Below, in pieces: positions 1-47,840 of a stretch of DNA of 47,840 nucleotides; position 1 is the stretch's first letter; the number at the start of each line of letters is the position of its first letter. The stretch spans positions 1 to 47,840 of the forward strand of contig JACXWG010000005.1 of assembly GCA_014764605.1 (NCBI GenBank). Direction: 5' to 3'. The translations under genes and the position numbers were made by a program. Under the pieces are notes generated by a model that was given only the letters and a program-made list of their open reading frames with translations, ran no database searches and was not told where the DNA came from. This stretch comes from Quinella sp. 1Q5. Its GTDB lineage: Bacteria; Bacillota; Negativicutes; Selenomonadales; Selenomonadaceae.

Positions 1-861
1 CGCGGCTGACGTTTTTTTATTGTCAAGGAGCTTAACGGCGCGAATTTTTTTCAAAGTTCGTATCGCCGACGGGATTTGAGCAAAAATTTCTAGCGTCGCC
101 AAAAAAATCAGCGTCCAAACCGTCAACGCGATTGTATCAGCTACCGCCGCGACTTTCAACAGCATAAAAAAGAATCCTGCCGCGTTCAAAACCCTAAAAG
201 CCGTGTCGAAATTGATTTGCCGCGCAGTTAGCTTGAAATTTTCCGCTCCAAAGTCTTTTGCGGCTTGATTTAGGCGTTTAATCGCGGGTGCAGTGCCAAA
301 TATTTTAAGTTCGTCGCGTCCGTCATTGAAATCTAAAATTTTATCGCGGTAATCGGAATCATCAGCGGCTTTAAGCGCAATCGGTATCAAATTTATAAAA
401 AAAATCGCGGGCAATATCATCGCAAACCATTTCAGCGGCTCGAATAGGAAAAATGTTAGCAAAATCGTGATGATTGCGGCGGTTGATAGCGGCAAAACGA
501 CTCGCGGCAGGAAATCTTTAAGTAAATCGGCTGAAACGGTTAAATTGTGAAGTAAATCGCCTTCGTGAGAGCGTCCAGACTTGAGCGGAAGGATTTTTGC
601 GGCGTTGAGGAAGATTTTTCGCCGTAAATCGTCGAGGAGCTTGAAAATTACCTTGTGCGAGATGAATCTATCGGCATAACGGAGTGCGGCGCGTGAAATT
701 CCTGCCGTTCGGACTAAAGTAATGCCGATTGAGAGCTTGGAAAGGGGCGGATGCAGTGCAGCGGAGGCAATTAGCCACGCTGAAGCCGCCATTAACAGAA
801 TTTCGGCGAGAGCGGCGGCTAAATTCGCTACGATAGCGGGCAAAAAGCGTTTGAAGTCCAT
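1..861 (-). CDS. cydC: CydC-type thiol ABC exporter permease, 5' part (runs off the left edge)
   Basis: First 287 codons of a CydC-like subunit of the CydDC heterodimeric ABC exporter, which in known bacteria exports glutathione/cysteine and supports cytochrome bd assembly. The N-terminus carries the family signature WLIASAALHPPLS followed by GISRAALRYADR and a transmembrane domain with hydrophobic helices near residues 10-35, 125-160 and 235-265. The ATP-binding domain lies outside the window. The ATG at 859-861 is preceded by GGAAGGTGA. The start and leader closely resemble those of ylqF (2657). Gene order implies the partner CydD or the cytochrome bd genes lie elsewhere; they are not visible. 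Family assignment is strong, exported substrate is inferred. Confidence 0.85.
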   Translation of the reverse strand, partial: MDFKRFLPAIVANLAAALAEILLMAASAWLIASAALHPPLSKLSIGITLVRTAGISRAALRYADRFISHKVIFKLLDDLRRKIFLNAAKILPLKSGRSHEGDLLHNLTVSADLLKDFLPRVVLPLSTAAIITILLTFFLFEPLKWFAMILPAIFFINLIPIALKAADDSDYRDKILDFNDGRDELKIFGTAPAIKRLNQAAKDFGAENFKLTARQINFDTAFRVLNAAGFFFMLLKVAAVADTIALTVWTLIFLATLEIFAQIPSAIRTLKKIRAVKLLDNKKTSAA

Positions 862-883
862 AAAATCACCTTCCGAGCGAAAA

Positions 884-910
884 ATTAGCCGCGAGAGTAA
901 AATTTCCTGC
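884..910 (-). promoter_or_regulatory. SigH-like promoter candidate for cydC
   Basis: Minus strand reads GCAGGAAATTT, then TAAT starting 21 bases after the first A of AGGA. This matches the known B. subtilis SigH layout (AGGAWWT with GAAT about 21 bases on) except that the -10 has T instead of G. The same arrangement precedes ylqF. Confidence 0.4.
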
Positions 911-917
911 CAAAAGT

Positions 918-1047
918 GATTTTGGAGCTGTGAAACGGATTTCAGAGCGTTGAAAGTGATTTTGAGCCGTTGAAACTGCTTTTGAAGCTTTGAAAGAGCT
1001 TTTGAGGCTTGAAAACGGTTTTGGAGGCGATTTTGAGGTACAAAACG
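918..1047. repeat. Tandem 20-bp imperfect repeats upstream of cydC
   Basis: Five contiguous 20-bp units (918-937, 938-957, 958-977, 978-997, 998-1017) share the pattern GATTTTGAGCCNTTGAAACN, followed by an 11-bp partial unit (1018-1028) and a 19-bp degenerate unit (1029-1047). The period is not a multiple of three, so this is unlikely to be a coding repeat. It equals about two helical turns, as in arrays of protein-binding iterons. Function unknown. Confidence 0.8.
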
Positions 1048-1048
1048 G

Positions 1049-1184
1049 AAAATCCAGAATATCGGATTTTTCAAAATGGTAAATGGCGTCATTACGCGAA
1101 ATAGCTAAAAAAGCCCCTGCTGAGGGCTTGAGATAAGCTGAAAAATCCAGCATACAGGATTTTTATCCGAAATACCGGATTTTT
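1049..1184. repeat. Three dispersed inverted repeats AAATCC-N8-GGATTT
   Basis: Copies at 1049-1071, 1141-1164 and about 1161-1184 each have ATCC and GGAT arms separated by 8 bases, with flanking A and T runs. Copies two and three abut. The third ends about 10 bp before the -35 box of the mqsRA promoter. They could be operators for mqsRA or cydC, or weak AT-rich terminators. The spacing between two of them and the promoter favours an operator role; this is inference. Confidence 0.7.
1107..1129 (-). terminator. Intrinsic terminator or attenuator in the cydC leader
   Basis: Minus strand has AAGCCC, a 7-base loop and GGGCTT followed by six T. No minus-strand gene ends here (1130-1783 is occupied by plus-strand genes), so if it works it would cut short a leader transcript heading for cydC, or stop antisense transcription from mqsRA. 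Confidence 0.55.
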
Positions 1185-1194
1185 CCACTTCGAT

Positions 1195-1222
1195 TGACGG
1201 CTGAAAATTTTTTTGCTAAAAT
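1195..1222 (+). promoter_or_regulatory. SigA-type promoter of mqsRA
   Basis: TTGACG (1195-1200), 16-bp spacer, TAAAAT (1217-1222). The predicted start lies near 1229, only about a dozen bases ahead of the mqsR ATG, so the leader is very short. An inverted repeat ends just upstream at 1184. Confidence 0.65.
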
Positions 1223-1241
1223 CGAGTTCGGAGATGATTTT

Positions 1242-1532
1242 ATGGATAAATTTAATCCTAGTTACAGCTTAGCGGAATTTAAATCATCAAATTATTCGAT
1301 TACGCGGACGGCAATCAGAAATGCTCAAGAATTAGGCTTTTACGAATCGGATATTCGGCAAATAATATCAACAATGGAGCTAAAACACTTTTATAAATCG
1401 ATGACCTCATATGCAAATCATAAAATTTGGCAAGATGTGTATCATTTACCCTTTGGAGACTTGATTTTGTACGTAAAATTTACTAAAGATGTCCTTTCAG
1501 AGTTTACATTGCTATCATTTAAGGAGAAATGA
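1242..1532 (+). CDS. mqsR: MqsR-family mRNA interferase toxin
   Basis: A 96-residue protein matching E. coli MqsR (98 aa) across its most conserved stretch, HFYKSMTSYANHKIWQDVY, and ending LLSFKEK as E. coli MqsR ends VSFKEK. Known MqsR is a RelE-fold ribosome-independent RNase cutting mainly at GCU. The ATG at 1242 is preceded by GGAG (1230-1233); an upstream in-frame TTG at 1194 overlaps the promoter and is rejected. The toxin precedes its antitoxin, as in E. coli, and its stop overlaps the antitoxin start region. Local base composition is more AT-rich than in the flanking housekeeping genes, consistent with acquisition by transfer. Confidence 0.92.
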   Translation: MDKFNPSYSLAEFKSSNYSITRTAIRNAQELGFYESDIRQIISTMELKHFYKSMTSYANHKIWQDVYHLPFGDLILYVKFTKDVLSEFTLLSFKEK

Positions 1533-1534
1533 GT

Positions 1535-1783
1535 ATGGAAACACGAATCCACCCCGAAACAGGAGAAATGTTGATTAGAGACGTTCGACCGGTAGAATTT
1601 TCTTATAAAGGCGAAAGAATAACGGTAGATATGCCTGGTTGGTATCCTGCAAAAGGCGATGACGGGATTTTCACGCATGAAGATATGAAAGTATCAGACC
1701 AAGCGTTAAAAATCTTAAAATCGCGGCACGAAATTAATACAGGAGAACATACGGTAGAATTCAGCGAAAAATATTTAATCTGA
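1535..1783 (+). CDS. Short MqsA-like antitoxin without zinc ligands or HTH domain
   Basis: 82 residues (84 if the ATG at 1529, overlapping the mqsR stop, is used). The ATG at 1535 has the better spacing (8 nt) from AAGGAG. Sequence follows the MqsA N-terminal toxin-binding domain: a GEM(L/V) segment, a FSYKGERITV strand pair, then PGWY where E. coli MqsA has GLYC, and a helix starting EDMKVSDQALKIL. E. coli MqsA uses four cysteines (CPVC and CVHC) for zinc; this protein has no cysteine. The C-terminal Xre-like HTH that lets MqsA repress its operon is absent: the gene stops at the terminator. It should bind toxin but cannot be expected to bind DNA the usual way. Confidence 0.75.
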   Translation: METRIHPETGEMLIRDVRPVEFSYKGERITVDMPGWYPAKGDDGIFTHEDMKVSDQALKILKSRHEINTGEHTVEFSEKYLI

Positions 1784-1785
1784 TA

Positions 1786-1819
1786 AAAAAAGCCCTTCGG
1801 CGAAATGTCGGAGGGTTTT
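1786..1819. terminator. Bidirectional terminator between mqsA and ylqF
   Basis: CCCTTCGGC and GTCGGAGGG pair (with GU pairs) around a short loop, with an A run before and a T run after, so it can serve both convergent genes. Confidence 0.85.
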
Positions 1820-1820
1820 T

Positions 1821-2657
1821 TTAATCTAGGAAGACTTTTCCGAGTTTACCGGCGCGGAAATCGGTTAAAATCAATTTCAAAGCCTTATCGGTGTCGAGGA
1901 CGCCGCCTTTTTTAATGCAACCGCGTTTGAGAGCGATTTTATTTAAAAGTTCGTGCCCGTCAGTCGAAATTTCGATTTTATAGCGTTCGATTAAGCCGTT
2001 AGGGAATTTTTCGGATAAAGTCTCCAAAAGTTTGCAAACGGTGGGTTCGAGGTCGTGAATTTCATCGTTGATAGCATAAATCCACGATAATTTAAGTGCC
2101 ACGTCAGGATTATCGAACTTGGGATATAAAATGCCGGGCATATCGAGCAAATCAAGCCCGTCAGCGATTTTAATCCACTGTTTAGCGCGAGTGACGCCGG
2201 GTTTATTCTCAATTTTAGTGTGATTCATGCCGGCGAGGCGATTAATCAGGGAAGATTTGCCGACATTAGGGATACCGACAATCATAACGCGAGCAGAACG
2301 GGGTTTTGCGCCGTGTTTAGTCAATTTGTGCGTCTTAGATTGTGCGAGGGACTTTGCAAGCGCGATTAGCTGTTTAATTCCGGAACCTTTGACGGAATCG
2401 ACAGCGACGGCGGGAAAATTATTATCGCGGAAGATTTTAAGGGAATTTTCGACGTTAGCGGCGAGGTCAGCCTTATTTAGGACGATTAATCGGGGTTTGT
2501 CGCCGATAATTTCTTGAAGCATAGGATTTTGACTGCTGATAGGTATTCGAGCGTCCAAAAGTTCAATCACGAGGTCGACGAGCGATAAATTTTCGATTAT
2601 GAGGCGTTTAGCCTTCTGCATGTGCCCTGGGAACCAATTCAGATTAGAATTTTGCAT
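1821..2657 (-). CDS. ylqF: Ribosome biogenesis GTPase YlqF/RbgA
   Basis: 278-residue circularly permuted GTPase needed in Bacillus for late 50S subunit maturation. The motif order is permuted: G4 (LNKADL) comes first, then G1 (GIPNVGKSS) and G3 (DMPG). The N-terminus contains the family WFPGHMQKAKR motif and DARIP. The ATG at 2655-2657 follows GGAAGGTGA; an upstream in-frame GTG would lie inside that Shine-Dalgarno sequence. It is separated from comEA by a terminator and has its own SigH-like promoter candidate, so it is probably its own unit. Length is normal for the family. Confidence 0.95.
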   Translation of the reverse strand: MQNSNLNWFPGHMQKAKRLIIENLSLVDLVIELLDARIPISSQNPMLQEIIGDKPRLIVLNKADLAANVENSLKIFRDNNFPAVAVDSVKGSGIKQLIALAKSLAQSKTHKLTKHGAKPRSARVMIVGIPNVGKSSLINRLAGMNHTKIENKPGVTRAKQWIKIADGLDLLDMPGILYPKFDNPDVALKLSWIYAINDEIHDLEPTVCKLLETLSEKFPNGLIERYKIEISTDGHELLNKIALKRGCIKKGGVLDTDKALKLILTDFRAGKLGKVFLD

Positions 2658-2680
2658 AAAAATCACCTTCCGAACGAAAT

Positions 2681-2707
2681 GTTATCCGTGAATAAAAATT
2701 TTCCTGC
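2681..2707 (-). promoter_or_regulatory. SigH-like promoter candidate for ylqF
   Basis: Minus strand GCAGGAAAATTT with TAAC starting 21 bases after the A of AGGA. About three quarters of the roughly 53-nt leader is identical to the cydC leader, including the GGAAGGTGATTTT ribosome-binding region. The -10 is a poor match, so this is tentative. Confidence 0.3.
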
Positions 2708-2714
2708 CGCGCAC

Positions 2715-2738
2715 AAAAAATCCCCCTACGCGGGGGAA
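2715..2738 (-). terminator. Terminator after comEA
   Basis: Minus strand TCCCCC-GCGTA-GGGGGA followed by six T; ends the GT2-serA-comEA operon. Confidence 0.9.
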
Positions 2739-2742
2739 AAGT

Positions 2743-3291
2743 TTAAGTAGTGATTTTATCTTTGAAGGCGGCAAACTTTTTGTCGCCGATGCCGCGAACG
2801 TTTTTAATCTCGTCGATTGACTTAAACGCGCCGTTTTGTTCGCGGTATTCGATAATGCGTTGTGCGAGGGCAGGACCAATGCCTTTAAGGGTCTCCAGTT
2901 GTTCGGCGTTGGCGGTGTTTATGTTGACTAAGTCGCTTGACGCGGAGGCAGAAAAACTTTGCGCTTGCAATGAAATTTCTTTAGTGGGAATATGAATATG
3001 CTGACCGTCCGTGAGCGGCTCGGCTAGGTTGATAGCTTCAGTGTCAGCCAAATCAGTTAAGCCGCCTGCTTTATTCACGGCGTCGACGAAATGCAAGTTG
3101 CCGTTGTCCTCAAGCTCGACGACGGAAATATTTTTTACTTGCCCCGAAACGTACACGCTAACTTTTTTGACGGGCGGGGGCGGAGGTTCAAGCGGCGGAG
3201 TGTCGTCTTCGCTGAGTCCGATTAGAAACAAAATCGCAAGCACTGCTAACGACGCAATCCCGAACCCGATTAAAAATTTCTTCTTAATCAT
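2743..3291 (-). CDS. comEA: ComEA-like DNA-binding competence protein
   Basis: 182 residues. One membrane anchor near residues 7-25, a proline-rich linker (PPLEPPPPP), an SLBB domain (about residues 43-100) starting VSVYVSGQVKN, and a C-terminal double helix-hairpin-helix with the ComEA signature NINTANAEQLETLKGIG and a second VRGIGDKK turn. Known ComEA binds incoming double-stranded DNA outside the membrane during transformation. The start overlaps the serA stop by 8 nt, so translation is probably coupled. No comEC is seen nearby; pairing with serA is unusual. Confidence 0.9.
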   Translation of the reverse strand: MIKKKFLIGFGIASLAVLAILFLIGLSEDDTPPLEPPPPPVKKVSVYVSGQVKNISVVELEDNGNLHFVDAVNKAGGLTDLADTEAINLAEPLTDGQHIHIPTKEISLQAQSFSASASSDLVNINTANAEQLETLKGIGPALAQRIIEYREQNGAFKSIDEIKNVRGIGDKKFAAFKDKITT

Positions 3292-4861
3292 CGTAAGCGA
3301 CGGGCGTCACGTCGAAAATCGGCTCAAGGGATTTCATATCGTCGAGGACGTGTTGAGTAATCGGATTGTCGACTGTCAGAACCATAAGGCTTGTCCCTTC
3401 AATCGGGGTTTTGCCGACGTTCATGCCCGAAATATTCACGCCGTGTTTGGCAAGCAGAGTTCCGACCAAACCAATGACGCCGGGGCGATTGATATGCGGG
3501 CAGATCAAAATCCTTGCGTGCGGGTCGACGTCGACGCGGAAACCGTTAATCTCGACGATACGTCCTTCATTGCCGAAAAGCGTACCCGTTACAATGTTTC
3601 CGTTCGCCGAGACCGTTACGAGGTTTGCAAAGTCGCGGGCAATACTCGATTTGATTTCGGAAAGGTGAATGCCCCGTTCCGCCGCTAAAATGTTTGCGTT
3701 GACGAGATTGACGTTGTTATCAAGGGCGGCAGTCAGCATACCCTTAAGCACGGCGGTAGAGATAAGGCTTGAGTTCATGTCGGCAATCTTGCCGTTGACT
3801 TTGACTTGCACGCTTGAGATTGGCTCCTTGCTCATGCCGGTAATCGTTCTGCCGAGACGTTCGCCCAAGTCGAGATAAGGCGCGAGCTTTTCTAGGACGT
3901 GGCTTGGGATATGCGGAAGGTTTACGGCGGTTGCGACGGGTCGATTGTTCAGCGCGTCGATAATCCCCTTAGCAACGTCAACTGACACTCCGATTTGCGC
4001 TTCGACGGTCGAGGCTCCTAGGTGCGGCGTCAAGATTATGTTTGGAAGAGTTCTAAGCGGCGAGTCTTCAGCAAGTGGTTCGTTCTCGAATACGTCGACT
4101 GCCGCGCCCGCGATAATCTTTTCCGTCAAAGCCGTCGCGAGGTCGCCTTCGTTAATGATTCCGCCGCGTGCACAGTTAATCAGTCGTACAGTCGGTTTCA
4201 TGATACGCATTTGCTTAAGGGAAATCATATCGCGAGTTGAATTGGTCAGCGGCATGTGGACTGTTATAAAGTCAGCACGGCGGAAGAGGTCATCAAGCTC
4301 AAGGAGAGTGACGCCCAACGACTTAGCACGCTCAGCACTGATGAACGGGTCGTAGGCTACAACGTTCATGTCGAAGGATTGCGCACGCTTAGCGACGCCC
4401 GCCCCAATTTTGCCCAGCCCGATAATCGCAAGCGTTTTATTCCTTAGCTCCACGCCGAGGAATTTTTTTCTATCCCAACCGCCCGTGTGCATTGTCTGAT
4501 TGGCTTGGGGAATGTTGCGGCTGACGGCTAACATCATAGCAAAGGTATGCTCGGTGGCGGCTATCGTGTTGCCGTCGGGCGAGTTGATAACGATGATTCC
4601 GCGTTCAGTAGCCGCCTGCACGTCGATATTGTCCACACCGACGCCCGCCCGCCCAATGATTTTAAGATTGGTGGCGCGTTCCAAGACATCAGCTGTAACC
4701 TTAGAGGCACTGCGGACAATCAAAGCGTCGAACTTCGGAATGACTTCTAAAAGCTCTTCATGCGAAATCTTATCGCGGACTTCGACGGAGAAATTTTTCT
4801 TAAGCAGTTCGATACCCTCGTTGGCAATGCCGTCCGCCGCCAAAATGTTAAACGTGTTCAT
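3284..4861 (-). CDS. serA: D-3-phosphoglycerate dehydrogenase
   Basis: 525 residues, the long SerA form. Oxidises 3-phosphoglycerate with NAD+, the first step of serine synthesis. An N-terminal substrate domain has RSASKVT and GRAGVGVDNID, the Rossmann motif GLGKIGAG, HMPLTNSTR and the catalytic GGIINE region, then an intervening domain and a C-terminal ACT domain (HINRPGVIGLVGTLLAKHG) that senses serine in related enzymes. It begins 5 nt after the stop of the upstream glycosyltransferase and overlaps comEA, giving a three-gene operon. No serC is adjacent. Confidence 0.96.
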   Translation of the reverse strand: MNTFNILAADGIANEGIELLKKNFSVEVRDKISHEELLEVIPKFDALIVRSASKVTADVLERATNLKIIGRAGVGVDNIDVQAATERGIIVINSPDGNTIAATEHTFAMMLAVSRNIPQANQTMHTGGWDRKKFLGVELRNKTLAIIGLGKIGAGVAKRAQSFDMNVVAYDPFISAERAKSLGVTLLELDDLFRRADFITVHMPLTNSTRDMISLKQMRIMKPTVRLINCARGGIINEGDLATALTEKIIAGAAVDVFENEPLAEDSPLRTLPNIILTPHLGASTVEAQIGVSVDVAKGIIDALNNRPVATAVNLPHIPSHVLEKLAPYLDLGERLGRTITGMSKEPISSVQVKVNGKIADMNSSLISTAVLKGMLTAALDNNVNLVNANILAAERGIHLSEIKSSIARDFANLVTVSANGNIVTGTLFGNEGRIVEINGFRVDVDPHARILICPHINRPGVIGLVGTLLAKHGVNISGMNVGKTPIEGTSLMVLTVDNPITQHVLDDMKSLEPIFDVTPVAYDD

Positions 4862-4866
4862 GTGAA

Positions 4867-5856
4867 TCAGTCTCCTTTAATCGTATTGCGTTCAATCGGT
4901 TGAAGTTGCGGTTTATAAATCATTCGCTTGCCGTCAATCTCGTCGACAAGGTAAATTGGTCGGTGTTTGGTCTCGTGGAAGATTTGCCCGATGTACTCGC
5001 CGATAATCCCCAGCGATAAAATTTGTATTCCGCCGAGGAAAAGCATTACCGTTATCAACGTCGGGTAGCCCGCCACGGGGTCGCCGTAAAGCAAAGCCAT
5101 TGTCAAGACGAACAGCATATAAGCCATTGCCCCGAACGAAATCATCACGCCTAGGAACGTCATCAATCTAAGTGGCGCGGTCGTAAAGGAGGTCATGCCC
5201 TTCATCGCCAGATTGAACAGCGCGAAGTAATTCCACGTCGTAGCCCCGGCGGCTCGCGGCTGAACTTCAAAGGGAATTTCCTTCTTGCGATAGCCGACCC
5301 ATGTAAACAAACCTTTCGTGAAGCGTTGGTTCTCGCGCATGAGCTTTAACGCCTCAATGCATCTTCTGTCTAGCAAGCGGAAGTCGCCGACGTCGCGTTG
5401 CATTTCGTAAGACGTGCTGAATTTTTTCATGACGGCGTAGAAGAGATTCGCGCAACTCCGCTTAAGCCACGTCTCGCCCGCCCGGTCAATCCTCTTGCCG
5501 CAAACATCATCATAGCCCGCCCGCCACCATTTAACCATTTCGGCGATAGAGCTCGGCGGGTGTTGCAAGTCGGCGTCCATGATAATCACGGCGTCGCCCG
5601 TGGCGTAGTCAATGCCCGCCATCATAGCCGATTCCTTGCCAAAATTCCTCGACAGGCTGATATAAGTTACGTCGTCATGAGCGGCGGACAGTGCCCTTAG
5701 CTTATCTAAAGTCTCGTCGCGGCTCCCGTCGTTCACGAAGACATAATCAAAGCGACAATCGTCAATCTTGGCGACGTGCTCTTGCACCGCCGGATAAAAC
5801 AGGTCGATAACTTCCGCCTCGTTGTAGCAGGGTACGATAATTGTAATCTTGTCCAT
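4867..5856 (-). CDS. GT2 polyprenyl-phosphate glycosyltransferase (GtrB/ArnC-like)
   Basis: 329 residues. The GT-A domain begins at once (ITIIVPCYNEAEVI), with NDGSRDET, MDADLQHPP (catalytic DxD region) and a conserved DVGDFRLLDRR segment; two C-terminal transmembrane helices lie near residues 235-260 and 270-295. Family members move a sugar from a nucleotide donor to undecaprenyl phosphate for cell-surface decoration. The ATG at 5854-5856 follows GGAGAAG; a much longer upstream extension of the frame lacks homology and is the antisense of larE, so it is rejected. First gene of an operon with serA and comEA. Sugar unknown. Confidence 0.9.
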   Translation of the reverse strand: MDKITIIVPCYNEAEVIDLFYPAVQEHVAKIDDCRFDYVFVNDGSRDETLDKLRALSAAHDDVTYISLSRNFGKESAMMAGIDYATGDAVIIMDADLQHPPSSIAEMVKWWRAGYDDVCGKRIDRAGETWLKRSCANLFYAVMKKFSTSYEMQRDVGDFRLLDRRCIEALKLMRENQRFTKGLFTWVGYRKKEIPFEVQPRAAGATTWNYFALFNLAMKGMTSFTTAPLRLMTFLGVMISFGAMAYMLFVLTMALLYGDPVAGYPTLITVMLFLGGIQILSLGIIGEYIGQIFHETKHRPIYLVDEIDGKRMIYKPQLQPIERNTIKGD

Positions 5857-5887
5857 AATTTCTTCTCCGTGATAGAATAACGCCGTA

Positions 5888-5916
5888 AGTTTAATAGAAA
5901 GGAAAAATTTTGTAAA
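5888..5916 (-). promoter_or_regulatory. SigA-type promoter of GT2-serA-comEA
   Basis: Minus strand TTTACA (5911-5916), 17-bp spacer, TAAACT (5888-5893), about 30 bp upstream of the glycosyltransferase start. Confidence 0.6.
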
Positions 5917-5929
5917 GGCGGGCTTAGAC

Positions 5930-6718
5930 ATGAACAAACTAGAGAGCTTGAAAGAAAATCTTCGCGGGCTTGGAAGTGTGGCAGTTGCGTATTCGGGCGG
6001 AGTCGATTCTACTTTACTGCTAAAGGTTGCGCATGACCTGTTAGGCGATAAAGTCCTTACGTTGACGGCGGATAGTTGTTTTATCCCACGCAGAGAATTG
6101 GACGCGGCGATAAAGTTTTGCGCGAACGCGGGCATTAAGCAAATCATCTTCAAAGCGGACGTGATGAACGTCGCTGGCGTCAAAGACAACCCGATTGATC
6201 GATGCTACCTTTGCAAGCGTGCATTGTTTGAAAACTTCTTGCGCCTCGCCGAGGACAGAACTTTGATTGAAGGCTCGAACATGGACGACGCAAGCGATTA
6301 CAGACCAGGGGCGCGGGCATTGGTCGAACTCAAAATAAAAAGTCCGCTCCGAGAGGTCAAACTCTACAAAGCGGAAATACGTGAACTATCTAAAGAACTG
6401 AACTTGCCGACGTGGGATAAACCGTCTATGGCGTGCCTTGCGTCGCGTTTCGTTTACGGCGAATCTTTGACGCTTGAACGGCTTGCAATGGTCGAGGTGG
6501 CGGAAGCCTTTTTATCGGACGCGGGCTTTAGTCAGTTGCGGGTGCGTGTGCATGATAAACTTGCGCGTCTTGAAGTTCCGCCCGAAGATTTTCCACGGCT
6601 AATGGAGTTGCGAGCCTCAATCGTCGATAAGCTTAAGGATTTGGGCTTCGCTTATGTCACGTTAGACTTGCAAGGCTATCGCGTCGGCTCTATGAACGAA
6701 TCACTTAAGCTTTCTTAA
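5930..6718 (+). CDS. larE: ATP-dependent sacrificial sulfur transferase LarE
   Basis: 262 residues. LarE adenylates and sulfurates the pyridinium precursor of the nickel-pincer cofactor of lactate racemase, giving up the sulfur of its own cysteine in the well-studied Lactobacillus enzyme. Visible are the PP-loop SGGVDS (22-27), RCYLCKRALF and WDKPSMACLASR, where Cys169 corresponds to the sacrificial cysteine. LarA, LarB and LarC are not in the window, so the target enzyme may be encoded elsewhere. The Shine-Dalgarno is weak. The 3' end overlaps the convergent MBL gene by 14 bp. A divergent promoter candidate is TTGTCC-18-TAGAAT at 5849-5878. Confidence 0.92.
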   Translation: MNKLESLKENLRGLGSVAVAYSGGVDSTLLLKVAHDLLGDKVLTLTADSCFIPRRELDAAIKFCANAGIKQIIFKADVMNVAGVKDNPIDRCYLCKRALFENFLRLAEDRTLIEGSNMDDASDYRPGARALVELKIKSPLREVKLYKAEIRELSKELNLPTWDKPSMACLASRFVYGESLTLERLAMVEVAEAFLSDAGFSQLRVRVHDKLARLEVPPEDFPRLMELRASIVDKLKDLGFAYVTLDLQGYRVGSMNESLKLS

Positions 6719-7706
6719 ACGCCGTAGAAGGTTGCTTACAACGTGGACAAACTGCGGGCGGCTCGTCTCCGAAGTGTTCATAGCCGCAGACACTGCAGAC
6801 CCACTTAGTACCAGTCGCCTTAGGTGCCTCGGATTTTTCTTCAACAGCGGGAGCGTCCTCGACATCGGGGAGGCTCATTATTTTTTGCGCGTCAAGGTTC
6901 TCATAGCCAAGCGGCGTGTGCGTCGAAAGGTAAACGGTCGGATTGTTCTTAATGAAGGTGCGAACTCTCGACAGCGTATCACGGGCGGCGGGCATGTCCT
7001 CGAACACGACGGATAATTTGTTCTCAAGCAAAGCCTCGTCGGTATAAGTCACGTCGCCATGAATCAGATAAAACTTGTCGCCCGCCTCGACGATGACGAT
7101 TGAATTGCCTTTCGTGTGACCGGGCGCGAAGATGTAATAAACGCCGTCGGCAATCTTCTGGCACTTGTCGAAGTTTTTATACGCGCCGTCCGTGAAGTCG
7201 GTTCTAACGACGTTATCGCCCGTCAACTTCATGTCGTCCGCCTCGATACGCGAGATGAAAATTTTAGCGTTCGGGAAGTGGCGAAGCTCTCCTGTATGGT
7301 CGGGGTGCTTGTGCGTGATAAGAATCTTAGAGACCTGCTCTGGTTCGTAACCCGCCGCCTTGAGTGCCTCGACGTAATCATTGACCTTGTCGCCGAAGGT
7401 TATCACAGAGTCCTTAGTCACGGGAAAAGTTTCTTCGGCAGGGAAACCCGTATCAACCAAGATGACTTCCTTGCCCGTGTCGATAACGAAGTTTTGCAAA
7501 CTGGAGCGGAGCTTCTCTTCCTTAATCGAACCTTCGGGCAAGCCGCCGCCGCAAGCAAACGACTTCATCATAAAGCCGCCGTCATAAAGTTTAACCGCAG
7601 ATACTTTCATAGCTGGAGACCTCCTAGCCTCAACAAAATTTTTACCGTCAATCATCAAGCCGAGTGTCGCAACGCCCGCCGCTTTAATAAATTCGCGCCG
7701 ATTCAT
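6705..7706 (-). CDS. Metallo-beta-lactamase-fold hydrolase fused to a rubredoxin domain, with Tat-like signal
   Basis: 333 residues. The N-terminus NRREFIKAAGVATLGL resembles a twin-arginine signal, suggesting export, though its hydrophobic stretch is short. The MBL domain (about 35-275) has the HxHxDH motif HKHPDH at 132-137 and further metal ligands His197, Asp218 and His263. A Pro/Glu-rich linker leads to a C-terminal rubredoxin-type [Fe(Cys)4] domain with Cys304, 307, 320 and 323, closely similar to those of the gene upstream. Its start abuts the stop of the rubrerythrin gene, so both are one transcript. Role is inferred as part of an oxygen or peroxide defence pathway; it lacks the flavodoxin domain of classical flavodiiron proteins. 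Substrate unknown. Confidence 0.85.
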   Translation of the reverse strand: MNRREFIKAAGVATLGLMIDGKNFVEARRSPAMKVSAVKLYDGGFMMKSFACGGGLPEGSIKEEKLRSSLQNFVIDTGKEVILVDTGFPAEETFPVTKDSVITFGDKVNDYVEALKAAGYEPEQVSKILITHKHPDHTGELRHFPNAKIFISRIEADDMKLTGDNVVRTDFTDGAYKNFDKCQKIADGVYYIFAPGHTKGNSIVIVEAGDKFYLIHGDVTYTDEALLENKLSVVFEDMPAARDTLSRVRTFIKNNPTVYLSTHTPLGYENLDAQKIMSLPDVEDAPAVEEKSEAPKATGTKWVCSVCGYEHFGDEPPAVCPRCKQPSTAFKKA

Positions 7707-9280
7707 CAGACTTTTTCCTTAAATACGGACGCGGGCTGACCGCACACGGGGCAAACCTCAGGTGGGGCGTCGCCGACATGTTCATAGCCGCAAATCGTGC
7801 AAACGAAAGTTTTTTGCCCAGGTTCAGCCTTTGGAGCGGGCGCGGCGTCCATTAACTTGAAATCCTTCTTCGGCTGAGCGCAAACGGGGCAAGTCCAATC
7901 GTCAGGTTCCGCGTCCAAGTCGCCGACGTATTTATAGCCGCAGCACGGGCAGACGTAAACTTTTTTCCCAGCAGTGTCAGCGGGCTTGAAATCGGGCTTG
8001 TACTGCTTAAATAGCTCCTCGATAACTTCGCCGTGATGCCTTTCCTGCTTAGCGAAGGTTTCCATTTCGTCCGCTACCTTGCCAAAGCCCGCCTCACGGA
8101 ACTTACCAGCAAGAGCTTTAACATTTGCCTCGCCGCCGAATTCAGCCGCCTTTACTCTGTCGAGAAGTTCCCAGAAGTCCTTCGGATATTTGCCGCTTAC
8201 AGTTGCATAAAAGCCCGCGTGCACTGCCTCCTGAGTTCCCAAATCAGCGAGCGTCTTCGCCAAGTCGTCAAGTCCCTGTTCCTTAGCCATACAAGCAAGG
8301 GCGTAATACATCATCGTCCCGTTGAGTTCTGCGCGTGCCGCCTCTTTGGAAATAAATTCAAAGTCGGTGCCCTTCGTCGCGCCGTGCAGGCTGACTTTCT
8401 CCTTAAACACAGTCGACGGCTGACCACATACAGGACAACATTCGGGCGGAGCGTCGCCAACGTGTTCATAGCCGCAGACGCCGCAAACCCATTTTTTACC
8501 GTCTTTGATAGAATCCTTCGGCGCGTGCTTGGCAATCAGTTCGTCAATAACAACTCCGTGATGCCATTCCTGTTCGGCAAAGATTTCCATTTCGTCCGCT
8601 ACCGCCGTCAAGCCCGCCGCACGAACCATATCCGCCAAACCTTTAATCTTAGTCTTGCCGCAGTATTCAGCCTTAGCAACGCCAGCGACGAATTGCCAGA
8701 AGTCCTTAGGAACTCTGCCGTTAAGTGTGGCGTAAAAGCCTGCGTGCACTGCCTCTTGATTAGCCGACTCGATAAAGGTCGCCGCTACGTCGTTAAGTCC
8801 CTGTTCCTTAGCAAGACGCGCTAAAGCGTAATACATCATCACGCCGTTAGCCTCGCCCTGAGCCAAGGCTCCCATTGCCGCTTCAAGGTCGGTGCCCTTC
8901 GTCAAGCCGTGAAGACTTTCTTTAGCCTTAGCGGAGGGACTGCGGTCAATCTTCGGATACTCGAACGCGTAGCCAACGCCGAAATGAATGACCCACTCCG
9001 GCTTTTCGGGAATCGGAATCCAATAACCGTAAGCTTTGCCGAAGTTGCCTTCATAGGTGCAGAATTGCGCCTCGCCCGTGTCAACCGCCTTGTCGCACTG
9101 ACAGCCCTTGTGATTCTCCGGCTTGCCAATCGACGAACACTTAATGCCCGGCGTCAGTCCGAACTCCGCCGCCTTCTTGTTCACGGCGACAATCTCGCGG
9201 CTCTTCTGCGTAATCGTCACGGCTTCGGGGAAGTTGTCCCACATCAGGTGGAACGCTCGGATTATTTCTTCGTTGCTCAT
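7706..9280 (-). CDS. Tandem rubrerythrin polyprotein: PAS-like, two diiron domains, three rubredoxins
   Basis: 524 residues, far longer than a classical rubrerythrin (about 190). Order: PAS-like N-terminal domain (1-112) with a cysteine/histidine cluster at 48-74; ferritin-like diiron domain 1 (123-255); rubredoxin 1 (264-290); diiron domain 2 (297-428); rubredoxin 2 (441-475, longer loop as in canonical rubredoxin); rubredoxin 3 (491-516). Both diiron domains keep the EANGV/ELNGT, QEAVHAGFY and HHG helices with Glu/His ligands. Rubrerythrins reduce hydrogen peroxide in anaerobes. The start at 9280 follows AGGAG; an in-frame start 60 nt upstream overlaps the promoter and is rejected. The modules are internal duplications. 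Confidence 0.9.
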   Translation of the reverse strand: MSNEEIIRAFHLMWDNFPEAVTITQKSREIVAVNKKAAEFGLTPGIKCSSIGKPENHKGCQCDKAVDTGEAQFCTYEGNFGKAYGYWIPIPEKPEWVIHFGVGYAFEYPKIDRSPSAKAKESLHGLTKGTDLEAAMGALAQGEANGVMMYYALARLAKEQGLNDVAATFIESANQEAVHAGFYATLNGRVPKDFWQFVAGVAKAEYCGKTKIKGLADMVRAAGLTAVADEMEIFAEQEWHHGVVIDELIAKHAPKDSIKDGKKWVCGVCGYEHVGDAPPECCPVCGQPSTVFKEKVSLHGATKGTDFEFISKEAARAELNGTMMYYALACMAKEQGLDDLAKTLADLGTQEAVHAGFYATVSGKYPKDFWELLDRVKAAEFGGEANVKALAGKFREAGFGKVADEMETFAKQERHHGEVIEELFKQYKPDFKPADTAGKKVYVCPCCGYKYVGDLDAEPDDWTCPVCAQPKKDFKLMDAAPAPKAEPGQKTFVCTICGYEHVGDAPPEVCPVCGQPASVFKEKV

Positions 9281-9311
9281 GCGAATCACTCCTAAAACAT
9301 AATACAAGCAA

Positions 9312-9340
9312 AGAATAACCTGCCATGAAGTTTTTTGCAA
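9312..9340 (-). promoter_or_regulatory. SigA-type promoter of the rubrerythrin-MBL operon
   Basis: Minus strand TTGCAA (9335-9340), 17-bp spacer, TATTCT (9312-9317), about 30 bp before the start codon. No PerR-type palindrome was recognised. Confidence 0.6.
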
Positions 9341-9394
9341 TGATTAGCGAAGATTTTTCGTAAATCGGCTGTATGAAGTCTAGGATTTGTAAAG

Positions 9395-9424
9395 TTGCCC
9401 TGCGCGGAGGCTTTCTGTTATAAT
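9395..9424 (+). promoter_or_regulatory. Promoter of the lysA-like gene
   Basis: TTGCCC (9395-9400), 18-bp spacer, TATAAT (9419-9424); the start codon follows 33 bp later. Confidence 0.65.
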
Positions 9425-9457
9425 CGGCGGCATACAAAACTTTTCGGAGGGATTTAG

Positions 9458-10744
9458 ATGACGAACATTTTCCAGACTCCCAAGAAATTTCCGCTGACAG
9501 CAGACGCCTTGCGCGAAGTGATAAAAAAATTCCCGACGCCCTTCCACATCTACGACGAGAAGATTATCCGCGAAAACTTCCGCAGACTGCGCGAGGCGTT
9601 CAGCTGGGCACCGGACTTTCGCGAACATTTTGCAGTTAAGGCGACGCCCAATCCCTATATCGTCGAGGTCTTAGCTCGTAACGGCGCGGGCACGGATTGC
9701 AGTTCAATCGCCGAACTTTTTATCAGTCAGGCGGCTGGCGTCGTCGGCGAAAAGATTATGCTGACTTCCAATGACACGCCCGCCGAAGAGTTCCGCAAGG
9801 CTCTCGACCTCGGCGCGATTATAAACCTAGACGACATAACGCACATTGACTACCTTGAACGCAACGCCCGCTTGCCCGAAATAATTTCTTTCCGCTACAA
9901 CCCCGCCGACATCATGAACGACGGCAACGACATTATCGGACGACCCGCCGAGGCTAAGTACGGCTTGACCCGCGAACAAATCTTTGCGGCTTACAAGATT
10001 TGCTTGGACAAGGGCATTAAACGTTTCGGCTTGCATACGATGATTGCTTCCAATGAGCGCAAGGCGTCGACGTTCATTTACACGGCGAGGATTATGTTTG
10101 AACTTGCCGCGAAGATTAAATCCGAGCTTGGAATAAAGTTTGAATTCGTGAACTTGGGCGGCGGCTTAGGCATTCCCTATCGACCCGATGAATTGCCCGT
10201 TGATTTAAAGATGATTGGCGAAGGCATTAAAGAACTTTTCCACGAAATACTTGTTCCCGTCGGTTTGGGCGATGTGCGGCTTGCAATGGAAAGCGGGCGT
10301 GCGATTACAGGTTCAGCAGGTTGGCTCGTCTCGACGGTCTTGCACAAGAAGAACACTTACAAACAATACATCGGGCTGGATTCGTGCATGTCTGACTTGA
10401 TGCGCCCCGCCCTTTACGACGCCTATCATCACATAACGGTTTTGGGCAAGGAAGACGCGCCTTGCGACGAAGTTTATGACGTGACGGGTTCGCTTTGCGA
10501 GAACAATGACAAGTTTGCAATCGACCGCCGCTTGCCGCATATCGACGTTGGCGACGTTGTAATTATTCATGACACGGGCGCACACGGTCACGCTATGGGC
10601 TTTAATTACAACGGCAAGCTAAGGAGTGCGGAGCTGTTGATTAGGGAGAGCGGCAAGGTTGAGATGATTCGCCGCGCAGAGACTCTTGACGATTACTTCG
10701 CGACGCTGAATTTTCCAAACGCCCGGCTCAAGCTGAATCATTGA
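9458..10744 (+). CDS. lysA: Diaminopimelate decarboxylase-like PLP enzyme
   Basis: 428 residues, alanine-racemase-fold group IV decarboxylase. Visible are the PLP lysine region HFAVKATPNP, GTDCSSIAEL, a glycine-rich phosphate site FVNLGGGLGIPY, ESGRAITGSAGW, and the second-subunit motif TGSLCENNDKFA, whose cysteine is catalytic in this fold. LysA makes lysine from meso-diaminopimelate with release of CO2. Related enzymes acting on arginine or carboxynorspermidine share the fold; the CEN(N)D motif and length fit LysA best but substrate is not proven. Single gene between its own promoter and terminator; ribosome site CGGAGGGA. Confidence 0.82.
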   Translation: MTNIFQTPKKFPLTADALREVIKKFPTPFHIYDEKIIRENFRRLREAFSWAPDFREHFAVKATPNPYIVEVLARNGAGTDCSSIAELFISQAAGVVGEKIMLTSNDTPAEEFRKALDLGAIINLDDITHIDYLERNARLPEIISFRYNPADIMNDGNDIIGRPAEAKYGLTREQIFAAYKICLDKGIKRFGLHTMIASNERKASTFIYTARIMFELAAKIKSELGIKFEFVNLGGGLGIPYRPDELPVDLKMIGEGIKELFHEILVPVGLGDVRLAMESGRAITGSAGWLVSTVLHKKNTYKQYIGLDSCMSDLMRPALYDAYHHITVLGKEDAPCDEVYDVTGSLCENNDKFAIDRRLPHIDVGDVVIIHDTGAHGHAMGFNYNGKLRSAELLIRESGKVEMIRRAETLDDYFATLNFPNARLKLNH

Positions 10745-10748
10745 CAAC

Positions 10749-10795
10749 AAAAAAATCCCCCCGTCACTCGTTAAAGCGGCGGAGGGGATTTTTTA
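10749..10795. terminator. Bidirectional terminator between lysA and the DUF262 gene
   Basis: AATCCCC (10754-10760) pairs with GGGGATT (10784-10790), with additional inner GC pairing; A run before and T run after, serving both convergent genes. Confidence 0.85.
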
Positions 10796-10798
10796 ATA

Positions 10799-12601
10799 TT
10801 ACAGCTCTGCACCGAATGTCTTAACGACATCTGGGCTTTTGCGGTCGGGAATGGTTTTGCCTGTGAGATTTTCTATCCCGTCGAGAATCTTCTTTGCGCG
10901 GTCGACAATGAAGGTGTCAAAATCATCTGCTCGACAAAGCTCGGCGTCGATAAAATGACGTTCTAAAATTTCGTCGACATCTACGCTTGAAAGTCTCGTC
11001 TTATGTTCAATCTTAGTTAGATAAATGCTCGGCGGGTCGCTACCGATTGTCTGATTAGTTTTCTTGAGAATCAGCGTCTTGTTGGCAATGTTATCATATT
11101 TGGCTTTTGGCAAACCTTGAGCCTCGCAATATTTTTTCGGGAAGATGTGATGAATCTCGATGCCCTCGGCGTAATTCACACATGCCCCTATGGTTTTACC
11201 TGCAATGAAATCCCCCGCGCCGCTTTTAAAAACTAACGATATTATTCCCTTGTAAATCGCCGATTGGAGCGTTTTAGGCTTAAGCAATTTCATCGCGTTT
11301 AATTGAATACTTCCAATAGTGTTGGGTTTCCTGTTGGTTTCAATCCATTGCATGACTTGCACAACGTCTTTGGCGAAGCGTGATAAATGTCCGTCGCGAT
11401 AAGCTTCACTGAATACGGAGCACCAATACCATTGTCCAATTTTATTCGAGCTAGCCACGTTGTCTTTGTTCGATAATTTCAGCTCGGCGAAGATAACAGC
11501 CATAGGAATAAGTTGCGGCTTGTACGGCAGATATTTTATCGTAGTAATGTTCTGTTTATCTTTCAAAAATTCCGTAGCCTCAATGAAACCGTCGATTATG
11601 TTCTCCCTATAATCAAGATAATCGTTGTAGTCAAGCTTCAAAATGTCCTCACTCTTGCAACTGACCAAAGTCCTCTTATTACGAAAAAATTTTTCATAAG
11701 AAATCAAAAGCGTCAACGCCGTAATGAAATCCGCGCAATCGACCTCTTTAAGAATATCTAAGCCTTTTTCGGCGAAGACCTCTTTGATTTTTTCCCAGTC
11801 ACGGCGCAATTCTATGGGATTGCCGTTTTTGTCTTTTTGTTTAGCGAAAATCGCCGTCAATAAATCGAATGTGCTTAACTTCACGCCGCCGATATTGACG
11901 TTCTCGAAAATATTGCAGATCGCCGCAAGCGGAATATTTTTTTCCAACATGATGCACGCGATTTCATAAGAGGAAATCTTTTTGACGACTTCATAGTAAA
12001 AAGTTGTTCCAAGTTCTCTGGCTTGTTCGTTATCACTATGATATTCGCGATAGTCTTTAAAAATCCATTCAGAGGCGTCAAAAATTTTATTTAGTGGGAA
12101 CATGCCCTCGGCGAATGCTCTTTTGGGGGACGACAAGTCCAAATTCTTGCCCTTAGCTTTTAACTTTCTATTTTCGTCGACGGAAATAATCATGTCTTCG
12201 ACGGTCTCTGAATTTTGTACGGCGGTAATTGCCTTTGCCATATCAACATAGTAAAAATATTTTTTCACTCTGCCCTTGCTGTCGATGATTCTTACAGCCT
12301 CATTGAAAGAAAGTGCGCCGAAAAGTGAAGTCAATCGCTGTTGCCCGTCGAGGATTAAATGTTGCGGCTTCGATTCGACGCTTTCAAGCAATTCAATCTT
12401 TCGGAAGGAAAATTCTACAGTGTCTGCGTCGCAAGCCAAAAGCATGATTGAATTTATCGGGAAGCCGCGAATTACGCTTTCGAGCAAAGATTTAATTTGT
12501 TTATCGCTCCAAATCCAACTGCGTTGAAAGTCTGGTAACTGAATCTCACCATGTTTGATTTTATCAAGCAATTTCTTAAGCTCCCAATTTTCTGCGCCCA
12601 T
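10799..12601 (-). CDS. DUF262 protein with C-terminal HNH (DUF1524-like) nuclease motif
   Basis: 600 residues. N-terminal ParB-like DUF262 domain with QLPDFQRSWIW (21-31) and DGQQRLTSL (85-93), the motif linked to NTP-dependent activity in GmrSD/BrxU-type proteins. The C-terminus has EIHHIFPKKYC (482-492) and a following N-x-x-N-K-T-L-I stretch, as in the DUF1524 HNH nuclease of GmrD. Known members of this architecture cut modified phage DNA or act in defence. It stands alone between lysA and rpsO with its own promoter and no partner methylase. The coding sequence is more AT-rich than its neighbours, suggesting transfer. Defence function is inferred. Confidence 0.8.
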   Translation of the reverse strand: MGAENWELKKLLDKIKHGEIQLPDFQRSWIWSDKQIKSLLESVIRGFPINSIMLLACDADTVEFSFRKIELLESVESKPQHLILDGQQRLTSLFGALSFNEAVRIIDSKGRVKKYFYYVDMAKAITAVQNSETVEDMIISVDENRKLKAKGKNLDLSSPKRAFAEGMFPLNKIFDASEWIFKDYREYHSDNEQARELGTTFYYEVVKKISSYEIACIMLEKNIPLAAICNIFENVNIGGVKLSTFDLLTAIFAKQKDKNGNPIELRRDWEKIKEVFAEKGLDILKEVDCADFITALTLLISYEKFFRNKRTLVSCKSEDILKLDYNDYLDYRENIIDGFIEATEFLKDKQNITTIKYLPYKPQLIPMAVIFAELKLSNKDNVASSNKIGQWYWCSVFSEAYRDGHLSRFAKDVVQVMQWIETNRKPNTIGSIQLNAMKLLKPKTLQSAIYKGIISLVFKSGAGDFIAGKTIGACVNYAEGIEIHHIFPKKYCEAQGLPKAKYDNIANKTLILKKTNQTIGSDPPSIYLTKIEHKTRLSSVDVDEILERHFIDAELCRADDFDTFIVDRAKKILDGIENLTGKTIPDRKSPDVVKTFGAEL

Positions 12602-12636
12602 ATTTATCGTCCATCCTTTATGAGAGTTTTATTTAA

Positions 12637-12665
12637 ATTATAATCATGCGAAATTTTCCCGTCAA
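12637..12665 (-). promoter_or_regulatory. Promoter of the DUF262 gene
   Basis: Minus strand TTGACG (12660-12665), 17-bp spacer, TATAAT (12637-12642); near-consensus. It partly adjoins the rpsO terminator. Confidence 0.7.
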
Positions 12666-12667
12666 AC

Positions 12668-12700
12668 AAAAACGAGACAAGCCCTAAGACCTGTCCCGTT
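12668..12700 (-). terminator. Terminator of rpsO
   Basis: Minus strand CGGGACA and TGTCTCG pair (plus-strand arms at 12673-12679 and 12692-12698), followed by TTTTTG. Confidence 0.85.
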
Positions 12701-12719
12701 TGTTTGTTTATCGAAAAGA

Positions 12720-12986
12720 TTATTTGCGGAGATTGAGTTTCGCGAGGATGTCGCGATAGCGGTTGATGTCCTTCTTGCTAAGATAGCTCAAAAGGCGGCG
12801 GCGTTGACCAACCATCTTCAACAGCCCGCGCCGCGAATGATGATCCTTCTTGTGCTCCTTGAGGTGCTCGGTAAGGTAAGAGATGCGAGCCGTCAAAAGT
12901 GCGATTTGGACTTCGGGCGAGCCAGTGTCGCCTTCGTGCGCTGCGTATTTTTGTACAATCTCCTGCTTTGCTTGTTTGTCTAACAT
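12720..12986 (-). CDS. rpsO: 30S ribosomal protein S15
   Basis: 88 residues, standard length, with the [17 protein letters not shown] and [12 protein letters not shown] motifs that contact 16S rRNA helices 20-22. The start ATG follows GCAGGAGG. It is monocistronic: its promoter lies at the 3' end of queC, a leader hairpin precedes it and a terminator follows. S15 represses its own translation in several bacteria by binding its leader. Confidence 0.98.
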
Positions 12987-13020
12987 GTCGTTTCCTCCTG
13001 CGTAGATTTTTTTCCTTCAG

Positions 13021-13057
13021 CTCAGTCCGCGTCGGAGTCTCGTCGAACCGCGCTGAG
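13021..13057 (-). promoter_or_regulatory. rpsO leader hairpin, candidate S15 autoregulatory site
   Basis: In the minus-strand leader, CTCAG, CGCG and TCG pair in register with CGA, CGCG and CTGAG, leaving small bulges and a 9-base loop. There is no T run after it, so it is not a terminator. Its location 30-65 nt ahead of the start fits the varied S15 leader elements of other bacteria. Confidence 0.5.
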
Positions 13058-13071
13058 GTTAAGATTGACGC

Positions 13072-13100
13072 AGTTTAACACAAGAATTTTTTACCGTCAA
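13072..13100 (-). promoter_or_regulatory. Promoter of rpsO
   Basis: Minus strand TTGACG (13095-13100), 17-bp spacer, TAAACT (13072-13077). The -35 overlaps the last codons of queC. Confidence 0.7.
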
Positions 13101-13834
13101 TATAACTCAACAAGAGAAAGAAACTTTTTGCGCTTAAGCTCAACCAAAGCCGGGTCTTTAACGCCGTTCAATACAAACGCCTGCGCCCTGTCAAGACACG
13201 TAGCACAATGCCCGCAAGGAATGTCCCCGCGTTCATAACAACTCCACGTCAAGTGATACGGCGCACCCAGTTCTAAGCCAACCTTAACGACGTCAGATTT
13301 CTTTTGGCAGAGAAACGGCGCGACGATATGAATTTTTTCGTAGGTGCCGATACGGATTGCCGCACTCATCGAGGCGACGAACTTAGCGGAACAGTCAGCG
13401 TAGGCATGTCCTTCCGCGTTGTCGTCATCGTGCACGCCGATATAAAGCTCAACAAAGTCATCGTCGTAAAGCCCGTCAGCAAAACTCGCCGCCATAGATA
13501 ACATCAAGCCGTTGCGGAAGGGAACATAGGTCGCTACCTTCGGCGAATGATTCTTTGCAATCTGTTCGGCGTAGGAAGAATGCTCCAATGATTCGTTAGA
13601 AGTATCAAGCAATGCCGAATGCGAGTATCGGAAAATTTCTGCGACGTCCAATTCGTAATGCTTGACCTTATAGAAGGCGGCGACGTTGCGGGCGGCTTCG
13701 AGTTCCTTGGCGTGCCGTTGCCCGTAAAAGACTGTTAAAGCTGTGATGTTAGCCGCGCTCGATTTATCAACCGCCATAGCAAGACACGTCGTCGAGTCAA
13801 GCCCGCCGCTTAATAAAACAACCGCCTTATTCAT
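13097..13834 (-). CDS. queC: 7-cyano-7-deazaguanine synthase QueC
   Basis: 245 residues. Converts 7-carboxy-7-deazaguanine to preQ0 with ATP and ammonia in queuosine synthesis. The PP-loop is LLSGGLDSTTC at the N-terminus; four C-terminal cysteines in SCYERGDIPCGHCATC form the zinc site. The ATG overlaps the stop of the upstream thioredoxin-like gene by 4 nt, implying coupling. QueD, QueE and QueF are not in the window. Confidence 0.96.
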   Translation of the reverse strand: MNKAVVLLSGGLDSTTCLAMAVDKSSAANITALTVFYGQRHAKELEAARNVAAFYKVKHYELDVAEIFRYSHSALLDTSNESLEHSSYAEQIAKNHSPKVATYVPFRNGLMLSMAASFADGLYDDDFVELYIGVHDDDNAEGHAYADCSAKFVASMSAAIRIGTYEKIHIVAPFLCQKKSDVVKVGLELGAPYHLTWSCYERGDIPCGHCATCLDRAQAFVLNGVKDPALVELKRKKFLSLVELY

Positions 13835-14100
13835 GACGCCGCCTCGAAGACTTTCTTAACGTTGGCAAGGCATTCCTCGTAAGTCTCGCCAGGTTGCGCC
13901 TCGTAAATTTTCTTGCCGCCAACGTACATACTCGGCACGTAGTAATGATTGCTGAACCGTTCGGCAAGCTTGGGTTGCGTGTTCTCGTCGATAACCTCAA
14001 GCTCCACAGGCGGATAATCTTTTTTTATCTCGTCAATCGCCCGATACGCCGCCGCACAATACGGACAACCTTCAATCTTAATCATCGTAATCTTCTTCAT
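13831..14100 (-). CDS. Glutaredoxin/thioredoxin-like CPYC protein
   Basis: 89 residues with an N-terminal EGCPYC redox motif after one strand, a cis-proline region YYVPSMYVGG and a final helix: a compact thioredoxin fold. CPYC is the glutaredoxin active-site sequence. It sits between metAP and queC with a 4-nt overlap with queC. Partner unknown; a role in thiol transfer is inferred. Confidence 0.8.
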   Translation of the reverse strand: MKKITMIKIEGCPYCAAAYRAIDEIKKDYPPVELEVIDENTQPKLAERFSNHYYVPSMYVGGKKIYEAQPGETYEECLANVKKVFEAAS

Positions 14101-14112
14101 GTCATTGCCTCC

Positions 14113-15018
14113 TTAACTTGCTAAGACTTCTGCGCCCGTTTCCGTTATCAAAATAGTTTTCTCCCATTGCGCCGATAAGCTCCCGTCCTTGGTGCGAACT
14201 GTCCAATGGTCGTCCGCGTCGACTATGACTTGATACTTGCCCGCGTTAATCATCGGTTCGACCGTCAAGACGACGCCTGGGACAAGAAGCATACCTGTAT
14301 CCGCTTTGCAATCGTGGCTAACGAACGGTTCAAGGTGAAATTTCTTGCCGACGCCGTGCCCGCCCAAATCCGTGACGACTGAATAGCCGTTATCGTGAGC
14401 CATCTTGCCGCAAGCCGCCCCGATGTCGCCGACGAAATGCCACGCCTTAGCCGCCGCAATGCCCGCCTCCATAATGTCGCGTGTCACGTCGATTAATCGT
14501 TGAGCCTCAGGAGACACTTCGCCGACTGTGTACATGCGCGAGGCGTCCGCGAAGTAGCCGTTAAGGTCTGTGGTAATGTCAATGTTGAGAATGTCGCCCG
14601 CCTTGAGAATTTCTTTGCGCGACGGTATGCCATGACAGACGACGTTATTGACGCTAATGCAAATGCTCTTTGGGTAGCCTTCAAAGCCAAGGCAACTGGG
14701 ATGTGCGCCGTGACTTGTGATGAATTCATGCGCCGCGTCGTTAAGCGTCAAGGTGTCGACTCCTTCCCTAACAAGCTCGGTCATTAGGTCAAGCGCGCCC
14801 GTATTGATGACTGCCGCCCGCTTGATGCCTTCTATGTCCGCCGCGTTGTTAATCAGTCGTTTAGGCGGACGAACTTGGCTTTTGGCTTTGATGAATTTTA
14901 TCTCGTCAAGTCTCTCGTCAAAGTCCGCGTGACACTTCTTATATTTCTTGCCGCTTCCGCACCAACACGGGTCGTTTCTCTTCATACGTCGCAACATCTC
15001 CTTGAAAAACTTTAACAT
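14113..15018 (-). CDS. map: Type I methionine aminopeptidase with N-terminal SEC-C motif
   Basis: 301 residues. A SEC-C metal-binding motif (RNDPCWCGSGKKYKKCH, about residues 14-30), found in longer MetAPs and in SecA, precedes the pita-bread catalytic domain. Five metal ligands are recognisable: Asp in DITTDLNGYFADA (two), His in GGHGVGKKFH, Glu in TVEPMI and Glu in AQWEKTI. It removes the initiator methionine from nascent proteins. The ATG at 15018 has AGGAAG; further upstream in-frame starts overlap the previous gene and were rejected. It follows the MetH-activation gene by 2 nt. Confidence 0.94.
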   Translation of the reverse strand: MLKFFKEMLRRMKRNDPCWCGSGKKYKKCHADFDERLDEIKFIKAKSQVRPPKRLINNAADIEGIKRAAVINTGALDLMTELVREGVDTLTLNDAAHEFITSHGAHPSCLGFEGYPKSICISVNNVVCHGIPSRKEILKAGDILNIDITTDLNGYFADASRMYTVGEVSPEAQRLIDVTRDIMEAGIAAAKAWHFVGDIGAACGKMAHDNGYSVVTDLGGHGVGKKFHLEPFVSHDCKADTGMLLVPGVVLTVEPMINAGKYQVIVDADDHWTVRTKDGSLSAQWEKTILITETGAEVLAS

Positions 15019-15020
15019 GC

Positions 15021-15680
15021 TTACTTCCTCGCGGGGCAATCGCGTCGTTCGCAAGCCTTGCAAGCCCCTAGTCCCCGGTCTCGAATCCCTAGTCCCTTAC
15101 TCAATCCGATAATCGCCGTGATTGACTTGCGAGGTTCCAACATCATCGCCGAGGTTAAACTCATGCCGATTTGTTCTGCGCCGCTGATTGTAAAAAGTTT
15201 CTCCTGCGCTGTCAAATCCCAGTCGCCGTAGCCCGGACTGAACCGCCAACGCAACTTGAAACCGTCCTTAGCGAACGTCGCCGCGAAATGTCTTTCCATA
15301 GCGTCCGCCGCCTGCTCGACTGCCGCTGTTGCTGCCGCGTCCAAGAGAACCGACGCTAGATACTCTCCGCGCTCGAATTTCTTGTTGACTTCGCGAGTAA
15401 TCTCTGCCCCAACCGTCGCCGCCATGCAGATGACCCGTTCGCAACCGTCTAGATGCTTGATAATCGAGTTGCCGACGATTTCAAATGGTGGCTCGCTCTG
15501 CACGACGTGAGCTTTGTAATCGTAGACATTCCACGCGCCCCGAACCTCAAGCAGTAGCAGAGCTTCCGCGCAGGCGTCGTGAATGTTCTTTTCCCCGAAA
15601 TCCTGAGCCTTGCGCAAGCCCGCGTATCGTCGAGTTTCAGTTGCGTCTATCTCCAGAATCTGCGCGTTGTACGTCGGCAA
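15021..15680 (-). CDS. Stand-alone MetH reactivation-domain protein
   Basis: 219 residues resembling the C-terminal AdoMet-binding domain of cobalamin-dependent methionine synthase. The diagnostic RFSPGYGDWDL and ML.P.KSITAIIGLS segments are present, with a C-terminal CKAC...C cysteine cluster. In full MetH this domain drives reductive remethylation of inactive cob(II)alamin; Firmicutes often carry it on a separate gene. The TTG at 15680 follows AAAGGAGGTGA; the ATG at 15734 has no Shine-Dalgarno and is less likely. The core MetH is not in the window. It leads a minus operon with map, the CPYC gene and queC. Confidence 0.85.
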   Translation of the reverse strand: MPTYNAQILEIDATETRRYAGLRKAQDFGEKNIHDACAEALLLLEVRGAWNVYDYKAHVVQSEPPFEIVGNSIIKHLDGCERVICMAATVGAEITREVNKKFERGEYLASVLLDAAATAAVEQAADAMERHFAATFAKDGFKLRWRFSPGYGDWDLTAQEKLFTISGAEQIGMSLTSAMMLEPRKSITAIIGLSKGLGIRDRGLGACKACERRDCPARK

Positions 15681-15776
15681 GTCAATCACCTCCTTTGCAA
15701 AAATTTTATCGCCGTTGACCGCCGCCGTCAACATTGGAAGGATTTAGCCCACAAAATTAATAAAAACATCAATGGC

Positions 15777-15805
15777 TTGCATCATTCAAATTGCCTTCAT
15801 ATAAT
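15777..15805 (+). promoter_or_regulatory. SigA-type promoter of dnaG-rpoD
   Basis: TTGCAT (15777-15782), 17-bp spacer, TATAAT (15800-15805). Confidence 0.75.
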
Positions 15806-15832
15806 CGCCGCAAAAATTCTTGTATGCTTGAA

Positions 15833-15857
15833 AGGAAATTTAAAAGAAACAGGGAAT
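15833..15857 (+). promoter_or_regulatory. SigH-like second promoter of dnaG-rpoD
   Basis: AGGAAATTT (15833-15841) with GAAT at 15854-15857, exactly 21 bases from A to G as in the B. subtilis spoVG SigH promoter. The B. subtilis dnaG-sigA operon is also known to have a SigH-dependent promoter. A SigH-like factor is encoded at 45694. Confidence 0.6.
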
Positions 15858-15883
15858 ATAAACGCCACGGAGGTTGAAAGGCT

Positions 15884-17701
15884 GTGAGAAGTGCGGAGCT
15901 TGATGAATTTGTTGAGAAGGTTAGCGAACGGACGGATATTTATTCAGTCGTTAGTCAATATGTAACGCTAACCCAAAAGAGCGGACGATATTGGGGCTGT
16001 TGTCCCTTTCACAACGAAAAGACGGCCTCTTTTAGCGTTAGCCCTGATAAAGGACTTTTTTATTGTTTTGGATGCGGGACAGGAGGCAATGTCTTCAAAT
16101 TCCTTTCACTCATTGAAAACATAACTTATTTCGAGGCTGTTAAACTCCAAGCGCAAAGATTGGGTATTGAACTGCCAAAAAGAAATTCTTCACCCGAACA
16201 AGAGCGGCGACGACGTGAAGAAAAAACTTTGCTAAAAATTAACGAAGTAGCGCAGGATTTTTATCACGAATGTTTAATCAAGACAACCCGTGGCGAAGTC
16301 GGCAGGAAATATCTTGCGGCACGTGGAATTACGCGAGAGACGATTGAAACTTTCCGCTTAGGTCTCGCGCCCGAAGAATGGGATAATCTCTTAAAAAAGC
16401 TCACACGGCAAGGCTACACAGTTCAGCAACTGGAATCAGTCGGGCTCATCGTCAAAAGGAAAACTCTTTCTGGCTACTACGACAGATTCCGCGAACGTGT
16501 CATGATTCCAATCGCCGATATCTTCGGGCACGTAGTAGGCTTCGGTGGACGTATTCTGACCTCCGAGAATGAAGAAACACCTAAATACCTCAACACACCG
16601 GAGACAGTGCTTTTCAACAAGCGGAATTTGCTCTTTGGTTTAGATAAGTCGAATCGTGCAATAAGCTCGGCGGGCGCGGCGGTTGTTGTCGAAGGATACA
16701 TGGACGCAATTTCACTTTTTAGCGCGGGAATAAAAAATGTTGTCGCGACGTTAGGAACTGCCTTCACGCCAGAACACGCCAAGTTGATTCTGCGTTATGC
16801 GAAGAAGGTTTTCTTCTGCTATGACAGTGACGAGGCGGGGCAACGTGCAACGATTCGTGCTTTACCGATTGTTCAACAGGCGGGTGCAGATGTCTTTGTT
16901 ATAAAAATCCCCGACGGCAAAGACCCTGATGAATTCGTTCGCAAGCACGGCAAAGAGGCGTTCGAGGAGCTTATAAAGAATGCGGCAACTTTGATTGATT
17001 ATCGCATGAATTATGTCCTTACTAACACAGAACATTCAACAACCCAAGGAAAGTTTCGGGCATTGCAGGAGATTCTGCCAGTCATTGTCAACATTGATAA
17101 TCCTATCACGAGTAATGAGTATTGTAAAAAAATTGCTGCCGAATTGTTTTTAGATGAACGTCTTGTAGCCGACGAATATCGCAAACTTTTAAAGCAGGAA
17201 TCTTCAAGCAAGCCGAAAAAAGAATACATCATCAAAGAGCCAAGAACATATAGCGAAGAAGAATTGCGAATAAGCATGGCGAGCGAAGAAATTTTGCGAA
17301 TGCTTTGGCACGAAGGCGATATTCTTGACTACGTGTTGACGGTTTTGCCGCAAGAGATTTTTACACCTTGTCACAGAGAAATAATTAGCTGGCTTAAAAA
17401 TTGTGTGGCGCAAGAGCGGCGACCAGATAAGATAAGTGCGGCAGAAGAATTGAGCGAAGAAGCAAACTCAGAACTTTCGCGAATATTGATGAACGGCTCG
17501 GACGAGTTCGGCAAAAAGGAGATTGCCCTATTTGAAGAATCGCTTGCCACGTTGCGTCAAGTCGTGCTCATGAAAAAATTTTATAAGCTCAATGCTCAAG
17601 CTGAAAAATATGTTCCCGAAGATGAAATGACTTATGATAAAACTGTCAAAGAATTGATTAAGATAAAAGCAGAAGTTGATAATCTTAAAAGCAATCCGTA
17701 A
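15884..17701 (+). CDS. dnaG: DNA primase
   Basis: 605 residues. The N-terminal zinc-binding domain has CCPFHNEKTASFSV and FYCFGCGTGGN; the Toprim catalytic core contains VVVEGYMDAIS and FCYDSDEAGQRA; a C-terminal helicase-binding domain follows. It makes RNA primers at the replication fork. GTG start after GGAGG (15869-15873). Forms the conserved dnaG-rpoD unit. Its codon use is AT-richer than that of the surrounding metabolic genes. Confidence 0.97.
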   Translation: MRSAELDEFVEKVSERTDIYSVVSQYVTLTQKSGRYWGCCPFHNEKTASFSVSPDKGLFYCFGCGTGGNVFKFLSLIENITYFEAVKLQAQRLGIELPKRNSSPEQERRRREEKTLLKINEVAQDFYHECLIKTTRGEVGRKYLAARGITRETIETFRLGLAPEEWDNLLKKLTRQGYTVQQLESVGLIVKRKTLSGYYDRFRERVMIPIADIFGHVVGFGGRILTSENEETPKYLNTPETVLFNKRNLLFGLDKSNRAISSAGAAVVVEGYMDAISLFSAGIKNVVATLGTAFTPEHAKLILRYAKKVFFCYDSDEAGQRATIRALPIVQQAGADVFVIKIPDGKDPDEFVRKHGKEAFEELIKNAATLIDYRMNYVLTNTEHSTTQGKFRALQEILPVIVNIDNPITSNEYCKKIAAELFLDERLVADEYRKLLKQESSSKPKKEYIIKEPRTYSEEELRISMASEEILRMLWHEGDILDYVLTVLPQEIFTPCHREIISWLKNCVAQERRPDKISAAEELSEEANSELSRILMNGSDEFGKKEIALFEESLATLRQVVLMKKFYKLNAQAEKYVPEDEMTYDKTVKELIKIKAEVDNLKSNP

Positions 17702-17733
17702 GTTGAATTGCTTTTTGAAAGGGGGGCTGCGAT

Positions 17734-19446
17734 ATGACAGGAGAGAATAAAACTGTCGAGCCGAAAGAAAGCGGCTTGAGCGGCAGCCTGTCGGAAAACA
17801 AACCAGAATCAGATGTTGCGGCAGGAATTCAAGCCGCCAAGGGTAGTTCGTCAAAAATTATTTCGCTCCTTACGTTAAGGGCTGTGCAGACGGGTGGAAA
17901 GTTAAGCAGAAGCGACTTTGACAAAATTATTCAAACCTTGGGCATATCAAACAACAAGAAAAAAATTAAAGAGATTCTGAGCATATGTGAAAGAGAAGGT
18001 ATAATGATGTCAGAAGACACCGTTCAAGACGATACGAATAAACCTTCTGTTGAAAGTAAGTTATCGTCTAAATCTTCCGTGGATGATATCGAAGCGATGA
18101 AGCTCGTTACAGAAGTCGAGGATGCGATAGTAGAAAACAAACCACAGAAAAAAGGCAATCTCTCATGGAACAAGCGAACTCATTCCGCACAAAAGAAATC
18201 AGAGGCTATATCGGAAATTCAAACAGAAGATGCAAGCAAAACTGTCAAGGGGCGTCCGCCGAAAATCGTTTCAATCTTGACGGAAAAAGCAAAGCAAACC
18301 GGTGGCAAACTAACTTGGAGTGATTTGGATAGCATTCTTCAATCTCTCGGCATGGAAAATGACACGGACGAGATTGATGAAATTCTAAGTATTTGCGAAC
18401 GAGAAGGTATCCCGATAACTGACGAGGACACCACACCCCTTGAGGATATTGACGACGCAGGTAGCACCGTCGATAGTGATTTGACGGCAGAGGGTGTAGC
18501 ACTGGGGCAAGACGGTTCATTAAGCTCTATCGATACGGTTGAGAGTTCTACCGACGATGTTGAGGCACTTAAGCCAAATATGGAAGACTTGATACCTGAT
18601 AATGTCTCAATTGATGACCCCGTCCGCATGTACCTTAAAGAAATCGGACGCGTGCCGCTCCTTACCGCCGACCAAGAAAAGGAATTGGCAATGCGTATGG
18701 AATCGGACGATGAAGAAAAACATTCCGAAGCCCAGAAACAACTTGCCGAAGCAAACTTGCGTCTCGTCGTGTCCATTGCCAAACGCTACGTCGGGCGAGG
18801 TATGTGGTTCCTTGATTTGATTCAAGAGGGTAACTTGGGGCTGATTAAGGCGGTCGAGAAGTTCGACTATCGTAAGGGCTACAAGTTCTCGACTTATGCG
18901 ACATGGTGGATACGGCAAGCGATAACGCGGGCGATAGCCGACCAGGCGCGCACAATTCGAATCCCCGTACACATGGTCGAGACGATTAATAAGCTCACGC
19001 GAGTTTCACGGAACCTTTTGCAGAAGAACGGACGCGAACCAACCGACGAAGAGATTGCCAAGGAAATGGAAGTGGACGTGGCACGCGTGCGGGAGATAAA
19101 AAAGATTTCGCAAGAGCCAGTATCGTTGGAAACGCCCGTCGGCGAAGAGGACGACTCGCATTTGGGCGACTTCATAGAAGACCACGACGCCCCCGCCCCC
19201 GCAGACGCCGCCTCGTTTATGCTGTTAAAGGAGCAACTCGAAGATGTCCTTGGCACCTTGACGCAACGTGAGAAAAATGTTTTGCGGCTAAGGTTCGGGC
19301 TTGAGGACGGCAGGGCACGCACGCTTGAGGAAGTCGGCAAAAGCTTTAACGTCACCCGCGAACGAATTCGACAGATTGAGGCTAAAGCGTTGAGGAAACT
19401 CCGCCACCCCGCCCGCTCAAAGAAGCTCAAAGATTTTCTGGATTGA
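17734..19446 (+). CDS. rpoD: Primary sigma factor RpoD/SigA with duplicated region 1.1 module
   Basis: 570 residues, much longer than typical Firmicute SigA (about 370). From residue 293 it is a normal SigA: region 1.2 ([17 protein letters not shown]), region 2 ([21 protein letters not shown]), region 3 and region 4 ([19 protein letters not shown]). The extra N-terminal length is two copies of a region 1.1-like module: 41-92 and 177-229, both with QTGGKL, a short helix and [10 protein letters not shown]. Linkers after each copy share an SS-DD-EA-K-ED pattern. Region 1.1 restrains DNA binding by free sigma. The 5' half is also visibly more AT-rich than the 3' half. Starts 32 bp after dnaG. Confidence 0.95.
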
Positions 19447-19454
19447 CATTATCG

Positions 19455-19478
19455 GGAGTCGCAAGCGCGGCTCCTTTT
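19455..19478 (+). terminator. Terminator after rpoD
   Basis: GGAGTCGC and GCGGCTCC pair around a 4-base loop, followed by TTTT. The short T run suggests partial read-through into era. Confidence 0.7.
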
Positions 19479-19495
19479 ACTTTGGAGGAATTGAC

Positions 19496-20386
19496 ATGGA
19501 ATATAAATCGGGATTTGTCACAGTTATTGGTCGCCCGAACGTCGGCAAGTCCACGCTGATTAATAAAATCGTAGGGCAGAAGGTCGCGATAACCTCCGAC
19601 AAGCCGCAGACGACGCGTAGCCGCATTCAATGTATCTTGACGCAAGACGACGCACAGATTATTTTCCTCGACACGCCCGGCATCCATAAACCTAAACTTA
19701 AGCTCGGCGAATACATGTTGAAGGCGGCGGAGGGCACGCTTAAGGAAGTCGACGTGATTTTTTTTGTCATAGATGCGACGGAGAAATTTGGCGGCGGCGA
19801 GAAATATATTTTGGAACGATTAGCCGCAACGACCAAGCCCGTGATACTCGTCGTGAATAAGGTTGACCTCGTTGAGCGCGAAAAGCTCCTTCCGATAATC
19901 GCTGAATATTCGACGCGCAGAGACTTTGCGGCAGTCGTTCCGATAAGCGCGGCGGACGGTACAAACGTCAATGAACTCATCGACGAGGCGAAGAAGTTTC
20001 TGCCCGAAGGCGTGCAATATTATCCCGCAGATATGGTGACTGACCAGCCCGAACGCCTGATTATCGCCGAGCTGATTCGGGAAAAGCTTTTGCACGCGAC
20101 ACAAGATGAAGTTCCGCACGCAATCGCCGTAGACGTGGAAGAGTTCACGCCCCGCGACAACGGCACGATTTTTATTCGGGCGATGATTTATGTTGAGCGG
20201 GACTCGCAGAAAGGAATTCTAATCGGCAAGGGCGGCAAAATGTTAAAGCAGGTCGGTACGGCGGCGCGTCCTGAAATTGAAATGCTCCTCGGCGCGAAAG
20301 TCTTCCTTGACTTGTGGGTTAAAGTCAAACGCGATTGGCGGAATTCAATCGGGGCGTTGCAAAGTTTCGGGCTTAAAGATTTTTGA
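19496..20386 (+). CDS. era: GTPase Era
   Basis: 296 residues. G1 GRPNVGKSTL, G3 DTPGIHKPK and G4 NKVDL in the Ras-like domain, then a type II KH RNA-binding domain with GKGGKMLKQVG that binds the 3' end of 16S rRNA during 30S maturation. Start ATG follows TGGAGGA. It lies directly after the rpoD terminator and directly before the antisense promoter of the toxin-like locus. Confidence 0.97.
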   Translation: MEYKSGFVTVIGRPNVGKSTLINKIVGQKVAITSDKPQTTRSRIQCILTQDDAQIIFLDTPGIHKPKLKLGEYMLKAAEGTLKEVDVIFFVIDATEKFGGGEKYILERLAATTKPVILVVNKVDLVEREKLLPIIAEYSTRRDFAAVVPISAADGTNVNELIDEAKKFLPEGVQYYPADMVTDQPERLIIAELIREKLLHATQDEVPHAIAVDVEEFTPRDNGTIFIRAMIYVERDSQKGILIGKGGKMLKQVGTAARPEIEMLLGAKVFLDLWVKVKRDWRNSIGALQSFGLKDF

Positions 20387-20395
20387 TTGGCGGGC

Positions 20396-20423
20396 TTGCA
20401 AAAAATTTCACGGCGGCTATAAT
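20396..20423 (+). promoter_or_regulatory. Promoter for a plus-strand antisense RNA
   Basis: TTGCAA (20396-20401), 16-bp spacer, TATAAT (20418-20423), starting 10 bp after era. No open reading frame with a ribosome site follows; the transcript would begin near 20430 and run against the toxin-like mRNA. Confidence 0.7.
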
Positions 20424-20480
20424 AAAAAAACCGCATCGCTAAAGATAGCGAGCGGAGTACTTGACAGAAGCGGTTTTCGC
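20424..20480 (-). terminator. Terminator of the toxin-like mRNA
   Basis: On the minus strand AACCGC (20476-20471) pairs with GCGGTT (20434-20429), enclosing an inner CGCTA/TAGCG hairpin, followed by seven T. It overlaps the start of the plus-strand RNA. Read on the plus strand it has TTTT after the stem and could also end a ~50-nt antisense RNA. Confidence 0.75.
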
Positions 20481-20560
20481 CCTCGATAAAATGTTTCTAA
20501 AGATAAGCTGTGAAACCTAGGTCGTCTAAAGCTTGGAGGAGCTTAGGCGGCCGTTTTGCT
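20430..20560 (+). ncRNA. Predicted antisense RNA of a type I toxin-antitoxin locus
   Basis: Transcript expected from the 20396-20423 promoter. It would be fully complementary to the 3' part of the minus-strand mRNA, including the peptide stop region. Possible 3' ends: the hairpin at 20429-20480, the hairpin at 20521-20556 (GTCGTCT with AGGCGGC, then CCGTTTT), or one near 20763. The tail-to-tail overlap resembles BsrG/SR4 and TxpA/RatA of Bacillus. No expression evidence is available. Confidence 0.45.
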
Positions 20561-20623
20561 GAGTAGGAGCAGGATTGCTCCCGTCAGTGCTGTTACGCGG
20601 ATAATGATTTTAATCACGCGCAT
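20543..20623 (-). CDS. 26-residue hydrophobic peptide, candidate type I toxin
   Basis: Encodes MRVIKIIIRVTALTGAILLL followed by LSKTAA. A basic N-terminus (Arg2, Lys5, Arg9), one hydrophobic helix of about 14-16 residues and a short basic tail are the hallmarks of membrane-acting type I toxins. The ATG at 20623 follows GGGGGTGAGG, a strong Shine-Dalgarno. It has its own promoter, a ~60-nt leader and a strong terminator, and an opposing promoter drives RNA against it. It does not obviously match Fst, Ldr, TxpA or BsrG sequences that I know. It could instead be a small regulatory membrane peptide. Confidence 0.65.
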   Translation of the reverse strand: MRVIKIIIRVTALTGAILLLLSKTAA

Positions 20624-20689
20624 ATCCTCACCCCCAGTCCGAGGGCTCTGGTCTAACCGCCTGCCGTTTATAGGCGCAAGCACGAACGA

Positions 20690-20717
20690 ATTATAGCACG
20701 CTGTCAATAAAATGCAA
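20690..20717 (-). promoter_or_regulatory. Promoter of the toxin-like mRNA
   Basis: Minus strand TTGCAT (20712-20717), 16-bp spacer, TATAAT (20690-20695). Same design as the opposing promoter; transcript of about 250 nt to the terminator at 20424. Confidence 0.7.
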
Positions 20718-20748
20718 AAGGAGATTTCAATCCCTTAGGTTGTTTAGC

Positions 20749-20773
20749 AGGGATTTATTTTTTTACGTTGAAT
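20749..20773 (+). promoter_or_regulatory. SigH-like promoter candidate of the EAL gene (or terminator arm)
   Basis: AGGGATTT (20749-20756) with GAAT at 20770-20773, the 21-base spacing seen at dnaG. However, AATCCCT about 20 bp upstream pairs with AGGGATT and a T run follows, so the same bases could be a plus-strand terminator for the antisense RNA. Both readings fit. Confidence 0.4.
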
Positions 20774-20824
20774 AGCGTTGAACAGCGGAATCTTGGCATA
20801 ACAGAGGAAAGGAAGTGATTTATA

Positions 20825-22156
20825 TTGAACACTGAAGAAAGTTTACCAGTCAACAAGTTCGATTCATTGACAGGACTTTACAACAGCGAAGCTTTTTACA
20901 AGGAGGCGGCACTACTTTTAAAGGATTGCAACGACGTTGGTTATAATATCGTTTGCTTAGATATAAGTTGCTTTAAAATCGTCAATGACTTGTTCCACAT
21001 GGACACAGGCGATTTGATTTTGCGAGAGGCAGCCAATTATTTTAAGGCGGCACTTAATCCGCGAACCTCGATAAGCTGTCGTGCTGAAGCAGACCATTTT
21101 ATTTTGTGTATGCCAACTGATGAACTCAATATCGAACAACTTATCAAAGACCTAGACGAAAGGATTCAATCTCTGCACATAAGCCATAACATTTTATTTT
21201 TTGCAGGTATCTATCCCATTGATAAGCGCGACTTGGGAAAATTGCCGATTAGTCAAATGTATGACCGAGCGAAATTGGCATTGCAACAAGTCAAAGGTTC
21301 TTATCAGACGCGTTATTCCTATTACGATGCAAAGATGCGCGACCAAATGATTGATGAGCTAATGGAAAAGAGCAACTTGGAAATCGCGCTTATGGAACAC
21401 GAATTTACGATTTTCCTGCAACCGATTTTCAACCCCCGCAAAAATACGGTCGTAAGTGCGGAGGCTCTAGTTAGGTGGATTCACCCTGTGCACGGCATGA
21501 TTTCGCCAGGCAAGTTCATTCCGGCTTGCGAGGACAACGGCTTTATCGTCCGCCTAGACCGTTTCGTTTGGGAAGAGGCGTGCCGCCTTCAACGCAAAAG
21601 ATTGGACGAGGGCAAACCGATTGTCCCCATATCCGTGAATCTGTCTAGGCTTAACTTCTACAGCGATGACTTGCCCGAATTCCTTTCAAGCTTAATGGAG
21701 AAATATAATTTGGAGCCGTGGATGCTAAAACTCGAAGTCACGGAGAGTGCCTACACCGACAACCGCTTGCAACTGCTAGATATGCTCTCCACGTTCAGGA
21801 ATATGGGCTTTACGGTTTTAATGGACGACTTCGGGGCGGGCTATTCGTCGCTGAACATGCTAAAGGACATGCCGCTTGATACCGTGAAAGTTGACATGGC
21901 GTTTATCCGTGAGCTTGAAAAATCCAAACGCGTCGCAGTCATCTTAAAATTCGTCGTCGAGCTTGCGGAGGAATTACAGATGGGCGTCGTCGTTGAAGGT
22001 GTCGAAACTCAATTCCAGTGCGATTACGTGGCTAGCTTGGGCGAAGTGACAATTCAAGGTTATTTCTTCTCTCGACCGTTGCCGATACGTGACTACGAAG
22101 CACTTTTAGATAAATATCTTGTGATTAAGGAGGACGATTCACATGCCGTCAATTAA
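20825..22156 (+). CDS. Cyclic-di-GMP phosphodiesterase: degenerate GGDEF plus EAL
   Basis: 443 residues. The N-terminal GGDEF-like domain (about 10-170) keeps the fold but has RAEAD at 86-90 instead of GGDEF, so it is unlikely to make c-di-GMP. The EAL domain (about 185-430) has EAL at 213-215, SVNLSRLNF, LEVTES, DDFGAGYSSL, the K-x-D pair and EGVET, so hydrolysis of c-di-GMP is expected. No transmembrane or sensor domain: cytosolic. TTG start after GGAAGTGA. Translationally linked to the next gene by a 14-nt overlap. Confidence 0.92.
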   Translation: MNTEESLPVNKFDSLTGLYNSEAFYKEAALLLKDCNDVGYNIVCLDISCFKIVNDLFHMDTGDLILREAANYFKAALNPRTSISCRAEADHFILCMPTDELNIEQLIKDLDERIQSLHISHNILFFAGIYPIDKRDLGKLPISQMYDRAKLALQQVKGSYQTRYSYYDAKMRDQMIDELMEKSNLEIALMEHEFTIFLQPIFNPRKNTVVSAEALVRWIHPVHGMISPGKFIPACEDNGFIVRLDRFVWEEACRLQRKRLDEGKPIVPISVNLSRLNFYSDDLPEFLSSLMEKYNLEPWMLKLEVTESAYTDNRLQLLDMLSTFRNMGFTVLMDDFGAGYSSLNMLKDMPLDTVKVDMAFIRELEKSKRVAVILKFVVELAEELQMGVVVEGVETQFQCDYVASLGEVTIQGYFFSRPLPIRDYEALLDKYLVIKEDDSHAVN

Positions 22157-22823
22157 GAAGGAAGGCACCGTTTGGACGCTACGCAACACCAAAGGCAATG
22201 AACTTAAGGTCAGCGAGCTTGGGGCGCGTCTCGTGTCGATGAGGTTCCGCAACAAGGACTTTAAGAACTGTTTCCTGCTCAAGGACGATGCAAGCTTTGT
22301 TCTCGTCGATGGCGGCGAAGACTTTGCAAACGTTGCTTGGCAAGGCGAGGAGACTCTTGAGGGTGTCAAACTCTCGGCGACGCTCGGCGGCAAGTCGGCG
22401 ACCGTGACTTACAGCATTTCCAACGACAACGAAATCAGCATTAAGTACGAGGCGGCGGGCGTTGAAGATATTTCAACGTTGATGACCTTCAGCGCGGAAG
22501 CCCTGCCCGAAATCGACATTAGAGCTTGTCAAAAGGGCGCGTCATGGGAAAAGATTGATGGCGAGAAATCCTATCCTGTGACGGAGCCTGCCGAAGTCGA
22601 AATGGAATTGGGCATGTTCGGTTACGACCCCGGTTGCCCGATTGATTATCTTAACGCGGGCTTGAAAAATGCGGCGAACCTCTCCTCAGCGGCGGCGGGC
22701 ATTGACATCATCATTTACGCCACGCAAGATAAGATTCAAGCTCAGGCGGTCGAAGGCGGCTTTGCAATCAAGACTAGCGGTAATTCTGGACAGACGGTTT
22801 ACATGATTAAGAACAGGAAGTGA
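22143..22823 (+). CDS. Galactose-mutarotase-like protein lacking catalytic histidines
   Basis: 226 residues with a beta-rich pattern; the N-terminus ([20 protein letters not shown]) resembles the start of aldose 1-epimerases. It is about two thirds of the normal GalM length and contains no histidine at all, so the two catalytic histidines of GalM are missing. It is probably a sugar-binding or structural relative, or a decayed enzyme. ATG after AAGGAGG inside the end of the EAL gene. Function unknown. Confidence 0.6.
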
Positions 22824-22827
22824 AACT

Positions 22828-24015
22828 TTGAATATCCACGAGTATCAAAGCAAGGCAATCCTGCGCGGCTACGGCGTGAACGTCCCTGACGGCGGGGCGG
22901 CTTTCACTGTCGAAGAGGCAGTTAAGCAGGCGCAAACCCTCGGCTCGGACGTGACTGTTGTTAAGGCTCAAATTCATGCGGGCGGACGCGGCAAGGCTGG
23001 CGGCGTCAAACTCGCGCACAACCTTAACGAGGTTCGCCAATATGCGGAAGAACTCTTAGGCAAAACGCTCGTCACTCATCAGACAGGTCCCGAAGGCAAG
23101 GTCGTTAAGCGTCTGTTGATTGAGGCTGGCTCGAATATCAAGAAGGAATATTACCTTAGCTTCGTCATCGACAGGCAGACCGCGCAGATTGTGATGATGG
23201 GTTCAGCTGAAGGCGGCGTCGAAATTGAGAAGGTCGCTACAGAGACGCCCGATAAAATCTTTAAGGAGTTCATTGACCCGGCGATTGGGCTTGCCCCCTT
23301 CCAAGCTACGCGCATGGCTTACAAGCTGAACTTCCCAAAGGAGACCATCCGCAAGGCTACAAAGCTGATGATTAATCTTTACACGGCGTTTGTTCGCAAG
23401 GACTGTTCGTTAGCTGAAATCAATCCTCTGGTCGTCACGGCGGAAAATGATGTTATCGCCCTGGACGCTAAGTTGAACTTCGATGACAGTGCGCTTTATC
23501 GTCACCCCGATATTGAATCCATGCGCGACGAGACAGAGGAAGACCCTAAAGAACTTCACGCGGCTAAACTCGGCTTGAATTACGTTAATCTCGGCGGCAA
23601 CGTGGCTTGTATGGTAAACGGCGCGGGCTTGGCTATGGCGACTGTCGACATACTTAAACACTTCGGCGGAGAGCCTGCGAACTTCCTAGACGTCGGCGGC
23701 GATTCCACGCCCGAAAAGATTGCTGAGGCTTTCCAAATCATGCTTGAGGGCGGACAGGCTAAAGGAATCTTCGTGAACATCTTCGGCGGTATCAATAAAT
23801 GCGACCTCGTTGCTCAAGGTATCGTCGACGCGGCGAAGATTATTTCCCCCGACGGCAAGTCAATCCCCGTGCCGGTGGTCGTGCGCCTCGAAGGTACGAA
23901 CGTCGAACGCGGCAGAGAAATCCTCAAGGAGTCACCGATTGCCAACGTCATCATGGCGGAGACTATGGAGGGCGGCGCGGAAGAAATTGTTCGCCTCGTC
24001 AAGCAAGCCTCGTAA
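22828..24015 (+). CDS. sucC: Succinyl-CoA synthetase beta subunit (ADP-forming type)
   Basis: 395 residues, full length. ATP-grasp N-terminus ([20 protein letters not shown]), [21 protein letters not shown] and a C-terminal ligase-CoA domain with [16 protein letters not shown]. SucC works with SucD to interconvert succinyl-CoA and succinate with ATP formation. TTG start with AGGAAG upstream, 4 nt after the previous gene. SucD normally follows at once; here a terminator follows instead. Confidence 0.95.
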
Positions 24016-24028
24016 GCAACAAACTTTT

Positions 24029-24058
24029 AACTCGGTTAAGACGCCGAGTTATTTTTTT
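24029..24058 (+). terminator. Terminator of the EAL-mutarotase-sucC unit
   Basis: AACTCGG (24029-24035) pairs with CCGAGTT (24044-24050), followed by seven T. Confidence 0.9.
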
Positions 24059-24085
24059 GCGCTAAGGGCGGCGGCGTGATATAAT
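24057..24085 (+). promoter_or_regulatory. Promoter of the SPFH gene
   Basis: TTGCGC (24057-24062), 17-bp spacer, TATAAT (24080-24085). The -35 overlaps the T run of the preceding terminator. Confidence 0.65.
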
Positions 24086-24114
24086 CGGGAAAATTTTTTT
24101 GGGAGGGATTGTAC

Positions 24115-25401
24115 ATGGGATTGATTCAAGCGGCATTGGCGGCGGCGGGCGGCGTGCTCGGCGACCAGTGGAAGGAATATTTTTACTGCGATAGCCTATC
24201 GCCGGAGATACTCGTTGCCAAAGGTCACAGGCGCAAATCGAGTAACTGGAGTTCCAATGACGGCTCCGACAACGTAATAACCAACGGCTCGAAAATTTCC
24301 GTAAACGACGGGCAATGCATGATGATTGTTCAGAACGGCAAAGTTGTCGAACTGTGCGCTGATAGCGGCGAATACATTTACGACAAGTCCACCGAGCCGA
24401 GTATCTTTAACAGCAACAAGACCATAGCCGAGAACATTCAAGACATCTTCTTTGCCATGAAGGAACGGTTCAGCTTCGGTGGCGATGCCGGACGCGACGA
24501 ACGCATTTACTATTTCAACACCAAGGAGATTATCGGCAACAAGTACGGAACGCCCAGCCCGATTCCCTTCCGCGTCGTCGATTACAACATTGGGCTTGAC
24601 GTGGACATTGCGATTAAGTGCTTTGGCTCTTACAGCTACAAGATTGTCAATCCGATTCTCTTCTATACGAACGTCTGCGGCAACGTCAAAGACACTTACA
24701 ACCGCTCCGAGATTGACGCACAACTTAAAACCGAACTTATGACGGCGTTGCAACCCGCCTTCGCGAGAATTTCCGAGATGGGTATCAGATATTCCGCCCT
24801 GCCCGCGCATACAACCGAGATTGCCGACGCCCTTAACGAAGTTCTTAGTAAGAAATGGGGCGACTTACGCGGCTTGCAAGTGGTCTCGTTCGGCGTGTCG
24901 AATGTTTCCGCTTCAGAAGAAGATGCCAACATGATTAAGGAAATGCAACGCAACGGCGCGTTGAGGAATCCGGCAATGGCGGCGGCTCATTTGACTGGCG
25001 CACAGGCCTCGGCAATGCAATCGGCGGCTCAAAACTCGGCGGGCGCGATGACTGGCTTTATGGGAATGGGCATGGCTAATCAGGCTGGCGGAATAAACGC
25101 GGGCAATTTGTTTGCTATGGCTCAGCAACAACAACAGCAGGCTCAAACTCAGCAACAGAAGCCGGCAACGTGGAAATGTTCTGCTTGCGGTCACGAGGAC
25201 AATCGCGGGAACTTCTGCGCGGAGTGCGGTGCTCCTAAGCCCGTTGTCAATGAATGGCGTTGTGAGTGCGGAACCGTCAACAAGGGTAAGTTCTGCGCCG
25301 AGTGCGGCAAGCCCCGCCCCGTCAGCAACGAATGGACTTGCGAATGCGGCACCGTCAATAAGGGCAAGTTCTGCGCCGAATGCGGCAAGCCCAAACCTTG
25401 A
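24115..25401 (+). CDS. SPFH-domain protein with three C-terminal zinc ribbons (YdjI-like)
   Basis: 428 residues. An SPFH/band-7-like domain (about 20-280), an Ala/Gly/Met-rich stretch, a glutamine-rich linker (about 340-356), then three zinc ribbons: one C-x2-C...C-x2-C with CGHED, and two almost identical copies of CECGTVNKGKFCAECGKP. The last two are a recent 72-bp tandem duplication at DNA level. Relatives such as B. subtilis YdjI are linked to membrane stress and PspA-like systems. The ATG at 24115 follows GGGAGGG. Substrate or partner unknown. Confidence 0.82.
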   Translation: MGLIQAALAAAGGVLGDQWKEYFYCDSLSPEILVAKGHRRKSSNWSSNDGSDNVITNGSKISVNDGQCMMIVQNGKVVELCADSGEYIYDKSTEPSIFNSNKTIAENIQDIFFAMKERFSFGGDAGRDERIYYFNTKEIIGNKYGTPSPIPFRVVDYNIGLDVDIAIKCFGSYSYKIVNPILFYTNVCGNVKDTYNRSEIDAQLKTELMTALQPAFARISEMGIRYSALPAHTTEIADALNEVLSKKWGDLRGLQVVSFGVSNVSASEEDANMIKEMQRNGALRNPAMAAAHLTGAQASAMQSAAQNSAGAMTGFMGMGMANQAGGINAGNLFAMAQQQQQQAQTQQQKPATWKCSACGHEDNRGNFCAECGAPKPVVNEWRCECGTVNKGKFCAECGKPRPVSNEWTCECGTVNKGKFCAECGKPKP

Positions 25402-25418
25402 TTAGGGATTAGTTTCTA

Positions 25419-25455
25419 GGGAGTAGGGAAATCAAAATATCCCTGCTCCTTTTTA
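25419..25455 (+). terminator. Terminator after the SPFH gene
   Basis: GGAGTAGGGA and TCCCTGCTCC pair around a 10-nt loop, followed by TTTTT. Confidence 0.85.
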
Positions 25456-25475
25456 AACATTAGGAGGCGATTTTT

Positions 25476-26210
25476 TTGCTTGAGATAAAAGATTTACACG
25501 TTAGCGCGGGCGATAAGGAAATTTTACGCGGGCTTAGCCTACACGTCGGCACGGGTGAAATTCACGTCATCTTAGGGTCGAACGGCTCCGGCAAGTCGAC
25601 GCTGATGAACGTTATCCTTGGGCACCCGAAATATCAAATCACGGGCGGCGAAATTTTTTTTGACGGCGAAGACCTCACGACGTTAAAAACCTTTGAGCGG
25701 GCGCGGCGTGGCATTTTCCTTTCCTTCCAAAACCCAGAGGAAATCCCCGGCATCACCGTCGAGAACATGTTACGAACTGCTAAGCAATCAATCACCGGCG
25801 ACAAGATTAAAGTCCTTGCCTTCCATAAAGAGTTGCTCGCGCTCATGAAGGAACTACAGATTGCGCCCGAATACGCAAGCCGATATATGAACGTCGGATT
25901 CAGCGGCGGCGAAAAGAAACGCAATGAAATTCTCCAGCTCCTCACGCTGAAACCAAAGCTAGCACTCCTAGACGAGACGGACTCTGGGCTTGACGTGGAC
26001 GCCGTGGAAATCGTTTCAAGGGGTGTGGCGAAATTCCATAACGCGGAAAATTCCTGCGTCATCATCACGCACAACGCGCAGATTCTCAAGCACCTGCCCG
26101 TTAATCGTGCGCATATCTTTTTGAACGGGCGGATTGTCCAAAGCGGCGGCGCGGAACTCGTCAATGCGGTTGCTGAACACGGCTACGCACCATTTGAGGT
26201 CGAATCATGA
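25476..26210 (+). CDS. sufC: Fe-S assembly ATPase SufC
   Basis: 244 residues, ABC-type ATPase: Walker A GSNGSGKST, Q-loop FQNPEEIPG typical of SufC, signature FSGGEKKRNE and Walker B LALLDETDSGLD. Energises the SufBC scaffold for iron-sulfur cluster assembly. TTG start, with AGGAGG 9 nt upstream. Its stop overlaps sufB by 4 nt. Confidence 0.97.
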   Translation: MLEIKDLHVSAGDKEILRGLSLHVGTGEIHVILGSNGSGKSTLMNVILGHPKYQITGGEIFFDGEDLTTLKTFERARRGIFLSFQNPEEIPGITVENMLRTAKQSITGDKIKVLAFHKELLALMKELQIAPEYASRYMNVGFSGGEKKRNEILQLLTLKPKLALLDETDSGLDVDAVEIVSRGVAKFHNAENSCVIITHNAQILKHLPVNRAHIFLNGRIVQSGGAELVNAVAEHGYAPFEVES

Positions 26211-27601
26211 AAAACTATATTCAAGACATAGAACGGGCACTTTATGACGTGCGCGACGAGGATAAATCCGTTTACAAATCGGACGCGGGCTTGACGGAAG
26301 AAATTATTCGCGACATATCCAAACGCAAGAACGACCCGCCGTGGATGCTTGAGTTCCGGCTGAAGTCGTTAGAGGTTTATAACAAGCTCGCCTTGCCGAC
26401 GTGGGGACCAGACATCAGCGCGTTAAACATGGACGAGATTGTAACTTACGTCAAGCCGAACGCAAAACAGGTCGATGACTGGTCGCAAGTGCCCGACGAG
26501 ATTAAGCGGACGTTCGACAGGCTCGGAATACCAGATGCGGAAAAAAAATCGCTGGCGGGGGTCGGGGCGCAGTATGATTCGGAGGTCGTCTATCACAGCA
26601 TACAAAAGCGGCTGACTGATTTGGGCGTAGTCTACACCGACATGGAAAAAGCTTTGGTTGAACACGAGGACATAGTTAAGGAATATTTTATGACGCTTGT
26701 CCCGCCGAAGGATCATAAATTTGCGGCGTTGCATGGGGCGGTTTGGTCAGGCGGGAGTTTCGTCTATGTGCCGGCGGGCGTCGACGTTAAGATACCTCTG
26801 CAATCATACTTCCGATTAAACGCGGCGGGGGCTGGGCAATTTGAGCACACGTTGATTATCGTTGAACCAGGCGCAAAGCTCCACTTCATAGAAGGTTGCT
26901 CGGCTCCAAAATACAACGTAACGAACCTTCACGCTGGCTGCGTCGAACTCTTCGTTAAGGAAGGGGCACGCCTCCGCTATTCGACGATAGAGAACTGGTC
27001 GCGCAACATGATGAACTTGAACACCAAACGCGCCCTCGTCGAAAAAGGCGGCTTGATTGAATGGGTTAGCGGCTCGTTCGGCTCGCATGTGTCTATGCTT
27101 TATCCCTGTAGTGTCCTGCACGGCGAAGGCGCAAGGGCTGAGTTTACGGGCGTGACGTTCGCGGGCAAAGGGCAGAACCTCGACACTGGCGCGATTGTGA
27201 TTCATGCGGCTCCGAAGACTTCAGCCAACATAAACACACGGACAATCTCGAAATCGGGCGGCGCGGCTACCTATCGTTCAGCCGTCAAAGTCACTAAGAA
27301 GGCTCCGTTCGCTAAGTGCTCTGTCAACTGCGAATCACTCATGCTAGACGACGAATCCCGTTCGGATACTTTGCCCGTCATGGACATTGAAGGCGACGAG
27401 GCGGACATTGGTCACGAGGCTAAAATTGGTCGCATATCCGAAGAGGCGGTCTTCTACCTAATGGCACGTGGCATATCCGAGGAAGAGGCTCGCGCAATGA
27501 TTGTTCGCGGATTCGTCGAGCCGATTGCCAAAGAGTTGCCGCTTGAATACGCCGTGGAGATGAACAACCTAATCAACTTGGAATTGGAAGGACAGCTATG
27601 A
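26207..27601 (+). CDS. sufB: Fe-S cluster scaffold SufB
   Basis: 464 residues, full length; right-handed beta-helix core with the SufB segments TRTISKSGGAATYR and KCSVNCESLMLDD, and C-terminal AKIGRISEEAVFYLMARGISEEEA. Holds the nascent cluster. No sufD, sufS or sufU adjoin, so this is a minimal SufBC unit as in many anaerobes. Overlaps aroA by 4 nt. Confidence 0.96.
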   Translation: MKNYIQDIERALYDVRDEDKSVYKSDAGLTEEIIRDISKRKNDPPWMLEFRLKSLEVYNKLALPTWGPDISALNMDEIVTYVKPNAKQVDDWSQVPDEIKRTFDRLGIPDAEKKSLAGVGAQYDSEVVYHSIQKRLTDLGVVYTDMEKALVEHEDIVKEYFMTLVPPKDHKFAALHGAVWSGGSFVYVPAGVDVKIPLQSYFRLNAAGAGQFEHTLIIVEPGAKLHFIEGCSAPKYNVTNLHAGCVELFVKEGARLRYSTIENWSRNMMNLNTKRALVEKGGLIEWVSGSFGSHVSMLYPCSVLHGEGARAEFTGVTFAGKGQNLDTGAIVIHAAPKTSANINTRTISKSGGAATYRSAVKVTKKAPFAKCSVNCESLMLDDESRSDTLPVMDIEGDEADIGHEAKIGRISEEAVFYLMARGISEEEARAMIVRGFVEPIAKELPLEYAVEMNNLINLELEGQL

Positions 27602-28875
27602 AAAAGATTTTACCGCTAACACACGGACTGCACAGAGTCATTGAGGTTCCTGGCGATAAGTCAATCTCCCATCGTGCAATCATCTTGTCGAGTCTAGGGA
27701 ATAGCCCCGTTGAAGTCACGAACTTTTTAGCAGGCGCGGATTGCCTCTCTACCGTTGCTTGCATGAAAGCCCTTGGCGCAAAGGTTGAACGGACTGACGG
27801 ACGGATTTTAATCACGGGGCAAGGACTGCATGAACCAGAAAATATTTTGGACGCGGGCAACTCCGGCACGACGCTACGATTGCTAATGGGGTTGCTTGCG
27901 CCGCAGAAATTCCTAACGACGTTCACGGGCGACGACTCACTAAGGCAACGACCTATGGCAAGAGTGATTAAGCCGCTAAGTCAAATGGGCGCGGCAATTG
28001 TCGGACGCAACCTCAACCGCAACTTGCCTATAACAATCCTACCCACATCGAAGAAACTTCACGGCATAACCTACGCCATGCCAGTTGCCTCCGCGCAAGT
28101 CAAATCGGCTATCCTCTTGGCGGGGCTTTACGCTGACTCTTCAACGACAATCATCGAACCTTATCCGAGCCGTGACCATACAGAAAAAATGTTATCGGCT
28201 TTCGGGGCGCGGCTTGAACGTTCAGGCAACGCGATAAAGATTTTCCCGAACGACAAGCTCACGGCTCCCGATAAAATTTCCGTGCCAGGCGATATATCTT
28301 CTGCGGCGTATTGGATTGTTTTGGCGACGATTAAGGGCGGCTCGGACGTGACGATAAAAAATGTTGGCGTAAACGAGACGCGCACTGGGATTATCGACGT
28401 GCTAAGGCGTATGGGCGCGAAGATTGAACTTGTCAACGAACGGACTTCGGGCGGCGAGCTTGCGGCTGATTTAAAAGTTGTCGCGTCTAAGCTTCGGGGC
28501 GTCGAGTTCGGCGGAGAGATTATCCCGCGCCTGATTGACGAGATACCCGCGTTGGCAGTTGCCGCCGCCTTCGCTGAGGGCACGACGATTATCCGCGACG
28601 TCGGCGAACTGCGCGTCAAGGAAACGGACAGGCTCGCGGCGATTGTCGAGGAGTTCAATAAAATATCGCCCGCCACCTTCGAGGCAACGGACGACACTTT
28701 GATTATTCACGGTGGACAAGAGAAGTTATCTGCCGAATGCAAGACACGCGCTGATCATCGTATAGCAATGTCGCTAGCGGTCTTCGGCGCGGCGGCTAAG
28801 GGCGTGACCCTTGACGACGCCGACTGCGTGAACATCTCCTATCCGAATTTCTTTGACACGTTGGCGGGGGTCTAG
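27598..28875 (+). CDS. aroA: 3-phosphoshikimate 1-carboxyvinyltransferase (EPSP synthase)
   Basis: 425 residues. PGDKSISHRA, LDAGNSGTTLRLL, PSRDHTEKML and RVKETDRL are the substrate-binding motifs. It joins PEP to shikimate-3-phosphate in aromatic amino acid synthesis. Its start overlaps the sufB stop, an unexpected partner; other aro genes are absent. Ends with TAG, showing this codon is read as stop here. Converges on the next gene with a 4-bp overlap. Confidence 0.95.
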   Translation: MKKILPLTHGLHRVIEVPGDKSISHRAIILSSLGNSPVEVTNFLAGADCLSTVACMKALGAKVERTDGRILITGQGLHEPENILDAGNSGTTLRLLMGLLAPQKFLTTFTGDDSLRQRPMARVIKPLSQMGAAIVGRNLNRNLPITILPTSKKLHGITYAMPVASAQVKSAILLAGLYADSSTTIIEPYPSRDHTEKMLSAFGARLERSGNAIKIFPNDKLTAPDKISVPGDISSAAYWIVLATIKGGSDVTIKNVGVNETRTGIIDVLRRMGAKIELVNERTSGGELAADLKVVASKLRGVEFGGEIIPRLIDEIPALAVAAAFAEGTTIIRDVGELRVKETDRLAAIVEEFNKISPATFEATDDTLIIHGGQEKLSAECKTRADHRIAMSLAVFGAAAKGVTLDDADCVNISYPNFFDTLAGV

Positions 28876-29333
28876 TCTTTATCTATCTTCATGCCCGCCG
28901 CCTCAAGCAATTTGCCGTACTTGTCGAGGCGCGTCTCCAATTGGCTACGTTCTTGCTGATATTTCGCCTTGTCGGACGCGCTGAGTTCGTTGGTTACGTT
29001 ATCGGACATAAGGACGGCGGTCGCCATTAACGAGCGGCACATTTCGATAAGTGCCTGCTTAACGTCGGGAGCGGTGTTCACCTGTTTTAAAAGTTCGAGC
29101 TCTGCTTTTTCTTCGGGCGTGCCGTCCTTGTTGATGTCTACGCCGTCCATAATCTCCAGGTAGTTGTCGATGAGGTATTTGTTCTGCGCGGCTTCGTCCA
29201 TTTGCACGTATTGTCGAAGTTGCGGCTCCTTAGCCTGAATCGCGTTGTCAACGACTTTGTAGCTGCCGTAAATCGTGAACGCTCCGATAATTGCCAAAAT
29301 CACCAAGATTACCAGTAAAATTTTCTTCCACAT
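28872..29333 (-). CDS. Small membrane-anchored protein of unknown function
   Basis: 153 residues. One N-terminal hydrophobic helix (about residues 4-24) followed by a charged, mostly helical exported region with a DINKDGTPEE stretch that looks like a calcium-loop but is isolated. C-terminal half has a coiled-coil-like heptad region. ATG after GGAGG; its start overlaps the end of the ABC transporter gene, so the two are co-translated. I do not recognise the family. Confidence 0.6.
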   Translation of the reverse strand: MWKKILLVILVILAIIGAFTIYGSYKVVDNAIQAKEPQLRQYVQMDEAAQNKYLIDNYLEIMDGVDINKDGTPEEKAELELLKQVNTAPDVKQALIEMCRSLMATAVLMSDNVTNELSASDKAKYQQERSQLETRLDKYGKLLEAAGMKIDKD

Positions 29334-29337
29334 ATTA

Positions 29338-31029
29338 TCAGCCTCCAATAGTCCTTAATGAGTAATTGCCTGCGCCGTCCAAGTTCAACTCCACGTCGTG
29401 CAACTTAAACAGCGTCGACCGATGACCCACGCTAACGACTGTCGCCTTTGGTAGCTGTTCGCGGAGGAGTTCATACATCTCCAGTTCGCGTGGCTCGTCG
29501 AGTGCGCTCGTTGCCTCGTCAAGGAAAATATAATCGGGCGCAGTCAGCAGGACACGTGCAAAGGCTAAGCGTTGCTGTTCGCCGAGGGAAAGTATTCGGC
29601 TCCAATCGTCAGCGTCGTCGAGCTTATCGACCAAGGCGGGCAAGTCAACAAGTCGCAACGTCCGCTTGAGTTTGTCGTCGGGTGGCGAGTCCTTCTCGGC
29701 GGCGGGATAGATTAATGCGCGGCGGAGCGTCCCCAACGGCAGATACGGTTTCTGCGGTAAGAACATAGCACGGGCGTTCGGCGGCAATGAAATTTCCCCA
29801 GACGCATAGGCCCATATCCCCGCCAGCGTCCTTAGCAACGTCGACTTGCCGCAACCTGAGGAACCAGTCACGAGCAAGGCTTTGGCGTTCTGCAACTGCA
29901 AGGAAAGTTTATTCAACAGTGCACGTCCTGTCGGCAGTGAAACATTCAAGGCGGAAATTTTTAATTCGGGAGCCGTCGCAGTCGTGACTTTGCTTTGAAT
30001 AGTCTTAGCCTCGTTCATGTGTTCGGTAAAGCCTGCAAGACGATTGATGACGGCGGCGAGGCTTGCTAACGTATCGTAGGAATCAACAAAGAAACTCAAC
30101 GCATCCTGCACACGTCCGAAAGCCGATGATATTTGCATAAGCCCGCCAAGCTGAATTTCCTTAGCAAAGTATCTGGGAGCCGCCATTAAAAGCGGAACGA
30201 TGACTGCAAGTTGAGCGTAGCCGTTCACGTAGAAATTAAGGTGCTTAGTCTTCTTCATGAGTTGCCAATAATTTTTTATGACGTTGGAGAACTTTAGGTT
30301 AAAGCCTTCGCGCTCTGACGCCTCGCCACGGTAAAAGGCAATACTCTCGGCATTCTCCCTAACACGCATCATGCTGAAACGGAAATCCGCTTCGTACTTC
30401 TGCTGGTCGAAGTTCAAATCGATTAGCCGCCGCCCGACCTTATGCGCGAAGAAAGTTCCCAATCCCGAATACATGAACGAGAACCAGAACATGTAACCAG
30501 GAATCACTAGCCCGGCGATTGTGATTGAGCCGGACAGCTCCCAAAGCACCACGCCGAATGCCGCAAGGGTCGTTAGTTGCTTGAGGAACCCGATTAGCAG
30601 TGCAAGCGACAAGTTGACGAATTGCCCGATGTCCTCCGAAATACGCTGGTCGGGGTTGTCGGTTGCGTCCTGCAGTCGATAATACGTTTGCCCGCTGAGC
30701 CACTCGCTTAAGTAATTGTTTGTCATCCACGTTCGCCATTTGATTTGGAGCATTTGCCGCAGATACACCGCGTAAACCGCAATGATTATGTAAACGAACG
30801 CAATCGCACTGAATTGACCAATCAGCGGCCAAAAGCTTTCCGCCTCGTAATTCTGCAGGGCGTTGTAAAATGTGTTGTACCACTCGTTGAGCTTGACTAG
30901 CAGATAGACCATCGCGAAGTTCATAGCAATGACGACCGCCAACAGCCCGCGTGCCTTCCACTTGTCCTCACTAGACCAATAACCTTTGAACAGTGACCAG
31001 AAGCCGCGAAGTAATTTTTTCGTTTCCAA
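29338..31029 (-). CDS. YddA/SbmA-type ABC transporter (fused TMD-NBD)
   Basis: 563 residues. A six-helix membrane domain of the ABC_membrane_2/ABCD family (LRQMLQIKWRTWMTNNYLSEWLSG and ISEDIGQF) precedes an NBD with Walker A GSSGCGKST, signature LSLGEQQRLAFARVLL and Walker B FLDEATSALD. Relatives move peptides, antibiotics or cobalamin-like compounds. TTG start at 31029 follows GGGAGG; starts further upstream overlap the promoter. Substrate unknown; the anchored protein downstream may be a partner. Confidence 0.85.
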   Translation of the reverse strand: METKKLLRGFWSLFKGYWSSEDKWKARGLLAVVIAMNFAMVYLLVKLNEWYNTFYNALQNYEAESFWPLIGQFSAIAFVYIIIAVYAVYLRQMLQIKWRTWMTNNYLSEWLSGQTYYRLQDATDNPDQRISEDIGQFVNLSLALLIGFLKQLTTLAAFGVVLWELSGSITIAGLVIPGYMFWFSFMYSGLGTFFAHKVGRRLIDLNFDQQKYEADFRFSMMRVRENAESIAFYRGEASEREGFNLKFSNVIKNYWQLMKKTKHLNFYVNGYAQLAVIVPLLMAAPRYFAKEIQLGGLMQISSAFGRVQDALSFFVDSYDTLASLAAVINRLAGFTEHMNEAKTIQSKVTTATAPELKISALNVSLPTGRALLNKLSLQLQNAKALLVTGSSGCGKSTLLRTLAGIWAYASGEISLPPNARAMFLPQKPYLPLGTLRRALIYPAAEKDSPPDDKLKRTLRLVDLPALVDKLDDADDWSRILSLGEQQRLAFARVLLTAPDYIFLDEATSALDEPRELEMYELLREQLPKATVVSVGHRSTLFKLHDVELNLDGAGNYSLRTIGG

Positions 31030-31051
31030 AGTGCAAAACCTCCCGCACGCA

Positions 31052-31080
31052 AGTATAATCAGCACGCCTGAACTTTGCAA
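31052..31080 (-). promoter_or_regulatory. Promoter of the YddA-like operon
   Basis: Minus strand TTGCAA (31075-31080), 17-bp spacer, TATACT (31052-31057). Back-to-back with the gmd promoter, 10 bp between the -35 boxes. Confidence 0.7.
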
Positions 31081-31090
31081 GCCGTGAAAT

Positions 31091-31119
31091 TTGACTTAGA
31101 AAATAGAATCGAGTATATT
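31091..31119 (+). promoter_or_regulatory. Promoter of the gmd operon
   Basis: TTGACT (31091-31096), 17-bp spacer, TATATT (31114-31119); ribosome site CGGAGG and ATG follow. Confidence 0.7.
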
Positions 31120-31146
31120 AAGCGAAAAAATCACGGAGGCTAATTC

Positions 31147-32163
31147 ATGAAGAGCGCAATTATCACGGGCGTCACGGGGCAAGACGGCTCCTATCTTGCG
31201 GAGCTGTTGTTGTCGAAGGGCTACGAGGTTCATGGGTTGATTCGTCGGCACTCCACGCCCTGCAACGACCGCATTGCTCACATTGACGACACGAACTTCT
31301 TTCTGCATTATGGCGACTTAACTGACTCGTCTGGGCTAAACAATCTGATTCGCACTGTTCAGCCCGACGAAGTTTATAATTTGGCGGCTCAATCGCACGT
31401 GGGAATATCGTTCGAGGTTCCCGAATACACAGCAGAAGCGACTGGCGTCGGCACGATTAAATTGTTGGAGGCAATCCGGCAGAACAAAATCGACACGAAG
31501 TTTTATCAAGCGTCCACCTCTGAACTTTTCGGCGGACTGCCTGGCACAGCTCCCCAATCAGAGGCAACGCCTTTCCACCCGCGCAGTCCTTACGCCGCCG
31601 CCAAGCTTTATTCCTACTGGATAACCGTCAACTATCGCGAGGCTTATGACATGTTCGCTTGCAATGGGATCCTGTTCAATCACGAGTCACCTAGGCGCGG
31701 CGTGGATTTCGTTACTAGAAAGATTACAATCGCCATTGCAAAGATTATGGCGGGCAAGCAGGACAAGTTATCGCTCGGCAACATGGACGCCAAACGCGAT
31801 TGGGGCTTTGCTAAAGATTACGTCGAGGGGCAATGGCTTATCCTTCAGCAAGACAAGCCTGATGACTTTGTTTTAGCGACGGGCGAGACTCACACTGTCC
31901 GCGAATTCGTGGAGGCAGCGTTTAGTGAAGTCGGCGTTAATATCGTCTGGAAGGGTGCGGGCATTGAGGAAAAAGGCTACTGCGCCAAAACTGGCAAACT
32001 TCTTGTCGACGTTAATCCGAAGTATTTCCGTCCCGCCGAAGTCGATTTGCTCTTGGGTGACCCGACTAAGGCTCAACGCGTGCTCGGCTGGCAACGCAAA
32101 GTCTCCTTCCGCGAGCTTGTTAAGATTATGATTGAGGCGGACTTAAAAGTTTATGGGAGATAA
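31147..32163 (+). CDS. gmd: GDP-mannose 4,6-dehydratase
   Basis: 338 residues. Extended SDR with [15 protein letters not shown], the YAAAK active site (YxxxK), HESPRRG and [14 protein letters not shown]. Makes GDP-4-keto-6-deoxymannose, precursor of GDP-fucose, GDP-rhamnose and related surface sugars. The usual next enzyme (Fcl/WcaG or RMD) is not adjacent. First gene of a surface-sugar unit with the next two genes. Confidence 0.95.
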
Positions 32164-32166
32164 TGC

Positions 32167-33447
32167 ATGAGAAACTTAGAGATTTTAATTTGGCTCCCTG
32201 ATAAAGATGCCGAATCTTTGAATCAAACACTTAGTATCCTTGATTCGCGTTACGGCATTGAACGCTTTGACATCGTTGGCGTAGTCGGAGAAAGTGAGGT
32301 ATTTTTTCAAGGTAAAAACCTGAATAACATTCCTTTGGAAAGCGTGCCTAACATTTCCTTCGATTATGTCATCGTCAGCGAGAATATCCGCAAGTTATCA
32401 GATTTATCAATTTCTGCCCGTATCATACAAAGAAGAAAAAAATTTCTTGCCGAACAGATTGGAATTTCGAGTGAGTCCGTCGTATTTGATTTTGAAATTT
32501 ATAATAAGTGGTTTAGTTTCCCGAAAGTCTGCTTGGTTATTATGTTCAATCACAGATACGACCAGAACCTGCCGTTGCTCCAGAAGATTTACGGCAAGAG
32601 ATTTTCTGAGATAAGATTTTTAGTACCTTTCTATGACGGTTCGGACGCTGACGTTATTCCCGTTTACGAGTCGTCGTGGCAATTCCAAGGCTTTTTTATT
32701 CAGGCTTATGAGAAATTGAAAAATATTCCGTGCACGCATTATCTGTTCGTTGGTGATGATTTGATTCTCCACCCCGGCTTCAACGATACAAATTTTATCA
32801 CCCAAATGAATATCCAAAACAAAAAGTTCTTAATCACACATTTTTATCAGCTTAATTTGCCAAACCGTTTTCGGTGGAATCATACAGGAGGTTCTTCAAA
32901 ACCATTTTATGACAAGTCTACTGTGTGGAGAAATTCCCTTTACACTTATGATGAGGCAATGGCTAAATTTAAAGATTTTTTCGGTGTGGAATATAAGGAA
33001 GTCTACGATAAAGATTTTTTCGGCGATCCAAATAATCCCAGTGGTAACATGCTTGGTCGCTGGAACAACGCCGAAGAGCATTCCAAAGTTGTAGCTGAAT
33101 TTATAAAAAGCAATGGCGGTTCGACAAAAATTCCTTATCCCATGGCAGGCGGATATTCTGATATTTTTTGCGTAGACAAAGGAAGCTTGTTTGAGTTCTC
33201 AAGACTATGTGGGATATTTTCTGCGATGAATATGTTCGTGGAAATTGCGATACCGACGGTAGCGGTTCTGACATTTAAAAAAGACGAGGTACAATTCTTT
33301 CCGTTTGGTTCCGCTAAGGTATTGTGGGGCAAAGACCGCACCGACTTTGAAAACAAGTATGACAAAGACTTTAATCGGCTTTACAACGAATGGGAAGAAA
33401 ATATTTTGTATGTTCATCCCGTCAAGTTGTCGCGCTGGAAAGTATGA
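32167..33447 (+). CDS. Putative glycosyltransferase of unknown family
   Basis: 426 residues. Residues 1-110 look like a small Rossmann-type domain (FDIVGVVGE, FDYVIVSENI). From about 118 a GT-A-like fold is suggested by VCLVIMFNHRYDQNLPLL and the acidic motif GDDLILHP (196-203), the place of a metal-binding DxD. No signal peptide. It is 3 nt after gmd and 9 nt before the UGM-like gene, so it probably transfers a sugar in the same pathway. Notably AT-rich, suggesting transfer. No close family recognised. Confidence 0.6.
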   Translation: MRNLEILIWLPDKDAESLNQTLSILDSRYGIERFDIVGVVGESEVFFQGKNLNNIPLESVPNISFDYVIVSENIRKLSDLSISARIIQRRKKFLAEQIGISSESVVFDFEIYNKWFSFPKVCLVIMFNHRYDQNLPLLQKIYGKRFSEIRFLVPFYDGSDADVIPVYESSWQFQGFFIQAYEKLKNIPCTHYLFVGDDLILHPGFNDTNFITQMNIQNKKFLITHFYQLNLPNRFRWNHTGGSSKPFYDKSTVWRNSLYTYDEAMAKFKDFFGVEYKEVYDKDFFGDPNNPSGNMLGRWNNAEEHSKVVAEFIKSNGGSTKIPYPMAGGYSDIFCVDKGSLFEFSRLCGIFSAMNMFVEIAIPTVAVLTFKKDEVQFFPFGSAKVLWGKDRTDFENKYDKDFNRLYNEWEENILYVHPVKLSRWKV

Positions 33448-33456
33448 GGTACTGCG

Positions 33457-34659
33457 ATGAAATATCTGATTTTGGGTTCAGGCGTTGCTGGTCTGACTTT
33501 CGCAAACTGTTTGAAGAAACGCGGCAAAGATTCTTTCTTGCTCCTTGAAAAAAACGACGAGGCAGGTGGCTTGTGTCGTTCTTTTTATTGCGATGATACG
33601 CCCATTGATATTGGCGGCGGACATTTCTTGGACGTTCGTCGTCCGCATGTTGTCAAATTTCTTTTCGAGTTTATGCCAGAGAGCGAGTGGAATAAATACG
33701 TTCGTGATTCGCGAATAGAGTTGGACGATATAACCACAAGTCATCCGCTTGAGGCAAACATATGGCAATTCCCGCTTGAAAAGCAGGTGGAGTATCTCGA
33801 ATCGATTGCTAAAGCTGGTTGCAACAGCGGAGAGAAGATGCCGGAAAAGTTCATTGATTGGATTCGTTGGAAGCTTGGCGACAAAATCGCCGAAGAATAT
33901 ATGATTCCCTACAATAAAAAGGTATTTGGCGAAAACCTCAACGAGCTTGGGACATATTGGTTGGAAAAATTGCCGAGTGTGAGCTTTAGGGAAACGCTTT
34001 TATCTTGTTTAAGTAAGAAGGCATATGGCAAGCAACCGGGTCATGCGGAGTTCTATTATCCGAAAAAGTTTGGTTACGGCGAAGTCTGGCTGCGAATGGC
34101 GCAAAACATTTCAAAGCACGTTGAATACGGCAAAAAGGTTGTCGAGATTGATTTCAACACAAACACGGTTACGACTTCTGACGGCGGCAAATATACAGCC
34201 GAGAAAATCATTGTAACTATTCCGTGGCGCGAATTTAATAATCTACACGGAATGCCGAAGGAAATAGCTGACGACGTGCAAAAGCTAAAGCATACTGCTG
34301 TTCAGATAAAATATTTCCCGGAAAATCTCGCGGCGCAATCTCAATGGACGTACTTTGCTAATCCTGCTCTTTCCTATCATAGAATTGTTTATCAGCACAA
34401 TATCAACGACAAATGGAATGGCTACTGGACTGAGACGCGAGCCGAGAGGGTCGAAGGCGTCTTGCACGACGGGAAGACGACTTTTATAAACGAGTATGCT
34501 TATCCGCTGAACACTATCGAGAAGCCAAAGATTATGGAAAGGTTGCTTGCGTGGTGCCGCGAAAGGAATGTTTACGGACTTGGCAGATGGGGCGAGCATA
34601 GTCATTACAATTCGGATTTGACGGCGGAGCTTGCTATGTCGCTTGCCGAAAAGCTTTGA
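33457..34659 (+). CDS. UDP-galactopyranose-mutase-like flavoprotein
   Basis: 400 residues. Dinucleotide-binding GSGVAGL (7-13) followed by LLLEKNDEAGGLCRSF, the FAD-binding start of UGM/protoporphyrinogen-oxidase-like proteins, then GGGHFLD and a PYNKKVFG segment. UGM contracts galactopyranose to galactofuranose on UDP. Whether this one acts on UDP-galactose or another sugar cannot be told. Part of the gmd operon. Confidence 0.75.
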   Translation: MKYLILGSGVAGLTFANCLKKRGKDSFLLLEKNDEAGGLCRSFYCDDTPIDIGGGHFLDVRRPHVVKFLFEFMPESEWNKYVRDSRIELDDITTSHPLEANIWQFPLEKQVEYLESIAKAGCNSGEKMPEKFIDWIRWKLGDKIAEEYMIPYNKKVFGENLNELGTYWLEKLPSVSFRETLLSCLSKKAYGKQPGHAEFYYPKKFGYGEVWLRMAQNISKHVEYGKKVVEIDFNTNTVTTSDGGKYTAEKIIVTIPWREFNNLHGMPKEIADDVQKLKHTAVQIKYFPENLAAQSQWTYFANPALSYHRIVYQHNINDKWNGYWTETRAERVEGVLHDGKTTFINEYAYPLNTIEKPKIMERLLAWCRERNVYGLGRWGEHSHYNSDLTAELAMSLAEKL

Positions 34660-34686
34660 TTAAAATATTTTGTAGGAGATGATGTC

Positions 34687-34944
34687 TTGGATTTGTACGA
34701 TAAACTCGACGCGCTAGTAAAGAAGGATGAAGAACTCCACGCGCTCGGCGATAAGTTTGTCGCACTTGATGACGAAAAAAATCCTGTTCAATCCTATTGC
34801 ATGGAGCAAGCCCTGCTTGAGCTGGCGGACGAGCTTGAAAACATATCGGATACTTTCACTGACGAGGAGCGCAAGGAGATTATTAACGCGCTTGATTATG
34901 ATGAGTACGTCGAGATTCAAAAATTGATTGACGAAGCGAGGTAA
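34687..34944 (+). CDS. Small acidic helical protein, unknown function
   Basis: 85 residues, acidic, predicted mostly alpha-helical, no membrane segment. TTG start with AGGAG 9 nt upstream; ends 5 nt before alaS, so it is co-transcribed. I do not recognise the family; the clean ribosome site and codon pattern support a real gene. Confidence 0.65.
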
Positions 34945-34949
34945 CAGAT

Positions 34950-35945
34950 TTGAACTACATGACAGGTAAAGAAGTCGCGGAGGCGTTTTTGAAGTTCTTC
35001 GAGGGCAAAGGGCATTTAATTATGCCGAGCTTTTCCTTGATACCCGAAAACGACCCGACGCTATTAATGATTGGCGCAGGCATGGCACCGCTTAAACCGT
35101 TCTTTACGGGCAAGCTCAAGCCGCCCTGCCCGCGAGTGACGACGAATCAACGTTGTGTGCGCACGGGCGACATAGAAAACGTCGGGCGGACGGCAAGACA
35201 TCATACGGCGTTCATGATGCTGGGCAATTTCTCGTTCGGCGACTACTTCAAGGCAGAGGCAATCCCTTGGGCGTGGGAATTCTTAACGGAGGTCTGTGGG
35301 TTGCCGCGTGAAAAGTTATGGGTGTCAATCTATCCCAACGACGACGAGGCGGAGCAAATCTGGCTTAAGCAACCAGGCTTGAACCCTGAACACATCGTGC
35401 GCCTTGAGGATAACTTCTGGGAGATTGGTCCCGGTCCTTGTGGCCCCGACAGTGAGATTTACATTGACTTGGGCGAGGAACGCGGTTGCGGCAAGGAAAC
35501 ATGTTCGCCCGGCTGTGATTGCGATAGGTTCCTTGAGATTTGGAATTTGGTTTTCACGCAGTTTGATAGGACTGAGGACGGCGAGTATAAACCCCTTGAG
35601 CACAAGAACATTGATACGGGTTGCGGACTTGAGAGATTGGCAAGCGTCCTTCAGCAGAAGAATTCCAATTTCGAGACTGATTTACTCTTCCCGATAATCG
35701 AATACGTCGAGAATATCAGCGGGCTGAAGTTCGGTGACGACGCTAAGCGCGATATTTCAATGAAGGTTATCGCTGACCATGCGCGGTCTATGGCTTTCAT
35801 GATTATGGATAAAATTCTGCCGTCAAATGAGGGTCGCGGCTACGTTTTGCGGAGGATTCTGCGTCGTGCGATTCGGCATGGACGGATGCTCGGCATTAAG
35901 GGCGCGTTCCTTGAGGGCGCAATCGGTGTTGTGTCTAAGATTTAG
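34950..35945 (+). CDS. alaS: Alanyl-tRNA synthetase, N-terminal part, ended by in-frame TAG
   Basis: 331 codons covering the class II catalytic core: [56 protein letters not shown] and [20 protein letters not shown]. The frame then meets TAG at 35943-35945 and continues unbroken as the rest of AlaRS. The uninterrupted frame would be 871 residues plus the stop codon position, the normal AlaRS length. The break is in the tRNA-recognition domain after the active site. TTG at 34950 or ATG at 34959 may be the start. Confidence 0.93.
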
Positions 35946-35951
35946 GGAGAC

Positions 35952-37565
35952 ATGCCCGATTTCGAGGAGCTTGCCCGCAACGAGGCTTATATCAAAAAGG
36001 TCGTGCGGCTTGAGGAAGACAGATTCGCCGCGACGCTCGCACAAGGTATGGAAGTTTTGACGCATGAGATTGATAACGTCAAGGCGGCGGGCAAGTCGGA
36101 ACTCAGCGGCAAAGTTTGCTTCAAGCTCTATGATACGTTCGGATTCCCCTTTGAACTCACGGAGGAAATTTTAGCGGAGAATAATCTTGCCCCCGACAAG
36201 GCGGGCTTCGATTCGGCAATGGAAAGTCAACGTCAGAGGGCAAGAGCCGCCCGCGCTGCCAATGAACGACTTGACGTGCCAGACCTTTTGAACGTCGACA
36301 CCGAACACCTTACCCGCAACGAGACTTGCACGGCGTCAAAGGTCTTCGCCATGTGGAAGGACGGCAAACTTGTCGACGAACTCCACGACGGCGACTCGGC
36401 AGGAATCATTTTGGATTGCACGTCGTTTTATGCGGAGGGCGGCGGGCAAGTCGGCGACGTAGGCTACCTTATCAGCGAACTCGGCAAAGTCCAAGTCACC
36501 AACGCTAAGAAGCTCCCCGACGGTACGATTTATCATGAAGCCTACGTCGAGGAAGGGCAAATCAAAGTCGGCGACGCTGTCGAGATTAAGATTGACGCGG
36601 ACAAGAAACTTTCTTCCGCCCGCAACCACACGGCGACGCATTTATTGCAAGCGGCGTTAAAAAAGGTCGTCGGCAACCAAGTAAATCAAGCCGGCTCACT
36701 CGTCACGCCCGAACGTTTACGCTTTGACTTCTCGAACTTTGAACCGGTGACGTCGCAACAATTAGCTGACGTTGAGGAGTTGGTCAACGAAGAGATTTTA
36801 AAGGGCGTCGACGTGACGATTAGGCAAATGCCGATTGACGAAGCTAAGAAACTCGGAGCAATGGCACTGTTCGGAGAGAAGTACGGCGATATTGTCCGCG
36901 TGGTAAATGTCGAGGATTTCAGCTGTGAACTTTGCGGCGGCTCGCATGTTAAAAACGTCGGGCAGATTGGCAGATTTAAAATCGTCAGCGAAGGCGGCAT
37001 TGCAGCTGGCGTGCGGCGTATCGAGGCTGTCACGGGGCGTGCGGCGATTAAAGACGCCACGCATCAAGCAGAGTTGCTAAGCCGAGTCTCCGCCCTGTTG
37101 AAGGTAAGAGCCGACGATTTGCCCGCGCAGGTCGAAAAGCTCCTTGCCGAAGATAAATCAATGCGTAAACAACTCGACGAACTGCAGACGCTCAAGGAAC
37201 GTGCCGAGGCTCAAAAGTTGTTGGTCGGCGTGGAGGAAATCGGCGCGTTGAAGTATCTTAAAGGCGTGGTGCAAGCTAAGACGCCCGATGATTTACGCAA
37301 CGTGGCGGACTTCCTGATTGACAAGCTCGACGGCGGCGTAATCGTTCTGGCGGCGGTCAATGACGGAAAAGTTTCGTTGGTCGTCAAAGCAGATAAGAAG
37401 GCAGTATCCTCTGGCGTGCACGCGGGCAAGATAGTCAAGGAGATTGCTAAGCTCGTGGGCGGCGGCGGTGGCGGTCGACCTGATATGGCGCAAGCCGGCG
37501 GCAAAAATCCCGACGGTCTCCCAGATATGTTCAATGCCGCAAGGAATATTCTAGCTAAGCTCTGA
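35952..37565 (+). CDS. alaS: Alanyl-tRNA synthetase, C-terminal part (editing and C-Ala domains)
   Basis: 537 codons in the same frame as the upstream part, beginning at an ATG 6 nt after the TAG with AGGGAG close in front (spacing about 2, shorter than ideal). Contains the rest of the tRNA-binding domain (YIKKVVRLEEDRF), the editing domain with HTATHLLQAAL and CGGSHV, and the C-Ala domain with a glycine-rich GGGGGGRPDMAQAGG end. It could be produced by re-initiation, by readthrough of UAG, or not at all. Confidence 0.9.
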   Translation: MPDFEELARNEAYIKKVVRLEEDRFAATLAQGMEVLTHEIDNVKAAGKSELSGKVCFKLYDTFGFPFELTEEILAENNLAPDKAGFDSAMESQRQRARAARAANERLDVPDLLNVDTEHLTRNETCTASKVFAMWKDGKLVDELHDGDSAGIILDCTSFYAEGGGQVGDVGYLISELGKVQVTNAKKLPDGTIYHEAYVEEGQIKVGDAVEIKIDADKKLSSARNHTATHLLQAALKKVVGNQVNQAGSLVTPERLRFDFSNFEPVTSQQLADVEELVNEEILKGVDVTIRQMPIDEAKKLGAMALFGEKYGDIVRVVNVEDFSCELCGGSHVKNVGQIGRFKIVSEGGIAAGVRRIEAVTGRAAIKDATHQAELLSRVSALLKVRADDLPAQVEKLLAEDKSMRKQLDELQTLKERAEAQKLLVGVEEIGALKYLKGVVQAKTPDDLRNVADFLIDKLDGGVIVLAAVNDGKVSLVVKADKKAVSSGVHAGKIVKEIAKLVGGGGGGRPDMAQAGGKNPDGLPDMFNAARNILAKL

Positions 37566-37570
37566 TAGAT

Positions 37571-37610
37571 AAAAAATTGCCCCCGCGCAGTTTGTTGCGT
37601 AGGGGTTTTT
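37571..37610. terminator. Bidirectional terminator between alaS and fbp
   Basis: CCCC-GCGCA pairs with TGCGT-GGGG, with A run before and T run after. Confidence 0.8.
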
Positions 37611-37617
37611 AATTTGC

Positions 37618-39513
37618 TTAGCTCTTAGGTTGAATCGTTCCGCTTTGATACGCCTGCAAAAGTTTATGTAAGCCGATAATCTCTTGTCGAATGCCTTGCC
37701 CGTGGTCGGTGTCGCCGATTGTCATGCGCCGCGATAGAATTTCTACCGTCTCCGCCGTCGACTCAATGTCTTTGTTCTCGGCTAGCGCAAGTTTCACGTC
37801 CGCAATCTTCTGATGACGTAGGAGCCGTAGCCCGCGAGAATTCGACACCAAAGTATAACCTGAAATGCCGGTCTTCTCGTGATAGGGCGTGCTGAATCCG
37901 CCGTCGATTACAAGAGCCTTGCCGCCCGCCTTGATTGGAGTTTCGCCCTTGCGCACGCGAACGGGTACATGACCGTTGATGATGTGCCCTTGCCGCGAGT
38001 CAAGCCCGAATTCCTCCAGAATCTTATCGCAGGTCGCCGCGTCGTCAATCAGATTGTAATACGGGTCGGCAGGTTCCTTCCACGTCGCCTTATCGTCAAT
38101 GAATGCCCGCTCAAATGTCCGAAACTCTCTGCCTGCAGTCGGTGATAGTAACCCGCACCAAAGGAAGTACATAAAGTCCAAATCCTCAACGGTCTTATCG
38201 AAGTAAGCACGCCGCGCCCGCCGGTCAACGTAGTCAAAGTAATTCTTGCCGCTGTAAGTCTCGCCGCCGAACAAAATCTTTTTGAACGAGCTGTCCTCCT
38301 CCAAAGGAACGTTCGCATGGAAAAGCAAGTTGCCGTTGTGGCAGGTGTAGACGCCGCCTTTCTTGTACAGATAATCGACGTGCGCTTGAAGGTTCGCGCT
38401 CTCGGTGAAATTCGACTTCAAGCCCGAAATAATTTCTTGCTCCGCCTCCGTCAAAGCGCAAGGGTCATCGCGATTAACCGTCGGGAACGTGCCATTGAGC
38501 TTGTAGCATTGCCCGCCGATTGTAAGCGTCATGTCGTCGAAGTTAATCTTATCGAGTAGCAAGCGCGAATCCATTTTGAAATCGGGATTGCGGCGAATCA
38601 GTTGCCCTTCAAGCTTAAACATCATCATCAAGCACGCAAGCTCCGCCGCCCGTATCGGATTGTCATTGGGATAAAGATTGGACGCAAAGATTGTAAGCGG
38701 TCGCAAGCTGATTCCGTAGCCGCGTTCCAAAACGTCGGTGTTGTCGTAGTGCAAGGAGTTCCGCACAACCGCCGCGATACAAACTTCACTGCCAAGAGCC
38801 GCGCCCATCCATAACGCGTCGTGATTGCCCCATTGAATATCGACTTCGCCGGGATAATTCATCAGCAAGTTCAAAATGGCGTCGGGTCTGTCGCCGCGGT
38901 CGAAGAAGTCGCCGACTAAATGCAAGCGGTGAATTGCCAGCCGCTTAATAAACGCCGTCAACGCATGAATGAAATCTTCGCCGCTGTGAATCTCGACGAT
39001 TGAATTTAAAAGTTTCTCGTAGTAAATCTTCTGGTCATTATCGGCTGTCGGGTGCGTGTTCAGCAATTCCAAAATGACAGTCTCGTAGCTGTTCGGAATC
39101 AAATCGCGCATCTTGAACGACGGATATTTATAACTCATGAACTTAGCAAGCCGAACCAGTCGCGCCAGGTTGATTCGGTACCAAGCGGGCGTTGCTCGTC
39201 CTTGCGATTTAATCTGCGCGATTTTTTCTTTGGGATAGTAAATCAGCGTGCAGAACTCCGCAAGCTCATCTTCGCTAAACAAATCCCCGAAGACGTAATC
39301 GACCTTCTCACGAATGACGCCGGAGCAATTATTGATTATATGCAGAAACAAATCGTACTCGCCGTGAAGGTCGCTCATAAAATGTTCGGTGCCCTTCGGC
39401 ATATATAGCCGCGACTGCAAATAAATCAGTTTCTCGTAGATTGATTCCTTAGTCGGATATTTTTCCGATAAAATCCTCATCAAGCTCGCCGCGAAGTCGT
39501 AATCTTGATTCAT
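37618..39513 (-). CDS. fbp: Class III fructose-1,6-bisphosphatase
   Basis: 631 residues, the large Firmicute-type Fbp. Phosphoesterase motifs: DLHGEYDLF, GDFFDRGDRPD, GNHDALW and later INGHVPVR. Converts fructose-1,6-bisphosphate to fructose-6-phosphate in gluconeogenesis. The ATG at 39513 has AAGGAG 8 nt upstream; a GTG slightly upstream overlaps that site. Last gene of the cobU-to-fbp operon, 12 nt after trkH. Confidence 0.95.
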   Translation of the reverse strand: MNQDYDFAASLMRILSEKYPTKESIYEKLIYLQSRLYMPKGTEHFMSDLHGEYDLFLHIINNCSGVIREKVDYVFGDLFSEDELAEFCTLIYYPKEKIAQIKSQGRATPAWYRINLARLVRLAKFMSYKYPSFKMRDLIPNSYETVILELLNTHPTADNDQKIYYEKLLNSIVEIHSGEDFIHALTAFIKRLAIHRLHLVGDFFDRGDRPDAILNLLMNYPGEVDIQWGNHDALWMGAALGSEVCIAAVVRNSLHYDNTDVLERGYGISLRPLTIFASNLYPNDNPIRAAELACLMMMFKLEGQLIRRNPDFKMDSRLLLDKINFDDMTLTIGGQCYKLNGTFPTVNRDDPCALTEAEQEIISGLKSNFTESANLQAHVDYLYKKGGVYTCHNGNLLFHANVPLEEDSSFKKILFGGETYSGKNYFDYVDRRARRAYFDKTVEDLDFMYFLWCGLLSPTAGREFRTFERAFIDDKATWKEPADPYYNLIDDAATCDKILEEFGLDSRQGHIINGHVPVRVRKGETPIKAGGKALVIDGGFSTPYHEKTGISGYTLVSNSRGLRLLRHQKIADVKLALAENKDIESTAETVEILSRRMTIGDTDHGQGIRQEIIGLHKLLQAYQSGTIQPKS

Positions 39514-39525
39514 ATCTCTCACTCC

Positions 39526-40986
39526 TTACCAATTCTTTGACTTTTGCCAAAAGCTTGGACTGAACAGCGCAAGCACCGTAAATATTTCCAGACGGCTAAG
39601 GAACATGAAGCCGCACGCGCAGAACTTGCTAAAGCTCGGAAGCAGGGCATAAGTACTGGTCGCGCCTTCAATGCCGAAGCCCGGACCCACGCTTGCCATA
39701 GTCGAGACGCTAACGCTTATTGCGTCCACGAATTCAATCCCGTCGAACATCATCACCGCCGCAAACAGCACGTCAAGCACCACGACCGCAAAGAAAAATT
39801 TCGCCGCACCATAAACAACGTCTTCATCAATCGGACGTCCGCCCAAAGTCATTTGCGTTATCAAGTTCGGGTGGAGCTTTTGACGGATAATCAACGCCAC
39901 GAACTTAAACAGCAAGATGATTCGTGCGACCTTCAAGCCGCCCGCCGTCGAACCTGCACAGCCTCCTAAAAACATCGTCATCAGCAGGAAAGCTTTGCTA
40001 AGTGGCGGATACGTGTCGAAGTCGTGCGAGACAAAACCCGTTGTCGAACTCAGGCTTGCCACGTGGAAGACTGCCGCCCTTATCGCCCGCTCAGAATCAA
40101 TGCCCATTTCCCAAATCAAATCGCCCGCTACGACGATTGCCGCCACCGTGATTATCAGCAGGTACGTTCGGAACTCTGTATTACGGAAGACGACGCCGAC
40201 GCCTTTGCGATACGCCACAACATACATCGCAAAGCTACCACTCGACACCACCATAAAGAACGCCATGCAATATTCAAGATAAGCGTTGCCGTATTCGCTG
40301 ACAGTCCCGTTAAAAATCCCGTAGCCGCCAGTCGCAATCGTCGTCATGGCATGATTAATCGCCGCGAAGACTTCAAGCCCGCACAAGTAATATCCAATCG
40401 CGCAAAGCATCGTCAGCAGAACATAGATTGAAAACAGTGCCTTAGCGTTGTCCCTTATACGTGGCATTTGCCTATCCTTAGTCGGCCCCGTCGTCTCGGC
40501 TTTTAGGATGAACATTGCACCGCGTCCAAACTGCGGAGCTATCGCCATGAAGATTACCACGATACCCAAGCCGCCGAACCAATTCGACATGCTCCGCCAC
40601 AACAGGATTGACCGCGGCAAAATTTCTACGTCCTCAATGACCGTTGCGCCCGTCCCGCTGAAACCAGAGAACGACTCAACCAAACTATCAAGCAAATTCA
40701 GATAGCCGCCCGCGAAATATGGCACGAGTCCGAGGATTGAAATCAAGAGCCAGCCTAAGCCCGTTATCGCAATGCCTTCGCGTATGCCGACGTTATCTTT
40801 TTCCTTCAAGCCGCCGAATCGTTCAAGCTCGAAGGTCGCCGCCACGCATAAAAAAATAGACAGCAGGAACGCCGCCGCCCCGTCGAACTCTTCCGCCGTC
40901 GCCGCCAAGATGAACGGTGGAATCATTGCCGCGCCGCAAGCCAAAGTTAAGTAGCCGAGCAAGCCCGCAACTATTCGCCGGTTCAT
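39526..40986 (-). CDS. trkH: TrkH/KtrB-type potassium uptake channel subunit
   Basis: 486 residues, about ten membrane helices in four M1-P-M2 repeats with selectivity-filter glycines in FSGTGATV, TIATGGYG, SSTTGFV and ASVGPGFG. Takes up K+ with a TrkA/KtrA gating partner, which is not adjacent. Its ATG overlaps the stop of the DUF262-HNH gene by 4 nt. Confidence 0.93.
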   Translation of the reverse strand: MNRRIVAGLLGYLTLACGAAMIPPFILAATAEEFDGAAAFLLSIFLCVAATFELERFGGLKEKDNVGIREGIAITGLGWLLISILGLVPYFAGGYLNLLDSLVESFSGFSGTGATVIEDVEILPRSILLWRSMSNWFGGLGIVVIFMAIAPQFGRGAMFILKAETTGPTKDRQMPRIRDNAKALFSIYVLLTMLCAIGYYLCGLEVFAAINHAMTTIATGGYGIFNGTVSEYGNAYLEYCMAFFMVVSSGSFAMYVVAYRKGVGVVFRNTEFRTYLLIITVAAIVVAGDLIWEMGIDSERAIRAAVFHVASLSSTTGFVSHDFDTYPPLSKAFLLMTMFLGGCAGSTAGGLKVARIILLFKFVALIIRQKLHPNLITQMTLGGRPIDEDVVYGAAKFFFAVVVLDVLFAAVMMFDGIEFVDAISVSVSTMASVGPGFGIEGATSTYALLPSFSKFCACGFMFLSRLEIFTVLALFSPSFWQKSKNW

Positions 40987-42086
40987 AAGTCACGCTTCCT
41001 ACGGTTGCATGCCTTACAGCGCATTTGGCAGTTCTCCAGAGTTGTCTTGCCTCCTTTGCTCCACGGCTTAACGTGGTCGGCTTCCATTTCCTCAAAATCG
41101 AAATGTTTCTTGCAGTCGGGACAAATTCCGCCTTGCCGTTCATAAGCCGTTTGCTTTATGCCGTTGCTGAACTTCCGCAAGCTCAAATGTTTTTCGTCGC
41201 CGCTTAAGAGATATTCATATATCCCGCGCTTGTCCGTGACTTCATCATCAAGCAACAGCCGTTTAATCGCCGCCGCCAACTTGTCAGCGTTCCAAGTCTT
41301 CGCGCCGTATTTGTTGTAAAAAATTCCCCACGGCAAGCCCTTCATGAGTTTTGCGTTATAGGTTGGGAAGGTCGCCTGCACCCACGCGAACACCGCTTGA
41401 AAGTAATTCCAAAGCTCGGTGGCGTCGGGCGTGCGATTTTGTTTCTGGGCGTCCATATAGAGTGCAATATTGCCTAAGCCGCGGCGGTCGGCTATCCACT
41501 TCAACGCCGTCTCTAAGAAGTCTTGACGAATTGGCTTGCCGCTCATGTACTTGCCGTATTGAACCTGCGCGGGGCAATATGGCTTGCTGAAATATTTCTT
41601 AGCGTCGGTCAGCCACGTGCAAGCGTAGATTGCGTTTAGTGCTTCCTGATTCGTGAGTTTCTCGCCCGCCGTGTTTATCACCTCAAACCAATCAAGCTTC
41701 TCTTGGTCGGTGCCCTCGCAAATGTAAATCATCAGCCGATAAGTTAAAATCTGTTCGCGCTCAGTGTCCGTCAATGTCCTGAAACTTTTATAATCGAGTG
41801 AGAACGTCCCCGCTACGTATTGGCAAATCGAAATCGTGCGCTGTTGCCCGTCTAGCATTTCAAAAGTCCCGTCGTCACTTCGCACCCAATACATCACGTT
41901 CAGCGGAAAATCATTCATAATCGTTTTAATCACCTTATCGCGTTGCTCTTTGCTGTAAACGAATTCGCGCTGATAGACCGGACGAATATTTAGCCGCCCG
42001 CCGTAGCCCCGACAGCCAATGTTCGGGTCGTCGATGAAGCCTTCCACGACTTTGCGAACTGGTATCTCGTGCAGTTCAATCTTCAT
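40983..42086 (-). CDS. DUF262 protein with C-terminal HNH endonuclease domain
   Basis: 367 residues. DUF262 domain with RPVYQREFVYS (35-45) and DGQQRT (79-84); C-terminal HNH domain (about 322-367) with two C-x2-C pairs and the EADHVKPWSKGG histidine motif, a metal-finger nuclease layout. Start overlaps the methyltransferase stop by 4 nt and its stop overlaps trkH by 4 nt. With the methylase next door it is a good candidate for the cutting partner in a restriction-modification pair; this is inferred. Confidence 0.85.
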   Translation of the reverse strand: MKIELHEIPVRKVVEGFIDDPNIGCRGYGGRLNIRPVYQREFVYSKEQRDKVIKTIMNDFPLNVMYWVRSDDGTFEMLDGQQRTISICQYVAGTFSLDYKSFRTLTDTEREQILTYRLMIYICEGTDQEKLDWFEVINTAGEKLTNQEALNAIYACTWLTDAKKYFSKPYCPAQVQYGKYMSGKPIRQDFLETALKWIADRRGLGNIALYMDAQKQNRTPDATELWNYFQAVFAWVQATFPTYNAKLMKGLPWGIFYNKYGAKTWNADKLAAAIKRLLLDDEVTDKRGIYEYLLSGDEKHLSLRKFSNGIKQTAYERQGGICPDCKKHFDFEEMEADHVKPWSKGGKTTLENCQMRCKACNRRKRDL

Positions 42087-43126
42087 TGTCTCCGCCTCCG
42101 AATCAATATCCGCTTATAAATCTTCTTGCCGCCAATGTAAAGCGCAGGGCACAACGAGTAGCCGTCGACGCCATACGAACCCGCATTGCCGACGATTTCA
42201 AATTGAGCGGGATTGTATTTGTCAAGGAAAGTGATAGGCACGCCCATAACCCCGAAATAGTCAACGGGGATAAATGCCGTCTTCGGAACTTCGATTGCGT
42301 CGTAGTTGTCGTAGTGCGGGAAAAGCTCCGGCTCCTCGGCGTAGTGTTTGAATAGCAGTATGTCTTCATGCCGCTTGCGAACGTCCAGATTCGTGAACCA
42401 ATGAACGCCCGAATTCCTAATCATGCCTTCGCGGTGTTGCGTTGAGGCGGCAACGTCTTCATAAGGACTGCGGAAAAAGCCAACCATACCCCTGAAGCCG
42501 TAGCCGAGCCAAAGCTTATTCTCTTTAATCAGCGGGAAAATTTCTTTGTAGGTTATGGCGTTCATGTTGCCGATAATGAGGAACTTTTTATCGTAAGCTA
42601 TAAGTTGGGCGACGTATTCGCGGAAAAGGCTAAAGGGCGGGTTCGTAACGACGACATCAGCCTCCTTTAGGGCGTCGACGCATTCAGGCGAGCGGAAATC
42701 CCCGTTGCCCTCCAGATACGTTACGACGTTGCGATTATTTTCCAGTAGCAGTTTGACATCCGCCAAATCAGCCGCGCCGTCGCCGTTCAAATCCGTAACC
42801 TCCGTGACTTCAAGTTTGATAGCCTGGGTTCGCTTGTCGAAGTGCGGATTATAGTTTTGCGTCCCGAAAAAGTCCAATTCCGTTTGGACAATCGGCGAAC
42901 CGGCGTAGCACGTGGCGATTACTTTGCGCAAACCGAGCTGATTAAAGTAAATCATGAAGTACTTAAAGAAATCGGACTCGTAAGGGTCATCGCAATTGCA
43001 AAGAACAGTCTTGCCCGCGAAAAACTTTTGATAATGCCATAACTCGTTTTCAATGTCGCGGATTTGCGTATAGAACTCGTCCTTCTTAGCCTTAGCCGCC
43101 GAGTTTAGGTTCTTGTTGCCTGCCAT
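42083..43126 (-). CDS. EcoRI-family adenine DNA methyltransferase
   Basis: 347 residues, with the N6-adenine motif IV TNPPFSLF (161-168) preceded by KGNGDFRS-like EGNGDFRSPEC, and a DLNGDGAADLADVKLL calcium-loop-like insert (112-127) that I recall in this family. It lacks an adjacent EcoRI-type endonuclease; the neighbour is a DUF262-HNH protein. ATG after TTGGAGGAAA inside the end of cobQ (22-nt overlap). Specificity unknown. Confidence 0.85.
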   Translation of the reverse strand: MAGNKNLNSAAKAKKDEFYTQIRDIENELWHYQKFFAGKTVLCNCDDPYESDFFKYFMIYFNQLGLRKVIATCYAGSPIVQTELDFFGTQNYNPHFDKRTQAIKLEVTEVTDLNGDGAADLADVKLLLENNRNVVTYLEGNGDFRSPECVDALKEADVVVTNPPFSLFREYVAQLIAYDKKFLIIGNMNAITYKEIFPLIKENKLWLGYGFRGMVGFFRSPYEDVAASTQHREGMIRNSGVHWFTNLDVRKRHEDILLFKHYAEEPELFPHYDNYDAIEVPKTAFIPVDYFGVMGVPITFLDKYNPAQFEIVGNAGSYGVDGYSLCPALYIGGKKIYKRILIRRRRQ

Positions 43127-44568
43127 AAAATTTCCTCCAATAGGTTCATGTTCAGATTATCGCGAACGACACGAGCTAGGCGGTCGAAACTCTTCTGCTT
43201 TTCGGCGCGGACGTTTCGTGTTGAGGCGAGCGGCTTAAGTCCTTTCTTGCGGCGGACGGCGTTTAGGATTTGTCTGCGGAAGTCGTCGTTGTCAAAGATG
43301 CCGTGGACGTAAGTCCCGAAGACATTGCCCGCCGAGATAATTTTTTCTCCGTGCAAGTTGCTGTCGCCCGCGTGAATTTCGTAGCCGTCAAGGTCGCGGC
43401 TTAGAATTCGACTGCCGAGGAATTCAAAATCAACATCAAGCCTAACTTGCCGCGTGAACTTATCGGCGGTGAAGGTCGTTTCAATCGGCAGGAGGTTCAG
43501 CCCGTCAAGTTCAGTGTGATTCGATTCAGTGCACAGTGGGTCAAAGATTTTATCGCCGAGCATTTGGAAGCCGCCGCATATCCCGACGACAGCCGCGCCG
43601 CCCTTAGCAAGACGCAAAATCTTATCGGCAAAGTGATTGGCACGCAAGGCAAGCAAATCTTCGGAGGTGTTCTTACTGCCGGGCAAAATGATAATGTCCG
43701 CCGCGTCGAGTTCGTCGGGGTTCGTGGCGTAGAAGAGATTAACATCAGCCTCGCCCGCCAAGCTGTCAAAGTCCGTGAAGTTCGAGAGCTTGCCGAGCCG
43801 CACAACCGCAATCGTCACGTCGCCTGCCGAAGAAGTTTTATCGTCCAATGACACGGAGTCTTCATCGTCAATGCCGAGCCTGTCGATAAACGGAACGATA
43901 CCGAGCACGGGCTTAGAAGTTTTCTTCTCTAGAAAGTCGACGGCGGGCAACAGGAGATTGACATCGCCACGGAACTTGTTAATCACCAAACCTTTGACAA
44001 GTTCGCGTTCGTCATCGTCGAGAAGTTCAAGCGTGCCGACTAGGGAAGCCAACGCCCCGCCGCGGTCAATGTCAGCGACTAAGAGCACGGGCGCATTGAG
44101 ATACTTGGCGACGCGCATATTGACAATATCGTTAGCCTTTAGATTGACTTCGGCGGGTGAGCCGGCTCCCTCAATTATAATCGTATCGAATTCGGCGGAA
44201 AGTTTTTGAAGAGCCGCCTTGACTGCCTCGAAGGCTTTTAGCGAGTAGCCTTGATGATAAGCCGCCGCACTCATGACGCCGACCGCCCGACCGTTGATTA
44301 TGACTTGGGAAGTTTGGTTGCCCGTGGGCTTTAGCAATACGGGATTCATTTCGACACGCGGCGCGAGGTTAGCCGCCTCCGCCTGTGCGACTTGTGCGCG
44401 TCCCATTTCCAGACCGTCAGCCGTCACGAACGAGTTTAAAGCCATATTTTGAGCCTTGAACGGGGCAACGCGTCGCCCTTCCCTAAAGAAGATTCTACAA
44501 AGCGCGGCAGTCAATATGCTCTTGCCCACGTGCGAGCTTGTCCCTTGAATCATTAAGTACTTAGTCAT
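43105..44568 (-). CDS. cobQ: Cobyric acid synthase CobQ
   Basis: 487 residues. DTBS-like N-terminus with P-loop GTSSHVGKS and FKAQNMALNS; glutamine amidotransferase domain with the nucleophile in GICGGFQMLG and YVHGIFD. Amidates four carboxylates of adenosylcobyrinic diamide. ATG at 44568 after AAAGGTGATG. Overlaps the GNAT gene by 4 nt and the methylase by 22 nt. Confidence 0.96.
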   Translation of the reverse strand: MTKYLMIQGTSSHVGKSILTAALCRIFFREGRRVAPFKAQNMALNSFVTADGLEMGRAQVAQAEAANLAPRVEMNPVLLKPTGNQTSQVIINGRAVGVMSAAAYHQGYSLKAFEAVKAALQKLSAEFDTIIIEGAGSPAEVNLKANDIVNMRVAKYLNAPVLLVADIDRGGALASLVGTLELLDDDERELVKGLVINKFRGDVNLLLPAVDFLEKKTSKPVLGIVPFIDRLGIDDEDSVSLDDKTSSAGDVTIAVVRLGKLSNFTDFDSLAGEADVNLFYATNPDELDAADIIILPGSKNTSEDLLALRANHFADKILRLAKGGAAVVGICGGFQMLGDKIFDPLCTESNHTELDGLNLLPIETTFTADKFTRQVRLDVDFEFLGSRILSRDLDGYEIHAGDSNLHGEKIISAGNVFGTYVHGIFDNDDFRRQILNAVRRKKGLKPLASTRNVRAEKQKSFDRLARVVRDNLNMNLLEEILWQATRT

Positions 44569-45005
44569 GTCATCACCTTTTCCATTGCAAGATAAGCGTC
44601 CTGTTCGCCGTAAATCGAGAACGCAACGAACCCGCACTTGTTAAGGTAGAAGTGGACGTTTCGTCTATCAAGCCACGGCGTCGACGCGTACCAAACCTTT
44701 GTATCGGGGTAAAGCCTCTCAATCGCTTGCCACGCCGCAAAGCCGATACCCGAATTCCTCTTGCCTGCCTCCACGAAGAACAGCGATAATTTATTGTGCT
44801 TAGTCTCGGCGTTTATCATAAGGACTGCGCCGCCGACGATTTTTTTATCTGCGATGATATTTAGGAGCGTGGCGCGTGTCTTGTCGAAAAAACTGGGCAA
44901 ATCCTCGTCGCGGAATTTATTCGTGCCGTCAGCCCTGCGGAAGGCGGCTTGCAAGTCGTCAATAAAGCGTCCTCTATCAGTCGTCGGGGCAAGCTCAATA
45001 GTCAC
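44565..45005 (-). CDS. GNAT-family acetyltransferase
   Basis: 146 residues. The acetyl-CoA loop appears as KRNSGIGFAAWQAIERLYP, with core strands before and a YLNKCGF segment after, typical of GNAT. Placed between cobU and cobQ with 4-nt overlaps on both sides. Substrate unknown. Confidence 0.8.
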   Translation of the reverse strand: MTIELAPTTDRGRFIDDLQAAFRRADGTNKFRDEDLPSFFDKTRATLLNIIADKKIVGGAVLMINAETKHNKLSLFFVEAGKRNSGIGFAAWQAIERLYPDTKVWYASTPWLDRRNVHFYLNKCGFVAFSIYGEQDAYLAMEKVMT

Positions 45006-45559
45006 AATTTCTCCTCCAACTTCTTCAGGTCGACTGCCACGCCCGCCACCGTCAAGAAGACTTTATCGGCGTTCGCGGCGAACATTTGATTGGCGAGTCC
45101 GGCTAAGTCTCTGAACCTTCGCGCCAATTTGTTTTCTGGGACAATGCCTCCGCCAACCTCGTTGCTTACAAAGATTATCACGGCGTCTGACTTCAAGGCG
45201 GCGTCGATTAGTCTTTGAATCTGCTCGCGCAGATTTTTATAAAGCTCGGCTTCGTCATCAAGGTCAGCGGTGCAAAGGAAATTGCTAACGTAAATCGTCA
45301 CGCAGTCGAAGAGAATTGCGCTGAAGTCCGCCGCCGCCGTGGAAACCATTTCTTCTGCCGCAAAGGGGGCTTCAAAGGTCGTCCAGTTATTTCCGCGCCT
45401 TTGCTGATGAATTTTAATCCGATAAGCCATTTCTTCATCAAAGATTTGAGCCGTGGCAATGTAAGCCGCCTGCCCGCCGCCGAGTTTAAGCGCGAGCCTT
45501 TCCGCAAAGGAACTTTTGCCGCTACGAGCCCCGCCCGTCACTAAGATTATCTTGCCCAA
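45002..45559 (-). CDS. cobU: Adenosylcobinamide kinase/guanylyltransferase CobU
   Basis: 185 residues. P-loop GGARSGKSSFAE and the CobU motifs EVGGGIVPENKLARRFRD. Phosphorylates and guanylylates adenosylcobinamide in B12 assembly. TTG start after GGAGGTGAG. First gene of the operon with GNAT, cobQ, methylase, DUF262-HNH, trkH and fbp. Confidence 0.94.
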   Translation of the reverse strand: MGKIILVTGGARSGKSSFAERLALKLGGGQAAYIATAQIFDEEMAYRIKIHQQRRGNNWTTFEAPFAAEEMVSTAAADFSAILFDCVTIYVSNFLCTADLDDEAELYKNLREQIQRLIDAALKSDAVIIFVSNEVGGGIVPENKLARRFRDLAGLANQMFAANADKVFLTVAGVAVDLKKLEEKL

Positions 45560-45637
45560 AGTCTCACCTCCGCTTAGTTGTAAAAAATTTTTTATTCTAC
45601 CTTGAAGCTTTAATCCCTACTGCGCCGCCGGAAAAAT

Positions 45638-45666
45638 TTGACTAAGGTTAAGGCGTGAAGTATAAT
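45638..45666 (+). promoter_or_regulatory. SigA-type promoter of the SigH-like gene
   Basis: TTGACT (45638-45643), 17-bp spacer, TATAAT (45661-45666). Confidence 0.75.
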
Positions 45667-45693
45667 CAGCGCGTAAAAAATGGAGGAAACGAA

Positions 45694-46446
45694 ATGAAAT
45701 CGAACGTTGAAAATTCTTTCGAGAGCGAGATTGCCAGCGAGTATGCCAAATATGAATCGCTGACCGATGAAGAACTTATCGTTGAGATAAAGGAAAAGAA
45801 CAATCCTTCGGCAATGGATTATCTGATTCAACGCTACAGGAGTTTTGTTAGGGCAAAGGCGCGTTCCTACTTTCTAATCGGCGCGGACAGGGAAGACATA
45901 ATCCAAGAGGGCATGATTGGTTTTTTTAAAGCTGTGCGCGACTTCAAGAGTGATAAGCTGTCTAGCTTTCACGCCTTCGCCGAGCTGTGTGTCACGAGAC
46001 AAATCATCACGGCGATAAAGACCGCCACCCGTCAAAAACATATCCCGTTGAACTCTTACATATCGCTGAACAAGCCGATTTACGACGAAGACTCCGACCG
46101 CACGTTGCTGGACGTGATTAGCGGCGTGAAGGTCGCCGACCCCGAAGAGCTCATCATCAGCCGCGAAGAGTTTCTAGCTATCGAAAAGAAAATGTCCGAG
46201 ATTCTCAGCCAACTTGAATGGGAAGTGCTTATGGCTTACCTTGACGGCAAATCTTATCAGGAGATAGCCGTGAGCTTAGACCGGCACGTTAAGTCAATCG
46301 ACAACGCCCTGCAACGAGTCAAACGCAAGCTTGAACGCTACGTTGCAAGTCGCGGCGAGGCAATCGACATCGGTACTGTCTATCGCGGGTTGGCAACGCT
46401 TGACCGTCACATGAAACCACCTGCCACATTGAAACCGAACAGCTAG
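45694..46446 (+). CDS. sigH: SigH-like RNA polymerase sigma factor
   Basis: 250 residues. Region 2 with DYLIQRYRSFVRAKARSYFLIG and DREDIIQEGMIGFFKAVRDF; region 4 with EVLMAYLDGKSYQEIAVSLDR and KSIDNALQRVKRKL; this pattern fits Spo0H/SigH rather than SigA or ECF sigmas. A ~35-residue C-terminal tail is extra. SigH controls stationary-phase, competence and early sporulation genes in other Firmicutes. ATG after TGGAGG; a further upstream frame start overlaps the promoter. Ends with TAG. Confidence 0.85.
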   Translation: MKSNVENSFESEIASEYAKYESLTDEELIVEIKEKNNPSAMDYLIQRYRSFVRAKARSYFLIGADREDIIQEGMIGFFKAVRDFKSDKLSSFHAFAELCVTRQIITAIKTATRQKHIPLNSYISLNKPIYDEDSDRTLLDVISGVKVADPEELIISREEFLAIEKKMSEILSQLEWEVLMAYLDGKSYQEIAVSLDRHVKSIDNALQRVKRKLERYVASRGEAIDIGTVYRGLATLDRHMKPPATLKPNS

Positions 46447-46470
46447 GCGTCCGCAGAGGATGCCTTTTTA
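46445..46470 (+). terminator. Terminator of the SigH-like gene
   Basis: AGGCGTCC and GGATGCCT pair around a 5-nt loop, followed by TTTTT. Confidence 0.8.
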
Positions 46471-46487
46471 ATTTTGGAGGGAGAACC

Positions 46488-47123
46488 TTGTTTAATCGTA
46501 AAAAGCTTTTGAGTTGCGGCTTTGAAGTCGACGGAGGGAATTTTATTCGCCGCCAAAAAATTTTAGACGAGCTGACCTTGACGGTTATAATCGACGGGCG
46601 AGGCTCTGTCACTACAAAAATTTTCGACGCGGACGGCGAGCCTTACACGTTGCACTTGGTCGAGGGCGCAAGCGGCAGTTTCGTCGGGAGCGTCAAGGCG
46701 GAGTGTGAGCGCGTCTTAGCTGACGTTCGGGAGCAATGCTTTGATGCGCAGAACTTCAAAGCCCCGCAGACGTTGCGACTGGTTGAACACGTCCGCGAGA
46801 CCTTTGACGATAAGCCGGAGTTCCTCTGGGAAAAATATCCGAACTTCGCAGTTTTCCGCCGCAAAGATAATCGCAAATGGTACGCGCTGATTGCCAACGT
46901 CCCGAAGAGATATTTAAAGCTCGGCGGCGACGAAGAACTTGAGATACTAAACGTGCGCATTGAGCCAGAGGAGCTTGATAATCTTGTTGACGATGAAAAA
47001 TATTTTCGTGGGTGGCACATGAATAAACGCTCGTGGCTGACGGTGCGCCTTGACGACTGCTTGACTGATGATGAAATCTTCACGCGGCTTGAGCGGAGTT
47101 ATCAGCTTGCAAAGAAAAAATAA
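46488..47123 (+). CDS. MmcQ/YjbR-family protein
   Basis: 211 residues. The C-terminal ~100 residues match the MmcQ/YjbR (CyaY-like fold) domain: LWEKYPNFAVFRRKDNRKWY and FRGWHMNKRSWLTVRLD. The N-terminal ~90 residues are a second, less clear domain. TTG start with GGAGGGAG upstream. Biochemical role of the family is uncertain. Confidence 0.8.
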   Translation: MFNRKKLLSCGFEVDGGNFIRRQKILDELTLTVIIDGRGSVTTKIFDADGEPYTLHLVEGASGSFVGSVKAECERVLADVREQCFDAQNFKAPQTLRLVEHVRETFDDKPEFLWEKYPNFAVFRRKDNRKWYALIANVPKRYLKLGGDEELEILNVRIEPEELDNLVDDEKYFRGWHMNKRSWLTVRLDDCLTDDEIFTRLERSYQLAKKK

Positions 47124-47136
47124 TCTGTGCTATATT
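47107..47136 (+). promoter_or_regulatory. Promoter of the ACT-UPF0210 pair
   Basis: TTGCAA (47107-47112), 18-bp spacer, TATATT (47131-47136), overlapping the end of the MmcQ gene. Confidence 0.55.
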
Positions 47137-47155
47137 CTGCGCCGAGGTGATAAAC

Positions 47156-47425
47156 ATGAAATTAATTGTGACAGTCGTCGGCAGAGACCGCATAGGGATA
47201 ATCGCCAGCGTGACGAAAATTCTTGCCGATAACAACGTAAACATCTTGAGCATCAACCAAAACATCTTGGACGGCTTCTTCAACATGATTCTGTTCGCTG
47301 AGGCGTCGGATAATAAACTGCGTCTGGTCGACCTGCAAGCAAAGCTCCGCGAACAGGGCGAGGCTATCGGCGTGGAGATAAAGACTCAACATCAAGACAT
47401 TTTCGACGTAATGCACAAGATTTGA
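47156..47425 (+). CDS. ACT-domain protein (UPF0237)
   Basis: 89 residues, a single ACT domain (VTVVGRDRIGIIASVTKILAD and a following ILDGFFNMILFA strand). Matches small UPF0237 proteins that are regularly paired with UPF0210, as here. ATG at 47156 after GAGGTGA. Likely a regulatory small-molecule binder; ligand unknown. Confidence 0.9.
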   Translation: MKLIVTVVGRDRIGIIASVTKILADNNVNILSINQNILDGFFNMILFAEASDNKLRLVDLQAKLREQGEAIGVEIKTQHQDIFDVMHKI

Positions 47426-47437
47426 GGAGGCGCGGCG

Positions 47438-47840
47438 TTGATAACGATTGAAGACATACTCGAAACGAACCGAATGATAACCGAGAATAAACTCGACGTT
47501 CGGACGATAACGCTTGGCATTTCGCTTAGGGATTGCGCTCATCCGAACTTGCGCGACTTCTGCCGCAACGTCTACGACAAGATAACGCGTTCGGCAGAAT
47601 TTCTCGTTAAGACGGGCGAGGAGATTGAAGCTGAATACGGCGTCCCTATTATCAACAAAAGAATTTCCGTTACGCCGATTGCCATTGCCGCAGAGGGTTG
47701 CAAGGCTGAAAGCTACGTGCCCATAGCCGAGACCCTCGACCGTGCCGCTAAGGAAGTTGGCGTTAACCTTCGAAAGTTACGAGTCAAAGGAAACGTCATC
47801 AGAGAAGGGGCTCAGAAAAATGGCAAATGGATCATCATTC
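47438..47840 (+). CDS. UPF0210 (PFL/DUF711) family protein, 5' part, with abnormal final segment
   Basis: TTG start after GAGGAGG. The first ~110 residues are a clear UPF0210 N-terminus: LDVRTITLGISLRDC, YGVPIINKRISVTPIA and LDRAAKEVGVN. In the family this is followed by FIGGFSALV; here the frame instead reads LRKLRVKGNVIREGAQ up to the window edge. The last ~70 bp may be an insertion, a rearrangement or an assembly junction. The rest of the gene is outside the window. Confidence 0.8.
   Translation, partial: MITIEDILETNRMITENKLDVRTITLGISLRDCAHPNLRDFCRNVYDKITRSAEFLVKTGEEIEAEYGVPIINKRISVTPIAIAAEGCKAESYVPIAETLDRAAKEVGVNLRKLRVKGNVIREGAQKNGKWIII

Follow-up and report, generated by a model that had tools for sequence, protein, structure and literature searches.

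Our analysis of a Quinella contig indicates that positions 15831-15857 are very probably a SigH-dependent promoter of the dnaG-rpoD operon, which encodes primase and the primary sigma factor. The window, by which we mean the whole stretch of 47,840 nucleotides analysed here, is one contig of a genome of the genus Quinella (Selenomonadaceae, Negativicutes), an uncultured rumen bacterium. The genome shares its genus with Quinella sp. 1Q7 and is a metagenome assembly of 2.1 Mb, 83% complete. On the forward strand the window encodes the DNA primase DnaG (15884-17701, GTG start; TIGR01391, 478 bits, cutoff 283.6) and the primary sigma factor RpoD (17734-19446; TIGR02393, 405.9 bits, cutoff 354), and the gene order is dnaG, rpoD, era. 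The GGAGG ribosome-binding site of dnaG (15869-15873, forward strand) is conserved in the loci of the genus. No known RNA families were found within the window.

The SigH-type promoter lies on the forward strand and combines a -35 element, AAAGGAAAT (15831-15839), with a -10 element, AGGGAAT (15851-15857), across 11 nucleotides. AGGAAATTT starts at 15833 and GAAT occupies 15854-15857, giving a distance of 21 between the starts of AGGA and GAAT. A sequence-only reading of the same DNA had quoted these letters together with those of a SigA-like element further upstream; all of them lie where it had placed them, and the SigH spacing of 21 is exact, as it had said. Measured against the published SigH consensus, RMAGGRWWW-N11/12-RRMGAAW, which comes from Listeria (PMC4754846), the site scores 15/16: the -35 element agrees at 9/9 positions and the -10 element at 6/7, its third base being G where the consensus has A or C. 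This score is reached at three places in the window, among which only 15831-15857 ends in GAAT and directly precedes a gene. The predicted transcript start is at about 15863-15866. Directly upstream of the -35 element lies an AT-rich block, AAAAATTCTTG (15812-15822, forward strand), that is nearly invariant in the genus (AAA at 97-100%) and that we infer to be UP-element-like or a regulator site.

In an alignment of 30 dnaG loci of the genus, window included, AGGA and GAAT are invariant and spaced by 21 in all 30. Conservation starts at AAAAATT (15812) and none was seen farther upstream; column identity averages 0.37 well upstream and rises to 0.94 around the -35 element and 0.97 around the -10 element. 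The wider set comprised 80 named loci of Selenomonadales and Sporomusales, from Quinella, Selenomonas, Mitsuokella, Megamonas, Anaerovibrio, Pectinatus, Schwartzia, Propionispira, Pelosinus and Sporomusa. Over these loci, 90 AGGRWW/GAAT pairs occur at spacing 21, compared with 0-4 at any one of the other spacings between 10 and 40. The sequence-only reading had staked its case on the motif recurring upstream of dnaG in relatives, and it does recur, in every locus of the genus and in 67 of the 80 upstream regions of the wider set, where dinucleotide shuffles gave 1.1 (at most 4 in 200 trials). With it stands the broader claim that the operon has a SigH-type promoter, as in Bacillus subtilis and also in Listeria, throughout this Gram-negative Firmicute group. 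A chance match in A-rich DNA would fit the shortness of the element and the two other places in the window with an equal consensus score, but the gap between the shuffles and the observed loci makes chance a negligible explanation, and we rejected it. Of the 13 loci left, eight have a variant site (GAAA, AGGT or AGGAGN) with the spacing of 21 unchanged, and the last five, all oral Selenomonas/Centipeda (L141, L142, L144, L147, L157), have a SigH-type site about 3 kb upstream. In these five, a gene run that includes maf, a universal-stress-like gene and dgt replaces the dnaG promoter region and abuts dnaG, and the SigH-type site heads this run; we infer that it could feed the whole maf..dgt-dnaG run.

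The GAAT of the -10 element overlaps a TATAAA (15856-15861), through which a SigA promoter might be read instead. GAATATAAA is indeed kept across the genus, but a TTGACA-like hexamer was not found at 16-18 bases from it, the downstream-type sites outside the genus (described below) carry GAATT rather than GAATATA, and AGGA keeps a fixed distance of 21. On these three grounds the SigA reading of GAATATAAA was rejected as very improbable.

Another SigA-like element, TTGCAT (15777-15782) and TATAAT (15800-15805) separated by a 17-base spacer, lies further upstream on the forward strand (15777-15805). It had been described as a near-consensus SigA promoter, which overstates the match: compared with TTGACA-16/18-TATAAT, the -10 hexamer agrees at 6/6 positions and the -35 hexamer at 3/6, 9/12 in all. 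The sequence-only reading had further proposed tandem promoters, with SigA serving growth and SigH serving stationary phase. The perfect TATAAT and the ideal 17-base spacer in the window speak for such an arrangement, as does the B. subtilis operon, where both kinds of promoter occur. Against it, the -35 hexamer is poor, and the three closest relatives (DnaG identity 88-89%) lack the element, which among the loci read is unique to the window's genome. Matches of at least 9/12 occur upstream of dnaG in 3 of the 30 genus loci, where shuffling leads one to expect 3.6. A conserved tandem design therefore does not emerge from the comparison, and we regard the tandem model as unlikely, although read-through or a distant SigA promoter could still supply the operon. 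TTGCAT-17-TATAAT may be a local extra promoter in this strain, outside the conserved design.

The SigH-type site is doubled in more than 20 of the 80 loci (23 by the strict pattern and 28-29 by looser patterns), with the two copies mostly 82-99 bp apart (median near 90). The upstream-type site reads AAAAAGGATATT..GAATATA, and the downstream-type site reads GCAGGAAATTT..TAGCGAATT followed by tacaagtgtct. Quinella retains a single site, similar to the upstream type. Column information for the two types is circular at AGGA/GAAT, the sites having been selected by those letters, and we therefore placed weight on the spacing profile and the genus alignment. In many relatives, among the loci L108-L162, two SigH-type sites lie 60-260 bases before dnaG. 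The conserved tacaagtgtct, which follows the downstream site at the expected transcript start, is possibly a regulatory signal. One genome of another family (G275, family f3) also has two sites, about 39 and 145 bases upstream of dnaG.

The candidate SigH that had been placed in the same window is encoded at 45694-46446 on the forward strand, with an ATG start in a frame open from a GTG at 45655, and passes both TIGR02859 (364 bits, cutoff 294.8) and NF006148 (387 bits, cutoff 208). SigH scored above the curated cutoff in 108/108 Selenomonadaceae genomes from 28 genera (completeness 90% or more for all but the window's genome) and in 180 of 201 Negativicutes genomes. Spo0A exceeded its cutoff in none of the 108 Selenomonadaceae genomes and SigF in none of the 76 searched for it; the B. 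subtilis control was positive for both. Some Selenomonadaceae genomes (G131, G127, G133, G122 and others) encode a second, divergent SigH-like protein.

A motif search was run over 1.72 Mb of the window's genome, window included. Intergenic AGGAWW/GAAT pairs peak only at spacings 21 and 22 (13 and 8 pairs, mean near 1.3 elsewhere), and in coding DNA the pairs show no spacing peak. The pattern AGGAWWTN{12,13}GAAT, with a spacing of 19-20, gave 22 matches versus 12 for its control; the version with SigH spacing gave 44 versus 11. Intergenic AGGAWW..GAAT sites precede genes for MinC, SpoVS, RsmH (MraW), EF-G, Ppx/GppA, PrmC, CbiB and others, in a list whose individual entries may be wrong, as genes were called by a simple longest-ORF method. 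SigH targets in Clostridioides difficile include fusA1, minC and spoVS (PMC7438776), and related genes thus carry SigH-type sites in Quinella. As judged from sequence, this partial overlap with known targets links this class of motif to SigH on grounds separate from dnaG. The site ahead of minC (L298:5040, forward strand) is placed as in C. difficile. Near-identical SigH-type sites occur at L303:8205 and L183:308, both on the reverse strand; the first precedes a spoVS that is retained without sporulation genes, and the second, at a contig edge, may precede a second spoVS copy. Within the window, two weaker SigH-like candidates were found by pattern match: AGGGATT..TTGAAT (20749-20773, forward strand), before a GGDEF/EAL gene (20825-22156), and AGGGATTA..TAGAAT (45594-45618, reverse strand), before cobU, which is divergent from sigH.

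The conserved element might instead be used by another sigma factor or serve as an operator. The window's genome has three further sigma-70-type genes, the second SigH-like protein of some relatives is another candidate user, and the flanks differ between the two types of site. The element nevertheless matches the published SigH consensus at exactly the SigH spacing, the wider site class has a SigH-type target set (MinC, SpoVS, EF-G), SigH is universal in the family, and no such site was seen in the five SigH-less genomes examined from another Negativicutes family, f30. We consider another sigma factor or an operator improbable, and SigH the favoured user of the site.

In other families of Negativicutes, positions of the strict pattern were compared with positions of dnaG, an approach in which misses are weak evidence. 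Sites about 20-175 bases upstream of dnaG were found in 4/6 genomes of family f13, 2/2 of f23, 1/6 of f19, 1/4 of f24 and 1/5 of f3. With the strict pattern, several SigH-bearing genomes of f19, f3, f13 and f24 had no dnaG-proximal site, and the site was absent from all five SigH-less f30 genomes examined. Family f30 (G268, G274, G276, G278, G279, G283) appears to have lost SigH and offers a natural test of what drives dnaG-rpoD. One f23 genome (G207) has the site, while SigH was not detected in it, possibly owing to an assembly gap. The misses in SigH-bearing genomes, the site in G207 and the third base of the -10 element in the window weigh against the SigH reading. In four genomes, AGGAATT..GCGAATA falls within the 3′-terminal part of dnaG, before the expected rpoD (G204:C19:20273, G207:C62:34082, G206:C1:1976955, G190:C20:41120); it may represent an internal SigH promoter driving rpoD or merely conserved coding sequence.

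B. subtilis forms spores and has growth-phase SigA promoters at its rpoD operon. The Selenomonadaceae differ from it in that no conserved SigA promoter was seen at dnaG-rpoD, and Spo0A and SigF are gone. The likeness lies in the SigH-type promoter on the operon of primase and primary sigma factor, which a passage of PMC5325327 reports for the B. subtilis rpoD (sigA) operon, citing Carter et al. (1988). In Listeria monocytogenes, likewise a non-spore-former, RNA-seq revealed a SigH-dependent promoter of LMRG_00908-dnaG-rpoD with the elements GAAGGACTT/GGCGAAT (PMC4754846). The Listeria promoter precedes an extra first gene, whereas the Negativicutes copies are mostly directly before dnaG and often doubled. 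In C. difficile, a mapped dnaG promoter was assigned to SigA, and a second sigA gene (sigA2) is SigH-dependent (PMC7438776); the assignment of the dnaG promoter to SigA counts against the reading of our site as a SigH promoter. A limited literature search turned up no work on SigH regulation in the Negativicutes, which does not prove that there is none, and we found no mention of a sigma factor, SigH or Spo0A in the Quinella genome paper. The link itself is thus already known from B. subtilis and Listeria; new are its wide occurrence in the Negativicutes, the doubling of the sites and its survival after the loss of Spo0A and SigF.

The region upstream of sigH holds a SigA-type promoter, TTGACT-17-TATAAT (45638-45666, forward strand). 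A similar promoter occupies the corresponding position in ten relatives from other genera, with TTGACG/T in 9/10, TATAAT in 9/10 and spacers of 17-18. SigA polymerase would transcribe sigH from this promoter; SigH polymerase would in turn recognise AAAGGAAAT and AGGGAAT and start near 15865, leading to primase and the primary sigma factor. Because a SigA-type promoter stands at sigH and a SigH-type promoter at dnaG-rpoD, SigA probably drives sigH, and SigH probably contributes to the production of SigA. The two factors thus likely form a reciprocal positive loop, SigA-SigH-SigA, which would work in growth, in stationary phase or in both. In Selenomonadaceae SigH may well be active in growing cells, given that every genome has it, that Spo0A and SigF are missing and that no conserved promoter other than the SigH-type site was seen. 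More tentatively, and as a possibility we hold short of even odds, SigH would be an essential growth sigma factor in this family, kept after the loss of Spo0A and SigF since rpoD and dnaG depend on it, and closing the loop.

These results suggest why a "sporulation" sigma factor survives family-wide without Spo0A or SigF. SigH appears to be wired to genes of division and translation as well as to the making of the housekeeping sigma factor. That it may be a growth factor, and even an essential one, in non-spore-formers is an idea directly testable in cultured Selenomonas.
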